From Cyathus striatus (Eukaryota; Basidiomycota; Agaricomycetes; Agaricales; Nidulariaceae), in the NCBI GenBank assembly GCA_025738555.1, contig JAOVFP010000001.1:1302001-1366000 (forward strand): a stretch of DNA of 64,000 nucleotides. Direction: 5' to 3'. Below are positions 1 through 64,000 of this stretch, piece by piece. Within the stretch, counting starts at the first letter, position 1. Each line of letters starts with the position of its first letter. The notes under the pieces were generated by a model. That model saw only the letters and a program-made list of their open reading frames with translations. It was not told where the DNA came from and made no database searches. The position numbers and the translations under genes were made by a program.

Positions 1-2040
1 TTTCCATTACAAGAATATGCAACACTAGTCACAAATGATTCTGTATAGTGTACTGTATATAGTGTTGAGTTCCAGACTCTATCTCTCCCTTTTATAATTG
101 AAAGTATATTTCCAAAGAAAGGTGAGTAGTGTTTTGCAATCAAAGAGTTTTCAGGTGCAAATGATAATACTGATATATATATATGTGGTATGCTTTTTTT
201 TATTGGAATGTAGAAGTTTGTAACAAGATTGATACTGTCTTCAATGAAAATAAGTTGATTCAAGTTTATCTAAACAAAGGTTAGCATTTCATTTATCTAA
301 AATAGTTGACTATATACCTTTGTACAAGATGTTAATCTTCTCATCATTTCTTGTGCTGTCTGTATTTCATTTAAGAGACTCATGACCTCTAACCAGTATA
401 GGAGCTTGCAATATAAGAACACGTTTAATTCTTTTATCATAGATATATGATCAAATTCTTCACTTTCAATAATATCAATATAATGCATGTTCCAATATTT
501 GCAACAGTATTGAAGATGTGTTGGTATATGCTGCTTAATTATTTGTGAAACATTTTCAATGTCTTTTTTTGCTATATAGGATGATTTGATTTTGCAAATA
601 TTAAATTTTAGTTTACTATTGAGAATTTTGAAAGCCATTTTGGTCATTCTTTGTTCATGTTCATTTCTATTAATTTCTAATATTACATTATTTGATTCTC
701 CTGTCAAAAATTCAATAAATGATAAATGATAGAATGCTACATTGTTGTCATTTATTGAAATGACAGGTTGAAGATAATGTAATATTCTTAAAACTTCATT
801 ATCAATGTCAGTCTCATTACCACCAATATCTAAGAAGTGTGTAATGTCCTCTTTTCTCATTTGTGATTTTGCAATTAATACTGTTGCCAATACTTGTCTC
901 ACAATTTCCTTTCTGTGTTCTGTCCATGTCCCAAACGAAGCCTGAAGTATTTGGTGATAGAGATTATGAACTCCATTTATCCTCCCAGATAAAACTTTCT
1001 CAACCTTTTCAGTGGGTGAAAGCTGTTCATCTTGATCTGCATTCATGGTGATGTACTTAATTGCAGTTGATGCCCATATAAATAATCCAGAAGCTTTATT
1101 GGACATTTTTTGTAACTTGTTTTCTAATGAATCAAGTTGTAGTTCATATTTGTAATCTTCAAAACTTTGTTTTAGATAGAAATATATGTCATAATTTATC
1201 TCTGAGTCAAATTTAGAATCAGTTTCCAATTTAATAAGCTTGCAGTGATCTTCTTTCCCAATTATTTCTGGCAGAGAACCAGGCCTTCCTGTCAGAATAA
1301 GCTTATATTGTTTAGGAAGCTCAATCCAATTTTGTAAAGTTTTTTTCAGAGATACTAATGGACCTGATGAATTAATTTCATCTAGGGCATCAATGACAAA
1401 TACAGGTGGATCCTTTTTCAGTTGTTCTTGACAAGTATTCAGTGGATCAACAATCAAATGATCAAAATGCCATTCAATTCTCCCAAGCTGGAAGCTGTTA
1501 TCAAGATATTCTGCCATAACCTCTTTAACAAAAGAATATTTTGGTTTAGAGGCTAAGTCTGCAGCTATTGTCCTCCAAACTACAGAAGGATCACTTAATG
1601 TGTTATCATCTCTTTTAAAGAAATGATGGCCACCCAATCTCTTCCATTTCTTTGAGTTGAGGGTATCAACTAGAGTTGAAGCAATTGCAGATTTTCCTGA
1701 GCCAGGACTACCAGTAATCCACATAATATTTGGAGTGGTCTCATCTATGAATGAAATGAATGACTATATTATGAATGCACAAACATATGAACATACCAAA
1801 ATCATTCAACCAGTTATAAATATCATTCAAAATAGTAACTCTAGTTCCCTCCATACAGGGAGGTGGGCAATGCAAGTTATGATCAACAGGCTTCAATAAC
1901 TTCAGTTTTTCAGAGATTTCATCATTTTTTATATTGTAATAATTGTTTTGATCATGACCAATAGCATTCTGCTGACCACCTAACACATTGATGTGGCTTG
2001 CATTGGTGAACATTTGACCATTCGATTCAGTTTGAGCCAT
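1..2040 (-). CDS. NACHT-WD40 STAND NTPase (NLR-like), 3' end beyond left edge
   Basis: Intracellular NLR-type protein of the fungal STAND class, a family linked to non-self recognition and cell death. I read three exons on the minus strand: 2040-1797, 1744-318 and 269 to the edge, with introns of 52 and 48 nt that join in frame (GTATGT..ATAG and GTATAT..TTAG). Exon 1 has the usual lead segment with the GTRVTILNDIYNWL block. Exon 2 opens with Walker A (GSPGSGKSAIA), then Walker B (PVFVIDALDE) and a sensor-like LILTGRPGSLPE, so the NACHT is complete. Exon 3 holds the linker PHIYISVLSFAPENS and the start of the first WD40 repeat, and stays open to base 1. The ATG at 2040 fits the family; an in-frame ATG at 2199 would add about 53 residues. 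The gene looks intact as far as it goes, but has only about three CpG sites in 1.7 kb. The WD40 part is an inference from the linker and repeat start; TPR or ankyrin ends are less likely. Confidence 0.88.
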
Positions 2041-3484
2041 TGTAAATGTAGGGAATTCAATGTTGAACTTGTATGCTGTTGGGCGCCCAAGCAATAAGGT
2101 GTTTGAGAAGAAGGAAGGAAGAATGAAAGTTGATGCGGACGAGCTATATAGTGTATCGCAATGCAGTTGACACGCGTTACTGAACATGTACTGAGCCAAA
2201 TCATCGGAACGATCAATTGTTACTGAATATTAATCCACGTTCTATATACTGAGTCCGACAACACGTTGTATTACGCGTGTCAACATAACAAATAATAATT
2301 ACACTCCTTAAACACGAGGACATTAAGATCAGGAAGAAAAGTTCAGCGACAATTCCTGTTCTTCCTGCAATACTTACTACTGAATGCGAGTTAGGCAAGC
2401 TGTACGCAATATACAGGATCGCGATGAACTCATCGACCTGCTTCTCCTGCTATCGCACGTGCACCTTACCACTATCTCACCTCCTTCAGCTCTTTCTCCT
2501 TTCCCATCGCAAATAAGTACCTCATATCGATATCATCTCGATATAACTAACACTAACTAAGAACCCTTATAAGAATTTGATCAAGAGCAGGCGTGCCAGA
2601 CTCCAGGAATGTTAATACGAGCTCGATACGGTCCGTGTATGGATGGATACCATATCTGAAGGATGGAGGGAGAAATCCCGATGGGAAGAGAAATGGAAGG
2701 GATGCATTCGATACTGTACGTTCTCGAATCCTTACCCAGTACATTCGATAACTCACCCCTTAATATTGTAAAGGAAGCTGGAGCCTCTGTACTACATGTA
2801 CTACCCTACCACCGGCCTCTCCGATTTCGTATAATTCTGGGTTGTACATATGCGACAAAATTGTGTAGCAAGGAAGCGTGAACGTGAACGAAGACAGTAA
2901 ACGACGACGTACTTAGTCACCTTTCCACTTCGCCTGGCTGCTTCAAGTTTCCCGTTGGTTAACACTACTTCTTCGTTAGGTAGTCTAAACCTGACAGAGG
3001 TTGTCACTGTTCATCTTCGATTACATTACCCTGGTCTCACTTCTCTCCCTTTCAGAAGGGGAGGGTGGAAGGGGAGGGAAGGATAGTGGTGGAGAACAAG
3101 CAAGAGGTGTCGCGGCATGTCGTGAAATGACTAGCACGACGCATGTACCGGGCAGCGATGCCCTTTTTTAGCAATAGAGATGGCGGACTCAGAAAGATGC
3201 TTAAGAATAAAGTCGCTGGCGGATGCCTCAGAGGAGAATTTCCAGTGAGAATAAGGTCATGATACAAAGTCATTAGAACTTAGTTTGAAACTCAAGATTG
3301 TGGCCAAATCGTGCCGCAGTGCCGGTGAGTGTTGAGTGAGGGTCAACGAGATTTCGCTTGATTCTGCTTGATTCTACTTGTTTTCCCTCATTTTCTCTAG
3401 TTTTCCCTCGACGGACTTTTCACTGGGGTCTGGGGTTCAACCCCAGTCAAAAGTCGCGCAGGCTTGGTCCGGCCAGATCTGGCA
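2041..3484. other. Intergenic region upstream of the NACHT gene, no gene seen
   Basis: About 1.4 kb upstream of the NACHT gene. Only short overlapping frames of under 80 codons are open and none resembles a known family or has convincing splice sites. Unlike the NACHT gene the segment has ordinary CpG content. The promoter of the NACHT gene must lie here; I cannot place it. Confidence 0.5.
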
Positions 3485-3492
3485 TTTCCGGG

Positions 3493-4188
3493 TAGTGTTG
3501 CCACGGTTCGACTCGAAAACCACGAACCGTACAAGTGGGACCGAAAAAAGTCGAGCCAAGTCGAGATCGTTGACTTCCGGTTCTCACGACCCGACTTCCA
3601 GATGAGGTCGACTCGAAGTCGACTTAGTCGCTTTAAGTCGCACAAAAAGTCTCGTATATCAGCTTTCCAGCGCAGTCTGCCCCATACGGCAGCACGTTCT
3701 ACGTATCAAGTCAATATAGCGTACATTTTAATTGAGGGATAATTTCTACGCGTTCTTAGCTTTAATTATGGTGTTTTACGAATATTGTGTCGTGAATCAT
3801 ATCTTTACTTTAGTAATGTATTGGTAGGCGCCCGCCACCAAGTGTACACACGCAATGTCAGCCCTGTGCGATGAGCGCCTATATTCCTTCAACTTCCACT
3901 TTCATTTCTCCGCAACAATTGTGACTTTAAACATGAACATCACAAAAATCATTGTAAGTTTCTGTATACATATATAAAATAGGATATATCATTTATATTT
4001 TCTTTCAGAGTGAATTTTACTAGTAAAAACCCCAATAACATCTGATTTATATGTAAGTCGATAACTTAGTCGCAAGTCAAGTCGAGTGCATCATTCAGGC
4101 ACAACTCGACTCGACCCTTCCGCTGTCAACTCCAAAAAACCGGTAGAAGTCAAACCAAGTGGAGTGGAGTCGAACCGTGGCAACACTA
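3493..4188. mobile_element. hAT-like MITE, 696 bp, 8-bp target duplication
   Basis: Ends are inverted repeats that begin TAGTGTTGCCACGGTTCGAC on the left and read as the complement on the right. The flanks carry the same 8 bp, TTTCCGGG, at 3485-3492 and 4189-4196. An 8-bp duplication and a TAG start are typical of hAT elements. No coding frame for a transposase is present, so it is non-autonomous. Inside the ends are clustered AGTCGA/GTCGACT motifs (3550-3640, 4055-4115), possible subterminal binding sites. Confidence 0.85.
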
Positions 4189-4449
4189 TTTCCGGGGAGA
4201 TCCGAGCAGGGCTGGGAACAACTGATTTCACACACTCAATCTTATCTGGTTACGACTTCTTTATCGTGTTCACACCACTGACTTGCGTGCACAACTTATC
4301 CTACCCGACCTTCTGTCCTCGTCTCCAGTCTACTCTAGTCTACTTCATCAGCTATGTCGCTCCTACTCGCTCTATCGGCACGATGCCGTGACTATATTTG
4401 TCCCGACCAAACAACACGACTGCTGTCAGCGCGACACCGACGATACCTC

Positions 4450-4570
4450 TCTTGCTTCTGTACCACCACCATCCCCACTCCGCTCCCACCCTCCCCACTC
4501 CACTCCCCCCTCCTCCTTCCCTCTTCCTTCCTCCCTCCCCTCTTCCTCCCCCTTCCCTTCTTCCTTCCCT
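4450..4570. repeat. Pyrimidine-rich low-complexity tract
   Basis: About 120 bases made almost wholly of C and T on the plus strand. It produces long but meaningless overlapping open frames in several registers. Confidence 0.7.
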
Positions 4571-4599
4571 GTAGCTGTCTTGTTGTCTCTCATGGTGTA

Positions 4600-5460
4600 C
4601 CGGTCAACCAGCCAGGTCCCTGTCGCATCCCTCTCGAGTCTCTCAAATATCGTGGTAACTTCAAGTGTTCTCATGGGGACCAAGACCTGTCTAGTCAAGA
4701 ACGTGAGAGTCGTGAGAAGATAGTTTGCGTGCACAGAAGAGGTATTGGGCTGGAAATGATCCTTTCGGTCCGCGTTGACATGGAGTGTGCGTGTTGGCCT
4801 GTTTTTTGTGCATGGGTTGACTATATGCGCATAGACAAAGTACCGCTGTGCTTCATCCCAGTACCCCGAGAACGTATGCTGACACCTCTAGTCCTTCTGA
4901 GGGGTATAGCGCTCATCAAGAACAGGGCCGTGGAGTGCCGCAGCACGATTTCATTCCTCACGGTTATATGTCGCAAGATGATTATCCTCCCCCTCCTTCG
5001 CCTCTGGCGCTTGATAGGATCTTTGGGCGTACAGTACGACCACTCGGTGAAAAGTTGGAAGGATTGCAGTATGGAGGAGTGGTTCGCTGAAGGTATGTTT
5101 ATCCGTATTTTTGAGACATTACAAAGAGTAATGATGTTATCATATTATCGGCAGCGGGCACAAACTATCTTTAGTGGTACTTTCAGATTTTTATACTTCA
5201 TTTCTCCTTACTTAACCATGTTCTCATATGTCCTCTTTCTTTTTACAGCCCATATATTACTGTAACACATAGGTGGCCATTGTCGACACTATAGTCAGGA
5301 CTACTAGTCTCGAAAAAACCATTGAATATCACCAACAGGTATAGGCATCATTTCGTCATCACTCTTACTCTGATGATTTCCGTTAGCCTCTTCGAGATTC
5401 CCTAGCCACCTCTTCCTTGGAGTCTGAAGACGAGCCTAATTCAATGGCTGTACTCGCGTA
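4600..5460 (+). pseudogene. Remains of an unidentified spliced gene
   Basis: I do not recognise this gene. Three stretches look coding by composition and splice sites. At about 4848-5087 a Pro/Ser/acidic segment (reading YPPPPSPLALDRIFGRTVRP and then a helical GEKLEGLQ) ends in a stop just before a good donor GTATGT at 5092. After an acceptor near 5271 the frame reads VAIVDTIVRTTSLEKTIEYH to a donor at about 5338 (GTATAG), and after an acceptor near 5387 it reads PLRDSLATSSLESEDEPNS and a stop TAA near 5460. The last two exons join in phase. The first does not join cleanly, so either the gene is broken or an exon is missing. A short coiled coil is likely around the EKTIEYH part. No function is proposed. 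Confidence 0.3.
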
Positions 5461-5947
5461 AATTCATGGGCAAGGGATATGATGGAGGTGCTGGAAGGCG
5501 GAGGGAAGTGGAGTGAGATATAGGGTGATAGGAGCGAGAAGAAGGGGGGGGATTTGTGGCAGAGTGGAAGCAGGAGGGGAGCAAGCTATGGGCTAGTAGG
5601 ATTGGGGATTATACCACCCGAGCTATTTTTGTAGATTCCGGATAGATCTGTAATTAGCAGAGAATTTAATGAATATATTGTTATTGCATGTCAGAGACAA
5701 CCGGACCACACCTGTTTTCTATCCGGAAAAGAGATCAAAATCAAGAAAAAATCCGAAATTTACAGAACGTCAGATGCGTCTGTAATTTCCGGATGTTGCC
5801 GGACCAGGCCTGCGCGACTTTTGACTGGGATCGTTCAACATTCAGATCTTATTGTGTATACGAGAGTTGTGGCGAGCTTTTCCGCACAAGTATTGCAGTG
5901 ACCATAGTGAGAGTTGAACGTTGAAGCTTTGGTTACATTAATGCAGT
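5461..5947. other. Region without a supported gene
   Basis: A purine-rich stretch (5461-5600) followed by AT-rich sequence with several copies of TCCGGA/TTCCGG (5635-5810). No frame with family resemblance or splice support. Confidence 0.45.
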
Positions 5948-6347
5948 TTCAGAAAGAGAACAGGAACAACGTACTTGTGCCACTCGATCACAAGTGTATA
6001 GTCCTCTCCTCCATGGACCATGGCCTCAAGCATTGGAGTATGCCTATGAGCGCATACTCTGGGATCAAGCGGGTACCGGTCCCTGGCTTGGTGCACCACA
6101 CGACCATCTCGCTTTCATGGTTGCCTACTACCATGTCTAGTTCGAGTGGGCCCAGAGGCAGAAGTCTAGTCACAACGAGAGGAGGGTTAGCGTAACAGTA
6201 GAAGAGAAGGAGTGGGAGTGTACCTTCGATGGAGTTTATGAAAGAGGTGTTGCATCGAGATTCTTGGCTTTCGGTGGTGGTGTTGCAGAGGTTGTAGCCA
6301 TATTGGGCGCCACGATGAGGGTGGTATAAGGGTCAGCTTGATAGGGC
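5948..6347 (-). pseudogene. Secreted 'macrofage activating glycoprotein'-like gene, decayed copy 1
   Basis: Parts of two middle exons of a basidiomycete secreted glycoprotein family. The first piece (about 6347-6217) reads GYNLCNTTTESQESRC, matching the conserved N-terminal cysteine region, and ends at a donor GTACAC. The second (about 6176-5960) reads DFCLWAH, shifts frame, then continues as NHESEMVVWCTKPGTGTRLI, the family signature (WCTKPG.GTRLIP). It ends at a donor GTACGT near 5972. Signal peptide and C-terminus are missing. There are at least two single-base shifts: one after PYQADPYTTLI, and one missing T in the CTC(T)TGGGCCC run compared with copy 2. Family assignment rests on these motifs recognised by eye. 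Confidence 0.65.
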
Positions 6348-6449
6348 TGGTCAATGTATCCTTAGCGAATTCTATGTGCACCGACTAGTGGTCGACATCG
6401 CTTGACACAACTACACTCCACACCCTCAACAGCATCATTCGAGTCTCGT

Positions 6450-7195
6450 TCGCCTTCTCAGTAGCAATCACGAAAGGAACAACGTTGAGAACACAACATC
6501 AGCGCCATTGCGTCATTGCTTGTGCTCTCCGCGGTCCCAATCGCACTCCCAGTAGTGATAGCGGTAGTCTTAACGGCCACCTCCCTACCCATAACGCTCT
6601 CCGTAGCAACAGATAGGCGTGACATTTGCCGGATAAGCGGTATCCCCCATCAGCAAGGAGTAAATCTCGGTACCGGTAACTTGTCGCAGGAAAGTGGGCG
6701 TTGTAGAATTCAATGGACTGGGGGTAAGTCATGATTTGGCCTTCGTAAGTGTATATCCCTAAGAAATCTTGGTTCTCAGTGCTTGCCATTGCAGGATACA
6801 AATACGCCGTTTGAGCGTTGTTGGGGACGTTGTAGGCGCAGCCTATTCGGGGTTGCCGCCGATGAAGCTTTGATTACATTAGTGGACAGTTTCAGAAAGA
6901 GGACAGTAAAGACGCACTTGTGCAACTCAACCTCAAGCGTATAGTCCTCTCCTTCAAGGCCCCAAGCATTGGAGTACGCCTGTGAGCGCACCCCTGGGAT
7001 CAAGCGGGTACCGTGCCCGGGCTTGGTGCACCAGGAGACCATCTCGCTTTCGTAGTTGTCTACTATCATATTGGGTTCGGGTGGGCCCAAGAGGCAGGAG
7101 TCTAGTCACAACGAGACAAAGAGGAAGGGAAGCGTTAGTGTAATGGTAGAAGAAAAGGGGTTGGAGGTGTACCGTCGATGGAGTTCATGAATGAG
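6450..7195 (-). pseudogene. Secreted 'macrofage activating glycoprotein'-like gene, decayed copy 2
   Basis: The longest of the three tandem relics. It has the last bases of the second exon (about 7195-7172), an intron, an exon at about 7110-6900 with NYESEMVSWCTKPGHGTRLI, then after an intron ending near 6870 the C-terminal part (6860-6450) reading GCAYNVPNNAQTAYLYPAMA and ENQDFLGIYTYEGQIMTYPQ, followed by a Ser/Thr-rich tail. In the normal family a block with GGELDPHGA-type motifs stands between the two; it is absent here, so the copy has a large internal deletion. Frame also shifts after GTRLIPG. Upstream sequence beyond 7195 is unrelated, so the 5' end has been lost. Confidence 0.65.
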
Positions 7196-8009
7196 AGCAC
7201 CCTGGACGTAAGAATTATTGTATAGTCTTTTCTTATTCTGTATTTTATTATTCGCAGCAGCATAGTATACACTGTGAACCCCGCTCTGGTTGGTAATCAA
7301 CCGGGTGCTTACTGATTATCAGTTTTCAACCAGCAGCAGGTTGAGTTTAGGTTGAATTGAGGACAACCTATGTCGAAGGATGATCACCATCCTAGCAATA
7401 GAAACCTACTGTAGGTTGAAGATCGAGGTGGAGTAACCTGGTGTAATGACGACATAGCTCCAAGAAGTGGTAAATAACACACGCATAGCGACAACACCCA
7501 ACTTTACAGCTAACCATCATTACCCACTGCCTCCTACTGCCCACAACACTACAACTGTCCATTTCCACTACCATGACAATACAAAATGATGAAAAACCTC
7601 GCGAGGTATGTATCTCAGAACCATCTTCCTATGACCCCCCTCTCATCTAGTGCTAGAATCAAATAGATATGCCCTAAATCACCGTAGTCCGACGTGGAAG
7701 GAGCTCAAAGGATGTCATTGACTACTGGTTGGAACAAGGTTCGTTTGCTATCTGTTCTATGTAAGTACTTATACTGAATTAACTGTGCCAAGAAGAGTCA
7801 CTCCGTACTCGCATCAAACTTGACGCATGGGCAAACACGTCGTTGTAAGGGGGAAACAGTTGGGATATATGAGAGAAGGATGGCAAGGTCTTAGTTGTCT
7901 CGGAGTTCGGTTGGAGACTGCTGAAGCGCTGAAGAGAGGCTTAATGAGACGGATGTGAAAGAGCTTGCGACGAGTTTTCATTCTGTAAAGGAAAGTATGT
8001 GCATCTTTT
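7196..8009. other. Filler between glycoprotein relics, no gene seen
   Basis: About 0.8 kb with no homology to the flanking gene copies. It starts AT-rich and contains repeated AGGTTGA/TCAACCT motifs (7300-7440). It may be inserted DNA that separated copies 2 and 3, but I found no terminal repeats. Confidence 0.4.
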
Positions 8010-8316
8010 GTGTACCTTCGATGGAGTTCACGAATGAGGTTTGGCACTGAGACTCTTGGCTTTTTATGGTGAAGTTGCAGAGGCTGTAGTCGTATTGGCT
8101 GTCACGATGAGGGTGGTGTCGGCATCAGCTTGATAGGGCTGGTCGATGTATCATTAGTTAACTCTTTGCATGAGCCATAAGAAAAATGATACCTGCAGGC
8201 CAGCTGAAGCGTTTGCCAACAAACGGAGTAGCAGGAAATGTCGCCAGCTGCCCAGAAACAGAGGCTATCGAGAGCGTAGTGAGTGCCATGAGGACAGATA
8301 GAACGGCAGTGGCCAT
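8010..8316 (-). pseudogene. Secreted 'macrofage activating glycoprotein'-like gene, 5' fragment (copy 3)
   Basis: First exon 8316-8193 with ATG and a clear signal peptide (MATAVLSVLMALTTLSIASV) followed by a mature start ending in RFSWPA, then donor GTATCA. Second exon about 8138-8010 reads YQADADTTLI, shifts by one base, and continues as the cysteine-rich region ending SQCQTSFVNSIE at donor GTACAC. Everything downstream is missing. The splice phases of exons 1 and 2 also do not match. The one-base shift after TTLI is in the same place as in copy 1. Confidence 0.65.
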
Positions 8317-9171
8317 GTTTAACCTGTTATTGACGATAGTTTGAAAGTGCGTGAAGCATAGCCCAGCAGAGTGGAAAGGGGTGACTGGGGAAAATGTTGA
8401 GACGAGAGAGCTGAGTTCGTTGGCAACAATGGTCCCCTATCCATTATAGCAGCCCCTTGAAATTCGCGGGTTCATTCGATATAGGAAGCTTGCGGTTTGC
8501 TTGGTAACGTTCTCCTCAACATATCGACGAGACCTTAATATGTATCATCAGTGTACAGCGAGTGTAAAAAACCTATTATGTAGTTCACACTATCAGGCTG
8601 TTACTTGTCAGCTCGCTAACAAAGTAAACCAAGAACTCACCACTCCTTCCATGTCTACTAGGCAACAATAAATCTTCCCACGACGTCGAGAACGATGAGC
8701 AACAGGTTTATCCGAAAAGCCATGATGAGAGCTCGGCGTTCAGGAGATTCTTGCGCAATCCTTACGAGTCTTGGCAGGTCTTGGCCCTCGGTGAGTCGGT
8801 GAACTCTTGGTTTACGCACAGACCAGTTGCACTGTTACATACACGGTCACGTGCTACTGGCGCGTACAGCGACCGAATTTGGACCGAATACTCCGAATAC
8901 ATCTTCCGAAGCTCAAACATATTCATTGTTTTTCATTTCTCAAAAACTTGACAGTCGGAAAGGCCAGCCACAAGTCTTTGAAGTTCTATTCGAAAATTTC
9001 CTTCGTTCCTCGTTCACCGGCACACCGTCGACTATTATACCCAAATACTTACGTAATATCAATTTAAACTTCGTGCAAACATTTTTATACAGCCCAAAGC
9101 ACATTGATTTGTATGTAATTGGTAAAATCGTATGTAACAGTCACCCGAGGATACCATTATCTACGTAATTT
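8317..9171. other. Region upstream of glycoprotein copy 3; possible exon near 8657-8790
   Basis: Holds the promoter side of copy 3. On the plus strand, 8664-8790 is open and reads like protein (acidic start, then FRRFLRNPYESWQVLALG) up to a donor GTGAGT at about 8791, but no partner exon or start was found and the family is not recognised. The remainder has no supported gene. Confidence 0.25.
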
Positions 9172-10444
9172 GCAGGCTCCTAAAACCATCCTCTCGTATC
9201 ACGAGGCATTCCTCCTTATGTTTTTGTAGAGGCAAACATCCGTCAATATTTATTCGGGACAAACAAAAACAAGGGGGAATGCTCGCGATAGAGAGGCTGG
9301 CACAACTGGTTACCGACATTTGTCCGTGAACCCTTTTCATCAACAGGGACATCGACAGCCGCACTTGCCGTATTCCCATTGCCAATGTCCCACCCAACGA
9401 CGTGCATTGTAATTCTATTCTTCCAATGTTCCTCCCAACACTTATTTACTTTTTACTTTTTTTCATAGTTCAATACTTGTATTGCAGCAAATGGAGTCTC
9501 TCAGGCTTTAATTTTTCGCTCTGTAATTTTACTCAATCATGTTTGCACAAGTTCAACAAGTACTGCTGACTCCTGAGAAATGCAAGCCCCACAGTTAGGA
9601 GAGAAAATGGTTCTCAATCGACAGTAAAAGATGAATTATTAACTCTCAAACGAACAATACTTACCAGATAGTTGGTACTAGTAAGCGAGAACGATGTCAT
9701 GTGGTCACGTGAAGACCACTCAGCACCCGCGGTAGCGTGAGTTTTATTGAGCAAGAAAGATGGAGCACAGGAATGAGAATGGAAACCTCGCTGAGACAAT
9801 GAAGAATTGTGGTGGCAGTAAGATAAAATGAATGCTGGCTGCAAGAGCTGGTTACACAACAAAATTTCAGAGGCAGGAATCGTTGTTCCACCTTGGTTCC
9901 ACTAGTAAGAGCAAGTCGTCACGAATTTACTACTATGGCCTAAGCTCCACTAGCCGTAACGATGAAGCGCTATGGGGAGATTCAATCAAGGTTTGACTGA
10001 AGAGAATGACCAAGTACCATAGCGGGATGACAAGAGAGTGGGAGATGGCTGAGTAAGTGGCAAGCTGGGTAATCAAGAGCAACTCTAATTGGTCTGGCGC
10101 AATATGAATTTTGACCATAGATAAATTTGTGTTGCTCATTAAATCAACATTAAATGGCATATGATATCATTATAAAATATGTCAAAGCTTAGAGGAATAG
10201 AATTAGAATGCATGTCGTTGGGTTGGAACATTGGCGGTGGGAATATGGCAAGTGCGGCTGTCGATGTCCCTGTTGATGAAAAGGGTTCACGGACAAATGT
10301 CGGTAACCAGTTGTGCCAGCCTCTCTATCGCGAGCATTCCTCCTTGTTTTTGTTTGTCCCGAATAAATATTGACGGGTGTTTGCCTCTACAAAAACATAA
10401 GGAGGAATGCCTCGCGATACGAGAGGATGGTTTTAGGAGCCTGC
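9172..10444. mobile_element. Fold-back element with ~250-bp inverted arms, 1.27 kb
   Basis: Left arm 9172-9423 and right arm 10194-10444 are inverted copies of each other, beginning GCAGGCTCCTAAAACC. The flanks share GTAATTT (9165-9171 and 10445-10451), or CGTAATTT if the last C of the right arm is counted as target. An arm of this length with a 7-8-bp duplication fits a non-autonomous hAT-like or fold-back transposon. The middle (9424-10193) has no recognisable transposase. A promoter-proximal insertion: its right end is 20 bp from the start codon of the next gene. Confidence 0.85.
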
Positions 10445-10464
10445 GTAATTTACAGATCTGTGGC

Positions 10465-12364
10465 ATGTCGTCGACCTCACGCAATCGAAAATTTTTGTCT
10501 TGCCAACCTTCACCCTCAACTATGGTCATCTCCAAACATAACTCGACTCAGGCTAAGAATACTGAAGTTCTAATGTAAGTGACAAGATACAACAGTATTC
10601 CATTGATTCATCACCTCTAGTAGTGCACCCCGCGACAAATGCATCTCCTGCGGCCACGACAGCGGTCCGAAATTCATACTCACCAACCTCAGAGATTCCT
10701 CGGATGCTCTTCGAAACAACATCGTCCCATATGGCTTAGAGCACGTATCAAGGGAATTGGAAGTCGAAAACGCCGAGTCAGAGATTGACCAACTTGGCGA
10801 GGAGATCGTCGGTCTTAGACGTAAAATTGATTCGCTCAGGAAGAGGCGCATTGCATTCCAAAAATTTACTACGCAGGAAAAGAGTCTTTTGGCGCCCGTC
10901 AGGAAGTTACCTCAAGACGTTCTACAACATCTATTCCTTGAGTGCCAGTGGCATATCGAGGAAGATGATCCAGGATACATCTCAGTTTGCAACCCACTTG
11001 CATTCGTTCGAGTTATTACCCAGGTTTGCGCTCAGTGGCGCTCAGTGGCACTCGCTTATCCTGTACTCTGGTCGCGCATTTCCATCAATAACGATAAATG
11101 GTACTCATACATGGATTATGACGACATCGCGGGGCCTTTTGTTGAGAAATGCATTGCGCTTTCACGCGAGGCACCACTGCATATTGATATTTTGCAGGGA
11201 TGCCCTCGGAGTCTATTCGCAGATCACTGTGTACAAGCTATCGTGAGCGCTGCTCATCGATGGAAGGTGTTTATAGTGGGCGATAGCGACCTTTTTGATA
11301 CCATTATGACTCAAATTCCAGCACATGTGACATTCTCACTGTTGAATGACTTGCGTATACGCCATATTCAACCGGTTCAACTTAACCCATCACCGGTATT
11401 GACACACTTAACTTTGTGGGATGCAAAGTCCATGATCTCGCTTCAGGAAGCTCCATCACTGTCTTATTTACACACGTATTATTTCCGACATCCCGAGACA
11501 TTTTTCGAAGTCGATTTTCCCTGGAATCAAATTACCCATTTAAGAACTTCTCTGGGCAGAACTACCTTCTCCGAAGAACAACTTTCCACAATACCCCAAA
11601 TGATGCCCAACCTTACGTCATTTGAAATTATTGTCGGAGACACGACTCCGATGACAAGATGTATAACACTTTCGCAGCTGCGGATATTGAGGATACGTAA
11701 TAAACACTTCCTGGATGTCTTCAAGACGCCTAGTCTTACAGAATTATACCTCATCGTTAAAGTTGATCCACAACGTATTATGCAATTCCTAGAGCGGTCA
11801 GATTGTGATCTGGTGAACCTGTCGCTTTGCTGTGCATGCTTGGCGGAAAATTGGAACAATAAACGTCTGAGAAGCGTGAGAGAGCTTTGTCTAAGCCAAC
11901 CGGCCTCTATTGATCAAGATATTCTCTGGCTTACAAGAAACAACCGTACCTCTAGTCAGCATACTACAGGTGTATGTGAAGCGAATTTTTCTTTACTTCC
12001 AGGGTTGGAGATACTCGAAATAAAAGCTATACCACCTGAATCCCAGAAGGTTTTAAAGGATCTTATTGCTATGCTGATATCACGCGTTCCACCGATTCAA
12101 AAACTTGCAAATATGGTCGACACTGATACCAAATCAAGTGTATCCTATCTGAAATCAGTTTCTATTGGTTTCCGATGGAAACTAAACCGGAACGACAAGA
12201 ATTTATTGATGAGATTTATTCATTCTGATATGGTCAGTACATCTGGAGTACAGATCTCAATAAGTCATATGGTTTCCGAATATGTTTCCAAGTATATCGT
12301 ATGGGATGGCGTTGAATGCGACTGTATTTCTGATGAAGAAGATAGAGACTCTAACGAGATTTAA
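10465..12364 (+). CDS. F-box / leucine-rich-type protein 1
   Basis: Likely substrate-binding subunit of an SCF ubiquitin ligase. Two exons, 10465-10574 and 10621-12364, with a 46-nt intron (GTAAGT..CTAG), give 617 residues. Exon 2 opens with a CxxC motif (CISCGHDSGPKF) seen in all F-box genes of this window, then a coiled coil (about residues 75-115, RELEVENAESEIDQLGEEIV and on), then the F-box core (LAPVRKLPQDVLQHLFLECQ, about residue 130). The rest is an irregular Leu-rich repeat-like region ending in an acidic tail. The ATG at 10465 is chosen because the parallel exon of F-box gene 2 has the same length class, phase and splice position. The gene is intact, though the fold-back element sits where its promoter or 5' UTR should be. 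An acidic open stretch after the stop (12365-12500) may be an old longer C-terminus. Target unknown. Confidence 0.85.
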
Positions 12365-12926
12365 TACAAAGAGGGCGATGAGGAGGAGGTGGAGGGTGAA
12401 AGCGAAGAGGATGAAGAAGAGACGAAGGTGATAGAGAAGACAGTGATGGTGACGAGGAGGAATACGGAGAGGGTTTTTCAGACGAGTGGGAGTGATAAAC
12501 AAGAAATCCGAAGTACTACATCTTGTGAATATTTACTGTCAGTTTTATCATTGACGGACTTGATTCTGAAACATTGTCTCCCTCTGCAAACCCCAGGCTT
12601 TTAGACTCTGAGTGCGTCTGACAATTGGCGTCGAATTCACATTTCTTCAGTAGAAGTCCATTTCATCGATTACCACTGCTAAACTATCACTACCATTGTT
12701 TAGGTTGCTTTCGACATACCAACCGCAACTGACCATTATTATGAATCGCTACAACTTAACCGAATATAATTGGATTTTCTCACCTTTATATAAAGCAAGA
12801 ATGAAACCTGTTCTAACTTTGAAAGTGCTCGTGATAGACGCTCACTGTCCTTATATTAAAGCCCACGGCTACACCCGTCATCGATTTCTCTCCTCTTATC
12901 AGCCTTCTTAACAATCACGAAAAGCC
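12365..12926. promoter_or_regulatory. Spacer between F-box genes 1 and 2 with a TATA-like box
   Basis: About 560 bp. A TATATAA motif at about 12786-12792 lies some 135 bp before the ATG of F-box gene 2 and is the best core promoter candidate. A pyrimidine-rich CTCTCCTCTTATC stretch precedes the start codon, as is common in fungal 5' UTRs. No coding evidence apart from the acidic frame following gene 1. Confidence 0.4.
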
Positions 12927-13556
12927 ATGGATATATCTACGAACGACTGGCCCGGCACACAGGTTGATTGTATCGTGTAAGTAAAGCTACTGTATTTTGA
13001 GTTGATTTTTCAACTGTACGCTAGTGCTCCCCATGAGATATGTGGGTCCTGCGGCCGCAACAGCCTGAGTAGTCCCACGTTCTTGATCACAAACCTCAAA
13101 GGCCCCTCAGAGACTCATAGAACCAACGATATGTCTTCCAGGTTAGAGCGCGAATCAAAGAAATTGGAAGTCAATGACACCGAGTCAGAAATTGACCGAC
13201 TGGATATGGAGATTGTCCACCTCCAACAAGTACTCGCTTCACTCAAGCAACGGCGGGATAAGCTACAACAATTCTGCGCTCAAGAGCGGAGCCTCCTTGC
13301 ACCTATCAGAAAGCTCCCTCAGGATGTTCTACAATACCTATTCGTTGTGTGCCAGAGGCACCTGGAGCGCGAAGACGGGGGCATGTTTGATATCTGCAAT
13401 CTCAATGCATTTATTCGAATCATAACCCAGATCTGTGCATATTGGCAATCATTAGCATATTCATGCCCTGAGCTCTGGTCCCGAATTGCCATAAGCCATA
13501 TTAGAGACGCAGAACCCAAGAAAATTACAGTACTTATCCCTCCCCCACCCTTTCAC

Positions 13557-14055
13557 CTAAACTTCACGTGAATTTCACGTGAAGGGGTGAAATTCACGTG
13601 AAATTCATGTGAATTTCACATGAAATACACATTGAAGTAACATTTTCACGTGAAATTCATGTGAAAACACGTGAAGTCCACATGAATTTCACCTTCATCT
13701 AGGATGTTCCAAAATCACCAAAATTTGGTGAAATTCAAGTGAAGTTTAGGTGAAAACTAGGTGAAAAATAGGTGAAATTTAAATATGAAATTCATGTGAA
13801 TTTCACATGGAATTCACATGAAATTCATGTGAAGTACACATGAAATACAAGTCATGTACAGTGCAATAGTTACATGAAATTCATGTGAATTTCACATGAA
13901 ATCCATGTGAAGTACACATGAATTACAGGTCAAATTCATATGCATGTACAGTCCAATAGTTACATGAAATTCATGTGAATTTCACATGAAATACAGGTCA
14001 AGTTCATATGCATGTACAGTGCAATAGTTACATAGAATTAATGTGAAATATACAT
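13557..14055. repeat. Left subterminal palindrome array (TTCAYRTGAA)
   Basis: About 500 bp packed with the 10-bp palindrome TTCACGTGAA, TTCATGTGAA or TTCACATGAA, spaced by a few bases. A longer unit of about 115 bp (ACATGAAATTCATGTGAATT to GTACAGTGCAATAGTT) recurs between about 13810 and 14030. Likely binding sites for the element's own protein; that is inference. Confidence 0.75.
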
Positions 14056-14458
14056 GAAATTTATATTATTTTCTATATAAAAAATGTATTTTAAAGATTT
14101 AGAACTTAGAATTACATATGAAAGTTAGAGAATATTGTAAATTTATCTATTATATATCCACATCCATATCCTCAGGTAGATTATCACTGAGCCTTGTCTT
14201 CATTGCTCTTTGCTGTTGTCTATCCAAAACATGTTGTGTGTGATAAACCAACATTGCATGTAGAAACCAATTAAAGTTTGATACTGTCATTCGTTTGAGA
14301 ATAGACTCAAACCCACCCAGCCAAGAATTGAGTTGCTCACATGCCTGATAATGAATTAATAGTTATTAAGATTTAATACTTATATCTTACCTGTGTATTA
14401 AAAGCTCTCTTGTAATATGGTTGACCATTCCGATCATGTTCAATTATTACAAGATTAG

Positions 14459-15224
14459 TGTTATATCCGTGTCCGGATACATCGTGCCGACGTTCCCACG
14501 TGACCTTCCAACATACCCGGTCCGTTCCCGGAACGTACCCGCTTCGGGTTTACACTTCCCGACGTTCCCGCCCGGGAACGTACCCGGAACCCGTCGGGTT
14601 TTCTATCGGGTATCCCGGATACGTACTTTCTCTTATGACGGCCTCACCGCGTCATCATTCTATTACTCCTCCCTTCCATTCCTACTTATACGTTTCATTA
14701 TGGCCTTTGTAGATTAGTTCCTTATTCTTCATTCTGAGCGCGTCATTTGCGCCCCTACTCCGCTTTGCCAAGACTTCATTTCCTACTTACTCCTTTGACT
14801 TGTCCTTTGTATAATACTTCTACATTCGTATCTACAGGTTCCTACTTAGTATAAGTAGTCTTCCAGATGTAATAGGTAGTCTTTAGTATTCGTATCAACT
14901 CTGTACACTTTCTTCCTACTCTAAGTTCCGAAACCCGCTCCGGGTTTTCCTTCGGGTTTCTCTCCCGCTACCTAGTGTAGTGGCGAAGCCTTCTCTTATA
15001 CTCTAGAACGTCTTCCTTTGTTACATATCATCTTACTCGAAATACGAACCATTCCCTGGGGATATCCAGGCGGCGCAGCACACAAGCTGAAGCCACGGTT
15101 CTTTCCGCACTCCCGCTCTACGTTTCCGCACCCGTACTTACTTCGGGTTTCCGTTATAGTTCTCCCACACCCTCCGGGTGTCTTCGCAACCACTTCTAAG
15201 CAGGAAGAGAATCGGTACGTAACA
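14459..15224 (+). repeat. 5' LTR of gypsy element (766 bp)
   Basis: TG..CA ends. Rich in TCCCGG, ACCCG and GGGTTT motifs. Differs from the 3' LTR by one extra C near 14930 (AGTTCCGAAAC versus AGTTCGAAAC); no substitution was seen on reading through both. Confidence 0.95.
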
Positions 15225-15260
15225 GTATACGAATACTGATACCTTGGATATCTCTTTATC

Positions 15261-16770
15261 ATGGCTCCAACTGGGACTTCGGTTACTCGCACAGCGCATA
15301 CCGCTAGTCATACCAATGCTGTGGGTGCTCGTGCCACCCGTGCAGCTACGAGGCAACAGCCTCCACGGAGTACTTCAGGTTCTCTACCTTCTACACCGTC
15401 TCGGGTTACACCCAGCCCAGCACCACCTCCTAGTGCTACTTTCCTGGGTCCACCCTCGACTTCCGCTCAGCTACTTTCTGTTCCTGCAGCCGGGAATCTC
15501 GGATCCGCTCAGGCTCCTCCGGATGGCACTCCACCGCCATACGGTACAGTCGCAGCGGAACGGGACACTCCCGAGGGTCACGGTTCCGATGGTGGTACCA
15601 TTGGACCGCCACCTCCACCTCCTTCTCAGCCCAATCCTCCGTCTCCACCATCCTCAGACTCAGGGGATGATGGTGATGAGGATGATGTCGACAATCCCAG
15701 GCGCACACCTCTTGCGCGCCACTCCCGGGAAGACCGGCTTGCCGAAGCTCTTTTGAGAGTTGCGGAATCCGCCCGGTACATCGGGAACACGTCAGGGAAC
15801 GCAACGTTCAAAAGCCAGATACTTTTGATGGTTCCAGTGCTGAGAAGTTGGAGCAGTTCATTACTCAATGCCAAATTTACTTCCGGAATAATCCTTCCCA
15901 ATACTCGGATGGACATTCCCAGGTCAACTTCGCTCTCGCATATCTTCGGGATACCGCGCTTCAGCTCGTTATGCCGACCCTCTCCAATCCCTATGCTGAT
16001 GATGAGTTCCTTCACTCTTGGGAGGTTTTCGTCGTCATGCTAGAGGATAACTTCGGGTTAGCGAACCCGGAAGGGGATGCCGAGAATGATCTGGATGTCC
16101 TCATTATGAAGGATTCACAGAAACTGTCCAAGTATCTTGTACAGTTCAACAGGCTTGCACAGCGCACCGACTGGGATGATAAATCCTTATGCCACCGACT
16201 CTATTCCGGGTTTCCGGGTCGCATTAAGGATGAGATCTCTCATGTTGGGAAACCTACCACAAAGCGCGGGATGATTAAACTAGCTCAAGGGATCGATAGT
16301 CGGTACTGGGAACGCCAGTCCGAGCGTACGCGGGAATCCCACCAGCCTCGGGGTCCGCGGGTTCCGGATAGCTCTGTTAGAGCTACTACAAACCGCCCCG
16401 CAGTCACCCCGGCGCCTTCCCGCCTCGTTTCGGGTCAATATGCGCCACGTCCGAGTTATCCCCACCGTGCTGGTAGTCACCCACCTCGTTCCTCGCAGCC
16501 TCCCCAACAGCGGAGGCCGGAATTGAATGACAAGGTTGGTCGAGATGGCAAACTCTTGCCACAAGAACGTCAGCGTCGCATGGACAACAATCTATGCTTG
16601 TTCTGCGGTAATCCGGGCATCGCGCCAAAGAATGTCCCCGCTCTGCCTCTTCCGCGGCTAGAGCCCGGGCATCCGGAATATCCGCTTCGGCTCCTACGTC
16701 GGCTTCTGCGGGTCCCTCGACCCGCAGATCCGCGCCTCTTTCCAACCCGGCTTCGGGTTCGAAAAAATAG
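15261..16770 (+). pseudogene. gag: gag of gypsy element (frameshifted)
   Basis: Structural protein of the retrotransposon particle. The first frame (15261-about 15800) encodes a Pro/Ser/Thr-rich N-terminus with an acidic run (SGDDGDEDDVDNP). The capsid-like part (about 15810-16440) continues in another frame, reading EQFITQCQIYFRNNPSQYSD to RLYSGFPGRIKDEISHVG. A CCHC zinc knuckle begins CLFCGNPG near 16595, after which one base is missing and the rest (H..C spacing) is in a third frame ending TAG at 16768. Both shifts are single-base. A gag stop followed by pol in a different register is usual; the exact pol start is not clear. Confidence 0.8.
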
Positions 16771-19700
16771 GGAGCGGTCCTCTGGACACCACACAAGCCG
16801 AGGACCGCGTTGTTCCCCTTGTGCGCAGCCGATGCAGGTAAGACTCAACGCTTCCGCTCTTTCCGACCCCAATGCCCTTCATATTCCACTTTGTAGTACC
16901 ATCCATGCTCTCCCTACACCCTGTACAGTTTCATATAGCGCTCTAGTCGATTCGGGTTCTACCCATTGTTTTATGGATTCATCTTTCGTTCGGACACATG
17001 CTATTCCTACCTCACCTACTCCACCTATCGCTCTCAGACTTTTCGATGGCACCACCAATCATGTTATAACCGAGTTCGTTACACTGCCTGTACTATTCCC
17101 TACCGGTGAATGTATTACAGTTGAACTCTATGTGACACCTCTTGATTCCGTGTGTTCTGCAGTCCTAGGATACAATTGGCTCACCCGCTTCAATCCGTTG
17201 ATTGACTGGGTATCGGGCTCATTAACATTCCGGACTCCAGACACTTCCGAGCAACTTCCGCTCAAATCCGGGATCTCGGAACCAGGTTCCGCTTCCGAGG
17301 ATCCATCTCCGGTCACCTCTGATGAGTCTCTGCCACCTCCTCCTAGCATTTCGCTAATAAACGGTGCCGCCTTCTCGCGTGCATGCCGTTTAGAGGAGCA
17401 CAGACTTTCCGTATCCAGCTTGGTGCTGTCGCTTCCGCCGCTGCCCTCAATCCAGAGGAAGCTCCGGATCTCTCTTCAATACCGTCTGAGTATCACGAGT
17501 TTGCTGATGTATTTAGCAAGTCCCGGGCAGATACACTTGCCCCTCACCGTCCCTACGACTTAAAGATCAACCTAGAAGAAGGTGCTTCACCTCCTGTAGG
17601 TCGGATCTATTCCCTTTCCCAATCCGAGCTTTCCGCTCTTCGGGAATTCATCGATGAACATATCCGGATCGGATTTATTCAACCTTCACGCTCTCCGCAC
17701 GGGGCTCCCGTCCTTTTTGTCCGCAAGAAGGACGGATCGCTTCGGCTTTGTGTGGATTTCAGCGGGTTGAACGCTATTTCTAAAAAGGATCGTTATCCTT
17801 TGCCACTCATTTCAGATTTGCTCGACAGTCCCGTCGCGCCCGTATCTACACCAAGATCGACCTGCGTCATGCGTACCACCTGGTCCGCATTGCCGAGGAC
17901 GATGAATGGAAAACCGCTTTCCGGACTCGCTATGGATCCTTTGAATGGCTAGTCATGCCCTTCGGACTTTCCAATGCACCCCGCGGGTTTCCAACGCTTC
18001 ATGAACGATGTTTTCAAAGACCTTCTTGATGTGTGCGTCATAGTTTATTTGGATGACATCCTTATATACTCTGATAACCTTGCGCAACATCGCCAACATG
18101 TCAGGGAAGTTTTGCGTCGACTCCGGAAGCACGGGTTGCGCGCGCGCGGATAAGTGTGAGTTCCACTCGGAATCCGTGGAATATCTCGGATATATACTAT
18201 CGCCCAACGGTCTCACCATGTCTCCAACAAAGGTGAAGACTATTCAAGAATGGCCGGAACCAAGGAAAGTAAAAGACATTCAATCCTTCCTTGGGTTCGC
18301 TAATTTCTATCGGCGTTTTATATACAACTATTCCGACATAGTTGTTCCGCTCACCCGCCTTACCCGGAAGGGTAATCCGTGGAACTTCTCGGAAAAATGC
18401 CGTTCCGCTTTCACTGAACTTAAGGGCGCTTTCACGTCGGCACCCATTCTTACCCATTGGGTTCCCGACAAGCAGCTCATCGTGGAAACCGACGCTTCGG
18501 ATTACGCGTTGGCTGCTATCCTGTCTATAGTTTCCGATGATGGCGAGATTCACCCTATCGCTTTCCACTCACGAACCTTTACACCTCCCGAGTTAAACTA
18601 CGACACCCACGACAAGGAATTGCTTGCTATCTTGAAGCATTCCAAGTCTGGCGTCATTACCTGGAAGGTTCCGGTTCACCCATCGATGTCGTCACAGACC
18701 ACAAGAACTTGGAATACTTTTCCACAACCAAGATCTTGTCCCGACGACAAGCCCGATGGTCGAGTATCTTTCCCAGTTCAATCTAGTGATCCGCTTTCGA
18801 CCCGGAAAACTCGGGGCGAAGCCGGATGCTCTGACTAGACGATGGGACGTCTACCCTAAAGAGGGGATAGCGACTACGCTAAGGTCAATCCGCATAACTA
18901 TCGTCCAGTGTTCACCCAGGAACAGCTTATCACTTCTCTCCGAGCAACCTCACTTATTGTACCTGCTCTTCGCGCTAGTATCATCATGGACATTGAACAG
19001 TTACATACTGACATATTATCAGCTCTCCCTAATGACCCGGTCGCAGTTATCCGAATGCGGACTCCCGAGAATCGTTGGACTGTAACCCCGGACGGTTTCC
19101 TCCGTCTAGATAACCGGATCTATGTTCCGGACTCCGGAACCCTTCGGCTTCGGGTTTTACAGTACAAACACGACCACCCGCTTTCAGGACACCTTGGACA
19201 GAACAAGACCCTCGAGCTAATTCGACGCGAATATACTTGGCCGCTTATACGGACGTTTGTAAAGGACTATTGTAAGTCTTGTAATACTTGCATGCGTTCT
19301 AAACCACAGCGCCACCGCCCGTACGGAACCCTGAAACAACTTCCGGTTCCCGGACGCCCATGGCATTCGATATCTATGGATTTCATAGATCAACTTCCAA
19401 AATCATCGGCTTCCAAGTATGATTCTATACTCGTTATCGTGGATCGTTTCTCCAAGCAGTCTATCTTCATTCCCACTCATACCACTTGCTCTTCTTCCGA
19501 CCTTGCGCTTCTATTTGTACTTCATGTCTTTTCCAAGCACGGAGTCCCGGAACACATCACTTCCGATCGTGGTTCCGAGTTTGTGTCACATTTCTTCCGC
19601 TCCCTCGGTACGGCCCTCGACATCACTTTACATTTCACCTCGGGTTATCATCCCGAAGGCGACGGCCAAACGGAACGCACAAACCAAACTCTGGAACAAT

Positions 19701-20462
19701 ACCTTCGGGCCTACTGCAACTACCAGCAGGATAACTGGTGTGATCTTTTACCTCTTGCTGAATTTGCTTACAATAATGCACCGAGCGCAACCACAGGAAT
19801 TTCACCGTTCTACGCAAACAAGGGTTATCACCCGAACCTTGCGATACATCCGGAACGTGATCTCACTTCCGCTCGTGCACGGCACTTCGCAGTAAACCTC
19901 GAGGAACTTCACGAGATGCTTCGGACCGAAATACTCAGTGCGCAGAAAGCGTTATCAAGCACCCGCCGATGCGCGTCGCAAACCCGCACCCGCATTCCCT
20001 GTCGGGACAAAGGTATACGTTAAAGCCGAGTACTTCCGGACAACCCGACCATCCCGGAAACTTGCAGAAAAGTTCCTAGGACCTTTTGAAGTCATCGCAC
20101 TTGCCGGATCGCATTCGCGTACCTTGCGCCTTCCAGAACAATTTCATGCAGTCCACCCAGTATTCCATGTATCCATGCTTGAACCCAATACTGAAAATAC
20201 TATCCCAGATCGCATTATTCCTCCACCACCACCTGTCCAGGTTGATGGTGATATTGAATACGAGGTCTCGGAAATCTTGGACTCTAAACTGGATCGTCGT
20301 TTGCGTTGCAAACTGAGGTACTATGTACGCTGGCTAGGGTATGAAGGGACCGATGAAGAGTTTTCATGGCTTCCGGCCACGGAACTGGAACACGCTACGG
20401 ATATCATTGAAGAGTTCCACTCCCGTTATCCGGATAAGCCCGGGCCTACTCCTATTTCTTAA
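16771..20462 (+). pseudogene. pol: pol of gypsy element: protease, RT, RNase H, integrase, chromodomain (frameshifted)
   Basis: Polyprotein that copies and integrates the element. Protease: ALVDSGSTHCFMD near 16950 with the DSGS active site. RT: 17520-18230 with [26 protein letters not shown] and the catalytic YLDD at about 18047. RNase H: ETDASDYALAAIL near 18490. Integrase: HHCC-type zinc region around 19170-19290 and the D..D..E core (SMDFIDQLP near 19374, TSDRGSEF near 19560, followed by EGDGQTERTNQ). Chromodomain: YEVSEILDSKLDRRLRCKLR to LPATELEHATDII at 20250-20430, and stop at 20460. The frame breaks at about eight points (near 17390, 17833, 17980, 18145, 18632, 18752, 18865 and 19949), each a one-base change, mostly in short runs, with no nonsense substitution noticed. 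Confidence 0.88.
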
Positions 20463-20586
20463 TTTTCACGTTACTTATTATCCGCTTGCAGTTTCACCTT
20501 ATACAAAAACCAAAAACAACGAATAACAACCAAAAAGCGAGATACAAGTACATTAGAACTTTGGTAACGTGTTACGATCATTTCCA

Positions 20587-21711
20587 TCACTCCCTCTGCA
20601 TCTGCGACTCGACCCGAGCTCCTACTTCACCTTCCGACGCAATCCCGGAACCCGTAACAACTTCCTCATACGCATCCGGATCCCGGAGGCGTTTCGCGAG
20701 CAGGGTTTCGATGTTGGAAACATGGACGGCGTGCTTGGATACTTCGGCAACTACTCGCGACAACTTACCAAGTTCGCCTACCACTTTACGATTGGTATCC
20801 GCGAGGTTTCCGAGTTGAGTGATCATCTCCCTTTGCAAAGAGATGATAGTATCGTTCTGCAGCCGCATCGCGCTTAGGATGGATGTTGCGACATTCATGG
20901 AAGTGGACAAGGAGACCAGATTAGCAGAATCGTTTGCACTAGAGGATCGGAACGATGGACCCGCTACTGCGGATGAAGGACGGATCAACTCATCATCCGT
21001 GTCGTCGATCCGAGCCCGCTTCATGCTTTGACGAGACGACTGGCGAGATGGCGCAATGGATGGGGGACCCATGTGAGTATCCGAGTGGTCCGAAGGACCG
21101 GATGGAACGGGACTTGTTCCGGCTTTGTTCCGGCCTCGAGTGCTAAGGGAACATTTTCCCTTAAGCACCCCGCAAGCAACGCAAGCACTACAGGGAGTTC
21201 CTATAAACTATACAGACCGATAATCATGTTTTACTCACCTGTTTGACTCCCTCAAGCGATAACACTCAGTTCCCCGATCCTGACAGTTTATGCAAGGCAC
21301 ATCATGATAGTATCGTAGTTCCTTTGGCTCCCCAGAATCATCTGTACCCTTACCCTTACTATTTCCTATGTTTCCACCACTTTCCGCCTCATATCCAGAA
21401 CCCGTCACGTCTCCCGACGCTTCCGACCCACTCCCGACACTCGTCTCCGTCGGATTTACGACCCGCGGCGTAACCGCATTTGCCGCCGTCCCGGAACGAA
21501 CAGAGGGAAGTGTTGCCGGTGGAACAGCTACGTACGCGGCGTTCTCCCGCCTTGGAGCCGGATTTATAGGCCTCGGCTTTGGTCTCGGCTTTCCGGAACT
21601 ACTCCGGGATGCTGGAGTCGAATTTTCTGACTGTTGGTTGGCCGCACGATAGGCTAGGAAAGCAGCATAATCTTCCGAAGAAATATTTGCTAGATTGACA
21701 CTCTTATCCAT
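20587..21711 (-). CDS. Antisense spliced gene inside the gypsy element
   Basis: Lies between pol and the 3' LTR, on the opposite strand. Exon 1 is 21711-21239, exon 2 is 21142-20587, with a 96-nt intron (GTGAGT..TTAG) that joins in frame to 342 residues. The N-terminus (MDKSVNLANISSEDYAAFLA) is followed by a basic, Pro-rich stretch, an acidic Gly/Ser stretch and a short Cys motif (CINCQDRGTEC). Exon 2 has Ser-rich, then a long helical/coiled-coil region (about residues 235-320). No domain is recognised; the Cys motif and coiled coil recall retroelement accessory or nucleic-acid-binding proteins, but that is a guess. Unlike gag-pol, it has no frame break, which argues that it is under use. Antisense extra ORFs at this position are known from some plant Ty3 lineages. 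Confidence 0.65.
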
Positions 21712-21853
21712 GATGGGGGTTAGAAAGGAATCAGATGCGCTCTTGTTCTCTTATTTGAACATCTACTGACCAATAGGATTTCTTGTATTATTTTTAGTTA
21801 TATATTCTCGCACACAGTATGACCTCGTGGGCTCGGCCCTAAAAGGGGGATAC

Positions 21854-22618
21854 TGTTATATCCGTGTCCGGATACATCGTGCCGACGTTCCCACGTGACC
21901 TTCCAACATACCCGGTCCGTTCCCGGAACGTACCCGCTTCGGGTTTACACTTCCCGACGTTCCCGCCCGGGAACGTACCCGGAACCCGTCGGGTTTTCTA
22001 TCGGGTATCCCGGATACGTACTTTCTCTTATGACGGCCTCACCGCGTCATCATTCTATTACTCCTCCCTTCCATTCCTACTTATACGTTTCATTATGGCC
22101 TTTGTAGATTAGTTCCTTATTCTTCATTCTGAGCGCGTCATTTGCGCCCCTACTCCGCTTTGCCAAGACTTCATTTCCTACTTACTCCTTTGACTTGTCC
22201 TTTGTATAATACTTCTACATTCGTATCTACAGGTTCCTACTTAGTATAAGTAGTCTTCCAGATGTAATAGGTAGTCTTTAGTATTCGTATCAACTCTGTA
22301 CACTTTCTTCCTACTCTAAGTTCGAAACCCGCTCCGGGTTTTCCTTCGGGTTTCTCTCCCGCTACCTAGTGTAGTGGCGAAGCCTTCTCTTATACTCTAG
22401 AACGTCTTCCTTTGTTACATATCATCTTACTCGAAATACGAACCATTCCCTGGGGATATCCAGGCGGCGCAGCACACAAGCTGAAGCCACGGTTCTTTCC
22501 GCACTCCCGCTCTACGTTTCCGCACCCGTACTTACTTCGGGTTTCCGTTATAGTTCTCCCACACCCTCCGGGTGTCTTCGCAACCACTTCTAAGCAGGAA
22601 GAGAATCGGTACGTAACA
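21854..22618 (+). repeat. 3' LTR of gypsy element (765 bp)
   Basis: Same sequence as the 5' LTR apart from one missing C. Preceded by the purine tract AAAAGGGGGA and followed by target duplication ATTAG. Confidence 0.95.
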
Positions 22619-24582
22619 ATTAGGAGCAGAGCCATCACTTGGTGCAGGATTGCAAAATGTACGACAAAGGTCATCATCTGCCTTATGATTTGTATAGTGA
22701 TATCCATCAACAACAAATCGACTATTCAGTAGCCAAGGTCGATAAAGAATATTTTTCAGAACTGAACGTAGAACCAGACAGGCTTTGTCAATACATATAT
22801 ATGCTGGACGTGAGTCAGGTGTTGGGTAAATCATATTTAATAACTCCATGATATTAGCTGTTGACTCAGATTTTACAAACTTTTTCCAAGCAATAACAAC
22901 TCCACATGGAGCACACACAGTTTCAACACAATAATAGCGATTTGGGGAAAAATAAGACTTGCGGGTATCAGAATTATCATCATTCTGTTCTTCATCATGT
23001 GGCTGCTGTGGTCGATTAACATTAGGTAGCCATGCCAGATTTTCATTTCTGCGTTGCAGTGCTCTTTTTAGTCCAGAAAGACTTGCTGAACTGTAATTTG
23101 ACTTATGCTTATTCCACATTTCTTTATGAGCCTCACATGCTTCTGTACCTGCAACTTTTTGTGCATCACAACTCTTAACACGACATTTGGGTCCATATTG
23201 TATGTTGTGATGTCTGCAGAATACACCACCACGATAATTGTTAACTTCAGCATGACAACCCTCCATTGCACAGTGCTAAATCATTGTTAAGTCTAAGTTT
23301 ATAATAAATAAATAAATACACATACAGTTGGGCCCATTACAACACCATCTACTACAACCATCTTCACAGGAGCAAAATTTTCTGTTGTAATACTACTTCT
23401 GTAGTTAGTCATGTTATCAGCTGTAGACTTGTACTTTTGAGTACATTCTAAGCAGCTGTGCTCTGATGGAGGTTTAACAATTCCATTTGCCCCAAGATGC
23501 TCAAATGCATAATGTGTAATTTCATTGATTGGTAGATGATCATCAACAGTAAGTTGTCTACCAGTAATTAAGCTTACAGTCCGAATAGACTCATCTATAA
23601 AGGCATGCCAAATTTGCTTGTGACTAATTTCAATGTTATTTCCAAAGCTATTACTCCAATATTCAGCATATGCTGCAGCTGATGCATGAAAACTGTATAT
23701 ACCATGCATTATTGCTTTAGAGAATACTCGATCCACCCAAAGATGAGTACCTATTTTAAAATAACGTGCTTTATTTAAATATTCTTTTTGTGGTCTCTGA
23801 CCAGTAATAGATATACGTTTATGATCAGCATAGTATATTGATTTACACTTAGAGCAAGATCCTGTTAGTATATATGATTCATGATACATTTTTGTACCCT
23901 CAATTAATGTAACTTTTGGTATATCTCGATATTTTGAATTTTGTGTTAATGCAGACCCATCACATGATGCACCATTGCAACGCATAAATGATGGACATAT
24001 CATTCGTACTGGAGTTAATTTAGTTTCTGAAACAGGTCCTAGCTCTCCAATATAGTGCCCTGTCTCATTATATGGATGCAATTTAAGAAATTTGGAAAAT
24101 GCATCTAGTTTTGCAGAAATATTATAGTTAATGTCATCATCATCATAGTGATCTGGAATTATATTTTCTTGAAATAAATATTTAGTTTTACTACCAAGAG
24201 AAGATGTAACAGCCATTGACAGTGCATTAATCCAAGCAGTTAGTGTTGTTGTTCTTCTGTCATTTCCTTCATGATACTGTTGTCTTGCATGTAAATTTAA
24301 CAGCTCAACATTACTTGTTAGAGAAAACAGCAAAAATATAACTGTTGATAGGCTAATCTTTGATCCAAAGTTTGCTTCAATAAACTGACTAAATTGGCTA
24401 AACTTTAACATAGGAAACTCTTGTTCAGTTCCTATAGCATAGGCCATTGGCAAGTAATACAGTGCAACTAAATATGAGTTCCTGAGCAATAGAGAAATGC
24501 ATATTTGAAGTAACCAAATGACAACATTAAAGAAACTAAAATTACATGATACAAACTTTAACACCACATGATGTACAACTAC

Positions 24583-26555
24583 TTACTTGTTCTTAATTCC
24601 AGCTCCTTTCTTTGATTTCCCCTTGTCCTTCCCTTTGGCTGATTTCTGCTTTGAATCACTGGCCTTCTCTTTACCAGCTGCTTTATCTTTATTAGCCTTG
24701 TCTCTGGCATCCATCCAATCTGCTAAATTGACTCTTGTAAATCCAGAAGACTTCTCCAAGCCCCAAAGCTCACGTGTATTGTTCATATCAGGATTATTAT
24801 CACTTAGCCATTCTACCATGTCTGGATAGTTGGAAAGTCTCTTCAGAACAACATCCCAGTTGTGCCATGCAGTAGTTCCAATTCCAAAAAGTTTATAAAT
24901 ATCAGAGGATGATGGTTTAGCAAACCCATCAGGCAATGGTTTAGAATTTATGTCCACTAAGCGTTTAACCCTATTAACCTCACTGTAGACTTTCCATGCC
25001 TCCTGAATTGACCATTTTCCAGTAAGCTCAAGGAGTGACTGGTCTACCTCATAAATGGATACAATAGTCCTCTCTCTTGGAGATAACTTATTGGCAATCT
25101 GGGTGTTCTCAACTGAATAGCTAGACTTATTATCCTCACTCTTAGAATGAGCCGAAGTTTCATTTGTGCTAACAGCACTTGAAGCCTTACTGTAGCCAAT
25201 ATGTTTAATGATAGGGTCAGTCTGACACAAGAATTAGTATTTAATATATATATATAATTGAAATTCTTACTGCAGCAAGAAAAATAGCTAAGTCTTGATT
25301 TTGTGGGCGCCACTCAATAGTAACTGCATCTCGTATGCTACTGTAGCGCCCTCGCATAATCCAGATATTTCGACTGGTATCAAATACTCTAATCTGACGG
25401 TCTTGTTCTACAATTCATATTAGTGAAGATGAAACAAAAAGTTCAATGTATTTCCATATGCTTTCCCTCTAATTGTACCACCATGAGTTTTAGATGCTCC
25501 TTTCAATTCTGCCTTAGTTGGTACAGGGGACAGAGGAGAATTGGTTGGTGGGGGGCTATGCATATCATAGTCTTCTTCACCCCCCTCCTCCAAGATTTGT
25601 TTATCTTTCTCATTATTTGCCTCCATATTCTTTTCCTTTTCCTCAATATCAATCACTTCATTATCAGAACTCTCACTATCATTCTCTTCACTATTTTCCT
25701 TCATTTTCAAATCATCTCTCTCCCCCCCCCCAGCATTACTATCATTCTCATTCTCATTCTCATTTTCATTGTCTTCAGTACCATTGTTTTCAGTATTTTC
25801 TGACTCAGTGTCTGAAGGAGTGACAGCTAGAAGAACTTTTCTTTTAGTTCTTCCCTCACCACCTATAGCTGATACCCCAGGAGTATTCATAGTATTTATT
25901 TCAGATATAGTCTCAGTAGTTGTGACTTCAGCAGATGTTCCAATAGTCTCAGTTAAATTCTCAATAGTACCAGCAGCCAAACTCTCAATAGTACCAGTCT
26001 TGGTAGTAGCCCCAGTAGTGATTTCAGAAGCTTGAGTAGTCTCAGTATTAACAGTTGCAGCTTCAGTAGCAGTTCCAGTCATCTCAGTAGCAATAACACG
26101 TGCTGGAGGTGCCACAGTAAGACCAATTTCTTTAATAATCGTCTCAGCACTGAAATAATTGCATTAGAATTAATTTATTATGAAATGGGTGTACACACTC
26201 TTTAGTGGAAGAAGCAGCTTCATCTTCTTCTTCCTTATCTGCAGCTGTTTTACTGTAAAAAGTGTTAGCAAACCAATAGAAATAACTGAACAGCCAGTAC
26301 ACACCGTGCTTTAGTGCGCCTTCCCTTCCCCCCCTTCCCTTTTTTAACTTGCTTCTTGTCCTTTCCAACATCCAGCCCATCTGAATTCATAGTAGCCTTC
26401 TTAGCAGCAGGCTCATCTGTAGTGTCCACAGATGATTGTGTACATTTGCATGGCTTGGATGCTGGTGGGTCAGAACGAACCTGACCACTACGAGAATGAG
26501 GTGGTGAAACAGTAGTAGAGGTGTTGTTGGTATTGTTTTGCTTGTTTGGAGCCAT
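24583..26555 (-). CDS. Companion gene of the cysteine-cluster element: Thr/acidic-rich protein
   Basis: Unknown function; found in the same element just upstream of the cysteine-cluster gene and in the same direction. Exons on the minus strand: 26555-26305, 26252-26199, about 26149-25474, about 25411-25270, and about 25223-24583, all with GT..AG introns that keep phase. The protein starts MAPNKQNNTNNTST with a basic Lys/Gly stretch (KKQVKKGKGGKGRRTKAR), then a long Thr/Glu-rich low-complexity part and an acidic Glu/Asp/Asn part. A folded segment follows (RQIRVFDTSRNIW, TIEWRPQNQDLAIFLAATDP; then ELTGKWSIQEAWKVYSEVNR and FGIGTTAWHNWDVVLKRLSN). It ends in a very basic tail (AKGKDKGKSKKGAG). Basic ends suggest nucleic acid binding. 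The last codons contain a GTAAGT donor, so the gene could be spliced to the next one as a single larger protein; I could not decide. Confidence 0.6.
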
Positions 26556-26730
26556 ATTGTATAGTAGAAAGTTGAAAGGATATCAGTGAAGATAAGTGAC
26601 AATGTGGGGGTTGTGAGTCAAGTGGGGGCAGGGCAAGGAAAAGATAAGTAGACCCTTCTATACCCACACATATGCCACATGTATGCCCACTGACCAGGTC
26701 TAAAATTATCTTGAAAGCTTCTTGTGTGAA

Positions 26731-26889
26731 TAAAAGTCCGAAAATGGGGCGGCAACTGCTTCTCTTCTAATTATAACGGGCCACTCCCCTGGTTCATCAT
26801 AAATTATGGTGAATAAAAGTCCGAAAATGGGGCAGCAACTGCTTCTATTCTAATTAAAACAGGCCATTCCCCCGGTTCATCATAAATTA
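26731..26889. repeat. Two tandem copies of a ~79-bp unit
   Basis: The unit begins GTGAATAAAAGTCCGAAAAT and ends with TTCATCATAAATTAT; the second copy starts near 26810 and differs at a few sites. It lies upstream of the companion gene, so it may be promoter sequence of the element. Confidence 0.75.
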
Positions 26890-27089
26890 TACCCTATTTT
26901 GGCATGCCGCTTACATCACGCACACATATGCGTGGATAACACACACATCGCTTGCACAAATGTGTTGATAGTACACATGCATCACTTGCACAAATGTGTT
27001 AATAGTACACAACATGCATGTTTGCGAGAACAAAGTTGTGTCATGAGTTATCAATTGAATATATTATAATAATCTACAAGGTGCAAGAA

Positions 27090-28990
27090 CAAAGTATTGT
27101 ACACTACTAACTAAACCCTATGCACTATCGATTCACTCATGCATTATCAATTCGCTCCCTCACTATGCACTATACGCTATCGATCCCCCTCCTTGCTATG
27201 CGTTATTAATCCCTCACTAGGCGCTATGGCGCTATGGATCCCCCCTCCTTGCTATGCACTATCGATCCCTCCACTCACTATGTGCTAGGCACTATCAATC
27301 CCTCCCCCCTCGCTATGCGCTATGCACCATCCCCACCACCCCTCCCGCTACTCATCATTCACCTCGCTATGCACCCCCCACTACCTCTCCCACTGTGCAC
27401 TGCCCTCATCATTAGCGTTCGGCACTGTCATCGCCATCTCTGCGGTCATCAGTGTTCAGTGTTGGGCACAGGTCACCATCGTTGTCCTCGTGGATGTTGG
27501 CGTCGTGGTTGTTTTCATGGGCCATGTCCTTGCAGTCGTCGGCGTCAGCATCGGTGGGGGCATTGGGGCTCGTTCCTCCCCCTCATTATACATCCCCCCT
27601 GCCTCGCTATACGTTCTTCCCCCCCTCGCTATACGTTCTTCCCCCCCTCGCTATACATTCCCCCACCTCGCTATACATTTGCCCCTCCTCTCTATACATT
27701 CACCCCCTTCGCTATATGTCCCCCCCCTCGCTGTGTACTATGCTCTATGCATTCTCCCCCCCTTGTGGAGAGATGAGACGTGCGGGAGAGGATGCCTCAC
27801 CGGCTGGGCAGCATGGCGTCGTTGTCACGACGCAGAGGGGAAGACGGTGGCGCACGGAGACACGAGACCATCCTCACCAGCTGGGTGGCATGGCATCACC
27901 GTGTTGCAACGCAGAGGGGAGGACGGGGCGCTGGGTGAGGTGGGATGCGTGGGGCTGTCGTGACGAGGGGAGGAGGCGCTCGGTGACTGGGCGGCATGGC
28001 ATCGTTGTGCTGTGGCGCAGAGGAAGGAAGGGGGCACTGTGAGACATGGTAGGGATGAGACGTGTGGGGAGAGAGACGGAAAACAGCGCACTTACCGACT
28101 AGTTGGCAGGAGTTGTCGTCGTTGCGACACAGAGGGGAAGACGAGGGCGTTAGGTGAGATGAGATGTGACGCGGAGGGAGGACAAGGACGCTGGGAGAGA
28201 TGAGACGGAGGACAGTGTCCTCACTGGCTGGGTGCCATGGCGTCGTTGTCACAATGCAGAGGTGAGGAAGGGGGCGCTGTGAGATGGGGCGCTGGGTGAC
28301 GTCGTGGAGACGAGACGCGCGGTGACAACAGCTGTCCTCACCAGCTGTGGGCCATGGCGTCGTCGTCAGAGGGGAGGACGACGGGACGGGGGCGCTGTGA
28401 GGTATGGGTGCTGAGTGATGTTGCGGGGACGAGACGCGTGGTGACAGTAGCTGTCCTCACCGGCTTGGGCGCTGGGTGACATGGCATCGTCGTCGTCGTC
28501 ACGACGAGAGTGAAGGATGGGGGTGCTGGGTGATGTGGTGGGGGTGGGGAGAGGACACTGTCTGGGTGACGTGTCGCGACACAGGGCACTGTGGAGGGGG
28601 CTGGGTGGTGCGTCGTCGTCGTCGTCATGGCGAGGATGGGGACGGGGGCGCTGGCCGACGTGGTGGGAATAGACATGTGGGTGGTGTCATGTCGTCGTCG
28701 TCATGGCGAGGATGGGGACAGGGGCGCTGGCCGACGTGGTGGGAATAGACGTGTGGGTGGTGTCGTGTCATCGTCGTCACGGCGAGGATGGGGGGGGGAC
28801 GGATGGGGCGCTGGCCAATACGGTGGGGATAGACACGTTGGTGGTGTGGCGTCGTCGTTGTCACGATGAGGGAGGGGACGGGGGCGCTGGCCGACACGGT
28901 GGGGATAAACGCACAGGGATCCGACACTGTGCCCACCGGCTGGGTGGCATGGCGTCGTCGTGTCGCGACGCAGAAGGGGGCGCTGTGGCT
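27090..28990. repeat. Low-complexity and minisatellite DNA in the right half of the element
   Basis: 27090-27770 is pyrimidine-rich with the recurring words CGCTATGCAC/CGCTATACAT and CCCTCC. 27780-28990 is made of irregular units with GTCGTCGTCAC, GACGCAGAGGGGA and GGGCGCTGGGTGA, many 30-60 bp long. Open frames here in several registers are by-products of the repeats and are not annotated. 28990-29395 has purine/pyrimidine-biased sequence without a gene. Confidence 0.7.
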
Positions 28991-29398
28991 GTCATTAGAT
29001 TTCATCCCTACCGACTCCATCGTCATTGACCCACCTGTGATAGATCCCTTCGTTGTCCTTATCACCCCTCTTCGTCTCCCTCCACCGTACGCTGTCCTCC
29101 TACACCTCTTCTCCCTCGCCTTACTTCCTCCGTTGCTCCTTGTCCGCCTCGTGTGGTGCCGGTCGCGTTGTATGCCTTTGATGTCGCCAGTGGTTGGAAA
29201 GAGGGGAGGAGAGAGAAGGGGGAAGGGGAGAGGGAAGGGAGGAAGGGGGGTGAGGGGAGTGGAGGGGGGATGGTGACGGATGGGGTGTGCAACGACGGGA
29301 CGGTCGTAACGTCGGAAGATGCCATTGACCAAAACGGTCTGACAGACACGTGCCATTGTGTGGTCGTTGTATACACTGAGATACCCATATGAAATAAC

Positions 29399-29492
29399 GC
29401 TCCCGTGGTGTAACGGTATTAGTTGCTTGAATGTGGTAACTCACGCTTATGTAATAATATGTGGTCGAGAGTTCGATTCGTGATAGTGCCAC
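29399..29492 (+). other. tRNA-like Pol III promoter sequence (tRNA relic or SINE head)
   Basis: TGGTGTAACGGTATTAGTTG resembles a tRNA D-arm/A box and GAGTTCGATTC at about 29468-29478 resembles the T-arm/B box. The spacing is longer than in a plain tRNA and the acceptor ends do not pair (GCTCCCG versus TAGTGCC), so it is not a working tRNA. It is followed by a T run and a short inverted repeat ACTTACTTTT/AAAAGTAAGT. Confidence 0.35.
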
Positions 29493-29559
29493 TTACTTTT
29501 TTAATAAAAGTAAGTAAGTACCGTTACATGTACTAGTACTAAAATATGGAATCATGTTT

Positions 29560-29822
29560 ACCTGAATTCCAGGTGAATGCCACGTGAAATTCACATGGTT
29601 AATTCACGTAGAATTCATGTATTCATGTATTCATGTGTAATTCACATGAATTTCATGTGGGGTTTTTCACGTGAATTTCACCTATTCACGTTGTTCCACA
29701 TGAAATTCACGTGAAACAATTTGCAGGGGACTCCCCCAAAATCAGAGAAAATTGAGGTCCAAAACTTCAGGTAAACTTCACATGAAATTCACATGAAATT
29801 CACGTGAAAAGGGTGGGGGAGG
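29560..29822. repeat. Right subterminal palindrome array (TTCAYRTGAA)
   Basis: Counterpart of the left array: many TTCACGTGAA, TTCATGTGAA and TTCACATGAA palindromes up to the terminal inverted repeat of the large element. The arrays occur only at its two ends in this window. Confidence 0.75.
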
Positions 29823-30636
29823 GTAAAGACCTCGAAAATTACTATGGTGGCATCTTTTCTGGAGAAGTGCATTTTACTGTCGGGTGAAACAACACTGCAT
29901 CTTTTTATGTCAAGTACATGCATTCCGCACATCATCGGAGATCGTTGTATACAAGCCATTGCGAGGTGCGCTAATCGCTGGGAAGTGATTAGTATTCGGA
30001 ATGGGAATACATTCGACGCTATAATGGCTCATATTCCATTACATGTTATATTTGTTCATTTAAAAGACCTATCTTTATGGGGTCTTCGTTGCCCTATTCA
30101 GCTCCGCGCGACTCCAACGCTGACTCGCTTAAGTGTTGGTGGTTCATTGGATCCAGGTGTCACCGTCTCCATTCAGTCAGCTCCGTTGCTGTTCCAATCC
30201 TACACATACGGCCTCACACATCCCAAGGCTTTTTTCATCAACTATCCTTGGACCCAAATCACCCATTTTGAATCTCATAGCAACGAGTTTTCTCCAGAGG
30301 AGCTTTCTGAAATACTTCAAGCCATGCCCAACCTTTCATGGTTCACGATATATGGGAGGTCCAATATATCTAAATGTATAACACTCCCCCAACTGCAAAC
30401 ATTGGCGGTAGAGTGCCCGTGGTGGAATGATACTGGAGTAGATTCACTTGACGTCCTCAGAGCTCCCAATCTGAAATCATTATACCTAGATGCGAAGGCC
30501 GAAACATCAACCATTGTGCAATTCCTTGAACTATCAGATTGTTCACTGAAGAACTTAAGGCTTTACCAAAAATCAAGTTTGGAAGACAGATGGAATGCTA
30601 AGCAGCTAAGCAGCTTGAAAGTGCTGTCTTTAAACC

Positions 30637-31916
30637 GGGCCTACAGATTTTGACGTTGCCCGGTTTTTGACGTTGCCCAAATTGACGTTGCTGGGCGTTG
30701 CATTGACGTTGCCTGGCGTTGCCGATTTAATTTTGGCGTTGCAGTGGCATTGCTTGCTGAGGTCTTGTGTTCGAGCCCCACTTGTGTACACGCTTAGTTA
30801 GTAATAAATACAATAAATTAGTAGGAGTTCACAAGATAAATGTACCTTACATTCATATAATATATATTAGCACTTAATGAGAAATATGAGCCATGTATAA
30901 CAGGGTATAACTTACAATCTCACAGTGAAATAAGTTGAAAATAAGTATTTTTTTCCTTTGTACACAATATTTCTACTCTAGACAGCTTGTATGTTGTAAA
31001 TACATGATATATAGAAATAAAAGTAAATATTTGGTAGAGATAAATGGACTCTACTCGTTTTTATACCAGTTGTAGAAATTGTTGAAAATAGGATTTTGAC
31101 GTTGCCTGGCGTTGCCATTTGAGAATTGATGTTGCTGATCCGAGATTTGACGTTGCTTGGCATTGCTGGCGTTGCTCGGACGTTGCCTGGCGTTGCTGTG
31201 ACGTTGCGTGACGTTGCTGTGATGTTGCTGAATGGCGTTGCCGTGACGTTGCCATGGCGTTGCTGGCGTTGCTTGACGTTGCCTTTGGCATTGCTGGAGG
31301 TTCAATGTTTCCCGCGCCCTCCGCTTCCCATTTATATTTGTACACAATATTGATCCCATCTATCACTCCATCAAGTACCCTTCCTCATCACCGCGGCAAC
31401 ACATCACACTTGTCATCATGCTCAACAGTGAGCAAGTATTGTCTTATTTTCTAGGTCAATTCTATATCATTTTCTTCGATTATTTTTGCATTATCCAATA
31501 TATATTATGATATATGTACTAAACAATATTTCACTATTTAATGAAGGGGATAAAGCTATTCAACATGTGAATCAGAGACAGTTTTAAATAATCTTCTACT
31601 GTAATATGTTCCATCCTTGGTGAAATAGGTAATAATATGTTGTATTATGAATAGTAGACTCTGTTTTTGATTAAGGGAAATGTAATAAAAGTATAAAAAG
31701 TGAGAGCGGAGGTGTGGGAAATAATGAGTGGGAGGCGGGCAGTGGTGATATGCGTGTGAAAATGCAAAGGGAAGGGCGGGAGAATTGATTAGCGAGGGTG
31801 TGATTGATCACAGGCTGATGTGACGTTGCCTGGTGTTGCCATGACGTTGCTGGCGTTGCGTGACGTTGCCTCACTGGCAACGTCAAAATACGGGCAACGT
31901 CAAAATCTAGTAGCCC
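30637..31916. mobile_element. Non-autonomous element of GACGTTGC repeats, 1280 bp, 9-bp target duplication
   Basis: Second insertion in F-box gene 2. The flanks carry CTTTAAACC twice (30628-30636 and 31917-31925), and removal restores the coding frame. Inverted ends: left GGGCCTACAGATTTTGACGT, right (read inward) GGGCTACTAGATTTTGACGT. Both ends and a middle block (31085-31310) are tandem arrays of GACGTTGC and GGCGTTGC. No transposase. The middle block may be a second copy nested in the first. The 9-bp duplication is Mutator-like in length, but no family can be named. Confidence 0.85.
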
Positions 31917-32428
31917 CTTTAAACCAACCAGACTTTATCAGTCAAGATCTACACTGGTTAATGAGAATGAACACTACTTCCTCTGACCAACAACTGCCTT
32001 TAAGGTTAGAAGCATATAGGTCTGTGCTTCCAGAACTGGAAACACTAGATATTCTTTATATTTCGTGTAAAGGGAATGTGGTAGTTGAACTTATCGCCAT
32101 GTTAGAATCACACCTTCCGCCTATTCAGGAACCAGACACTGAAATGCATTTCATTGATAGTGCATGCTATCTGAAATCAGTGACTATTATTTTTGAAGGG
32201 AGATTGAACTCGGCCCAGGAGAATGCACTGAGATGTTTTATTCGCTCCGATTTGGTAGTTCAATCTGGAGTACAGATTACAATAAATCATGGCAAACATA
32301 GAGAACCAGAATGTTACGCTATGCCATCTGACCAATATTCCAAAGATATCGTACGGAACAGCGTAGAATATTTCGAAGGCAGTGATTGGCCTTTTGCCGA
32401 TGACGAGCACACATCTGAGGATAGGTAG

Positions 32429-33028
32429 TTTACCTTAAAAGAATTGGGGTGAACGGAGGTCTTCCAGTGATCTGATATGTTTAAATATGATACTGCTCTT
32501 TTCTTACAATTTCTTTCCTGTATATATACACCCTCTTATATTCACGTGGTCTAATGTGAGACCAGTTAAAATGTGCTTGGTATTTGAAGCTCCTTAAGCA
32601 TCTGTAATTATAATATTATAAGGATGTAGATGGGTTCAGACTTGAGGAAACCTTACTTTCTCTTAGACTATGGGCTTTAATGAAGGAGGGTGAATTCAGG
32701 ACTCTTATTAAACCATTCCGACGTCCTTTCTGTTGTAATTTTCTGGGACTTCAGAGCCAAGGGCTTTGTGAGCCTGTTTTGCAACGAATGTTAGATAACA
32801 TGAGGTGTGGAATTAAATCAGGAAGCATATACACACATCGTTCATTATAATTTCTTCCTGGCCATGTTCATTATGTATATTAAGGACATCTACACCAGGC
32901 CTAAACGACACTCTCGACTGGAGATCTCTGACACTTGTACCAGTGCTAAATGATACGGTCGAGAAATCGTGGGTTTCTGAAGATCCTCGACCTCCAGAAA
33001 TACGAACACGCGAATTCAGAACCTGTAG
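32429..33028. other. Spacer between F-box gene 2 and the DUF6534-like gene
   Basis: Convergent 3' ends face each other here. No gene, repeat pair or clear terminator signal could be supported. Confidence 0.4.
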
Positions 33029-34025
33029 TCATTTAGTCGTCATACATTTAATATCGTAGGAAGTAAAGCTTGCCACTAAAAGACTATTTGAATAGAGTTT
33101 GGAGAGTGCTATGGAGGGTGCAAGGTGATAATTGTTATCGCGCCATCCCAGAAATAGCGACAGATCTAGAATAGCAAAGGCTGCACAGATCACACATAGA
33201 AAACAGTCTTGATTAGTATGATCACGTACAGACGTTTGCATAAACGAATGATTCTGTACTTCAGAGAACACGCCAATTTTGTGCGCTTCGGCTCCCACCC
33301 AGAGGCCAAATAAACATTGTGTGGTTGAGATCTGATGCACATAAACGGTTATATCATACTGTTAGAGTCCTCAAAGTGTAACAGTTCTTACCAGGACGAT
33401 AACTAGTGGAAAATAGACCTGATGACTGAGCATCCATACTCTCCATGCAAAGAACATTTGTGCAGTAGAAGTAACTGGGGAAGTTAGCATCCTAACTTCA
33501 CAAAGCAAACAAAGCGCAATACGAACTCAATGAACCGAGAACTGGAATGCTAAACCATAGCCAGCCAACAGCGTTGAGGTCAGTAAACTCTCCCCATCCA
33601 GTCCCAAATTTTCGAAAAGCATCACGAGTCGAAAGGATAGTTTGAAGCGTCTCTAGTATCAATGCAAAGCTGACAAGCCCTTTTGGGAGCAGGCTGTCAT
33701 TTGGGAATGAGAGGTAGTATATATCTAAGATTTTATTAACTTTATTCGCGCTTTTATCGTTAATGGAGAAACCTACAACATTGCACAGCAAGACATCCAT
33801 ATAGTCCCCAGTTGAACAAGTGGCCTAATAGCTTTATCGTGGTTCAGGGATAGCTCCCGATGCATTACAAAAAAATGCATGCACCTCGATCACTTACAAG
33901 TGGTCCTGTTCTGCCGAAATAATCAGTGAATACTGAATACTTATGTATAGTATATTAACTCACAGTTTAACAATGAAATCCGGAGGGGGTGGAATACCGA
34001 TAGAAGAGTCTGCTGTTGGGGACAT
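33029..34025 (-). pseudogene. DUF6534-type multipass membrane protein gene, internally shortened
   Basis: Family of fungal membrane proteins with seven or so helices and unknown role. Exons can be chained on the minus strand from MSPTADSSIGIPPPPDFIVK (34025; an earlier ATG is at 34079) through LLGHLFNWGLYGCLAVQ, IYYLSFPNDSLLPKGLVSFA, RDAFRKFGTGWGEF, FSIPVLGSL, then AQMFFAWRVWMLSHQ and, after an intron ending near 33350, STTQCLFGLWVGAEAH. The C-terminal SIALSKLYSNSLLVASF is also typical. Introns are short with GT..AG ends. Between the helix after ISTTQ and the final helix about 60 residues usual in the family are missing, and one junction near 33490 is doubtful. I take it as a decayed or truncated copy; a diverged working gene is possible. 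Confidence 0.6.
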
Positions 34026-34089
34026 CCGGATAAATAGAAGATAGTTAGGGCTCAGGACAAACTCTTCAATGTGATGCATTGAACGGGGG

Positions 34090-34620
34090 ATTTGTAGTAA
34101 ATAAGTTTAAAAATTGCACTTCTCGTGACGAATGGGAGAAGGAGGCCACATCTGTAAGGCTGTGATCAAACCTAAAGGCATAAAACATATATTAATAGCT
34201 GTTTAGCGACGATTATTGTCAAACTGGCCAGATGATCCTGCCACACTCACGTAGTATGTATAAGTAAATCCCGATGACTCGCACTCTATCGCCTATCAAC
34301 AAAGGCGCAGCTACATAGAAAAAATTTCTTACTCAAATTTGAACATGATACATGTACCTTTGCAAAGTTACGATCAAGGCCGTCTCCATTGTGTAACTCA
34401 CACCACGGAAAATGCCCAAAATAAACTGTAAAACTGAATACCACCCTGATTCCCAAGTGAATATGCCAACTTTTCACGATTGTTTGCTCGGAACCAGTGT
34501 TGTGCAGGTCGTCGACCCTTGACTGAGGTCGAGTCGACGACCTTGCAGAAATACGTGGACTATTACATAATGGTCGAGGGATTATATCATGTGCACGAGA
34601 CCTATTCGTGAGAAACTGAC
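34090..34620. other. Spacer before the hAT element, no gene seen
   Basis: Includes the likely promoter of the DUF6534-like gene. A run of GTCGAC/GGTCGAG motifs at 34508-34575 recalls the motifs in the 3493-4188 MITE but no element ends were found. Confidence 0.4.
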
Positions 34621-34945
34621 CTTGGGCCTAGGGACTGACACGGATGACCCTGAACTGACTATCCGCTATTTTTATCCGAAAATAGTGGATGCGGATTGGT
34701 TCCGGATGGCAATCCGCGGATGAACCCAGTTTTTGGATGCATCCATCTATTTTTGGTAACATTTCGGACTCCGACTTAATTTCACCCTGAATTTGCTTGA
34801 TAACCGCTTTCCAACAACGTCTCTCACTGTGCAAGGGTAAATACTAGCTGGCGGGGGTTGGGGTATGGGTCAGTTTACTGGCCCTGGACGCTAACTGGAG
34901 TGTGCTGCTCACCCAATGCAACAAAACTGCGGCACCTCGTGCGGC

Positions 34946-36148
34946 CTACCCAACCACTGTTCGATTGGCAATGTGCCTTGACGCGATCTGCTCAAAGGCA
35001 CGAATGTATGTTTCATATGCGAGGGACCACCAACGACCATGAATTCGGACCACCTCAGGGTTAACACCTGTGGCCAGGTAGAAAGATGCACCGCCAATAT
35101 GAAAGGAGTGGCCAAATATGGTACCCCAGCCTGCACGTGACAGAATGCTGTTGATGCGTGCCATTGCCACAGTCTTGACCATCGGGCGGATGCCACCTTG
35201 ATCATCATGCCACGAAAAGAGAGGGTCGAGCTCACCAGCAGGTGAAACCACTGCCAAGTTGCGGAGTGCAAGCATGGGGCATAGGCCCCTCTGCTCCACA
35301 AGCAGAACGTCCTGTGAGTCACCTGGCGCTGCTGTCTTGGCATGGGGGAGGTGAAGGTGGACAAAAGGGCGGTGGTTGGCATCCTTAAGGAACTTGCACG
35401 CAGATCTGGAGAGATGGTGTTCTGGCGAGTATGCTGCTCGTGTAGACACAGAGACTTTGCCAAAATGCATGAGACCAAAGAAAGCTGATGTTGCCATTGC
35501 CCAGATGCAGGCATCAAAGGAGGTGCTCAGCCGAAGTTCAGCTCGGAGCGTGAGTAACATGGGGACAGTAATGGGGGGTCGAGGAGGGCGCTGCCGGGAA
35601 GCACCTTGAATGTGTGCCATGCCTCGAAGCGAGAACTCGAGTCATGTACGATCCTCATCAGATAGTGGGGGAGGCCACCCTTGAGCCAGGTGCCAAGCCC
35701 GAACCGCCGCTAGGTACTTGCGAATAGTGGGAATAGACACAGTCTCAAACACAGTACCATCAGCAAAGAGGGGATCAGCTGGATTGGGATCGGTGACTGC
35801 CCAGAGTGCGAAGGAGTGGAGCAGAGGGAAGGCTGCAGGATGGCGGTCATGTTCAGGTACCGAGAACACATTACAGAAGATGTGGAACTTACGGAGACCA
35901 GCGCCGTAGTTGGTGCTCTCATCCAGGGAGGCACCCAGTGCCAGTGCCCAGGCGTGTTGCAGAATTGGGACTTGCAAGACGGCATCCGGCGGGGACCTTG
36001 TGCCCTTCCAGTGGAAGATGCACTGGTTGGATGCACATGCAGGGCGTAACGGCGATGGTGATAGCTGCAGAGCAGCTACAGTTTCCACAACCAAGTCGCC
36101 CGGAAGCGACGACGGGACAATGCGGACTGCATGCGCAGGCATCACCAT
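34946..36148 (-). pseudogene. Tyrosine recombinase of DIRS element (catalytic residues lost)
   Basis: Enzyme that would insert the circular DNA copy. The N-terminal part (36148-35645) has the core-binding domain (QHAWALALGASLDESTNYGA, TIRKYLAAVRAWHLAQGWPP). A TGA at 35642 interrupts, but the same frame continues to 34946 with the catalytic domain. Box A reads FFGLMHFGKVSVS where the family has Arg and Glu (LMRFGE), and box B reads GHSFHIGGASFYLA where the family has HSFR. The Tyr region (SLAYETYIRAFEQ) remains. Thus both catalytic arginines are His. Each change fits CG to CA, and the stop fits CGA to TGA. Recombinase activity is not expected. Confidence 0.8.
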
Positions 36149-37647
36149 GATTGCAGGCGGTGGGCAAAATGGGGGGGGAGGGGGAGATCGACTCTTGAAG
36201 TGGCAGATGGGAAACCAGCCAGAAAGGCGGGGATATCGCCTCGGGATAAAGTGTCAGACACATTGAGTTGGCTGGGAATGTATACAGTAGCGAGTGAGAT
36301 CCCAGAGGACGCCAGGAGGGCATAGATGTTCTTGAGCACCTTGTTGGTGTTCCTGCTGCGGGAACGGCCCGAGTTCACCATGGCCACCACACCTCGGTTG
36401 TCCGAGCACACCAGGTAGGACATCCCAGCCTGCGTGTTCTTCTTGATGAGACCAAGGTGGAGCGCCAGGCGCAGCCCAAGCTCTACCGCGGCTGCCTCTG
36501 CCCAACCTATGTCGAATTCGAGGTGGGGGCCAACGCAGGTGCCAGGTGTGTAGTGCCAGACAGCCCAGTGCCCCGCTACGATGACACCAATCCCGAAGGA
36601 CGAGCTTGCATCCCCCCACCACTGTAAGTCCACAGGGGTGCGTGTCCGCAGTGGGAGCGAGTTCGGGGAGGATTGTATGATGAATCGCACCCAGTCGAGG
36701 TCTTTTAGCACGGCCGCCGGGGGATGCAGCACAGCCCACTTGGAAAAGAAGGCGCGGGAGAAGGAGGCGAGTGACCAGAGGAAAGGGCGCGCCAGGCGAA
36801 AGATGGACGAGGCGTGAATGAGCTTCCCATGAAAACTTGCAGCCTCCCAGGCAGTGTAGGAAGCTCCTGGGGTTGCCCACTCGTGAAGCAGCGCAAGGAG
36901 GGCATTCACCTTGCTGGAAGGCAGTGAGACAGAGTGGTGCTCCAAGTCCCAGTTGAAACCGATGTACCGTTGGACAACTGCTAGGTTGCATGTCTTGGTC
37001 GCACTCCAAGGCACCCCGAGGGCTGCGGTGAGCTCAATGAACTCGGCTTCGACCCAGGTGTCGTCGGGCAGGGCGATGACAAAGAAGTCGTTGACCCATT
37101 TGAGCAGGAGCCGAAAGCCGCAGGCCTTGTAGATAGCCACCAGCATATCCACCACTTGGCCGAAGACCCCAGCACTGGAAGCCAGGCCGAAGCATACCGC
37201 CCTGTCGACGTACACCTTCCCTCGCCACCAAATGTAGATGAAATTCTGCTGCGAGGGGAGGACGGGCGTGATGCGGTAAGCAGCTGAGATGTTGAATGTG
37301 GCAGCATGGCAGCCATCGGGCAGGGAGAGGAGAAGATCGGAGGTGTCGGCAAAGGTCCCCCACGCAGTGGGGAACTGGTCCATGTCGATGAAGGAGTTTA
37401 CAGATGCGATGGAGGGGTGGGAGCGGGGGAAGGATAGGTCCTGAATTAAATGAAAGTCATCGGAGTGGGGCTTGGGCACCAGGCCCAGTGGGGAAGTCAT
37501 GAAGGGACCAATCTCCTCCTCGAGTTGGAGGGGATCGTACACCTCGGAATAGCGGCCTGCCACTTGCTCCGCTAGGATGTAGTGGTCGATGAATGCGGGG
37601 TCCAGCCGCGAGGAAGCGTGATTGTCGAAATAAGTGAGTGCAGTCAA
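36142..37647 (-). pseudogene. Reverse transcriptase-RNase H of DIRS element
   Basis: Order gag, RT-RH, tyrosine recombinase on one strand is diagnostic for DIRS rather than LTR elements. The frame is open for 501 codons. RT blocks: SPLGLVPKPHSDDFHLIQDL, CFGLASSAGVFGQVVDMLV and KWVNDFFVIAL, where the catalytic site is VND in place of VDD. RNase H-like: WWGDASSSFGIGVIVAGHWA and CSDNRGVVAMVNSGRSRS near the end. The first listed codon is not ATG; the true start may lie in overlap with gag. Loss of one of the two catalytic Asp residues (GTCGAC to GTCAAC) should inactivate it, although the frame is otherwise open. Confidence 0.8.
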
Positions 37648-37781
37648 GGGAGGCTGCGACGCCTACCTCGAAACTGCTTTTAATTCCATCCAAGACATGC
37701 TGCCACTCGGCCAGCATGCCCAGACGGACGAGAGTCCACTCGATCGCCTCAGCGTCGAGCGGTGTGGCGATCCGACGAGGA

Positions 37782-39216
37782 TCACTGGGCGCCTGCGGCT
37801 GTGCAGGAGCTGGCGCCGTGGGAGGCACTTCCACAGAGGGAGCAGCCGTGGTGGTGGGCGCACGTGGCAAAGCTGCAGTGCGAGTCCCGGGACCACTGGA
37901 AACAGAAGGGGGCACCGTCGGGGGCTGCAAGGCTGTTGGGGTGGCGAGCATCCCCAATGAGCTGGGCAGTGGGATGCCCAGCTCTCGTCTGCCGCGCGGA
38001 GCAGTCCTTGGGGAAATGTCCATCCGCACCGCACCGAAAGCACCTCCCAGACCCACTGGCTGGTGCTGCATGTGCATGCTTCTGTGGGGACTCCGACGAT
38101 GAATAATGGGGGGCTCCTCGCTTGGAAGGGGACTGCGGGAAGTATGGGGGCGGGGGCGGGTGATGCTGCGAGCCAGCAAGAGAGCCAGATGGCGGGCCAG
38201 GACGACGAGAAATCAGGACTTGGTTGGTGACAAGCTGGAGAGCCATGAGGTCCAGGACCGAGAGGTCATGAGCGTGGTTCGATGCTGCCGCTTCGCGCTG
38301 CTGGATATCATAGGCCACCGCAATGGGCCACGCGTCAGCCTCTGGGCCCTGCCTGCTGGCGAGTTTGAGGACGATGAGCTGATGTGCCCACAGCGCATTG
38401 GCGTGCGCATCACCAATGTGGAAGCGCATGCGGCTGATGTGGATCTCTGAGGCGTCGATCCACTCGAGTGTGGATATGTTCCACTCCCCCGACCAGTCGG
38501 GGCCACGGGAGGTGAGTCCTTGCGCCGTGATAACCATGGTCTCCTCGCCACGGAGGGCGCGGAGACGTGCGGCCTTGGTCAGGGCAGAATACGGGACATA
38601 AGCATACATTGCGAAGGCTGCGTCGATATGGGGGGGGATAGCTGCAGCAGGGGGGAACGGGAGTCAGCACGTGCGGCCATGGACATACAGGAAGCCAATG
38701 AAACAAATAGCGCACACACTACGTCAGGCATGGTACGTGCTCCAACCACGGGCAATGCCACCATGGGCTAAGGACGGGATAGGCCTCCTGGGGCAGCAGG
38801 TGACAGGTGTACGCTGGCAGGCAGGTGCAGGGGGAATGGGAACAATGGGCGCGGATGGCACAGAACGAAATGACGGGAAAGGGCAGAACAACACGTGTGG
38901 GAAAGTACTCACCACTGTCCAGTGCATCGATTTTGAAACCGGGCATGATGGCCCCAATTGATGCCTTCTTCAGCGTGTCCTTGGGAACAGCTAGGGCGGC
39001 TAAAGTGGCTGCGTCTGCGACCATGGAGAAATCCGTTGCAGGCTGATGTACAAGCTTAGCGCGCGCCTCAGCGAGGGCAATTTCCAGCTTGAGGATTCTT
39101 GCAGCCACAGCCGGAGCTGTGGCTGTGCCAGGTGCCGCAGCAAGTGGTGTCGGGTCTAAGAAAGGAATGGGCCTGTAGATGGCCTGAGGTGCAGTGGGAG
39201 GACTCCCTTCGGCCAT
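37782..39216 (-). CDS. gag-like protein of DIRS element
   Basis: Two exons: from ATG 39216 (MAEGSPPTAPQAIYRPIPFL, with a helical ALAEARAKLVHQ) to a donor near 38915, and about 38650-37782. The second has WNISTLEWIDASEIHISRMR, a CCHC zinc knuckle (CFRCGADGHFPKDC) and a second Cys/His cluster (FCFQWSRDSHCSFATCAHHH, then GCSLCGSASHGASSC). This pair of clusters is typical of DIRS gag proteins in mushrooms. No stop was noticed within the second exon. Base composition is much richer in GC than the surrounding hAT. Confidence 0.65.
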
Positions 39217-39574
39217 GCTCCCGTCACCCTGAGTGATACCAATCTGCAGCTCAGCAGAAGCCTGAGTTGGACCAGGTGTTATGATGCTGAAAATATCTAC
39301 AGGTTATGGGACTACTGGGTGAGTGAGTGAGCTAAGTTGCTGGTGGTAGAGCTTGTGCGAGATGACAATGATGTGGTGAGAGGCAGAGCAGCAGAAAAAC
39401 TTCTGCTTGCCTCTGTTTGCCGCTTTTGTTGGACGCTGCGACCGGTTTCGCCCGGCTGTGCTCAGGCTGCCGGTAGCTTAGCTAATCGATTCATTGATTC
39501 GAGTAATTCCTGCCCCCCAGTTGTCAATCTGTACCAGTAACTGTCATATTAAATTTCGCTTTTATTCATTTTAA

Positions 39575-42500
39575 ATGCCTCCCAAGCCTAGGGGCCAAAG
39601 CTGGACCAGGACTTCAGCTAGAGGATCCAAGGCTCCTACTCCTGTGGGTAGTAACCAGGGCACCCCTTTGCCTAGTCAGCCTCAAACACCCACACATAGT
39701 CAAGATGTGTCTCCAGCACCATTTCCATGCCCTCATACCCCTGATGCACCAACAACTACACTTGCTTATCCAGTTGTTTTGTCTCCAGTGAAGCAGCATC
39801 AGCGCCAGAACAATAAGCTGGTTATGAATATGTTGGATTTGGATGTTTGGGAGAAACCAGATAGTGAAATAATTGGTGTGTTTGCTAAAAAATATTTATT
39901 GATTGTAAAATACTAATAAATAAATTGCATATTAGAGGCCACATTTGCTGGGCTCACAGCAGACACATATAATCACTATAACATCTCCATGGAGAGGGTT
40001 TACACCAATGGTGTTCCAGAGAAGATTTGTTTTGTTTTTTCTTGCAAAGTGGACCCCGACAATCATAAAGATCATCACTGAGATTGCCAAAAAAATCGTG
40101 ATGGCACTGGAAATTTAGTTACTGGGTTGAAACAGTGTAATGAACAACTTCAGAAATGTGCTCTTGCACAGGATATCGATGATGACACAATTCCATTCTC
40201 TGAGGTAGCCCTCCATACCCTGATTGCCTTGCACTGTGCAGCTAGCAATCGACCCTTCAACATTGTTAATGACAAGTACTACCAGCTGCAAGTCAACATG
40301 TTGCGTCCAGGAACAAAGTTACCATCAGATAGGACTGTTCAGTGAGACACACTCAGGCTTTTTCAGAAAATTCCACTTCATGTAAAAGAATATTTTTTGG
40401 TAGGCACATTTATTATTAAATTTATTTATTTCTACATCTAATAAAATATTAGAAACATGATAAAGTATTCCATGCAGTTCTTGATGGTTGGACAGCACCA
40501 ATTACTGTCTCATATCTTGGACTTGTGATAATCTGGTATGAGGATGGACAAATTTTCCGAGCTATTCTTGATTTCATTCAGTATGTTTATTGTAAATTTA
40601 AATTTAACATTATTAACATATTTATTTAGTTTGGAACAAGCTCATAAAGCTGATTATTTGACAAAAACAGTTGCTGAATGCTTAAAGCGATTTGGAATAT
40701 CTCACCTTGTAAGTAAAATTATTTGTTATTACTGGCATCATACTGATATACACAAGCTTTTATCTATTGGGATGGATAATGCTAGCAATTGCAGTAAACT
40801 TGCTGAGATTCTCCCAAGATATATTCCAACATTTCAAGGGACAAGTTCCCGAATACACTGTATGGCTCATATTTTGAATCTCATTGCAAAAGTGAGCATA
40901 AAAATTCATTATATTTATTTTAATCTAATACATGAATTTATACAGATGTACACTTCATTCTTTTTCAAGAAGAGAGCTGGAAGAAAGAATGTAGCAGTGT
41001 TGAGCAATGAACTTATTATAGATAATGAAGAAGAGGAGGATACAGCAGTGCAGGAGGAAATGAACATTGATGATGAGGTATTAGCTAATGATGATGGTCA
41101 TGAAACTTATAACCGTGCAGTGATTGGTCCTATTCGTGACCAAGCTATTCGATGGATGAAGCAGAATAGAAGAGTCATAATTCCAGCTGAGGAACTAAAG
41201 GCTGTATCTCAAATTATGCCAAAGGTAAGTATGTTTCACTTAATCATTAATTTATGAAATTAAATACTCTATTAGGTCTCTGAACTTGCATGCTGTATTC
41301 ATGATTTCGATGTTTTGCATAGAGCTTTTGATGATATAGTTCAGAAAAATGACACTCTTCAAGGTTTCAAGCATACACTTGATTGTCGTGTTGCAACTCG
41401 TTGGAACTCAGACTTCACCTGTCTGAGTTCTCATTTACTTTTTCAGAGGGAGATTCAGCAAATTACTGCCATAACTGAATATAAGTTAAAAGCTTATCAT
41501 CTTAGTGACAGGCAGTGGGACATGGTTGAGAATTTGGTTGATGTGCTCAATGTAAGTGCATTTCTAATAGTTAAACTTATTACTTAAATTTGTTGTAGAT
41601 TTTTAAGGAGGCAACAGACTTATTCTCTCAGGATAAAGTTCACTTAATCATGGAAACACTACCTATTTTTCATGATTTAAAACTTTCACTTGAATGTGTT
41701 CGAGATTCACGCTCAGAAGAAGATGAAGGTGAGCTTAGTGATGAAGTTCCAAAACTTCCAGCTGTCATGAGAGTGGCAGCACATGCATCACTCCTAGTAC
41801 TTGAGAAGTATATGACTCTCACTAGGGAATCAGAAATATATTACATTGCAATTGGTATGTATATATTACTATTAGTTTTACTTTTATTATTGATTGATAA
41901 TATTTAGTAATGTGTCCTGACAGAAAGCTTGAGTAGTTCAAAGTCTATGGTTATACCACTCAACAGGTACAGGATATTACAAATATTGTCATAAAGAGGT
42001 GGGAAACATCCTATAAGAGTTCAGAGGCAATAGTTGTTCCTCCAGTGGCACAAGTGTGTTTTAGTTAATTATATTATTACCAAGTTACTAATTTGTTTTA
42101 TAGAAAAAATCTGGCTGATTTGTTTGCAGAGCTGAACACATTACAATTCACAATGTTGACAGCATTCAAGATTATTTAAGTGAACCAGTTGTTAGTACAG
42201 AGGTGGTAGTATGCTCTGGAGGGCATATGCAATGGTGGACATTAGCTGAAACTAAATGACCTACCATTTCATGGATGGCATTGGATTATATTAGTGCCCC
42301 AGGTTAGTCATTTTATTTTATTTTGCTTCTTATATCATCTGAACTACCTATAGCATCAAGTGTTGATGCAGAGCATGCTTTTTCAGTTGGCTGCAGACAA
42401 ATCAACTTTATGCAACATAATATGACCTCAAATACATTCAGAGCAAAGATGGCACTTGGGTCTTGGTCAAAAGGACCACTCTTTCCAGGTATTCATACAG

Positions 42501-42616
42501 TTTCAGCAAAGGATAAAGCAGTCAATAAATCTGTTGTGAAGGATGCATTAAATTCTTCAGGTGGTGAAGAATTTAATTTTGATGGTATTGAAGATGACAG
42601 TTTTGATGAGCTTTGA
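39575..42616 (+). pseudogene. hAT transposase, several nonsense codons
   Basis: Cut-and-paste transposase of the surrounding element. Starts ATG 39575 (MPPKPRGQSWTRTSARGSKA). Exons with short AT-rich introns follow: a Cys region near 40030 (CFVFSCKVDPDNHKDHH), VALHTLIALHCAASNRPFNI, HAVLDGWTAPITVSYLGLVI, then GMDNASNCSKLAEILP with HCMAHILNLIAK, DCRVATRWNSDFTCLSSHL, and the C-terminal hATC dimerisation part ASSVDAEHAFSVGCRQINFM at 42360. In-frame stops occur after DHH (40079), after TVQ (40342), after RKLE (about 41932), after KKSG (about 42116) and after AETK (about 42256). At least three (TGA in place of Arg) fit CGA to TGA. Introns retained in open frames make some shown extensions spurious. 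Confidence 0.8.
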
Positions 42617-42955
42617 AATGAATCAAGCAGAAGTAACCACATTTTGAATGTATTTCTATTTTAAATGTGTACAGTATATTTAAATTGAATATGAATGGGC
42701 TATGAATATATTCCTTTACTCATGCTGATTGCAACAACCCAAAAATCATGCAAATCGGTGAAGAAATGACCGAGTTATGTTAAAATATACAGAGGTAATC
42801 TACTACAGGTTTGTTTACATAATGAATGTGGGGGCCCGAGCAGTTCCATCCGAAAACCGCATCATCCATCCATTATCCATCTGAATTAGGCTGCAATCTG
42901 CAGATTGGATTGCAGATGGATCTCGGATCCATCCATGTCAGTCCCTACTTGGGCC

Positions 42956-43400
42956 TCGGTTCGATTCTGGTTGGATATCTTTGATTTTACATAAACTCTG
43001 CTTACAGTGAAGCATCAACGCGCATTGCGTCGAACTGCAGAGGTCGAGACTCGAAAGTTGCCACCTTGAAGGTAGCATCATTGCCCTTTCTCCCTCATTC
43101 TTTGCTCTTGATCCTGTTGGTATATCTTAGTACTCTGTAAATCTGGTATTTCTCCAATCTTTTTCCTGAGGGTTAGAAAGTTTGATTATTGAATGAACAC
43201 CTTTCGACAGTAGTTAAAATGTTTTATTTATATTTTACTACACAACGTACAAATTAATCCTTTATGTTCACTACTTTATGACAGAAGAGACATTGACGGT
43301 TTTTACTGCTTACATAATATTCAGGTAAGTTACCTTGCTATGATGCGCATGCCATTGGCAACGCCACCAAAATGCCACGGTTGTATGTGCCAGACATTAT
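42956..43400. other. Spacer, no gene seen
   Basis: Between the hAT element and the next MITE. No supported coding frame, and no repeat partner found. Confidence 0.4.
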
Positions 43401-44500
43401 AGGACCCCCAATAATACACCAAAATGCCTGATCCTGGTGCGGATAAAATTCGAGAAATTTTTGTAAAATGTCTGTTGAAAGTGCGGATAAAATTCACCTT
43501 TTTGTCGGATATGCCTGTGCCAGAGCTCCAGATAAAACTGTAATTTCTCAGGCAGGCCTGTTCCCAGTCTGGATAAAATCTATGACATGAAGAGTCGAAA
43601 TTTTTCAACCATTGACACTCTATGCTTTACCATTAGCTATCAATGCAGATTGGTTCTGAGTGATCTCGTCAGTCAACAACACTCCTCAATATCAAGAATG
43701 ACAACCACTACTATCTTCAGTCTTTCAATGAAATAGAACACATTAGTTCTGGTTTTAGCTGTTGCTAACAAATTTTAAACTTGAATATGTTCTCAAACAA
43801 CATGTGAGCATATTTAACAAGTTAAACTTACAAGAAGTTGGTGCTGCCCATATCAGGTCCAACATACAACACCACACGCTGTACTGAGATAGAATTTCAA
43901 GTGCAGAGTATGTGTCTTGTGTGGTGTAATGGAACAATCATGCTGGGAAATGGTACACTGCAGGAGTTTCCTACATTCCTATTCAAATTTATGAACACTC
44001 CATTGGTGTTCAGTTCTGGGACACATCTGTTAGCATGAATACATTAAGCAATTCCTCCTTCTCCCGGCTGCAGATTTTATATGTGTTCTTGAGACACTGC
44101 CCACAGCTGTGATCAACAGCTGAAATGTTTGCACAATGCAGTCTGATTGGATGTTCATTACGCTGTAGTATGTACACATTGAAATTGCATTAAAAATACC
44201 TGTACATTTCTCAAGAATGACATAAAAAAGACTCAGGAAGAAGAAGAGAACTTTTAAATATGTAGATAATGCCTGTACTTGAATGAAAACAACAAAACTG
44301 AGCAATTTTTGGAAAAACCACAATTTCCAGAAAAAAAATTGATTTTTTGGTGATGTCTGTGTTGACTTCCAGATAAAATCTGACTTTTTGCAATGCCTGT
44401 GCCAAATTCCGGATAGAATCCTGCAAAATCTTCGAAAATTGGGTGCAGATAAAATTGGGTGCAAGTGGAACAGACATTTTGGTGTATTATCGGGGGTCCT
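43401..44500. mobile_element. hAT-like MITE, 1100 bp, 8-bp target duplication
   Basis: Inverted ends start AGGACCCCC(A or G)ATAATACACC and continue for about 26 bp. Flanks share GACATTAT (43393-43400 and 44501-44508). Both ends contain several GATAAAAT(T/C) words (such as CAGATAAAATC), probably subterminal binding sites. The middle has no transposase. Confidence 0.85.
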
Positions 44501-44660
44501 GACATTATTCAAAGCCAATGACTTTATTCGGTTGATTGACAACCTGCACAACACTGCTTGGAACCATTGGTGCTCTGAAGTGTAGAGCAGGCATTCTGCC
44601 TGTACCGTAAAATTGGCCTCATGTCTGTTTTTAATAGTTCACTCATTTACATTGTTCTGT

Positions 44661-46240
44661 CAGTCTCCTTCCCAGACCCTATAGGAAGTCTCAATCAAGC
44701 AGTACACAGTTTTTAATCCAAGTTCGTGGGGTAAGAAGAGAAATATACAAGTCATTATAATCAACCAATCATATCATTTGAATTGATCAATTCTCTTTTT
44801 GGAAATGGGTACTTTGAACTTTAATTTGATGAAACTTCCTATAGGGTCTGGCACATAATATATACAAATAGGAGGGTCAAGCTAACCGCTGCAGAGGCCA
44901 TGAAGTACTGAGTTTGAATTGACCTCTATGGTTTTCGATAACATCATGGTGATGATAATCTTGCATCAATTAGTAAAGAGATCAATAACTTGTGATGTGC
45001 AACAAATTTGTATGTAGTCTTTACTGTGGCAATGGTTTCATATTATAGACCTAACAGTTGAAATACTGTCTGACATGTACTTACCAACTTTGCCTGGGCC
45101 CAGAACGAATTTTTGAGTATAGAGATGAAGGATAGACACTAGGAGCAAAGTATACACAGTATGAACAAAGTGGGGACAGTTGGATGAAGAAGAGGGGTCC
45201 AGATCGAAATTTTAAGCATAGAAACAAAGCATAGGCAGTAGAAACAAAGTCAAGATAGTCTAGATGAATCAGAGGGTCAATAATGAAGTTGTGAGCTAAG
45301 GAACAAGGCATAGATTGTGGAAATGAAGCAGAGCCAGTAAGAACACAGAAGAGAGGTCAATAGCAACATAGTGAGCTTAGGGCCAAAGAAAAACAGTAAG
45401 AACAAAGCAGTCACAGCAGAAACCAAGCAGTGATAGTGAGAGCAAAGCACAGGAGTAAAAAACAACATAGCAAGGTTAGGAATGATGTATACACAGTAAG
45501 AACAAAGCAGACACAGTTTAGAAACATATAAAACACAGTAGGAACAAAGCAGACACATCAGGAATGAAGCTGAGGGGTCAAGAACAGAGAACTGAGCTTA
45601 GGAGCGAATCAGAGAGAATAAGAATGAGTTGAGGGCCCTTTCATGGCTATCAATTTGAAAGTCATATGCCTCTCCAATGTGTAGTTTTGTTGATCCACAG
45701 CTGAGAAACCTTTACAACCAATATGAGATCATATATGCACAATGGCCTTGAATTTCGACCTGTGAGCTCAACATCTTTTGAATAAGTATGTTTCCAGAAA
45801 ATTGAAATAACATTGTGATCACGTTTGAGAACCACTTGCAGCTTTTGCAGGCTGAATTGCACCACATTGATTTGCCAGTTTTTCAAGGACACAGTGTAAG
45901 TATACCAAATGTGTTGAATATTTTGCTTAAGTTTTGCTTTGAATATATTTCATCTCTGAGCACTGAGCACTGAGCATTTACTTTCATACTCAGAATGATG
46001 TCAGCGAGCTGGCCATCAAGGTGGCTGTGGTGTTTGTATATATTATGTGCCAGACCCTATAGGAAGTTTCATCAAATTAAAGTTCAAAGTACCCATTTCC
46101 AAAAATAGAATTGATCAATTCAAACAATATGATTGGTTGATTATAATGACTTGTACATTTCTCTTCTTACCCAATGAACTTGGATTAAAAAGTGTGTACT
46201 GCTTGATCGAGACTTCCTATAGGGTCTGGGAAGGAGACTG
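44661..46240 (-). mobile_element. Internally deleted copy of the RecQ/DUF6589 element (1580 bp)
   Basis: Inverted repeats of about 208 bp: 44661-44868 and 46034-46240, beginning CAGTCTCCTTCCCAGACCC. Flanked by a perfect 9-bp duplication TTGTTCTGT (44652-44660 and 46241-46249). Sequence just inside each end matches the inside of the 5.8-kb element at 52108-57912, but in reverse orientation: 45970-46033 matches 52316-52380 and 44869-44920 matches 57640-57702. A relic of the helicase exon is kept. Most of the middle is unrelated AT-rich DNA with AGCA.AGAACAAAG-type repeats at 45110-45610. Confidence 0.9.
45690..45895 (-). pseudogene. Relic of the RecQ helicase first exon
   Basis: The minus strand reads WQINVVQFSLQKLQVVLKRD then HNVISI, matching the start of the helicase in the long element (LWQISVVQVILKHDHNVISI). 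The Walker A part that should follow is lost. This ties the helicase gene to the element rather than to the host. Confidence 0.7.
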
Positions 46241-46272
46241 TTGTTCTGTACCTATTTAAGTACAGTACTTTA

Positions 46273-46489
46273 TGACAGAAACCAGGGGCTGAACTTATAG
46301 GTGAACATGGATGATGGAGAAAGGATCTGAGTATTATTTGTTGATATGAGTATTTGTAGTTTATGTGTATATTACAAAGTCATAAACTATACAGTACCCT
46401 AATATATCTATTGTATATGTGTATTGCTCCATGGCTTGTTTGTCTATGGCTTTGATTCCTAAATATATTATATAATTGGAATCCCAACA
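46273..46489 (-). repeat. 3' LTR of copia element
   Basis: 217 bp. Compared with the other LTR: A versus G near 46313, TG versus CA near 46347, and TG versus CA near 46478. Confidence 0.93.
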
Positions 46490-46594
46490 CTCCCCCTCAA
46501 GCCTAGGGAGCATTGTTTTATGTGCAGGTGCATCAAAACCTATCCACCTTAAAACACTGTGGGAAAAAACAGGTGGGTAGGAAAGCTACTGACA

Positions 46595-49500
46595 TTAATA
46601 AGTATTTGTGACTCCTAGCTCATCTCTATGTTTTACAAATTTGTCTCTCTTCAATGGCTTGGTAAATATATCTGCAGTTTGCTCAGGGTCTCGACAGGAA
46701 TGAACTTTAATATCACCTCTTTCAACACATTCATGAACAAAATGCCAGCGAAGATCAATATGTTTTGTATGTTTGTGAAACTTTGGCTCATTATTTGCTA
46801 ATGCAGTAGATCCATCATTATTACCATACAAGACTGTTGATTTTTGCTGAGGAAATCCAAGTTCATGGTAAAGATTCCTTAGCCATTTTGCTTCACGTGA
46901 AGATTCTGAGAGGGCTATATATTCAGCTTCAGTAGTTGAACTTGCCACCAGAGTTTGCTTCTTTGATGCCCAAGTAATGGCACCACCACCACAGCTTAAA
47001 TAAGTGTAATCAGTGACTGACTTTAAGTCATAACTGTTGGCATGTGAAGAGTCAGAATATCTAATAAATGTGTTTTGTGTATTAGATTTATTATCTGGGA
47101 CTCCATATGTAATGCCATAGTCTCTGGTGCCAGCTAAGTAGCGCAAAAGGTGCTTTGCAGCACTCCAATGCTCCATGCTGGGATTAGCAGTAAACTGAGC
47201 CAGAGTATTAACTGTGAAGGCAATATCTGGATGTGTAGCAACAGCTAGAAACTGAACTGAGCCAACTAGAGAGGCATAATAATTGCTTCTATTTGGCTCA
47301 TGGTATTCAGGATTAGGCACAAGTCAAACATTTGGCTCCATTGGTGTTTTTACTGGGTTGGCATTTTCCATACCAAAACATTTAAGTACAGTTTCAGTAT
47401 ACTGAGTTTGTTTCAAGGTAATAGATTTATCCTTTTGTACAATTTCAATGCCAATCACTTTTCTTGGTACACCTAAATCTGTAATTTCAAATGGCAGAGA
47501 AGTCAATATTTTCACAAGTTCATCCATTAAGGAGTCAGAACTTGCAAAATTTATAATGTCATCTACCCATATGGTAATGACTTGTGAACCACCACTATTT
47601 TGACGAATATATACACAGGGATCAGACCTTATGTACTTGAACCCTTTAGTGCACAATTCTTTATTAATAGCAGCATTCCAAGCTTGTTTTAAACCATATA
47701 GACACTTTTTAAGTAAACAAACTTGTTTTGTGCCATTGGAAAAACCATCTGGTTGACACATATATATAACTTCATCAAGGTCAGCATTCAAGTATGCACC
47801 TTTGAAGTCCATTTGTCTCATTTTTAGACCAAATATAGGAACTAAGGCAAATATAGCTCTTATGGTTTCTAGACATACAACAGGAGAATATGTTTCATTG
47901 AAGTCTTGGCCTGGTCTTTGGGAAAAACCCTTTGCCACAAGATGTGCTTTATGCTTGTCAAGTGCTCCCAAGTCATCAAATTTCTTTGTTAAGACCCATT
48001 TGTTTCCAATAGGGACTTTACCTTGTGGGAGATCAACCAGTGTCCAAGTACCTTTATTTTTAAGCTGTTCCATCTCCTTTTGAACAGCTTTTTCCCATTG
48101 TGGCCATTCCTTTGAGTGTTTTGCCTCAGCTAAATTCTTTGGCTCTTCACTTTCTTTATTATCAGTGAAGAACATATAGATGATTTCAGCCATTGACAAT
48201 TTTATGTCAATTTGGCTATTACTTTCATCTTCTATTTCATCCAGGAATGCAAGTCTACTGTAATCAATTTCACCTTCAGCAAGGCGTTTATAATCAATAG
48301 CTCACTTTAGGCATTTGCCTCTTCCTGAATTTTCTAAGTCTGAATCCTCAATGGAATCCAAACCATCTAATCATTTTCATTTTGTATTGGTGTGTCCACC
48401 ATTGATATCATTAATGCATCCATCAATGCTATCATTATCATTGGTAATCCATGGGTCATTGCCTTCTTTGGATTCCATTCTATTCCCAGAGGACTCCCCC
48501 TCACACTGTTGCCCATCTGGGTTAACTTGTGTGTTAGTGGGAATATCTTGGGTTAGAAAACGATAATTACGTGAAGCTAATACCTGTCGAGAATTATAGT
48601 ACTTGACAGCTTTTCTGCCATCATCAAAACCAACAAAGATATGTTTAGTTGACCTGGGCTCGAGTTTTGATAACTCATTTTTCCCTTGGTTCAATATCCA
48701 TACTGGTGTACCAAATTCCCTAAAGTGCTTCACATCTGGTTTTTTATTATACATTGCCTCATAGGGTGTTTTTCCCTTCAAAGCTTTGGTATATGAACGG
48801 TTTCGAATGTAAGCTGCATGTGTAGTAGCCTCTTCCCATAAATATTTAGGAAGATCTTTGGCAATTAACATAGTATGTGCCAGCTCAACTATAGTCTGAT
48901 TATTCCGTTCTACCACTCCATTCTGGGATGGAGAATAAGGAGATGTAGTCTGAAGATCAATGCCTTCAGACTCAAACCAATTTTTAAGAGCAGGATTTAC
49001 ATATTCCTGCCCACTATCTGCACGAACACTTTTTGGAATGAGACCATGGACTCGTAGATGAACAATGTGATTTTTAATTTTTTCTGTGACATTGGGTTTA
49101 GATTTAATAAAATATATGGTGATAAAGCGAGTGAAGTCATCTGTTAAAGCAATATAATACTGATTTTTGTGTATGGACGTCATTGGAGATTCCTACAAAT
49201 CAGTATGAGTGAGCTCTCCTGGAGCTTTAGCTTGGTATCCAGACTTTCTAGGAAATGGTTTTATGAACTGTTTCCCTTCAATACAAGATTGACAGTCTGG
49301 AGTAGGTGAGTTTAAGTCAACATTTAGTCCAGTGACAAGGTTATCCCAAAGTAGCTGGCGAAGACCTGTATATCCAATGTGTCCATAATGCCTATGCCAC
49401 TCTTCCCAGGATGCCACCATTCTAGCTGGTTGACTCACTTCACAGAGAGCATCAGTATTGAGTTTATATAAATTGGAAGATAATTTTTCTCCTTCCATAA

Positions 49501-50986
49501 CAATTTTATTATCCTGATTTATTAACTGGATAATTCCATTGCAAATATAGATGCTTCTTCCATTATTATCCCATTTTCCAAGTGATAATATATTATCTCC
49601 ATTGTCAGGAACATAGAGAACATCAGTCAAAGTGATCACATAATTGGTCCCTTTGATTGATGAATTTATTTTTACTGTTCCACAGCCTTTAGACTTTATT
49701 TTTATATCTCCTACACCCTTGATATTTGTATCATAAGGCTCAAAGTCATCAAAAGCAGACCGATCATTACAAATATGACAAGAAGAGCATGTATCACCCA
49801 GCCAATAATAAGCAACACACTCATATTCATCATTACCAACATACACAGTTTGATACACATAACCATTATCATCTACATCATTATTATAATTATTATCCCC
49901 CTCCAAATCTCCATTCACATTTGACTGAGTAGATATCTCAATCACTTCAATGGCATCAGAGCTTCTATCAGATAAAAGATTGGTAGAGGGATTGTCAGAA
50001 GAAACATGTAGTACCTTCTGTTTTTTAGCTGGAGGCTCAGTAGAGTCATCCTGCTTTGATGAGCTAGCCCTTTTCTTGCACTTTGCAGTGCCAGGCTTAT
50101 GCCCAAATTGTTGACAGTCTGAACATCTACTCTTCCCTAGGAACCAGCACTTCTCTGTTTTGTGACCAGGCATATTGCAATGACCACAACAAAGAAGAGG
50201 CTTGTCCAAGTTGGAAGATTGTTCAGGCTTGTCTGTTTCACTGATACGATCAGCAAGAGTGCATTTCTTTGAGGACTTATGTGATGCCACATAGGCCTTC
50301 TCATCTGCCTTGGACTGTTTATGAGCATTAAATTCATGCTTAATATGTCCAATGAGAATACCAGATGGCATAAAGTGCCCCTTTTTATCTTTGCAATCTA
50401 GTGTCTTCCTTGCAAATGATCCCCATGTATCAAAGGGAAGGGAAGAACAAATAAAGAATGCAAAGATATGATCCTCCATATAGAAGTACTTGTCCTGCAT
50501 AGTTTTCAGATCATCATAATGCCACTTCATCTCATCAAGATGTTTTGGAATGTTATCTCCATCAACAGCACGCATTGATGAAATTCTTCGGAACTTAAGG
50601 CTAGCAAGATGATCTCCTTAAGGCATAAAGTTTGCCTCTAAGTTATCCCACATAGAATGAGTGGTCTTCTCATTAACAGTTGATGCAAATGTTGGTTCAT
50701 CAAGACCACTATGAATGATAATTCGAGCCAGCTGATCTCCATCCTTCCAATGCTTCTGAACTATTGCATATTCATCCTTCTCCTTCTGAGTAACATCTAA
50801 AGGAGTCTCAGGATATACCAAAGTCCCATCTACAATATTGGTAACGTCACAAAGGAATAGTTTCTCTTTCATAGCAACACTCCAGGTAGCCCAATTTGTT
50901 GTAGTAAGTCAAATAGGATGGGGATCAGGTGTATAACTCTTTATCTCCTTCTTAAAAGAAGGAATCTGTGGAGGAGGCACAGCCAT
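46595..50986 (-). pseudogene. copia gag-pol polyprotein with nonsense codons
   Basis: Starts ATG at 50986 (MAVPPPQIPSFKKEIKSYTP). gag has a CCHC knuckle (CGHCNMPGHKTEKC, near 50190). The protease site reads WLGDTCSSCHIC, one residue off the usual D-T/S-G. A pre-integrase HRHYGHIG block is at about 49400. Integrase (49183-48380) has ALTDDFTRF, SVRADSGQEY and SQNGVVERNNQ. RT (48199-47330) has GNKWVLTKKFD, QMDFKGAYLNADLDEVIYM, KCLYGLKQAWNA and IWVDDIINFA. RNase H (47320-46598) has HANSYDLKS, STTEAEYIALSES and the ADIFTKPLKRDKF end. The same frame is cut by stops near 50920, 50618, 49193, 48377, 48303 and 47324; several are TGA where Arg is expected, and TAG where Trp is expected. Confidence 0.88.
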
Positions 50987-51513
50987 TTGAAGAATATATA
51001 TAAATAATGAATATTTGGAGTTATTCTCCTGATTGGTTACAGGTAACACCAAAAATATATAAATAAAACTTTGGTGTTAGTCTCCTGTTTGGTTACAGGT
51101 AATGCCAAAGCTATATAAGATCTAGGCACTTGATGTTATGCTCCTGATATAATACAGGAGTCACCAAGTATAGCCTAAATCTAAGTGAACTGTTGGGAAT
51201 CCCAGACAAAACACTATAGATAGACCAGTATACCCAGGGCCTGAGGTGGTAGATAGTGCTGAGGAGTCACCAGAGCACTGATAAAAGGTCTAAAAGGGTG
51301 TTGAAAGGGAAAGGAGTAATGATTTGGGCAAGTAAAAGAAGTAGGACTTATCAATAGTAAAGCCCAATGCCCTATTCCCAACAGATGACATGTTCTCCTA
51401 CAAGAAATAGCCTGTAGCTCGAAGATTTTGATAAAAGAGGATGGTGTTAGAGCAAAGCAGATAGAAGAGCACAGTGTATCTTGAAGAAGTGTGAGCCTGG
51501 GGCCCATAACCTT

Positions 51514-51730
51514 TGACAGAAACCAGGGGCTGAACTTATAGGTGAACATGGATGGTGGAGAAAGGATCTGAGTATTATTTGTTGATACAAGTATTTGTAG
51601 TTTATGTGTATATTACAAAGTCATAAACTATACAGTACCCTAATATATCTATTGTATATGTGTATTGCTCCATGGCTTGTTTGTCTATGGCTTTGATTCC
51701 TAAATATATTATATAATCAGAATCCCAACA
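51514..51730 (-). repeat. 5' LTR of copia element
   Basis: 217 bp, TG..CA ends on the minus strand. Five transitions against the other LTR. Confidence 0.93.
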
Positions 51731-51735
51731 CTTTA

Positions 51736-52107
51736 CTCTCGTTGAATAACAGGTTCCTTTCCCCCCCTTCTCACATTCTCAACGAACCTCACTAGGACCT
51801 GAGGATAGACGGACATGCTATCTGCTCGCAAGTTCTTTGTTCAAGAACTTCCTTCAACCAGAAATCTTCTTCCACAGAAGTCTGTAGTAGTAGCACGTCT
51901 CAATCTTTATATGTGCTAGTTCCTTCTCCACTGTTATTTCATGAAGGTTGAATGAGCGACCCTGAGGACTCTGGTAGTAGTACTGTCTGGTACACGAATA
52001 TTTAGAGTATGAACAACCCTGTGGAAAAGATGTCGGGACTCAGAGAAACTGACGATTACGTGTTGGTGGCGTAGTACAGTAATACAGTAGTAGTACTACT
52101 AGTACAT
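51736..52107. other. Spacer between copia and the RecQ/DUF6589 element
   Basis: No coding evidence. Ends in a GTA-rich stretch (CAGTAGTAGTACTACTAGTACAT) that abuts the element. Confidence 0.4.
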
Positions 52108-52487
52108 CAGTCTCCTTCCCAGACCCTATAGGATGTCTCGATCGAGCGGTACACAGTTTTTAATCCAAGTTCGTGGGGTAAGAAGAGAAATATATAAGTC
52201 ATTATAATCAACCAATCATATCGTTTGAATTGATCAATTCTCTTTTTGGAAATGGGTACTTTGAACTTTAATTCGATGAGACATCCTATAGGGTCTGGCA
52301 CATAATATATACAAACACCACAGCCACCTTGATGGCCAGCTCGCCGACATCATTCTGAGTATGAAAGCAGATGCTCAGGGACGAAAAAGTATTCAGGGAT
52401 ACTTTTCATTGACAGGTGGGCAAGTCGCGTCGATGCACGTCGATTTCATTGCAATGTGAAAGACCTCACCACGTTCGGGACCACCAT

Positions 52488-54968
52488 ATGTCAACAATCC
52501 CTTCTGTTGCCGACATTCAAAGTAAAACATTATCTTCATTCGGTATACGCCTATGTCTCTGGCAAATCAGTGTGGTTCAAGTGATTCTCAAACACGATCA
52601 CAATGTAATTTCAATTGCTGGAACAGGCCTTGGGAAGACTTTGTCATTCTGGATGCCGCTCATATTTCGCCCAGAAGACAACATACTTATCATTATTACA
52701 CCTCTCAACATTCTGGGGAAGCAACATGTGGAGTCGCTGAGTAAAGCAGGAAAGAAGGGTATATTCATTGGGAGAGACACAGCTACAGCTGCAAATTTCC
52801 GGGTAAGTATACATCAACACATGCAGTAAAGGATACTTATCATATCTTAGGCTATCGAAAATTTTGAATACCAAGTAATTGTCGTTAGCCCAGAACAGTT
52901 AGCCAAAAGCAAAGGAGGATTTGAGCGACTGTTCCAGAATCAGAACTTCACGAGTCACATTATCTGTATCGTTGTCGACGAAGCGCACTGTGTCTACATA
53001 TGGAGTGCTTTCAGGCCAGAATACAACGAGCTCGGACGTCTTCGAGATATCTTACCAAAGGAAATACCAATCTTGGTAACATCTGCAACACTTCCAAAAC
53101 ATATCCTGAACGAAGTCCGTGATATCCTAAGAATTTGTACCACCAATCTTGCTTTTTTTCGACAGTCCACTCAATGTTCCAACATTTTTTTGGGTATTCA
53201 AAAGATATTGAGCCCACTGTCAAAATTCGAGGACTTGAAGTTCGTTCTGAACAACTGGAAAGTTGGAGATCCACCACCGCCGAAATTCCTTGTTTTTTTC
53301 GATGACATAAACAAGTCCATCGCCGCTCGGGAGTACCTATGCTCGCAAATTCCGCCTACATATCATGAAAAGATAATATGGTTTAACGCTGATATGTCAG
53401 ATGACTTCAAGGAGGACGAAGCACAGGGTTTACTGACTGGGCACACTTGGGGAATGTGTACTACCGATTCATTTGGGATGGTCAGTGACACTATTCAATA
53501 ACTAAATCCATTATCAGCTTACTCAATTTGTGCTCAGGGAATGGACTTACCAGATATTGGGCTGGTGGTTCAGTGGCGTGCAACATGCTCGCTGACAATG
53601 CTTTGGCAACGATTAGGAAGAGCAGCTCGCAATAGAATGCTGACAGCGAAAGCAATATTCCTTGTGGAAAAGGAATATTTTGATGATGAACACAAGCGTA
53701 AGGCTGAAAAACGAAAGGCTGTGAGCGAAGCGAAGCGTAAAAAAAACCCACTTACGGAAATTCGACTCAACCAAACCAACCAGCCCCTAATCCCGGATGC
53801 TGAATCAAGCACGGCCACAATACCACGTGCTCTAGAGGTGTCGGATAGCGAGGATGGGGAGGATAATGAAGGTTTTGAGGACAAGGAAGCTGAAGTACAT
53901 GAGGGACTAACATCGGAACTTCATGAGAAGTATATAACAGCATCTATATCATCAACAAAAGGCATGAAGTCAAGAAGAAAGAAGGTTGATTTAGAAGAAG
54001 CAATGGATGATCTCATAAATGCACACACACGCAACATCCCATGCCAGAAAATGCCCATAGAAGCGACATTTGGGGGATGTGAAATCAGTAAGTTTCTCAG
54101 TGTCATTACTCAATTTCTTGTTCTATTCTTATGAATGTGGGTACGAAGCGCCTAGTCCACATGATTGTAACACTTCTCAACCATCTGGCTGCCAACGCTG
54201 TCTTGAGACACCTCCCACCATCTGCTGCAACATCCATACCCCATCAGAGTTCACTTCATTCTTTGTCCCTGCAATAAAGCCTGTGCGACCGCTTCCGTGC
54301 ATGAGTATACCGAAGAAGAGCATGCCTCGTGAATTAACTCAAGACGATAGAAAGCTGCGACAAGAACTTGAGTACTGGCGTAAAAACCAAAACAATTGAA
54401 GTATTCGGATGTTCAATTCTTGTGGATATGGGCCCAAGCTTGGTGATGCCAAGTGAAGTATTGGATCGCATTGTTGAATGTGTACACCTGAAAGTTATCA
54501 GGAATGTTGACCAGCTTATTCGTGAAACATGCTGGGCTGATGCTAGAGAGTATGGCGAGTCGATCATAGCTGTTATTCGAACTGCAAGACCAGACATCTT
54601 TTCTATTGTGGAACAAGCCCCCCCCTTAACATCTACTCCTTTACCTCAACCTCTACAATTAGCTGTGCCAAATTCACGAGTGGATACTACAGCCAAGCGT
54701 TCCAATACCTGGAAATGTAGTCGTTGTGGAGAGCATGGTCATACTTGTGAGTGGCTGGAATAACTGTCAATACATATTGTTTATAATCATATCTTTATCT
54801 ACAGCACATTCATCAAAGTGTTCTCAGGCACCTCGTAATACAGCAGCGACAGCTATTGTACGCACATCTTCAAGCTTGAAAGAGAATACAGTAGCTACAG
54901 GATCATTGACAGTGTCTGGGCGGCACATTACTAATTCATCACTTCAATTTGTTCATTACAATCCATGA
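52488..54968 (+). pseudogene. RecQ-type DEAH helicase with C-terminal zinc knuckle
   Basis: Superfamily 2 DNA helicase. Exons 52488-52802, 52851-53480 and from 53538; the first two introns (GTAAGT..TTAG, GTCAGT..TCAG) keep phase 0. Walker A is AGTGLGKTLSFWMP, motif II IVVDEAHCVYIWSAFRPEYN (the RecQ loop), motif III TSATLP, and motifs V-VI GMDLPDIGLVVQW and WQRLGRAARN. A basic linker (KRKAEKRKAVSEAKRKK) and acidic region follow. Then a Cys-rich part (HDCNTSQPSGCQRCLE, CCNIHTPSEF), and at the end a CCHC knuckle (KCSRCGEHGHT, completed after an intron at 54749-54805) and stop at 54966. The ATG at 52488 matches the family start MSTIPSVADI; a longer frame from 52416 begins with GTG. A frameshift near 54380 (in an AAAACC/AAAAC run) and an unclear acceptor near 54135 make it probably inactive or misread. 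Confidence 0.75.
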
Positions 54969-54978
54969 TTATAACTAC

Positions 54979-57562
54979 CTAATCCAATAGCTCACCAATA
55001 ACATCGGTCTCATTTACCATGTCCTCCGGTTCATCATCTTCAGCTTCCCCTCCGTTAGGATCTGCATTGGTAGCTATATTCGCTTTCAAAAGTGTGTTTA
55101 TTCCTTTTTCGATTGGATCTGGTATACAGTATTTGCTTTTGCATCCTAACACCATCCGATGTGGTTTATGAAGCTCAAGGTGTTTACGCAATGCATCGAA
55201 CGTCTTTGTCATGTCTGGGTCAGTATGTGCTGATGTGAAGTGACTAAGTGCGAAATTTTGCTCGATTGATGTACGTATGCTTCGGTATGCCTCAACAAGT
55301 GGCGACTCCTTAATTATGCGATCCACTGTGTAGTTGGAACTCGATCCGCCATATTCTACTTTGGTGAAAAGATTATTGAGTTTGACACACCAATCCACTG
55401 CCCTGAATTTTCCAGGCTTTCCTGTTGGGTTGATAAGAATATTATAATGGATTGCTTTCTTCAGTCCTTCTGGGAAGACAACATGTGTCTGGTAAAGAAA
55501 ATCTATCATATGTTTTGCATATTTATGCTTCCCTGTTGCTCGAAAAATGAAGATCCAGGGTATTAAACATAGCTCAACTCGTCCTATATCACCTTGGTTC
55601 ATGGCATATGAAATTTCTTCATACAGCAAAGCACATTTATTGAATAGCAATGCATTCTCCCTTTGCATATCTCTTCATAATTTACTTGGTTCTCGGCATT
55701 CTTCTTGGAAGTTTTCACCAGCAACATATTTCACAGCAAGATCATCAGCAAGTAATTGAAGGCTTTCAAAACTTGGCTTCGATGCCACAAATATATCAAG
55801 ACTAGTATGAGCTGGATTTTGATTTGCAACCTCAGTTCGAAAACAGTCAAGTCGTCGGCAGATCCCAGAGTGTTTTATAACTTGATGCATCTTTCGGAAT
55901 CCTGGTTTTGAAGCAAATATACCAGTTTGCTTTGGTCTCAAAATTCTAATATCACCCATTAAAGATGTATCATCTTCATATGAGTTCATAGCAGGCAAAA
56001 TGAAGTTTCATTGAAAGGTTTCAGCACATGCCATTTTGATGTGAAAAAATCCTGGGTTAAAAACTACAAACTCGAACTGGTTGTATGGTGTCTTCTCTAT
56101 TGATCGACGAAGTCGAATAGATAAGATACGATCTCCTGTTCCAAGATCTCCATGGAACAGCACAATATATAAATTGTCATTGTGGATTTCATACTGAAAC
56201 TCCTCCACTTTGCTAGGCTCCATGGGAGAAACTCCACCTTGCTCCATTAGATCCAGAATAGTGCTAATGTTGCCTGAGACAGTTGAGTTACTAAATTCCA
56301 TAGAGCGAGCTGGTAAAATAGGAGTCTTTGTATGAGGAATCATATCTACACCTTCTGGTGGAACAATCTTGTTGAGAAATTGTGAAAAGTACACCAGACC
56401 ATGTGTGCAGAGATCAGTCAGAAATATTGATGAATTGAATTTCTGACGACGCGAGAGCTGGCCTGGTAGAATTGGATCAGGGTGTGCTTTAGTTATACAT
56501 TGTACAACATTCTTCCAATTTCCCACCGGTGGAATATCAGCTGGATTGGCATGTGGATTCAAACGACATTTTTTCCAGAGCTCCTTGGAGCATTTCATAT
56601 CTTCTTTTGTAACACCATGCTGAAGTGGAAAGACAAGAGCTGATGTTAAATGTTTGAGAGTTGTTGTGGACTTCTCAACAGTTGGAACAGATGTTTTTAA
56701 ATCAACATCGAAATTATCATATGCATAAGCAACAAGGTGTGTTTGACCCATCTTGCACAGTGTATCTGCAGATTCCATTGACAGTGATGCAATAGCAGCA
56801 TGTATCGTATTGAGTGAAATTGATATACCGAGGCGTACTAATGCCTCAATAACTTTCTCTGGTGTCTTACATGCGTGCAGAAATATTCCTATGATAGTTT
56901 CAAGTGCATTTGTTTGCTGGTTGGAGCTCTGCATGATAATGCTGAGAATTGTAACTTTTTTCTGCAGAACTATAAGTGTAATACAGTGACATAGTGAAAA
57001 ATCAACATACAATTGTAATCACTGCAACTCATCGAGACTCGTTTCTATTTTCTGGTGCTGATTTTCCTTCTGTTGTTATGAACTCTATCATTCCTTCAAG
57101 ATCCATATCTGCCCAGATCCCTTCGTCATCTTTAAACATAACTGGACCATCCTTTATAGCCTGACCACCTGCAGAGAGCAAGTGGTCCAAGAGATTCCAC
57201 AATCTCGAAGCTTCATTTGCAAATCTTTTTGCCATCTTATCGATGCGGAACTCATGAATTTGTTGAGCTCGCAATCGTGTAGCGCCAAGTTTCCATTCAT
57301 CTCGGTTGAGAATTAAGGACTTCACTTCACTCTGCAGGTCTTTAAGTACCATTGGAAACAACCAGCTGATATCGATTGGTTTTGTTGTTGATTTGATCAA
57401 AGTAGAGATCAAAGTGCTCGCACAGGCTCGTAGATCCAAGGTATCATTTTCAAGAATTGGATCAGACAAAAGAAATAAAACAAAAGTGGAAACCTTGACT
57501 TTGTTCACCACAAATGCATTCACAATGTCCTTGTAGGCTTTGTTGTCCATCGTGGTCGTCAT
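54979..57562 (-). pseudogene. DUF6589-like gene with three in-frame TGA codons
   Basis: Large basidiomycete protein family of unknown function; here it is the second gene of the element. N-terminal exon 57562-about 57010 (MTTTMDNKAYKDIVNAFVVN), a short intron (GTATGT..TGCAG) and one long frame to 54979. Recognisable blocks are AYAYDNFDVDLKTSVPTVEK, TKEDMKCSKELWKKCRLNP, LRPKQTGIFASKPGFRKMHQ, SGICRRLDCFRTE, YAMNQGDIGRVELCLIPWIF, FRATGKHKYAKHMIDFLYQT and NPTGKPGKFRAVDWCVKLNN. TGA codons interrupt at 57029, 56008 and 55675, but the frame is the same on both sides each time. The C-terminus is acidic. Conserved Asp/Glu/His residues in the core would be worth testing as a nuclease or transposase site; that is speculation. 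Confidence 0.75.
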
Positions 57563-57912
57563 TGCGAGTTATTGATCTCTTTAATCGATGCGACATGATG
57601 CTGTTGAAAACCCTTGATGCGGTACCATCATCTATTTTTGGAAATGGGTCAATTCAAACTCAGAACTTCACGGCGTGTGCGGCGGTCAGCTCAACCCTCC
57701 TATTTGTATATATTATGTGCCAGACCCTATAGGATGTCTCACTGAATTAAAGTTCAAAGGTACCCATTTCCAAAAAGAGAACGATCAAATAAAGTGATAT
57801 GATTGGTCAATCAAAACTACTTATGAATTTCCCAAATAACTCATGAACTCGGAATAAAAATTGTGTACCGCTCTAGGATCGAGACATCCTATAGGGTCTG
57901 GGAAGGAGACTG

Positions 57913-59387
57913 GAAGTATATTGGAATTGGCGTCTCTCGTTAAACAACGAAGGTCCTTTGCAATTGACTTTGGTCGATCAAGGTACAGCTTCTTCAAGTT
58001 CGGTAGCTGTACCGATTTCCACCCTTCGCCAAGCTGAGCCTTGGTCAGAGTAAGATTCTCCAGTGAACAGGAGCGCTTAAGAAACTGTAAAATTGCAGGC
58101 GAGCTGAATTCCAAGTCCAGACAATGTAATTCCTTCAAATTTGGGGCCGATATAACATTTAGCACATCCATGCTTATTTCATCCCGCCAATTGCGACGGT
58201 CCTCGAAATTCAAAATGTGCAGCTGGGGAACTACAATACATCGCGATATTCCCGTCATGCCATAAAGTGTGAACGATGTGAGGTTTGTCATAGATTTAAG
58301 TATAGCAGAAAGTTCATCTTGTCCAAATTCGCAGTCGTCGCAATTGAAATGAGTGATTTGAGACCAAGGGAATTCTATGAATATCGTTTTGGGATGATAC
58401 AGTCCCTTAATGCTTAAGTGAAATAGCGATGGGGCCGAGTTCAAAGAGATCGTGAATTTCGTCATAAATTCCTGAGGATCATCCTCGTTTTCCACGATTA
58501 CGTGCGTTAGCACTGGAGTCGACCGAAGAGAAACATCGCCGGCCGAGTCGGAAATCCATAAAGATGTCAAACGAGAATATACTACATCTGGAGAGTTTTG
58601 AGCTGAAATAGCTTGAATTGTCTTCTTGTAATTGTCGATTTTAACTTCTTTCCAGCGATGTACAGAATTGGCTACAGCTTTTATGAAGCGATCTCCGAGG
58701 AATTTTGGAGAACCATATATCTTTAAATACAGTGGGACTTCGCCTGAAAGCGTAATGAACCTTTCAAAAAATGATTCGTACCCTGCCGACTGTTTCTTCT
58801 TTCTGTGGTAACCCAAATTGATCCGAGACCATAGTCTAGGGAAGGAAAAGGCTACGGAGCGCCAATAGGCACAAACTTGCATCACCGTTTGAACAAATCC
58901 TTTAGCGTAGGATACGGTTATGAATCCGTCAAGTCCAGAGTCATCCCGGCGAACCAAGAATATGTGTTGAAGGACTTCTTCAGGCAGCCTTCGGATTGGC
59001 GCAAATAGACTTTTCTGTTGTACATTAAATACTTTCAGAGCATTACTTCGATTTTTGAGAGACCTGATGACTTTCATGAGGCGATCAATCTCTTTATCTA
59101 ACTGTAATATTTGCGATCCAGCGTGATCGATATCCGATAGTGTGGATATACGCTGAGATCCATACGGAATAATATTGTGTCGGTGAAATACCGAGGGTCC
59201 TTTTAGATCAGCGAGCAAAAACTTGGGTCCGCTGTTGCTGCCACAAGAGTCGCATATCTCATGTGGAGCGCTATCATCCCAGGATTATTAGAGATCAGAA
59301 GAGAGTTTAAGGCAAGTACAGTGATATCACATACATTTGGAGTTTTGGAGCGCTGGCCTTTCGAACGGAAGCGGTAGAGTTGCTCAT
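57913..59387 (-). pseudogene. F-box / leucine-rich-type protein 3, C-terminus cut off by the element
   Basis: Same family as F-box genes 1 and 2. Exon 1 59387-59335 (MSNSTASVRKASAPKLQ) and exon 2 from 59270, intron 64 nt (GTATGT..ATAG), same splice phase as the sisters. The order is conserved: CxxC (EICDSCGSNSGPKF), coiled coil (ILQLDKEIDRLMKVIRSLKN), F-box core (PIRRLPEEVLQHIFLVRR), then Leu-rich repeats. The host reading frame stops being homologous at 57913, where the element begins; translation would run on into the inverted repeat and end at 57821 after about 30 foreign residues. Relative to gene 1 about 150 C-terminal residues are missing and are not found beyond the other side of the element. 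Confidence 0.75.
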
Positions 59388-60347
59388 GGTTTTAACGGAG
59401 AGAGTGGTAAGAGTAAGAGAGGAATGGATATCGATTGAGATGTCTGAGGCCGAGATAACTATCGGATTTATCCAAAGAAGCATTGATAGACGCTTAAGCC
59501 GCTGTTAGTTTCAGCGTTTGTGGAATTCGGTCCATTTTTATAGCGTGTTTATTCCCAGCTATTAATATATCATATGCTAGATAATTTTGTGAATGCGTGA
59601 AGGAGTTCGATGGACCTCTCAATTCTGACCCCTATTTTCCATATGTTAAGCCCGGTGTTCCAATCTGTCGCGCTCGTGCTCAAGAACTGTAGAATTATAT
59701 TACATATTCAAATGTCACAATTCCATGCCGCCTCCACATATGCATTTGGATATGTTACTATACCTATTATGTATTTTACAGACAATGTGCTTCCGCTTTT
59801 TATGTATTTAAGTAGTTTACAATGTACCGTAAATACTTATCCATTTGCCTCATGCCCTCTCCCCCTGCGTGCTTTGAGGTCAAATGTAACGTCGTCGTCG
59901 TCGATGCGTCGTTTATTTCAACAAGAACCACTACACCGTTCCATGAGGCTTATCTGATAACCATTAGGTTTTAAATAGCTGCATTCCTTCGGGTCATTCC
60001 ATAAATGCCTGAGGATTGTTGGAGGGTCGTTATCATCTTTCGCCAATGCATTCTGTTACTGAGCTTTCAGATATTAATATTTAATCACAATAGTGTGACA
60101 TGTGCATCGTGCCTTCGGTATGGACCCCAAATGGACCAGTCAGCCAGAAGAGATCTAGCGGCGTCGTATTGGCAAAGTATTGGATATTGGCGTCAGATCG
60201 CTTACTTAATCAATTGTGATATGTTGATGCGTTTACGTGACATGGATTTGAATTTCCGACCTCCACTCCTCTTCCTCCCAATCTTTCTCTTCCTTCAACC
60301 ACCACCATCCCTTGAACCCCATCGCTATCCTCGCGTTATATTCTGCA
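59388..60347. other. Divergent promoter region, no gene seen
   Basis: About 960 bp between the start of F-box gene 3 (-) and the small HMG-like gene (+). Open frames are short and without family resemblance. AT-rich with repeated TATGCATTTGGATATG-type words near 59740. Confidence 0.45.
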
Positions 60348-60814
60348 ATGGCCAAAAATATGACAGGTTTGTGTTATGTTTAATGGATAGGAACTACTGC
60401 TTGACAGCCCTTATAGCGAAATCGAAAACCACCAGGTCCTCTGCTGCAGGGTCCGACTCGAAAAAGGGTGCGTTCGGACGCATATATTCGCCTATTCACG
60501 CGTTTGAGGATCTAATAACTCCGTCTTGTTCCATGTATCGCTGTTACAGACATCACGAAACCCAAGCGCCCGCCAACGCCCTATAAACTCTTCATAAAGG
60601 AAAACACGAAGAAGTGGAGGGAAGCGCACCCAGAGGACAGCTATAAAAATGCTTTCAAAGAGGTATGTCTCTATTTCATACACAAACTTCTCTCACATTC
60701 ACGTCGTCTATTCTGTAGGTAGCGAAGATGTGGAAGGACGCACCGGAGAATCCTAATCGCGGTAAACCAAGCTCCTCGAAGAAGGGACTGTCGGAGGTGT
60801 CGACCAATGTATAG
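60348..60814 (+). CDS. Small HMG-box/YABBY-like protein
   Basis: Likely nuclear DNA-binding protein of 92 residues. Four exons, 60348-60366, 60417-60467, 60550-60662 and 60719-60814, with introns of 50, 82 and 56 nt; all have GT..AG ends and phases fit to a total of 279 nt. The N-terminus is basic and Ser-rich (AKSKTTRSSAAGSDSKK). The single domain reads KRPPTPYKLFIKENTKKWRE, followed by SYKNAFKEVAKMWKDAPENP, which is the YABBY/HMG-like helix pattern found in small fungal proteins. Ends NRGKPSSSKKGLSEVSTNV. Intact, with ordinary CpG content; it is the clearest untouched host gene in the right part of the window. Targets unknown. Confidence 0.8.
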
Positions 60815-61824
60815 GTTCGTCATTTTGTTATCGACTTGTAGATTGTTCTCATGGATGTATGCGTCTAGTTGGCGGCTTATACTAGTCTTGTGGTCGCTTT
60901 GTTATGTGCTGTCAATGTTTTTTATATCGCTGTCACTCCATTCTGTATTGGACTTTTACTCGGACACTCAAACTTTGTGGTTAGTGTATTTTTTGTAATG
61001 ATACTTTACATCGATGATACTGTATCGTATTCTCCTGTAGATTAATTTTTCCTATATGTAACATGATCGATTTGTGCCCTTTCAGTCTTCTAAACGATCA
61101 CGAGCAGTTAGCTTGTACCGACCAATTATCAACTGTCTTATTCATTCTTCCCGCATCTGCCTCCTCAATGGATATGTGCGCTCAGTTATCTTCACATCTT
61201 TGTTTTAAACAGGACACTCCTGTCTTTTCGTGTCGACATCTGAACGTTTGAACACTCGTGGCGTTGTGGATATATCATCTACCAAATGGCACGGAGAAAG
61301 GTTTCTTGGAAACTCAAGGGTCTGTTCGAACTTCATTCTTCGACTGGAACTCTTCCGCTTGGTGGGTGAATGCGTCAGGTATCATCTATACATATCGATT
61401 ATATCTGACTTCCCAAGTTGGAACCCTCGTCATTAATGATTATTTCCAGCTTGCACCTTCCACGTAAGCACATATATCCTTTGCAAGACATCACTTTCAC
61501 CCAAGCGTTACAGTGTCCACCGCTTATCGCACCCATTCCCTTTCGAAACAAACCCCGGTTTTCTCTATCAAAAGTTAAAAGGGAGTGGGGGTTGACGAGT
61601 ATAAGGTGCCATTCATTAACCCCTTTGTCATGATTTGTACGCACCGGCTAATCTTTATGCGACTACAGGTTTTCAAATGTTTGTTTTTTTGTTCCAAAAC
61701 AATCATTCATTCTCTAATTTCACATTAGACAACGTAGCTATTAGGAAATATCTCGTGTATATAAGACCACTATATCCCGCATCGACATTTAACCATACCC
61801 ACCTGCCCGGTCTCATCAGCCTTT
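60815..61824. other. Region without a supported gene
   Basis: Only short frames. 61258-61464 is open and reads GSVRTSFFDWNSSAWWVNAS, which is protein-like, but it lacks a start, partner exons or a recognised family. It may be an exon of a lost gene. Confidence 0.3.
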
Positions 61825-63143
61825 ATGAATATTTCTCTGAGACCTTCTCTTCCTTTAGAGCTCATATATACGATCACAGATATCCTAGGGCCGGAGCTTG
61901 TTGCCAGTAATGACCAACTGTCCCGCATAGCGCTCACGCAACTCGCGCTTACGTGTCGAACACTCCGAAGACAAGCACAAAAATACTTATTCGAGTCCGT
62001 GGAGATCGTAGACGGAGGCCTCAAATCACAAACATTATGCATTAAAAGGCTCAATAGGCTCATCCGCTCCAATCCAGATCTTGGATCATACGTCAAGACA
62101 CTTGAAATCACAAGAGAGACCGACTTTCATAAAACCCCAGCGGATGCAGTGCTTCCGTTTATCATTAATTCTATGCGCAATGTAGAACGATTTTCATTAG
62201 GTTATCAGCTTTGGGATGAAGACGAGGAAACGGGACCCACTGAACGATGGGAGAATTTGAACGGTGGGGTTCGAGAAGCACTATTCTGTGCTTTTATATC
62301 CGATTGGAACCATTTGAAGGAGTTACGACTGCATTGTATTTTCGGCGTCCCTGTTGAGCTGATGCTTCTTCTTCCGCCAACGCTGAAGATTTTACACCTC
62401 CAAATGGTGGAGCTGATGGATGATTTTATATGTCCATCTGTGTTATATAAAATCACTAAAAAAAGGTGGCACTGCTCGACCTTGTTTGGACGTTTTAACA
62501 ATTGATGAAAAGTGCAATTGGTGGATGATGAATTTTATTCGTGATCCTATGTCCATATACAGCCTTACTGAAGACTACATATTCCGTTTTCCGTTTTCCA
62601 TTCAGAAGCTGCGAAAACTATACACGGGACTGTGTAACCCAAAGGAGGTAGAAGCTTTATCTTGCTTCCTAAAGGAGTGCGCAGAATCGCTGGAGGAGCT
62701 GTGGCTAATTCAAGATCGTCCACTTGGTAAGTGTAAGCGTTATTTGTGGATCTCTCATATTAATTTGAACGCATACAGGAAGGAAAGACTTAAAAATGGA
62801 ATGTATTTCGTTGCATTCACTTAAAGCTCTCCGTCGCCTCGTCATGCATATGTCTGTAACATCGCTTGACAAGATCATCAGGCTGCTTCTTACGATCCCA
62901 AGGATTCATCAGTTGACCTCACTCCATATCCAATTTTCTGATATATATGTGACTGAGAAAACTCTTCAGTCGTTAAATTGGTCCGGCTTCGAGGAGGTTC
63001 TGCTTGACGAAAAGTTCAACGCCCTTTTCGAAATACACGCCATTTCTGATTTCTTGGTAAGGAATTATGTCAAGACGTGCCTTCCGCTTCTGCACCAGGA
63101 ACTAGCTGGAAGACTTAGACTTGGATCCTATCACGAAAAATAG
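61825..63143 (+). CDS. F-box-like protein 4 (one frameshift in an A run)
   Basis: Probable F-box protein of a different subtype from genes 1-3. Starts MNISLRPSLPLELIYTITDI, where LPLELIYTITDIL is the F-box core, and LALTCRTLRRQAQKYLFESV follows as is usual for fungal F-box proteins. The frame breaks at about 62457 in a run of seven A; the next register continues in homologous style (CLDVLTIDEKCNWW, SIQKLRKLYTGLCNPKEVEA, SLEELWLIQDRPLG). A 52-nt intron (62727-62778, GTAAGT..ACAG) leads to the last exon with SLHSLKALRRLVMHMSVTSL and LTSLHIQFSDIYVTEKTLQS, and stop at 63141. The single break lies in a homopolymer, so a sequencing error is as likely as a real mutation. No CxxC motif or coiled coil like the other F-box genes. 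Confidence 0.65.
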
Positions 63144-63600
63144 GGTTTGCATCATATACAGTATTTATCACTTTCTGATATGTGCCGTGATAACAATAGC
63201 TAGCATGAATGATATGTGTGGAATGATTCACTTGTTACTATTTATGAGTATACACGAAACGTCCTGAGGTGAGATAAATTAAGCAAGTAGAAGGGGAATT
63301 TCTTACATCATTACTACAGTGTATAAAAGATTGATAGGTAAGATCATTATGTACCCATAAATGGCGTGTATACTTATAATTCTATCACTTTCCCTAAGTA
63401 TTACCATGTGATCTGCAATGACCTAGCTCATAGTCAGCTAGACGTTGAACGTTGAAGTCATACCTAGTGAGATATGACGCTAGCTAATCAAGACGTCAAC
63501 GATAAGTCTCTTAGTTCTGACTGTATCCGGATCCCATTCAGTCTGAATATATATGACATGGAAATTTCATTTCCATTTCTTCCCGACTTTACTTCGCTCA
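63144..63600. other. Promoter region of the expansin-like gene
   Basis: About 450 bp, AT-rich. GTATAAAAG at about 63321 is a TATA-like word 280 bp before the ATG. No coding evidence. Confidence 0.35.
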
Positions 63601-64000
63601 ATGATGTTGCTCTCGTATTTCGCAATTGTCTTTCTCACTTTAGTTTCAAATGTCTGCGTGACAGTGTCTGTACCTGTTCCAGAAACAGACCAAAAGGCTC
63701 TTACCCGCTATGGAAGGGTAAAGTCATACTACGACATTAGCTCTTCATCGATAGCTTACCACATTTAAAGGCCACTTGGTTTGATACCGGTGCGTGTTAG
63801 GTGCAACTGATCGTATTTTCAGAGAGGATTTAACATCCGAAGGGCTGGGAAATTGTGGTTACTACAATAATAATGGTGATATGATAGTTGCGATAAGCAA
63901 GACACTATATAATGAGAAACACGGTTCAATCTGTGGACGAGTATGTGCAATCAAGTCGGTTGTGATATTCAGGCTAAGGTTTTCTAGTATATTGCTATCA
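63601..64000 (+). CDS. Secreted expansin/RlpA-like (double-psi beta-barrel) protein, 3' end beyond right edge
   Basis: Small extracellular protein that may loosen or bind wall polysaccharides. Exon 1 63601-63717 encodes a signal peptide (MMLLSYFAIVFLTLVSNVCV) and a short spacer ending LTRYGR. Introns 63718-63770 (GTAAAG..AAAG) and 63790-63834 (GTGCGT..AGAG) join to ATWFDT and EDLTSEGLGNCGYYNNNGDM, then IVAISKTLYNEKHGSICGR. GRATWFDT..GLGNCG and the later CG pair are the hallmarks of fungal barwin/expansin-like proteins. Splice phases fit. The rest lies beyond base 64000; GTATGT at 63942 may open another intron. Looks intact so far. Confidence 0.7.

What the first reader, a model, noticed from the sequence alone, without database searches (positions are those of the whole stretch)
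52108..57912. A mobile element whose genes are a RecQ-type helicase and a DUF6589-like protein
Two genes not usually thought of as transposon genes fill a 5.8-kb unit between 208-bp inverted repeats. A second, 1.58-kb copy (44661-46240) shares both ends, has a perfect 9-bp target duplication and still carries a piece of the helicase's first exon. So the helicase gene moves, or moved, as part of this unit. The DUF6589-like protein becomes a candidate recombinase/transposase with a helicase partner, or the helicase itself drives a rolling or replicative mode. I know of no named superfamily with this pair; novelty is from memory and unverified.
Basis: partly seen in the sequence, partly recalled or inferred. 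Interest (0 to 1): 0.88.

Follow-up and report, generated by a model that had tools for sequence, protein, structure and literature searches.

The report
AcademH-type DNA transposon with RecQ helicase
This is a decayed copy of a fungal jumping gene that carries its own transposase (a protein family still labelled 'unknown function') and a RecQ-like DNA helicase; it fits a kind of element described in 2020, so it is a new member of a known kind rather than a new type.

The parts
52108..57912 (.). Whole element, 5,805 bp; a 5,831-bp relative (L053) with both genes and a perfect 9-bp target duplication lies elsewhere in the genome
52108..52365 (+). Left terminal inverted repeat (about 258 bp; outer 208 bp are the recurring block); starts CAGTCTCC
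57653..57912 (-). Right terminal inverted repeat (about 260 bp), 79% identical to the left over its length, identical in the outer 36 bp
52119..52145 (+). Outer copy of a 27-bp motif that recurs inverted at 52273-52298 inside the same terminal repeat; candidate transposase binding site (inferred)
52273..52298 (-). Inner, inverted copy of that motif
52413..54965 (+). RecQ-like SF2 helicase gene (DEAD PF00270, Helicase_C PF00271); the 5' end is not determined (possible first exon from about 52363); introns read as 52803-52850 and 53481-53537; C-terminal part with zinc-knuckle-like CSRCGEHGH; reading frame changes near 54383-54390 relative to L053
   Evidence: intron borders read from the sequence, not tested with transcripts
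54982..57568 (-). DUF6589 (PF20231) gene = predicted DDE transposase; in this copy interrupted by in-frame TGA codons (55675-55677, 56008-56010, and one at 57029-57031 close to an exon border), with Lys where most relatives have the likely catalytic Glu
44661..46240 (.). 1,580-bp non-autonomous relative: both ends, leader to element position 271, about 47 bp of helicase exon, filler with repeats
44652..44660 (+). Left 9-bp target site duplication TTGTTCTGT of the small copy
46241..46249 (+). Right 9-bp target site duplication TTGTTCTGT of the small copy
52099..52107 (+). Left flank of the large copy; matches the right flank at 6 of 9 positions (degraded or absent duplication)
57913..57921 (+). 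Right flank of the large copy, 6 of 9 positions matching

Best explanation
The element is a decayed autonomous copy of an AcademH-type class II DNA transposon. DUF6589 is its DDE-type, RNase-H-fold transposase with a helical insertion domain like Hermes, P element and RAG1. It recognises long terminal inverted repeats starting CAG[T/G/A]CTCC and joins them to target DNA with a 9-bp stagger, giving 9-bp duplications. The convergently transcribed RecQ-like helicase is a fixed, co-inherited second protein of the same element. Most likely it helps unwind or process DNA around excision or integration, or in the repair that follows. Shown: ends, 9-bp duplications, both genes inside complete relatives, convergent pairing genome-wide, DDE-transposase-like predicted fold. 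Inferred: catalysis by DUF6589, the identity of the catalytic residues, the helicase's step, and sequence membership of Academ.
Confidence: 0.86

Rival explanations
1. DUF6589 elements are a separate, undescribed DDE superfamily that resembles AcademH only in having a helicase and 9-bp duplications.
For: No sequence comparison with Academ transposase was possible. No paper in the held library contains 'DUF6589'. AcademH is described as low-copy in fungi, this family is not (93 loci). The predicted fold is closest to hAT and P element among solved structures.
Against: Gene content, duplication length and occurrence in fungi match published AcademH/Academ descriptions; no Academ structure appears in the fold listing, so closest-solved means little.
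Confidence: 0.1
2. A KolobokH element: Kolobok transposase with RecQ helicase.
For: KolobokH encodes a RecQ helicase and is known only from fungi; one rhodophyte Kolobok has RecQ on the complementary strand (PMC9587614, passages).
Against: Kolobok inserts with 4-bp TTAA duplications (recalled, not from a call); here the duplications are 9 bp of varied sequence in 17 of 21 units. In KolobokH the helicase lies downstream of the transposase domain; here it is a separate convergent gene.
Confidence: 0.02
3. A Mutator-like element (long TIRs, 9-bp duplication) that captured a helicase.
For: TIR length of 123-260 bp and 9-bp duplication are MULE-like (recalled).
Against: Pfam scans of 18 open frames of the window element and four relatives listed no MULE transposase domain at E <= 1. 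The helicase is a constant partner (79 of 93), not an occasional capture.
Confidence: 0.02
4. The helicase drives a rolling-circle or replicative mode, Helitron-like, with DUF6589 accessory.
For: RecQ-like helicase is present in the element.
Against: Long inverted ends and fixed 9-bp duplications; no Rep/HUH domain in the Pfam scans of the open frames; DUF6589 looks like a DDE enzyme.
Confidence: 0.02
5. Two host genes lying side by side that were bracketed by unrelated MITE insertions.
For: Short copies with the same ends abound.
Against: The same pair in the same orientation recurs at 79 of 93 loci, and all 9 pairs whose borders were examined have inverted ends there, 6 of these 9 with perfect duplications.
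Confidence: 0.01

Closest known systems
AcademH (lineage of Academ DNA transposons; Kojima 2020, Mob DNA 11:15; paper not held, known here from passages in PMC10045372 and PMC10799480 and its title in reference lists)
   Same: Helicase encoded by a class II element; 9- or 10-bp duplications; reported from Basidiomycota, Ascomycota and Mucoromycota.
   Different: Not shown here that DUF6589 is the Academ transposase by sequence; the gene arrangement given in the original paper could not be compared; reported as low-copy, whereas 93 DUF6589 loci were found here. Here helicase and transposase are separate convergent genes.
Fungal 'Academ' copies in PMC6416283 (one passage read)
   Same: 81% (1,568 of 1,938) contain recognizable protein domains, for example PF00270 and recQ_fam helicase, and are often annotated as host genes.
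   Different: That passage names no DUF6589 and gives no ends or duplications.
AcademX
   Same: Same superfamily as AcademH (Academ).
   Different: Makes 3- or 4-bp duplications and encodes a nuclease rather than a helicase (PMC10045372); here 9 bp.
KolobokH
   Same: DDD/E transposase with RecQ helicase, fungi only (PMC9587614).
   Different: TTAA 4-bp duplication (recalled) versus 9 bp here; helicase downstream of the transposase rather than convergent.
hAT (Hermes) and P element transposases
   Same: Closest solved folds to predicted DUF6589: RNase-H core with helical insertion.
   Different: 8-bp duplications and no helicase (recalled); identity about 8-11% in the structural alignments.

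Membership tests
AcademH | Encodes a helicase besides the transposase | tested here: met
   PF00270/PF00271 exons inside the element; best PDB relatives of the matching L053 exon are RecQ1, RecQ5 and WRN; helicase within 10 kb of 79 of 93 DUF6589 loci
AcademH | 9- or 10-bp target site duplications | tested here: met
   Perfect 9 bp in 17 of 21 same-end units and in 5 of 7 diverged pairs; the window full-length copy itself only 6 of 9
AcademH | Terminal inverted repeats (recalled as defining) | tested here: met
   123-260 bp in 9 of 9 elements examined
AcademH | DDD/E (RNase-H fold) transposase | tested here: met
AcademH | Transposase homologous in sequence to Academ | not testable with these tools
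   No Academ reference sequence or profile was available; PF20231 is labelled 'unknown function'
AcademX | 3- or 4-bp duplication and a nuclease gene | tested here: not met
   9 bp; no nuclease domain above cut-off in 18 open frames
KolobokH | TTAA target duplication (recalled) | tested here: not met
   Duplications are 9 bp of varied sequence
MULE | MULE transposase domain | tested here: not met
   No MULE domain at E <= 1 in 18 open frames of the window element and four relatives
Helitron | Rep/HUH protein, no TIR, no duplication (the last two recalled) | tested here: not met
   TIRs and 9-bp duplications present; no such domain in 18 open frames

The most novel reading that the evidence does not exclude
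PF20231 (DUF6589) defines its own DDE transposase superfamily, not Academ, in which a RecQ-like helicase is an obligate co-evolving partner of a cut-and-paste transposase: two convergent genes kept together at 79 loci of one fungal genome and probably throughout Agaricomycetes.
Probability: 0.12. Interest if true: 0.75.

Novelty: new member of a known kind. Interest (0 to 1): 0.42.

Why it matters
It assigns a likely function to a Pfam family still labelled 'unknown function', with at least 739 homologues found in one search, the named ones among the 120 listed coming from mushroom-type fungi. DUF6589 genes in fungal annotations are probably transposase genes, and RecQ-like genes convergent with them are probably transposon helicases, not host repair genes. 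It also gives a concrete, abundant system for asking why a DDE transposase keeps a helicase, and whether that partner sets the 9-bp stagger.

Tried and rejected
Looked for published DUF6589 work: none of the 5.39 million held papers contains the word. Kojima 2020 was asked for by DOI and by PMC id; not held. Passages of PMC12210899, PMC12730594, PMC9674265 and PMC4522978 were seen and added nothing on DUF6589 or on this pair. Looked for DUF6589-helicase fusion proteins with a joined query: none among 55 hits, from a capped set of 7,994 candidates; since the two genes are convergent, a read-through fusion is not expected, so this says little. P0121 (DNA ligase domains plus DUF6589), P0122 (F-box plus DUF6589) and P0043 (PF26138 plus DUF6589) may be gene-model joins; not pursued. 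Viral contigs gave 44 pattern matches and no relative. A PIP-box-like SIQGYF stretch at the window helicase's possible start was dropped, because it is not found in L053, L054, L055 or L057. A PDB sequence search with DUF6589 gave nothing at E <= 10, so the fold search was used. In the fold listing no Academ, Kolobok or MULE structure appears, which is no evidence against them. dN/dS between four pairs of elements was 0.07-0.23 for both genes, but dS was above 1 in all eight comparisons, so it is only a rough sign of constraint. L060 has Lys at the likely catalytic Glu as the window copy does. Rows dropped before counts: one search covered 25 fetched loci (L033-L057) and the window with the window's end. 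L054-L057 gave no match (diverged ends, treated); L035 and L043 had only one outer end inside the fetched stretch; the other 19 loci and the two window units gave the 21 paired units. In one search the first pairing count used only loci similar to the window protein (28 of 40 with a helicase within 10 kb, 27 with the nearest one convergent; the 28th also has a convergent one farther off); one search repeats it with the Pfam family (79 of 93).

Full report
What is there. The window lies in a 107-Mb genome of 24 contigs, fungal by its gene relatives (inferred). Window 52108-57912 has inverted ends that start CAGTCTCCTTCCCAGACCCTATAGG: identical over 36 bp, 85% over 208 bp, 79% over about 260 bp. 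Between them lie a + strand helicase gene whose exons hit DEAD (PF00270, E 7.8e-10 and 1.7e-9) and Helicase_C (PF00271, E 6.7e-6), and a - strand gene whose open frames hit DUF6589 (PF20231, E 2.5e-46, 5.3e-10, 4.8e-22). The helicase is RecQ-like: the best solved relatives of the matching L053 exon are RecQ1, RecQ5, WRN and BLM. The second unit, 44661-46240, has both ends, a perfect duplication TTGTTCTGT, the leader out to element position 271, and about 47 bp of helicase exon at 87%.

Is it more than chance. The 25-bp end with up to 3 mismatches occurs 68 times forward and 65 times reverse in the genome, and the pattern read backwards 0 and 0. I fetched 20 stretches around TIR matches and five around DUF6589-helicase pairs, L053 among them. 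Of the 21 loci whose ends match the window's (L033-L053), 19 could be paired end to end; with the two window units that makes 21. Of these, 17 have a perfect 9-bp duplication, L048 and L051 match at 8 of 9, the window's large copy at 6 of 9 and L036 at 5 of 9. A perfect 9-bp match has a chance of about 4 in a million per unit (4^-9).

Does the helicase move with the unit. Yes. L053 is a 5,831-bp element with the same ends, a perfect duplication GGACAAATC, a 577-aa DUF6589 open frame and a helicase 80-83% identical to the window's. L052 is a deletion derivative: it joins element positions 1-1303 and 5400-5805 at about 87-90% identity and has a perfect duplication; L044-L051 keep pieces of both the helicase region and the right end.

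How general is the pair. PF20231 gave 105 matches in this genome (a lower bound by the tool's own note), 93 loci after merging, and none in 14 control genomes. 79 of the 93 loci have a match to this helicase within 10 kb, and all 79 have one in the convergent arrangement, at a median of about 3 kb. Random placement gave a mean of 2.7 and a maximum of 8; the random positions came from the first 2.2 Mb of the same contigs, so this control is rough. Fourteen loci had no helicase within 10 kb, and 40 of the 121 helicase matches had no DUF6589 within 10 kb; at least 13 of these 40 lie inside the deletion derivatives L044-L052. I fetched seven diverged pairs (L054-L060; 33-43% identical to the window copy in either protein). 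All seven have inverted ends starting CAGGCTCC or CAGACTCC: five with perfect 9-bp duplications, L059 with 8 of 9, L056 with none. Inverted ends were 123-260 bp in all nine elements examined; the ends of the other pairs were not fetched. Across the nine elements the identity matrices of the two proteins correlate (Mantel rho 0.82; 14 of 20,000 permutations as high), so the two genes have travelled together.

State of the window copy. Against L053 the window DUF6589 has in-frame TGA codons at 56008-56010 and 55675-55677, a third at 57029-57031 beside an exon border, and Lys at the E721 position; the helicase reading changes frame near 54383-54390. L060 also has Lys there. With the degraded duplication this points to an old, inactive copy.

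How it most likely works. DUF6589 binds the long ends. In the window copy's left end a 27-bp motif occurs twice, in inverted orientation; these are plausible binding sites (inferred). The enzyme would cut and join the ends to target DNA with a 9-bp stagger. The helicase's step is not shown. I think it more likely helps open or process DNA at excision/integration or in the repair afterwards than that it drives a rolling mode, because the ends and duplications are those of a DDE reaction. A published comment says that the difference in duplication length between AcademH and AcademX seems related to helicase versus nuclease (PMC10045372, passage).

Comparison with what is known. AcademH is a lineage of Academ transposons that encode a helicase and make 9- or 10-bp duplications (PMC10045372, passage; Kojima 2020 is not held). 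PMC10799480 says that AcademH occurs as low-copy elements in Basidiomycota, Ascomycota and Mucoromycota (passage); the 93 loci here are not low-copy. PMC6416283 says that 81% (1,568 of 1,938) of fungal Academ copies contain recognizable protein domains, giving DEAD/DEAH helicase and recQ_fam as examples, and are frequently annotated as host genes (passage). PMC8290104 reports widespread putative non-autonomous Academ elements in the mushroom Marasmius oreades (passage). PMC10294476 gives a mean of 5,565 bp for curated Academ elements of molluscs (passage), near the 5.8 kb here. KolobokH also pairs a DDD/E transposase with RecQ (PMC9587614, passages), but its TTAA duplication (recalled) does not fit. 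All features I could test are met for AcademH; sequence homology of the transposase could not be tested. I therefore call it very likely AcademH. The new points are the link of PF20231 to this kind of element and the 79 convergent pairs in one genome; 'DUF6589' is in no paper of the held library, which lacks most subscription journals.

Noticed in passing
window 46273-51732: A Copia-type LTR retrotransposon (219-bp LTRs 98% identical; RVT_2, integrase-type and gag-pre-integrase domains in separate - strand open frames) lies between the two transposon copies, starting 32 bp after the small one and ending 375 bp before the large one.
   Followed up: partly
window 57821-59284 (-): An F-box-like protein's open frame runs into the transposon: its last roughly 30 residues (SFPDPIG...) are read from the right terminal repeat, so the insertion may have replaced or truncated the gene's C-terminus.
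   Followed up: partly
L034, L038: Non-autonomous copies with an extra internal piece of a terminal repeat (element positions about 149-208 or 149-271) beside a truncated end, suggesting nested insertion or rearrangement.
   Followed up: no
L047 874-3425: A copy whose right terminal repeat is split by roughly 0.9 kb of other sequence, apparently a later insertion into the end.
   Followed up: no
G000:C18:2905618-2909758 and 2958797-2962938: Two DUF6589-helicase pairs with equal scores, about 50 kb apart in opposite orientation; may be a recent inverted duplication or transposition, though their PF20231 scores differ (237.8 and 275.5 bits).
   Followed up: no
P0121, P0122, P0043: Public gene models joining DUF6589 to DNA ligase, F-box-like or PF26138 domains; may be gene-prediction joins or real fusions.
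   Followed up: no
genome G000, 14 of 93 DUF6589 loci: DUF6589 loci with no related helicase match within 10 kb (for example C9:3046294-3047286, open frame of 753 aa); whether these are helicase-free elements, fragments or domesticated genes is open.
   Followed up: no
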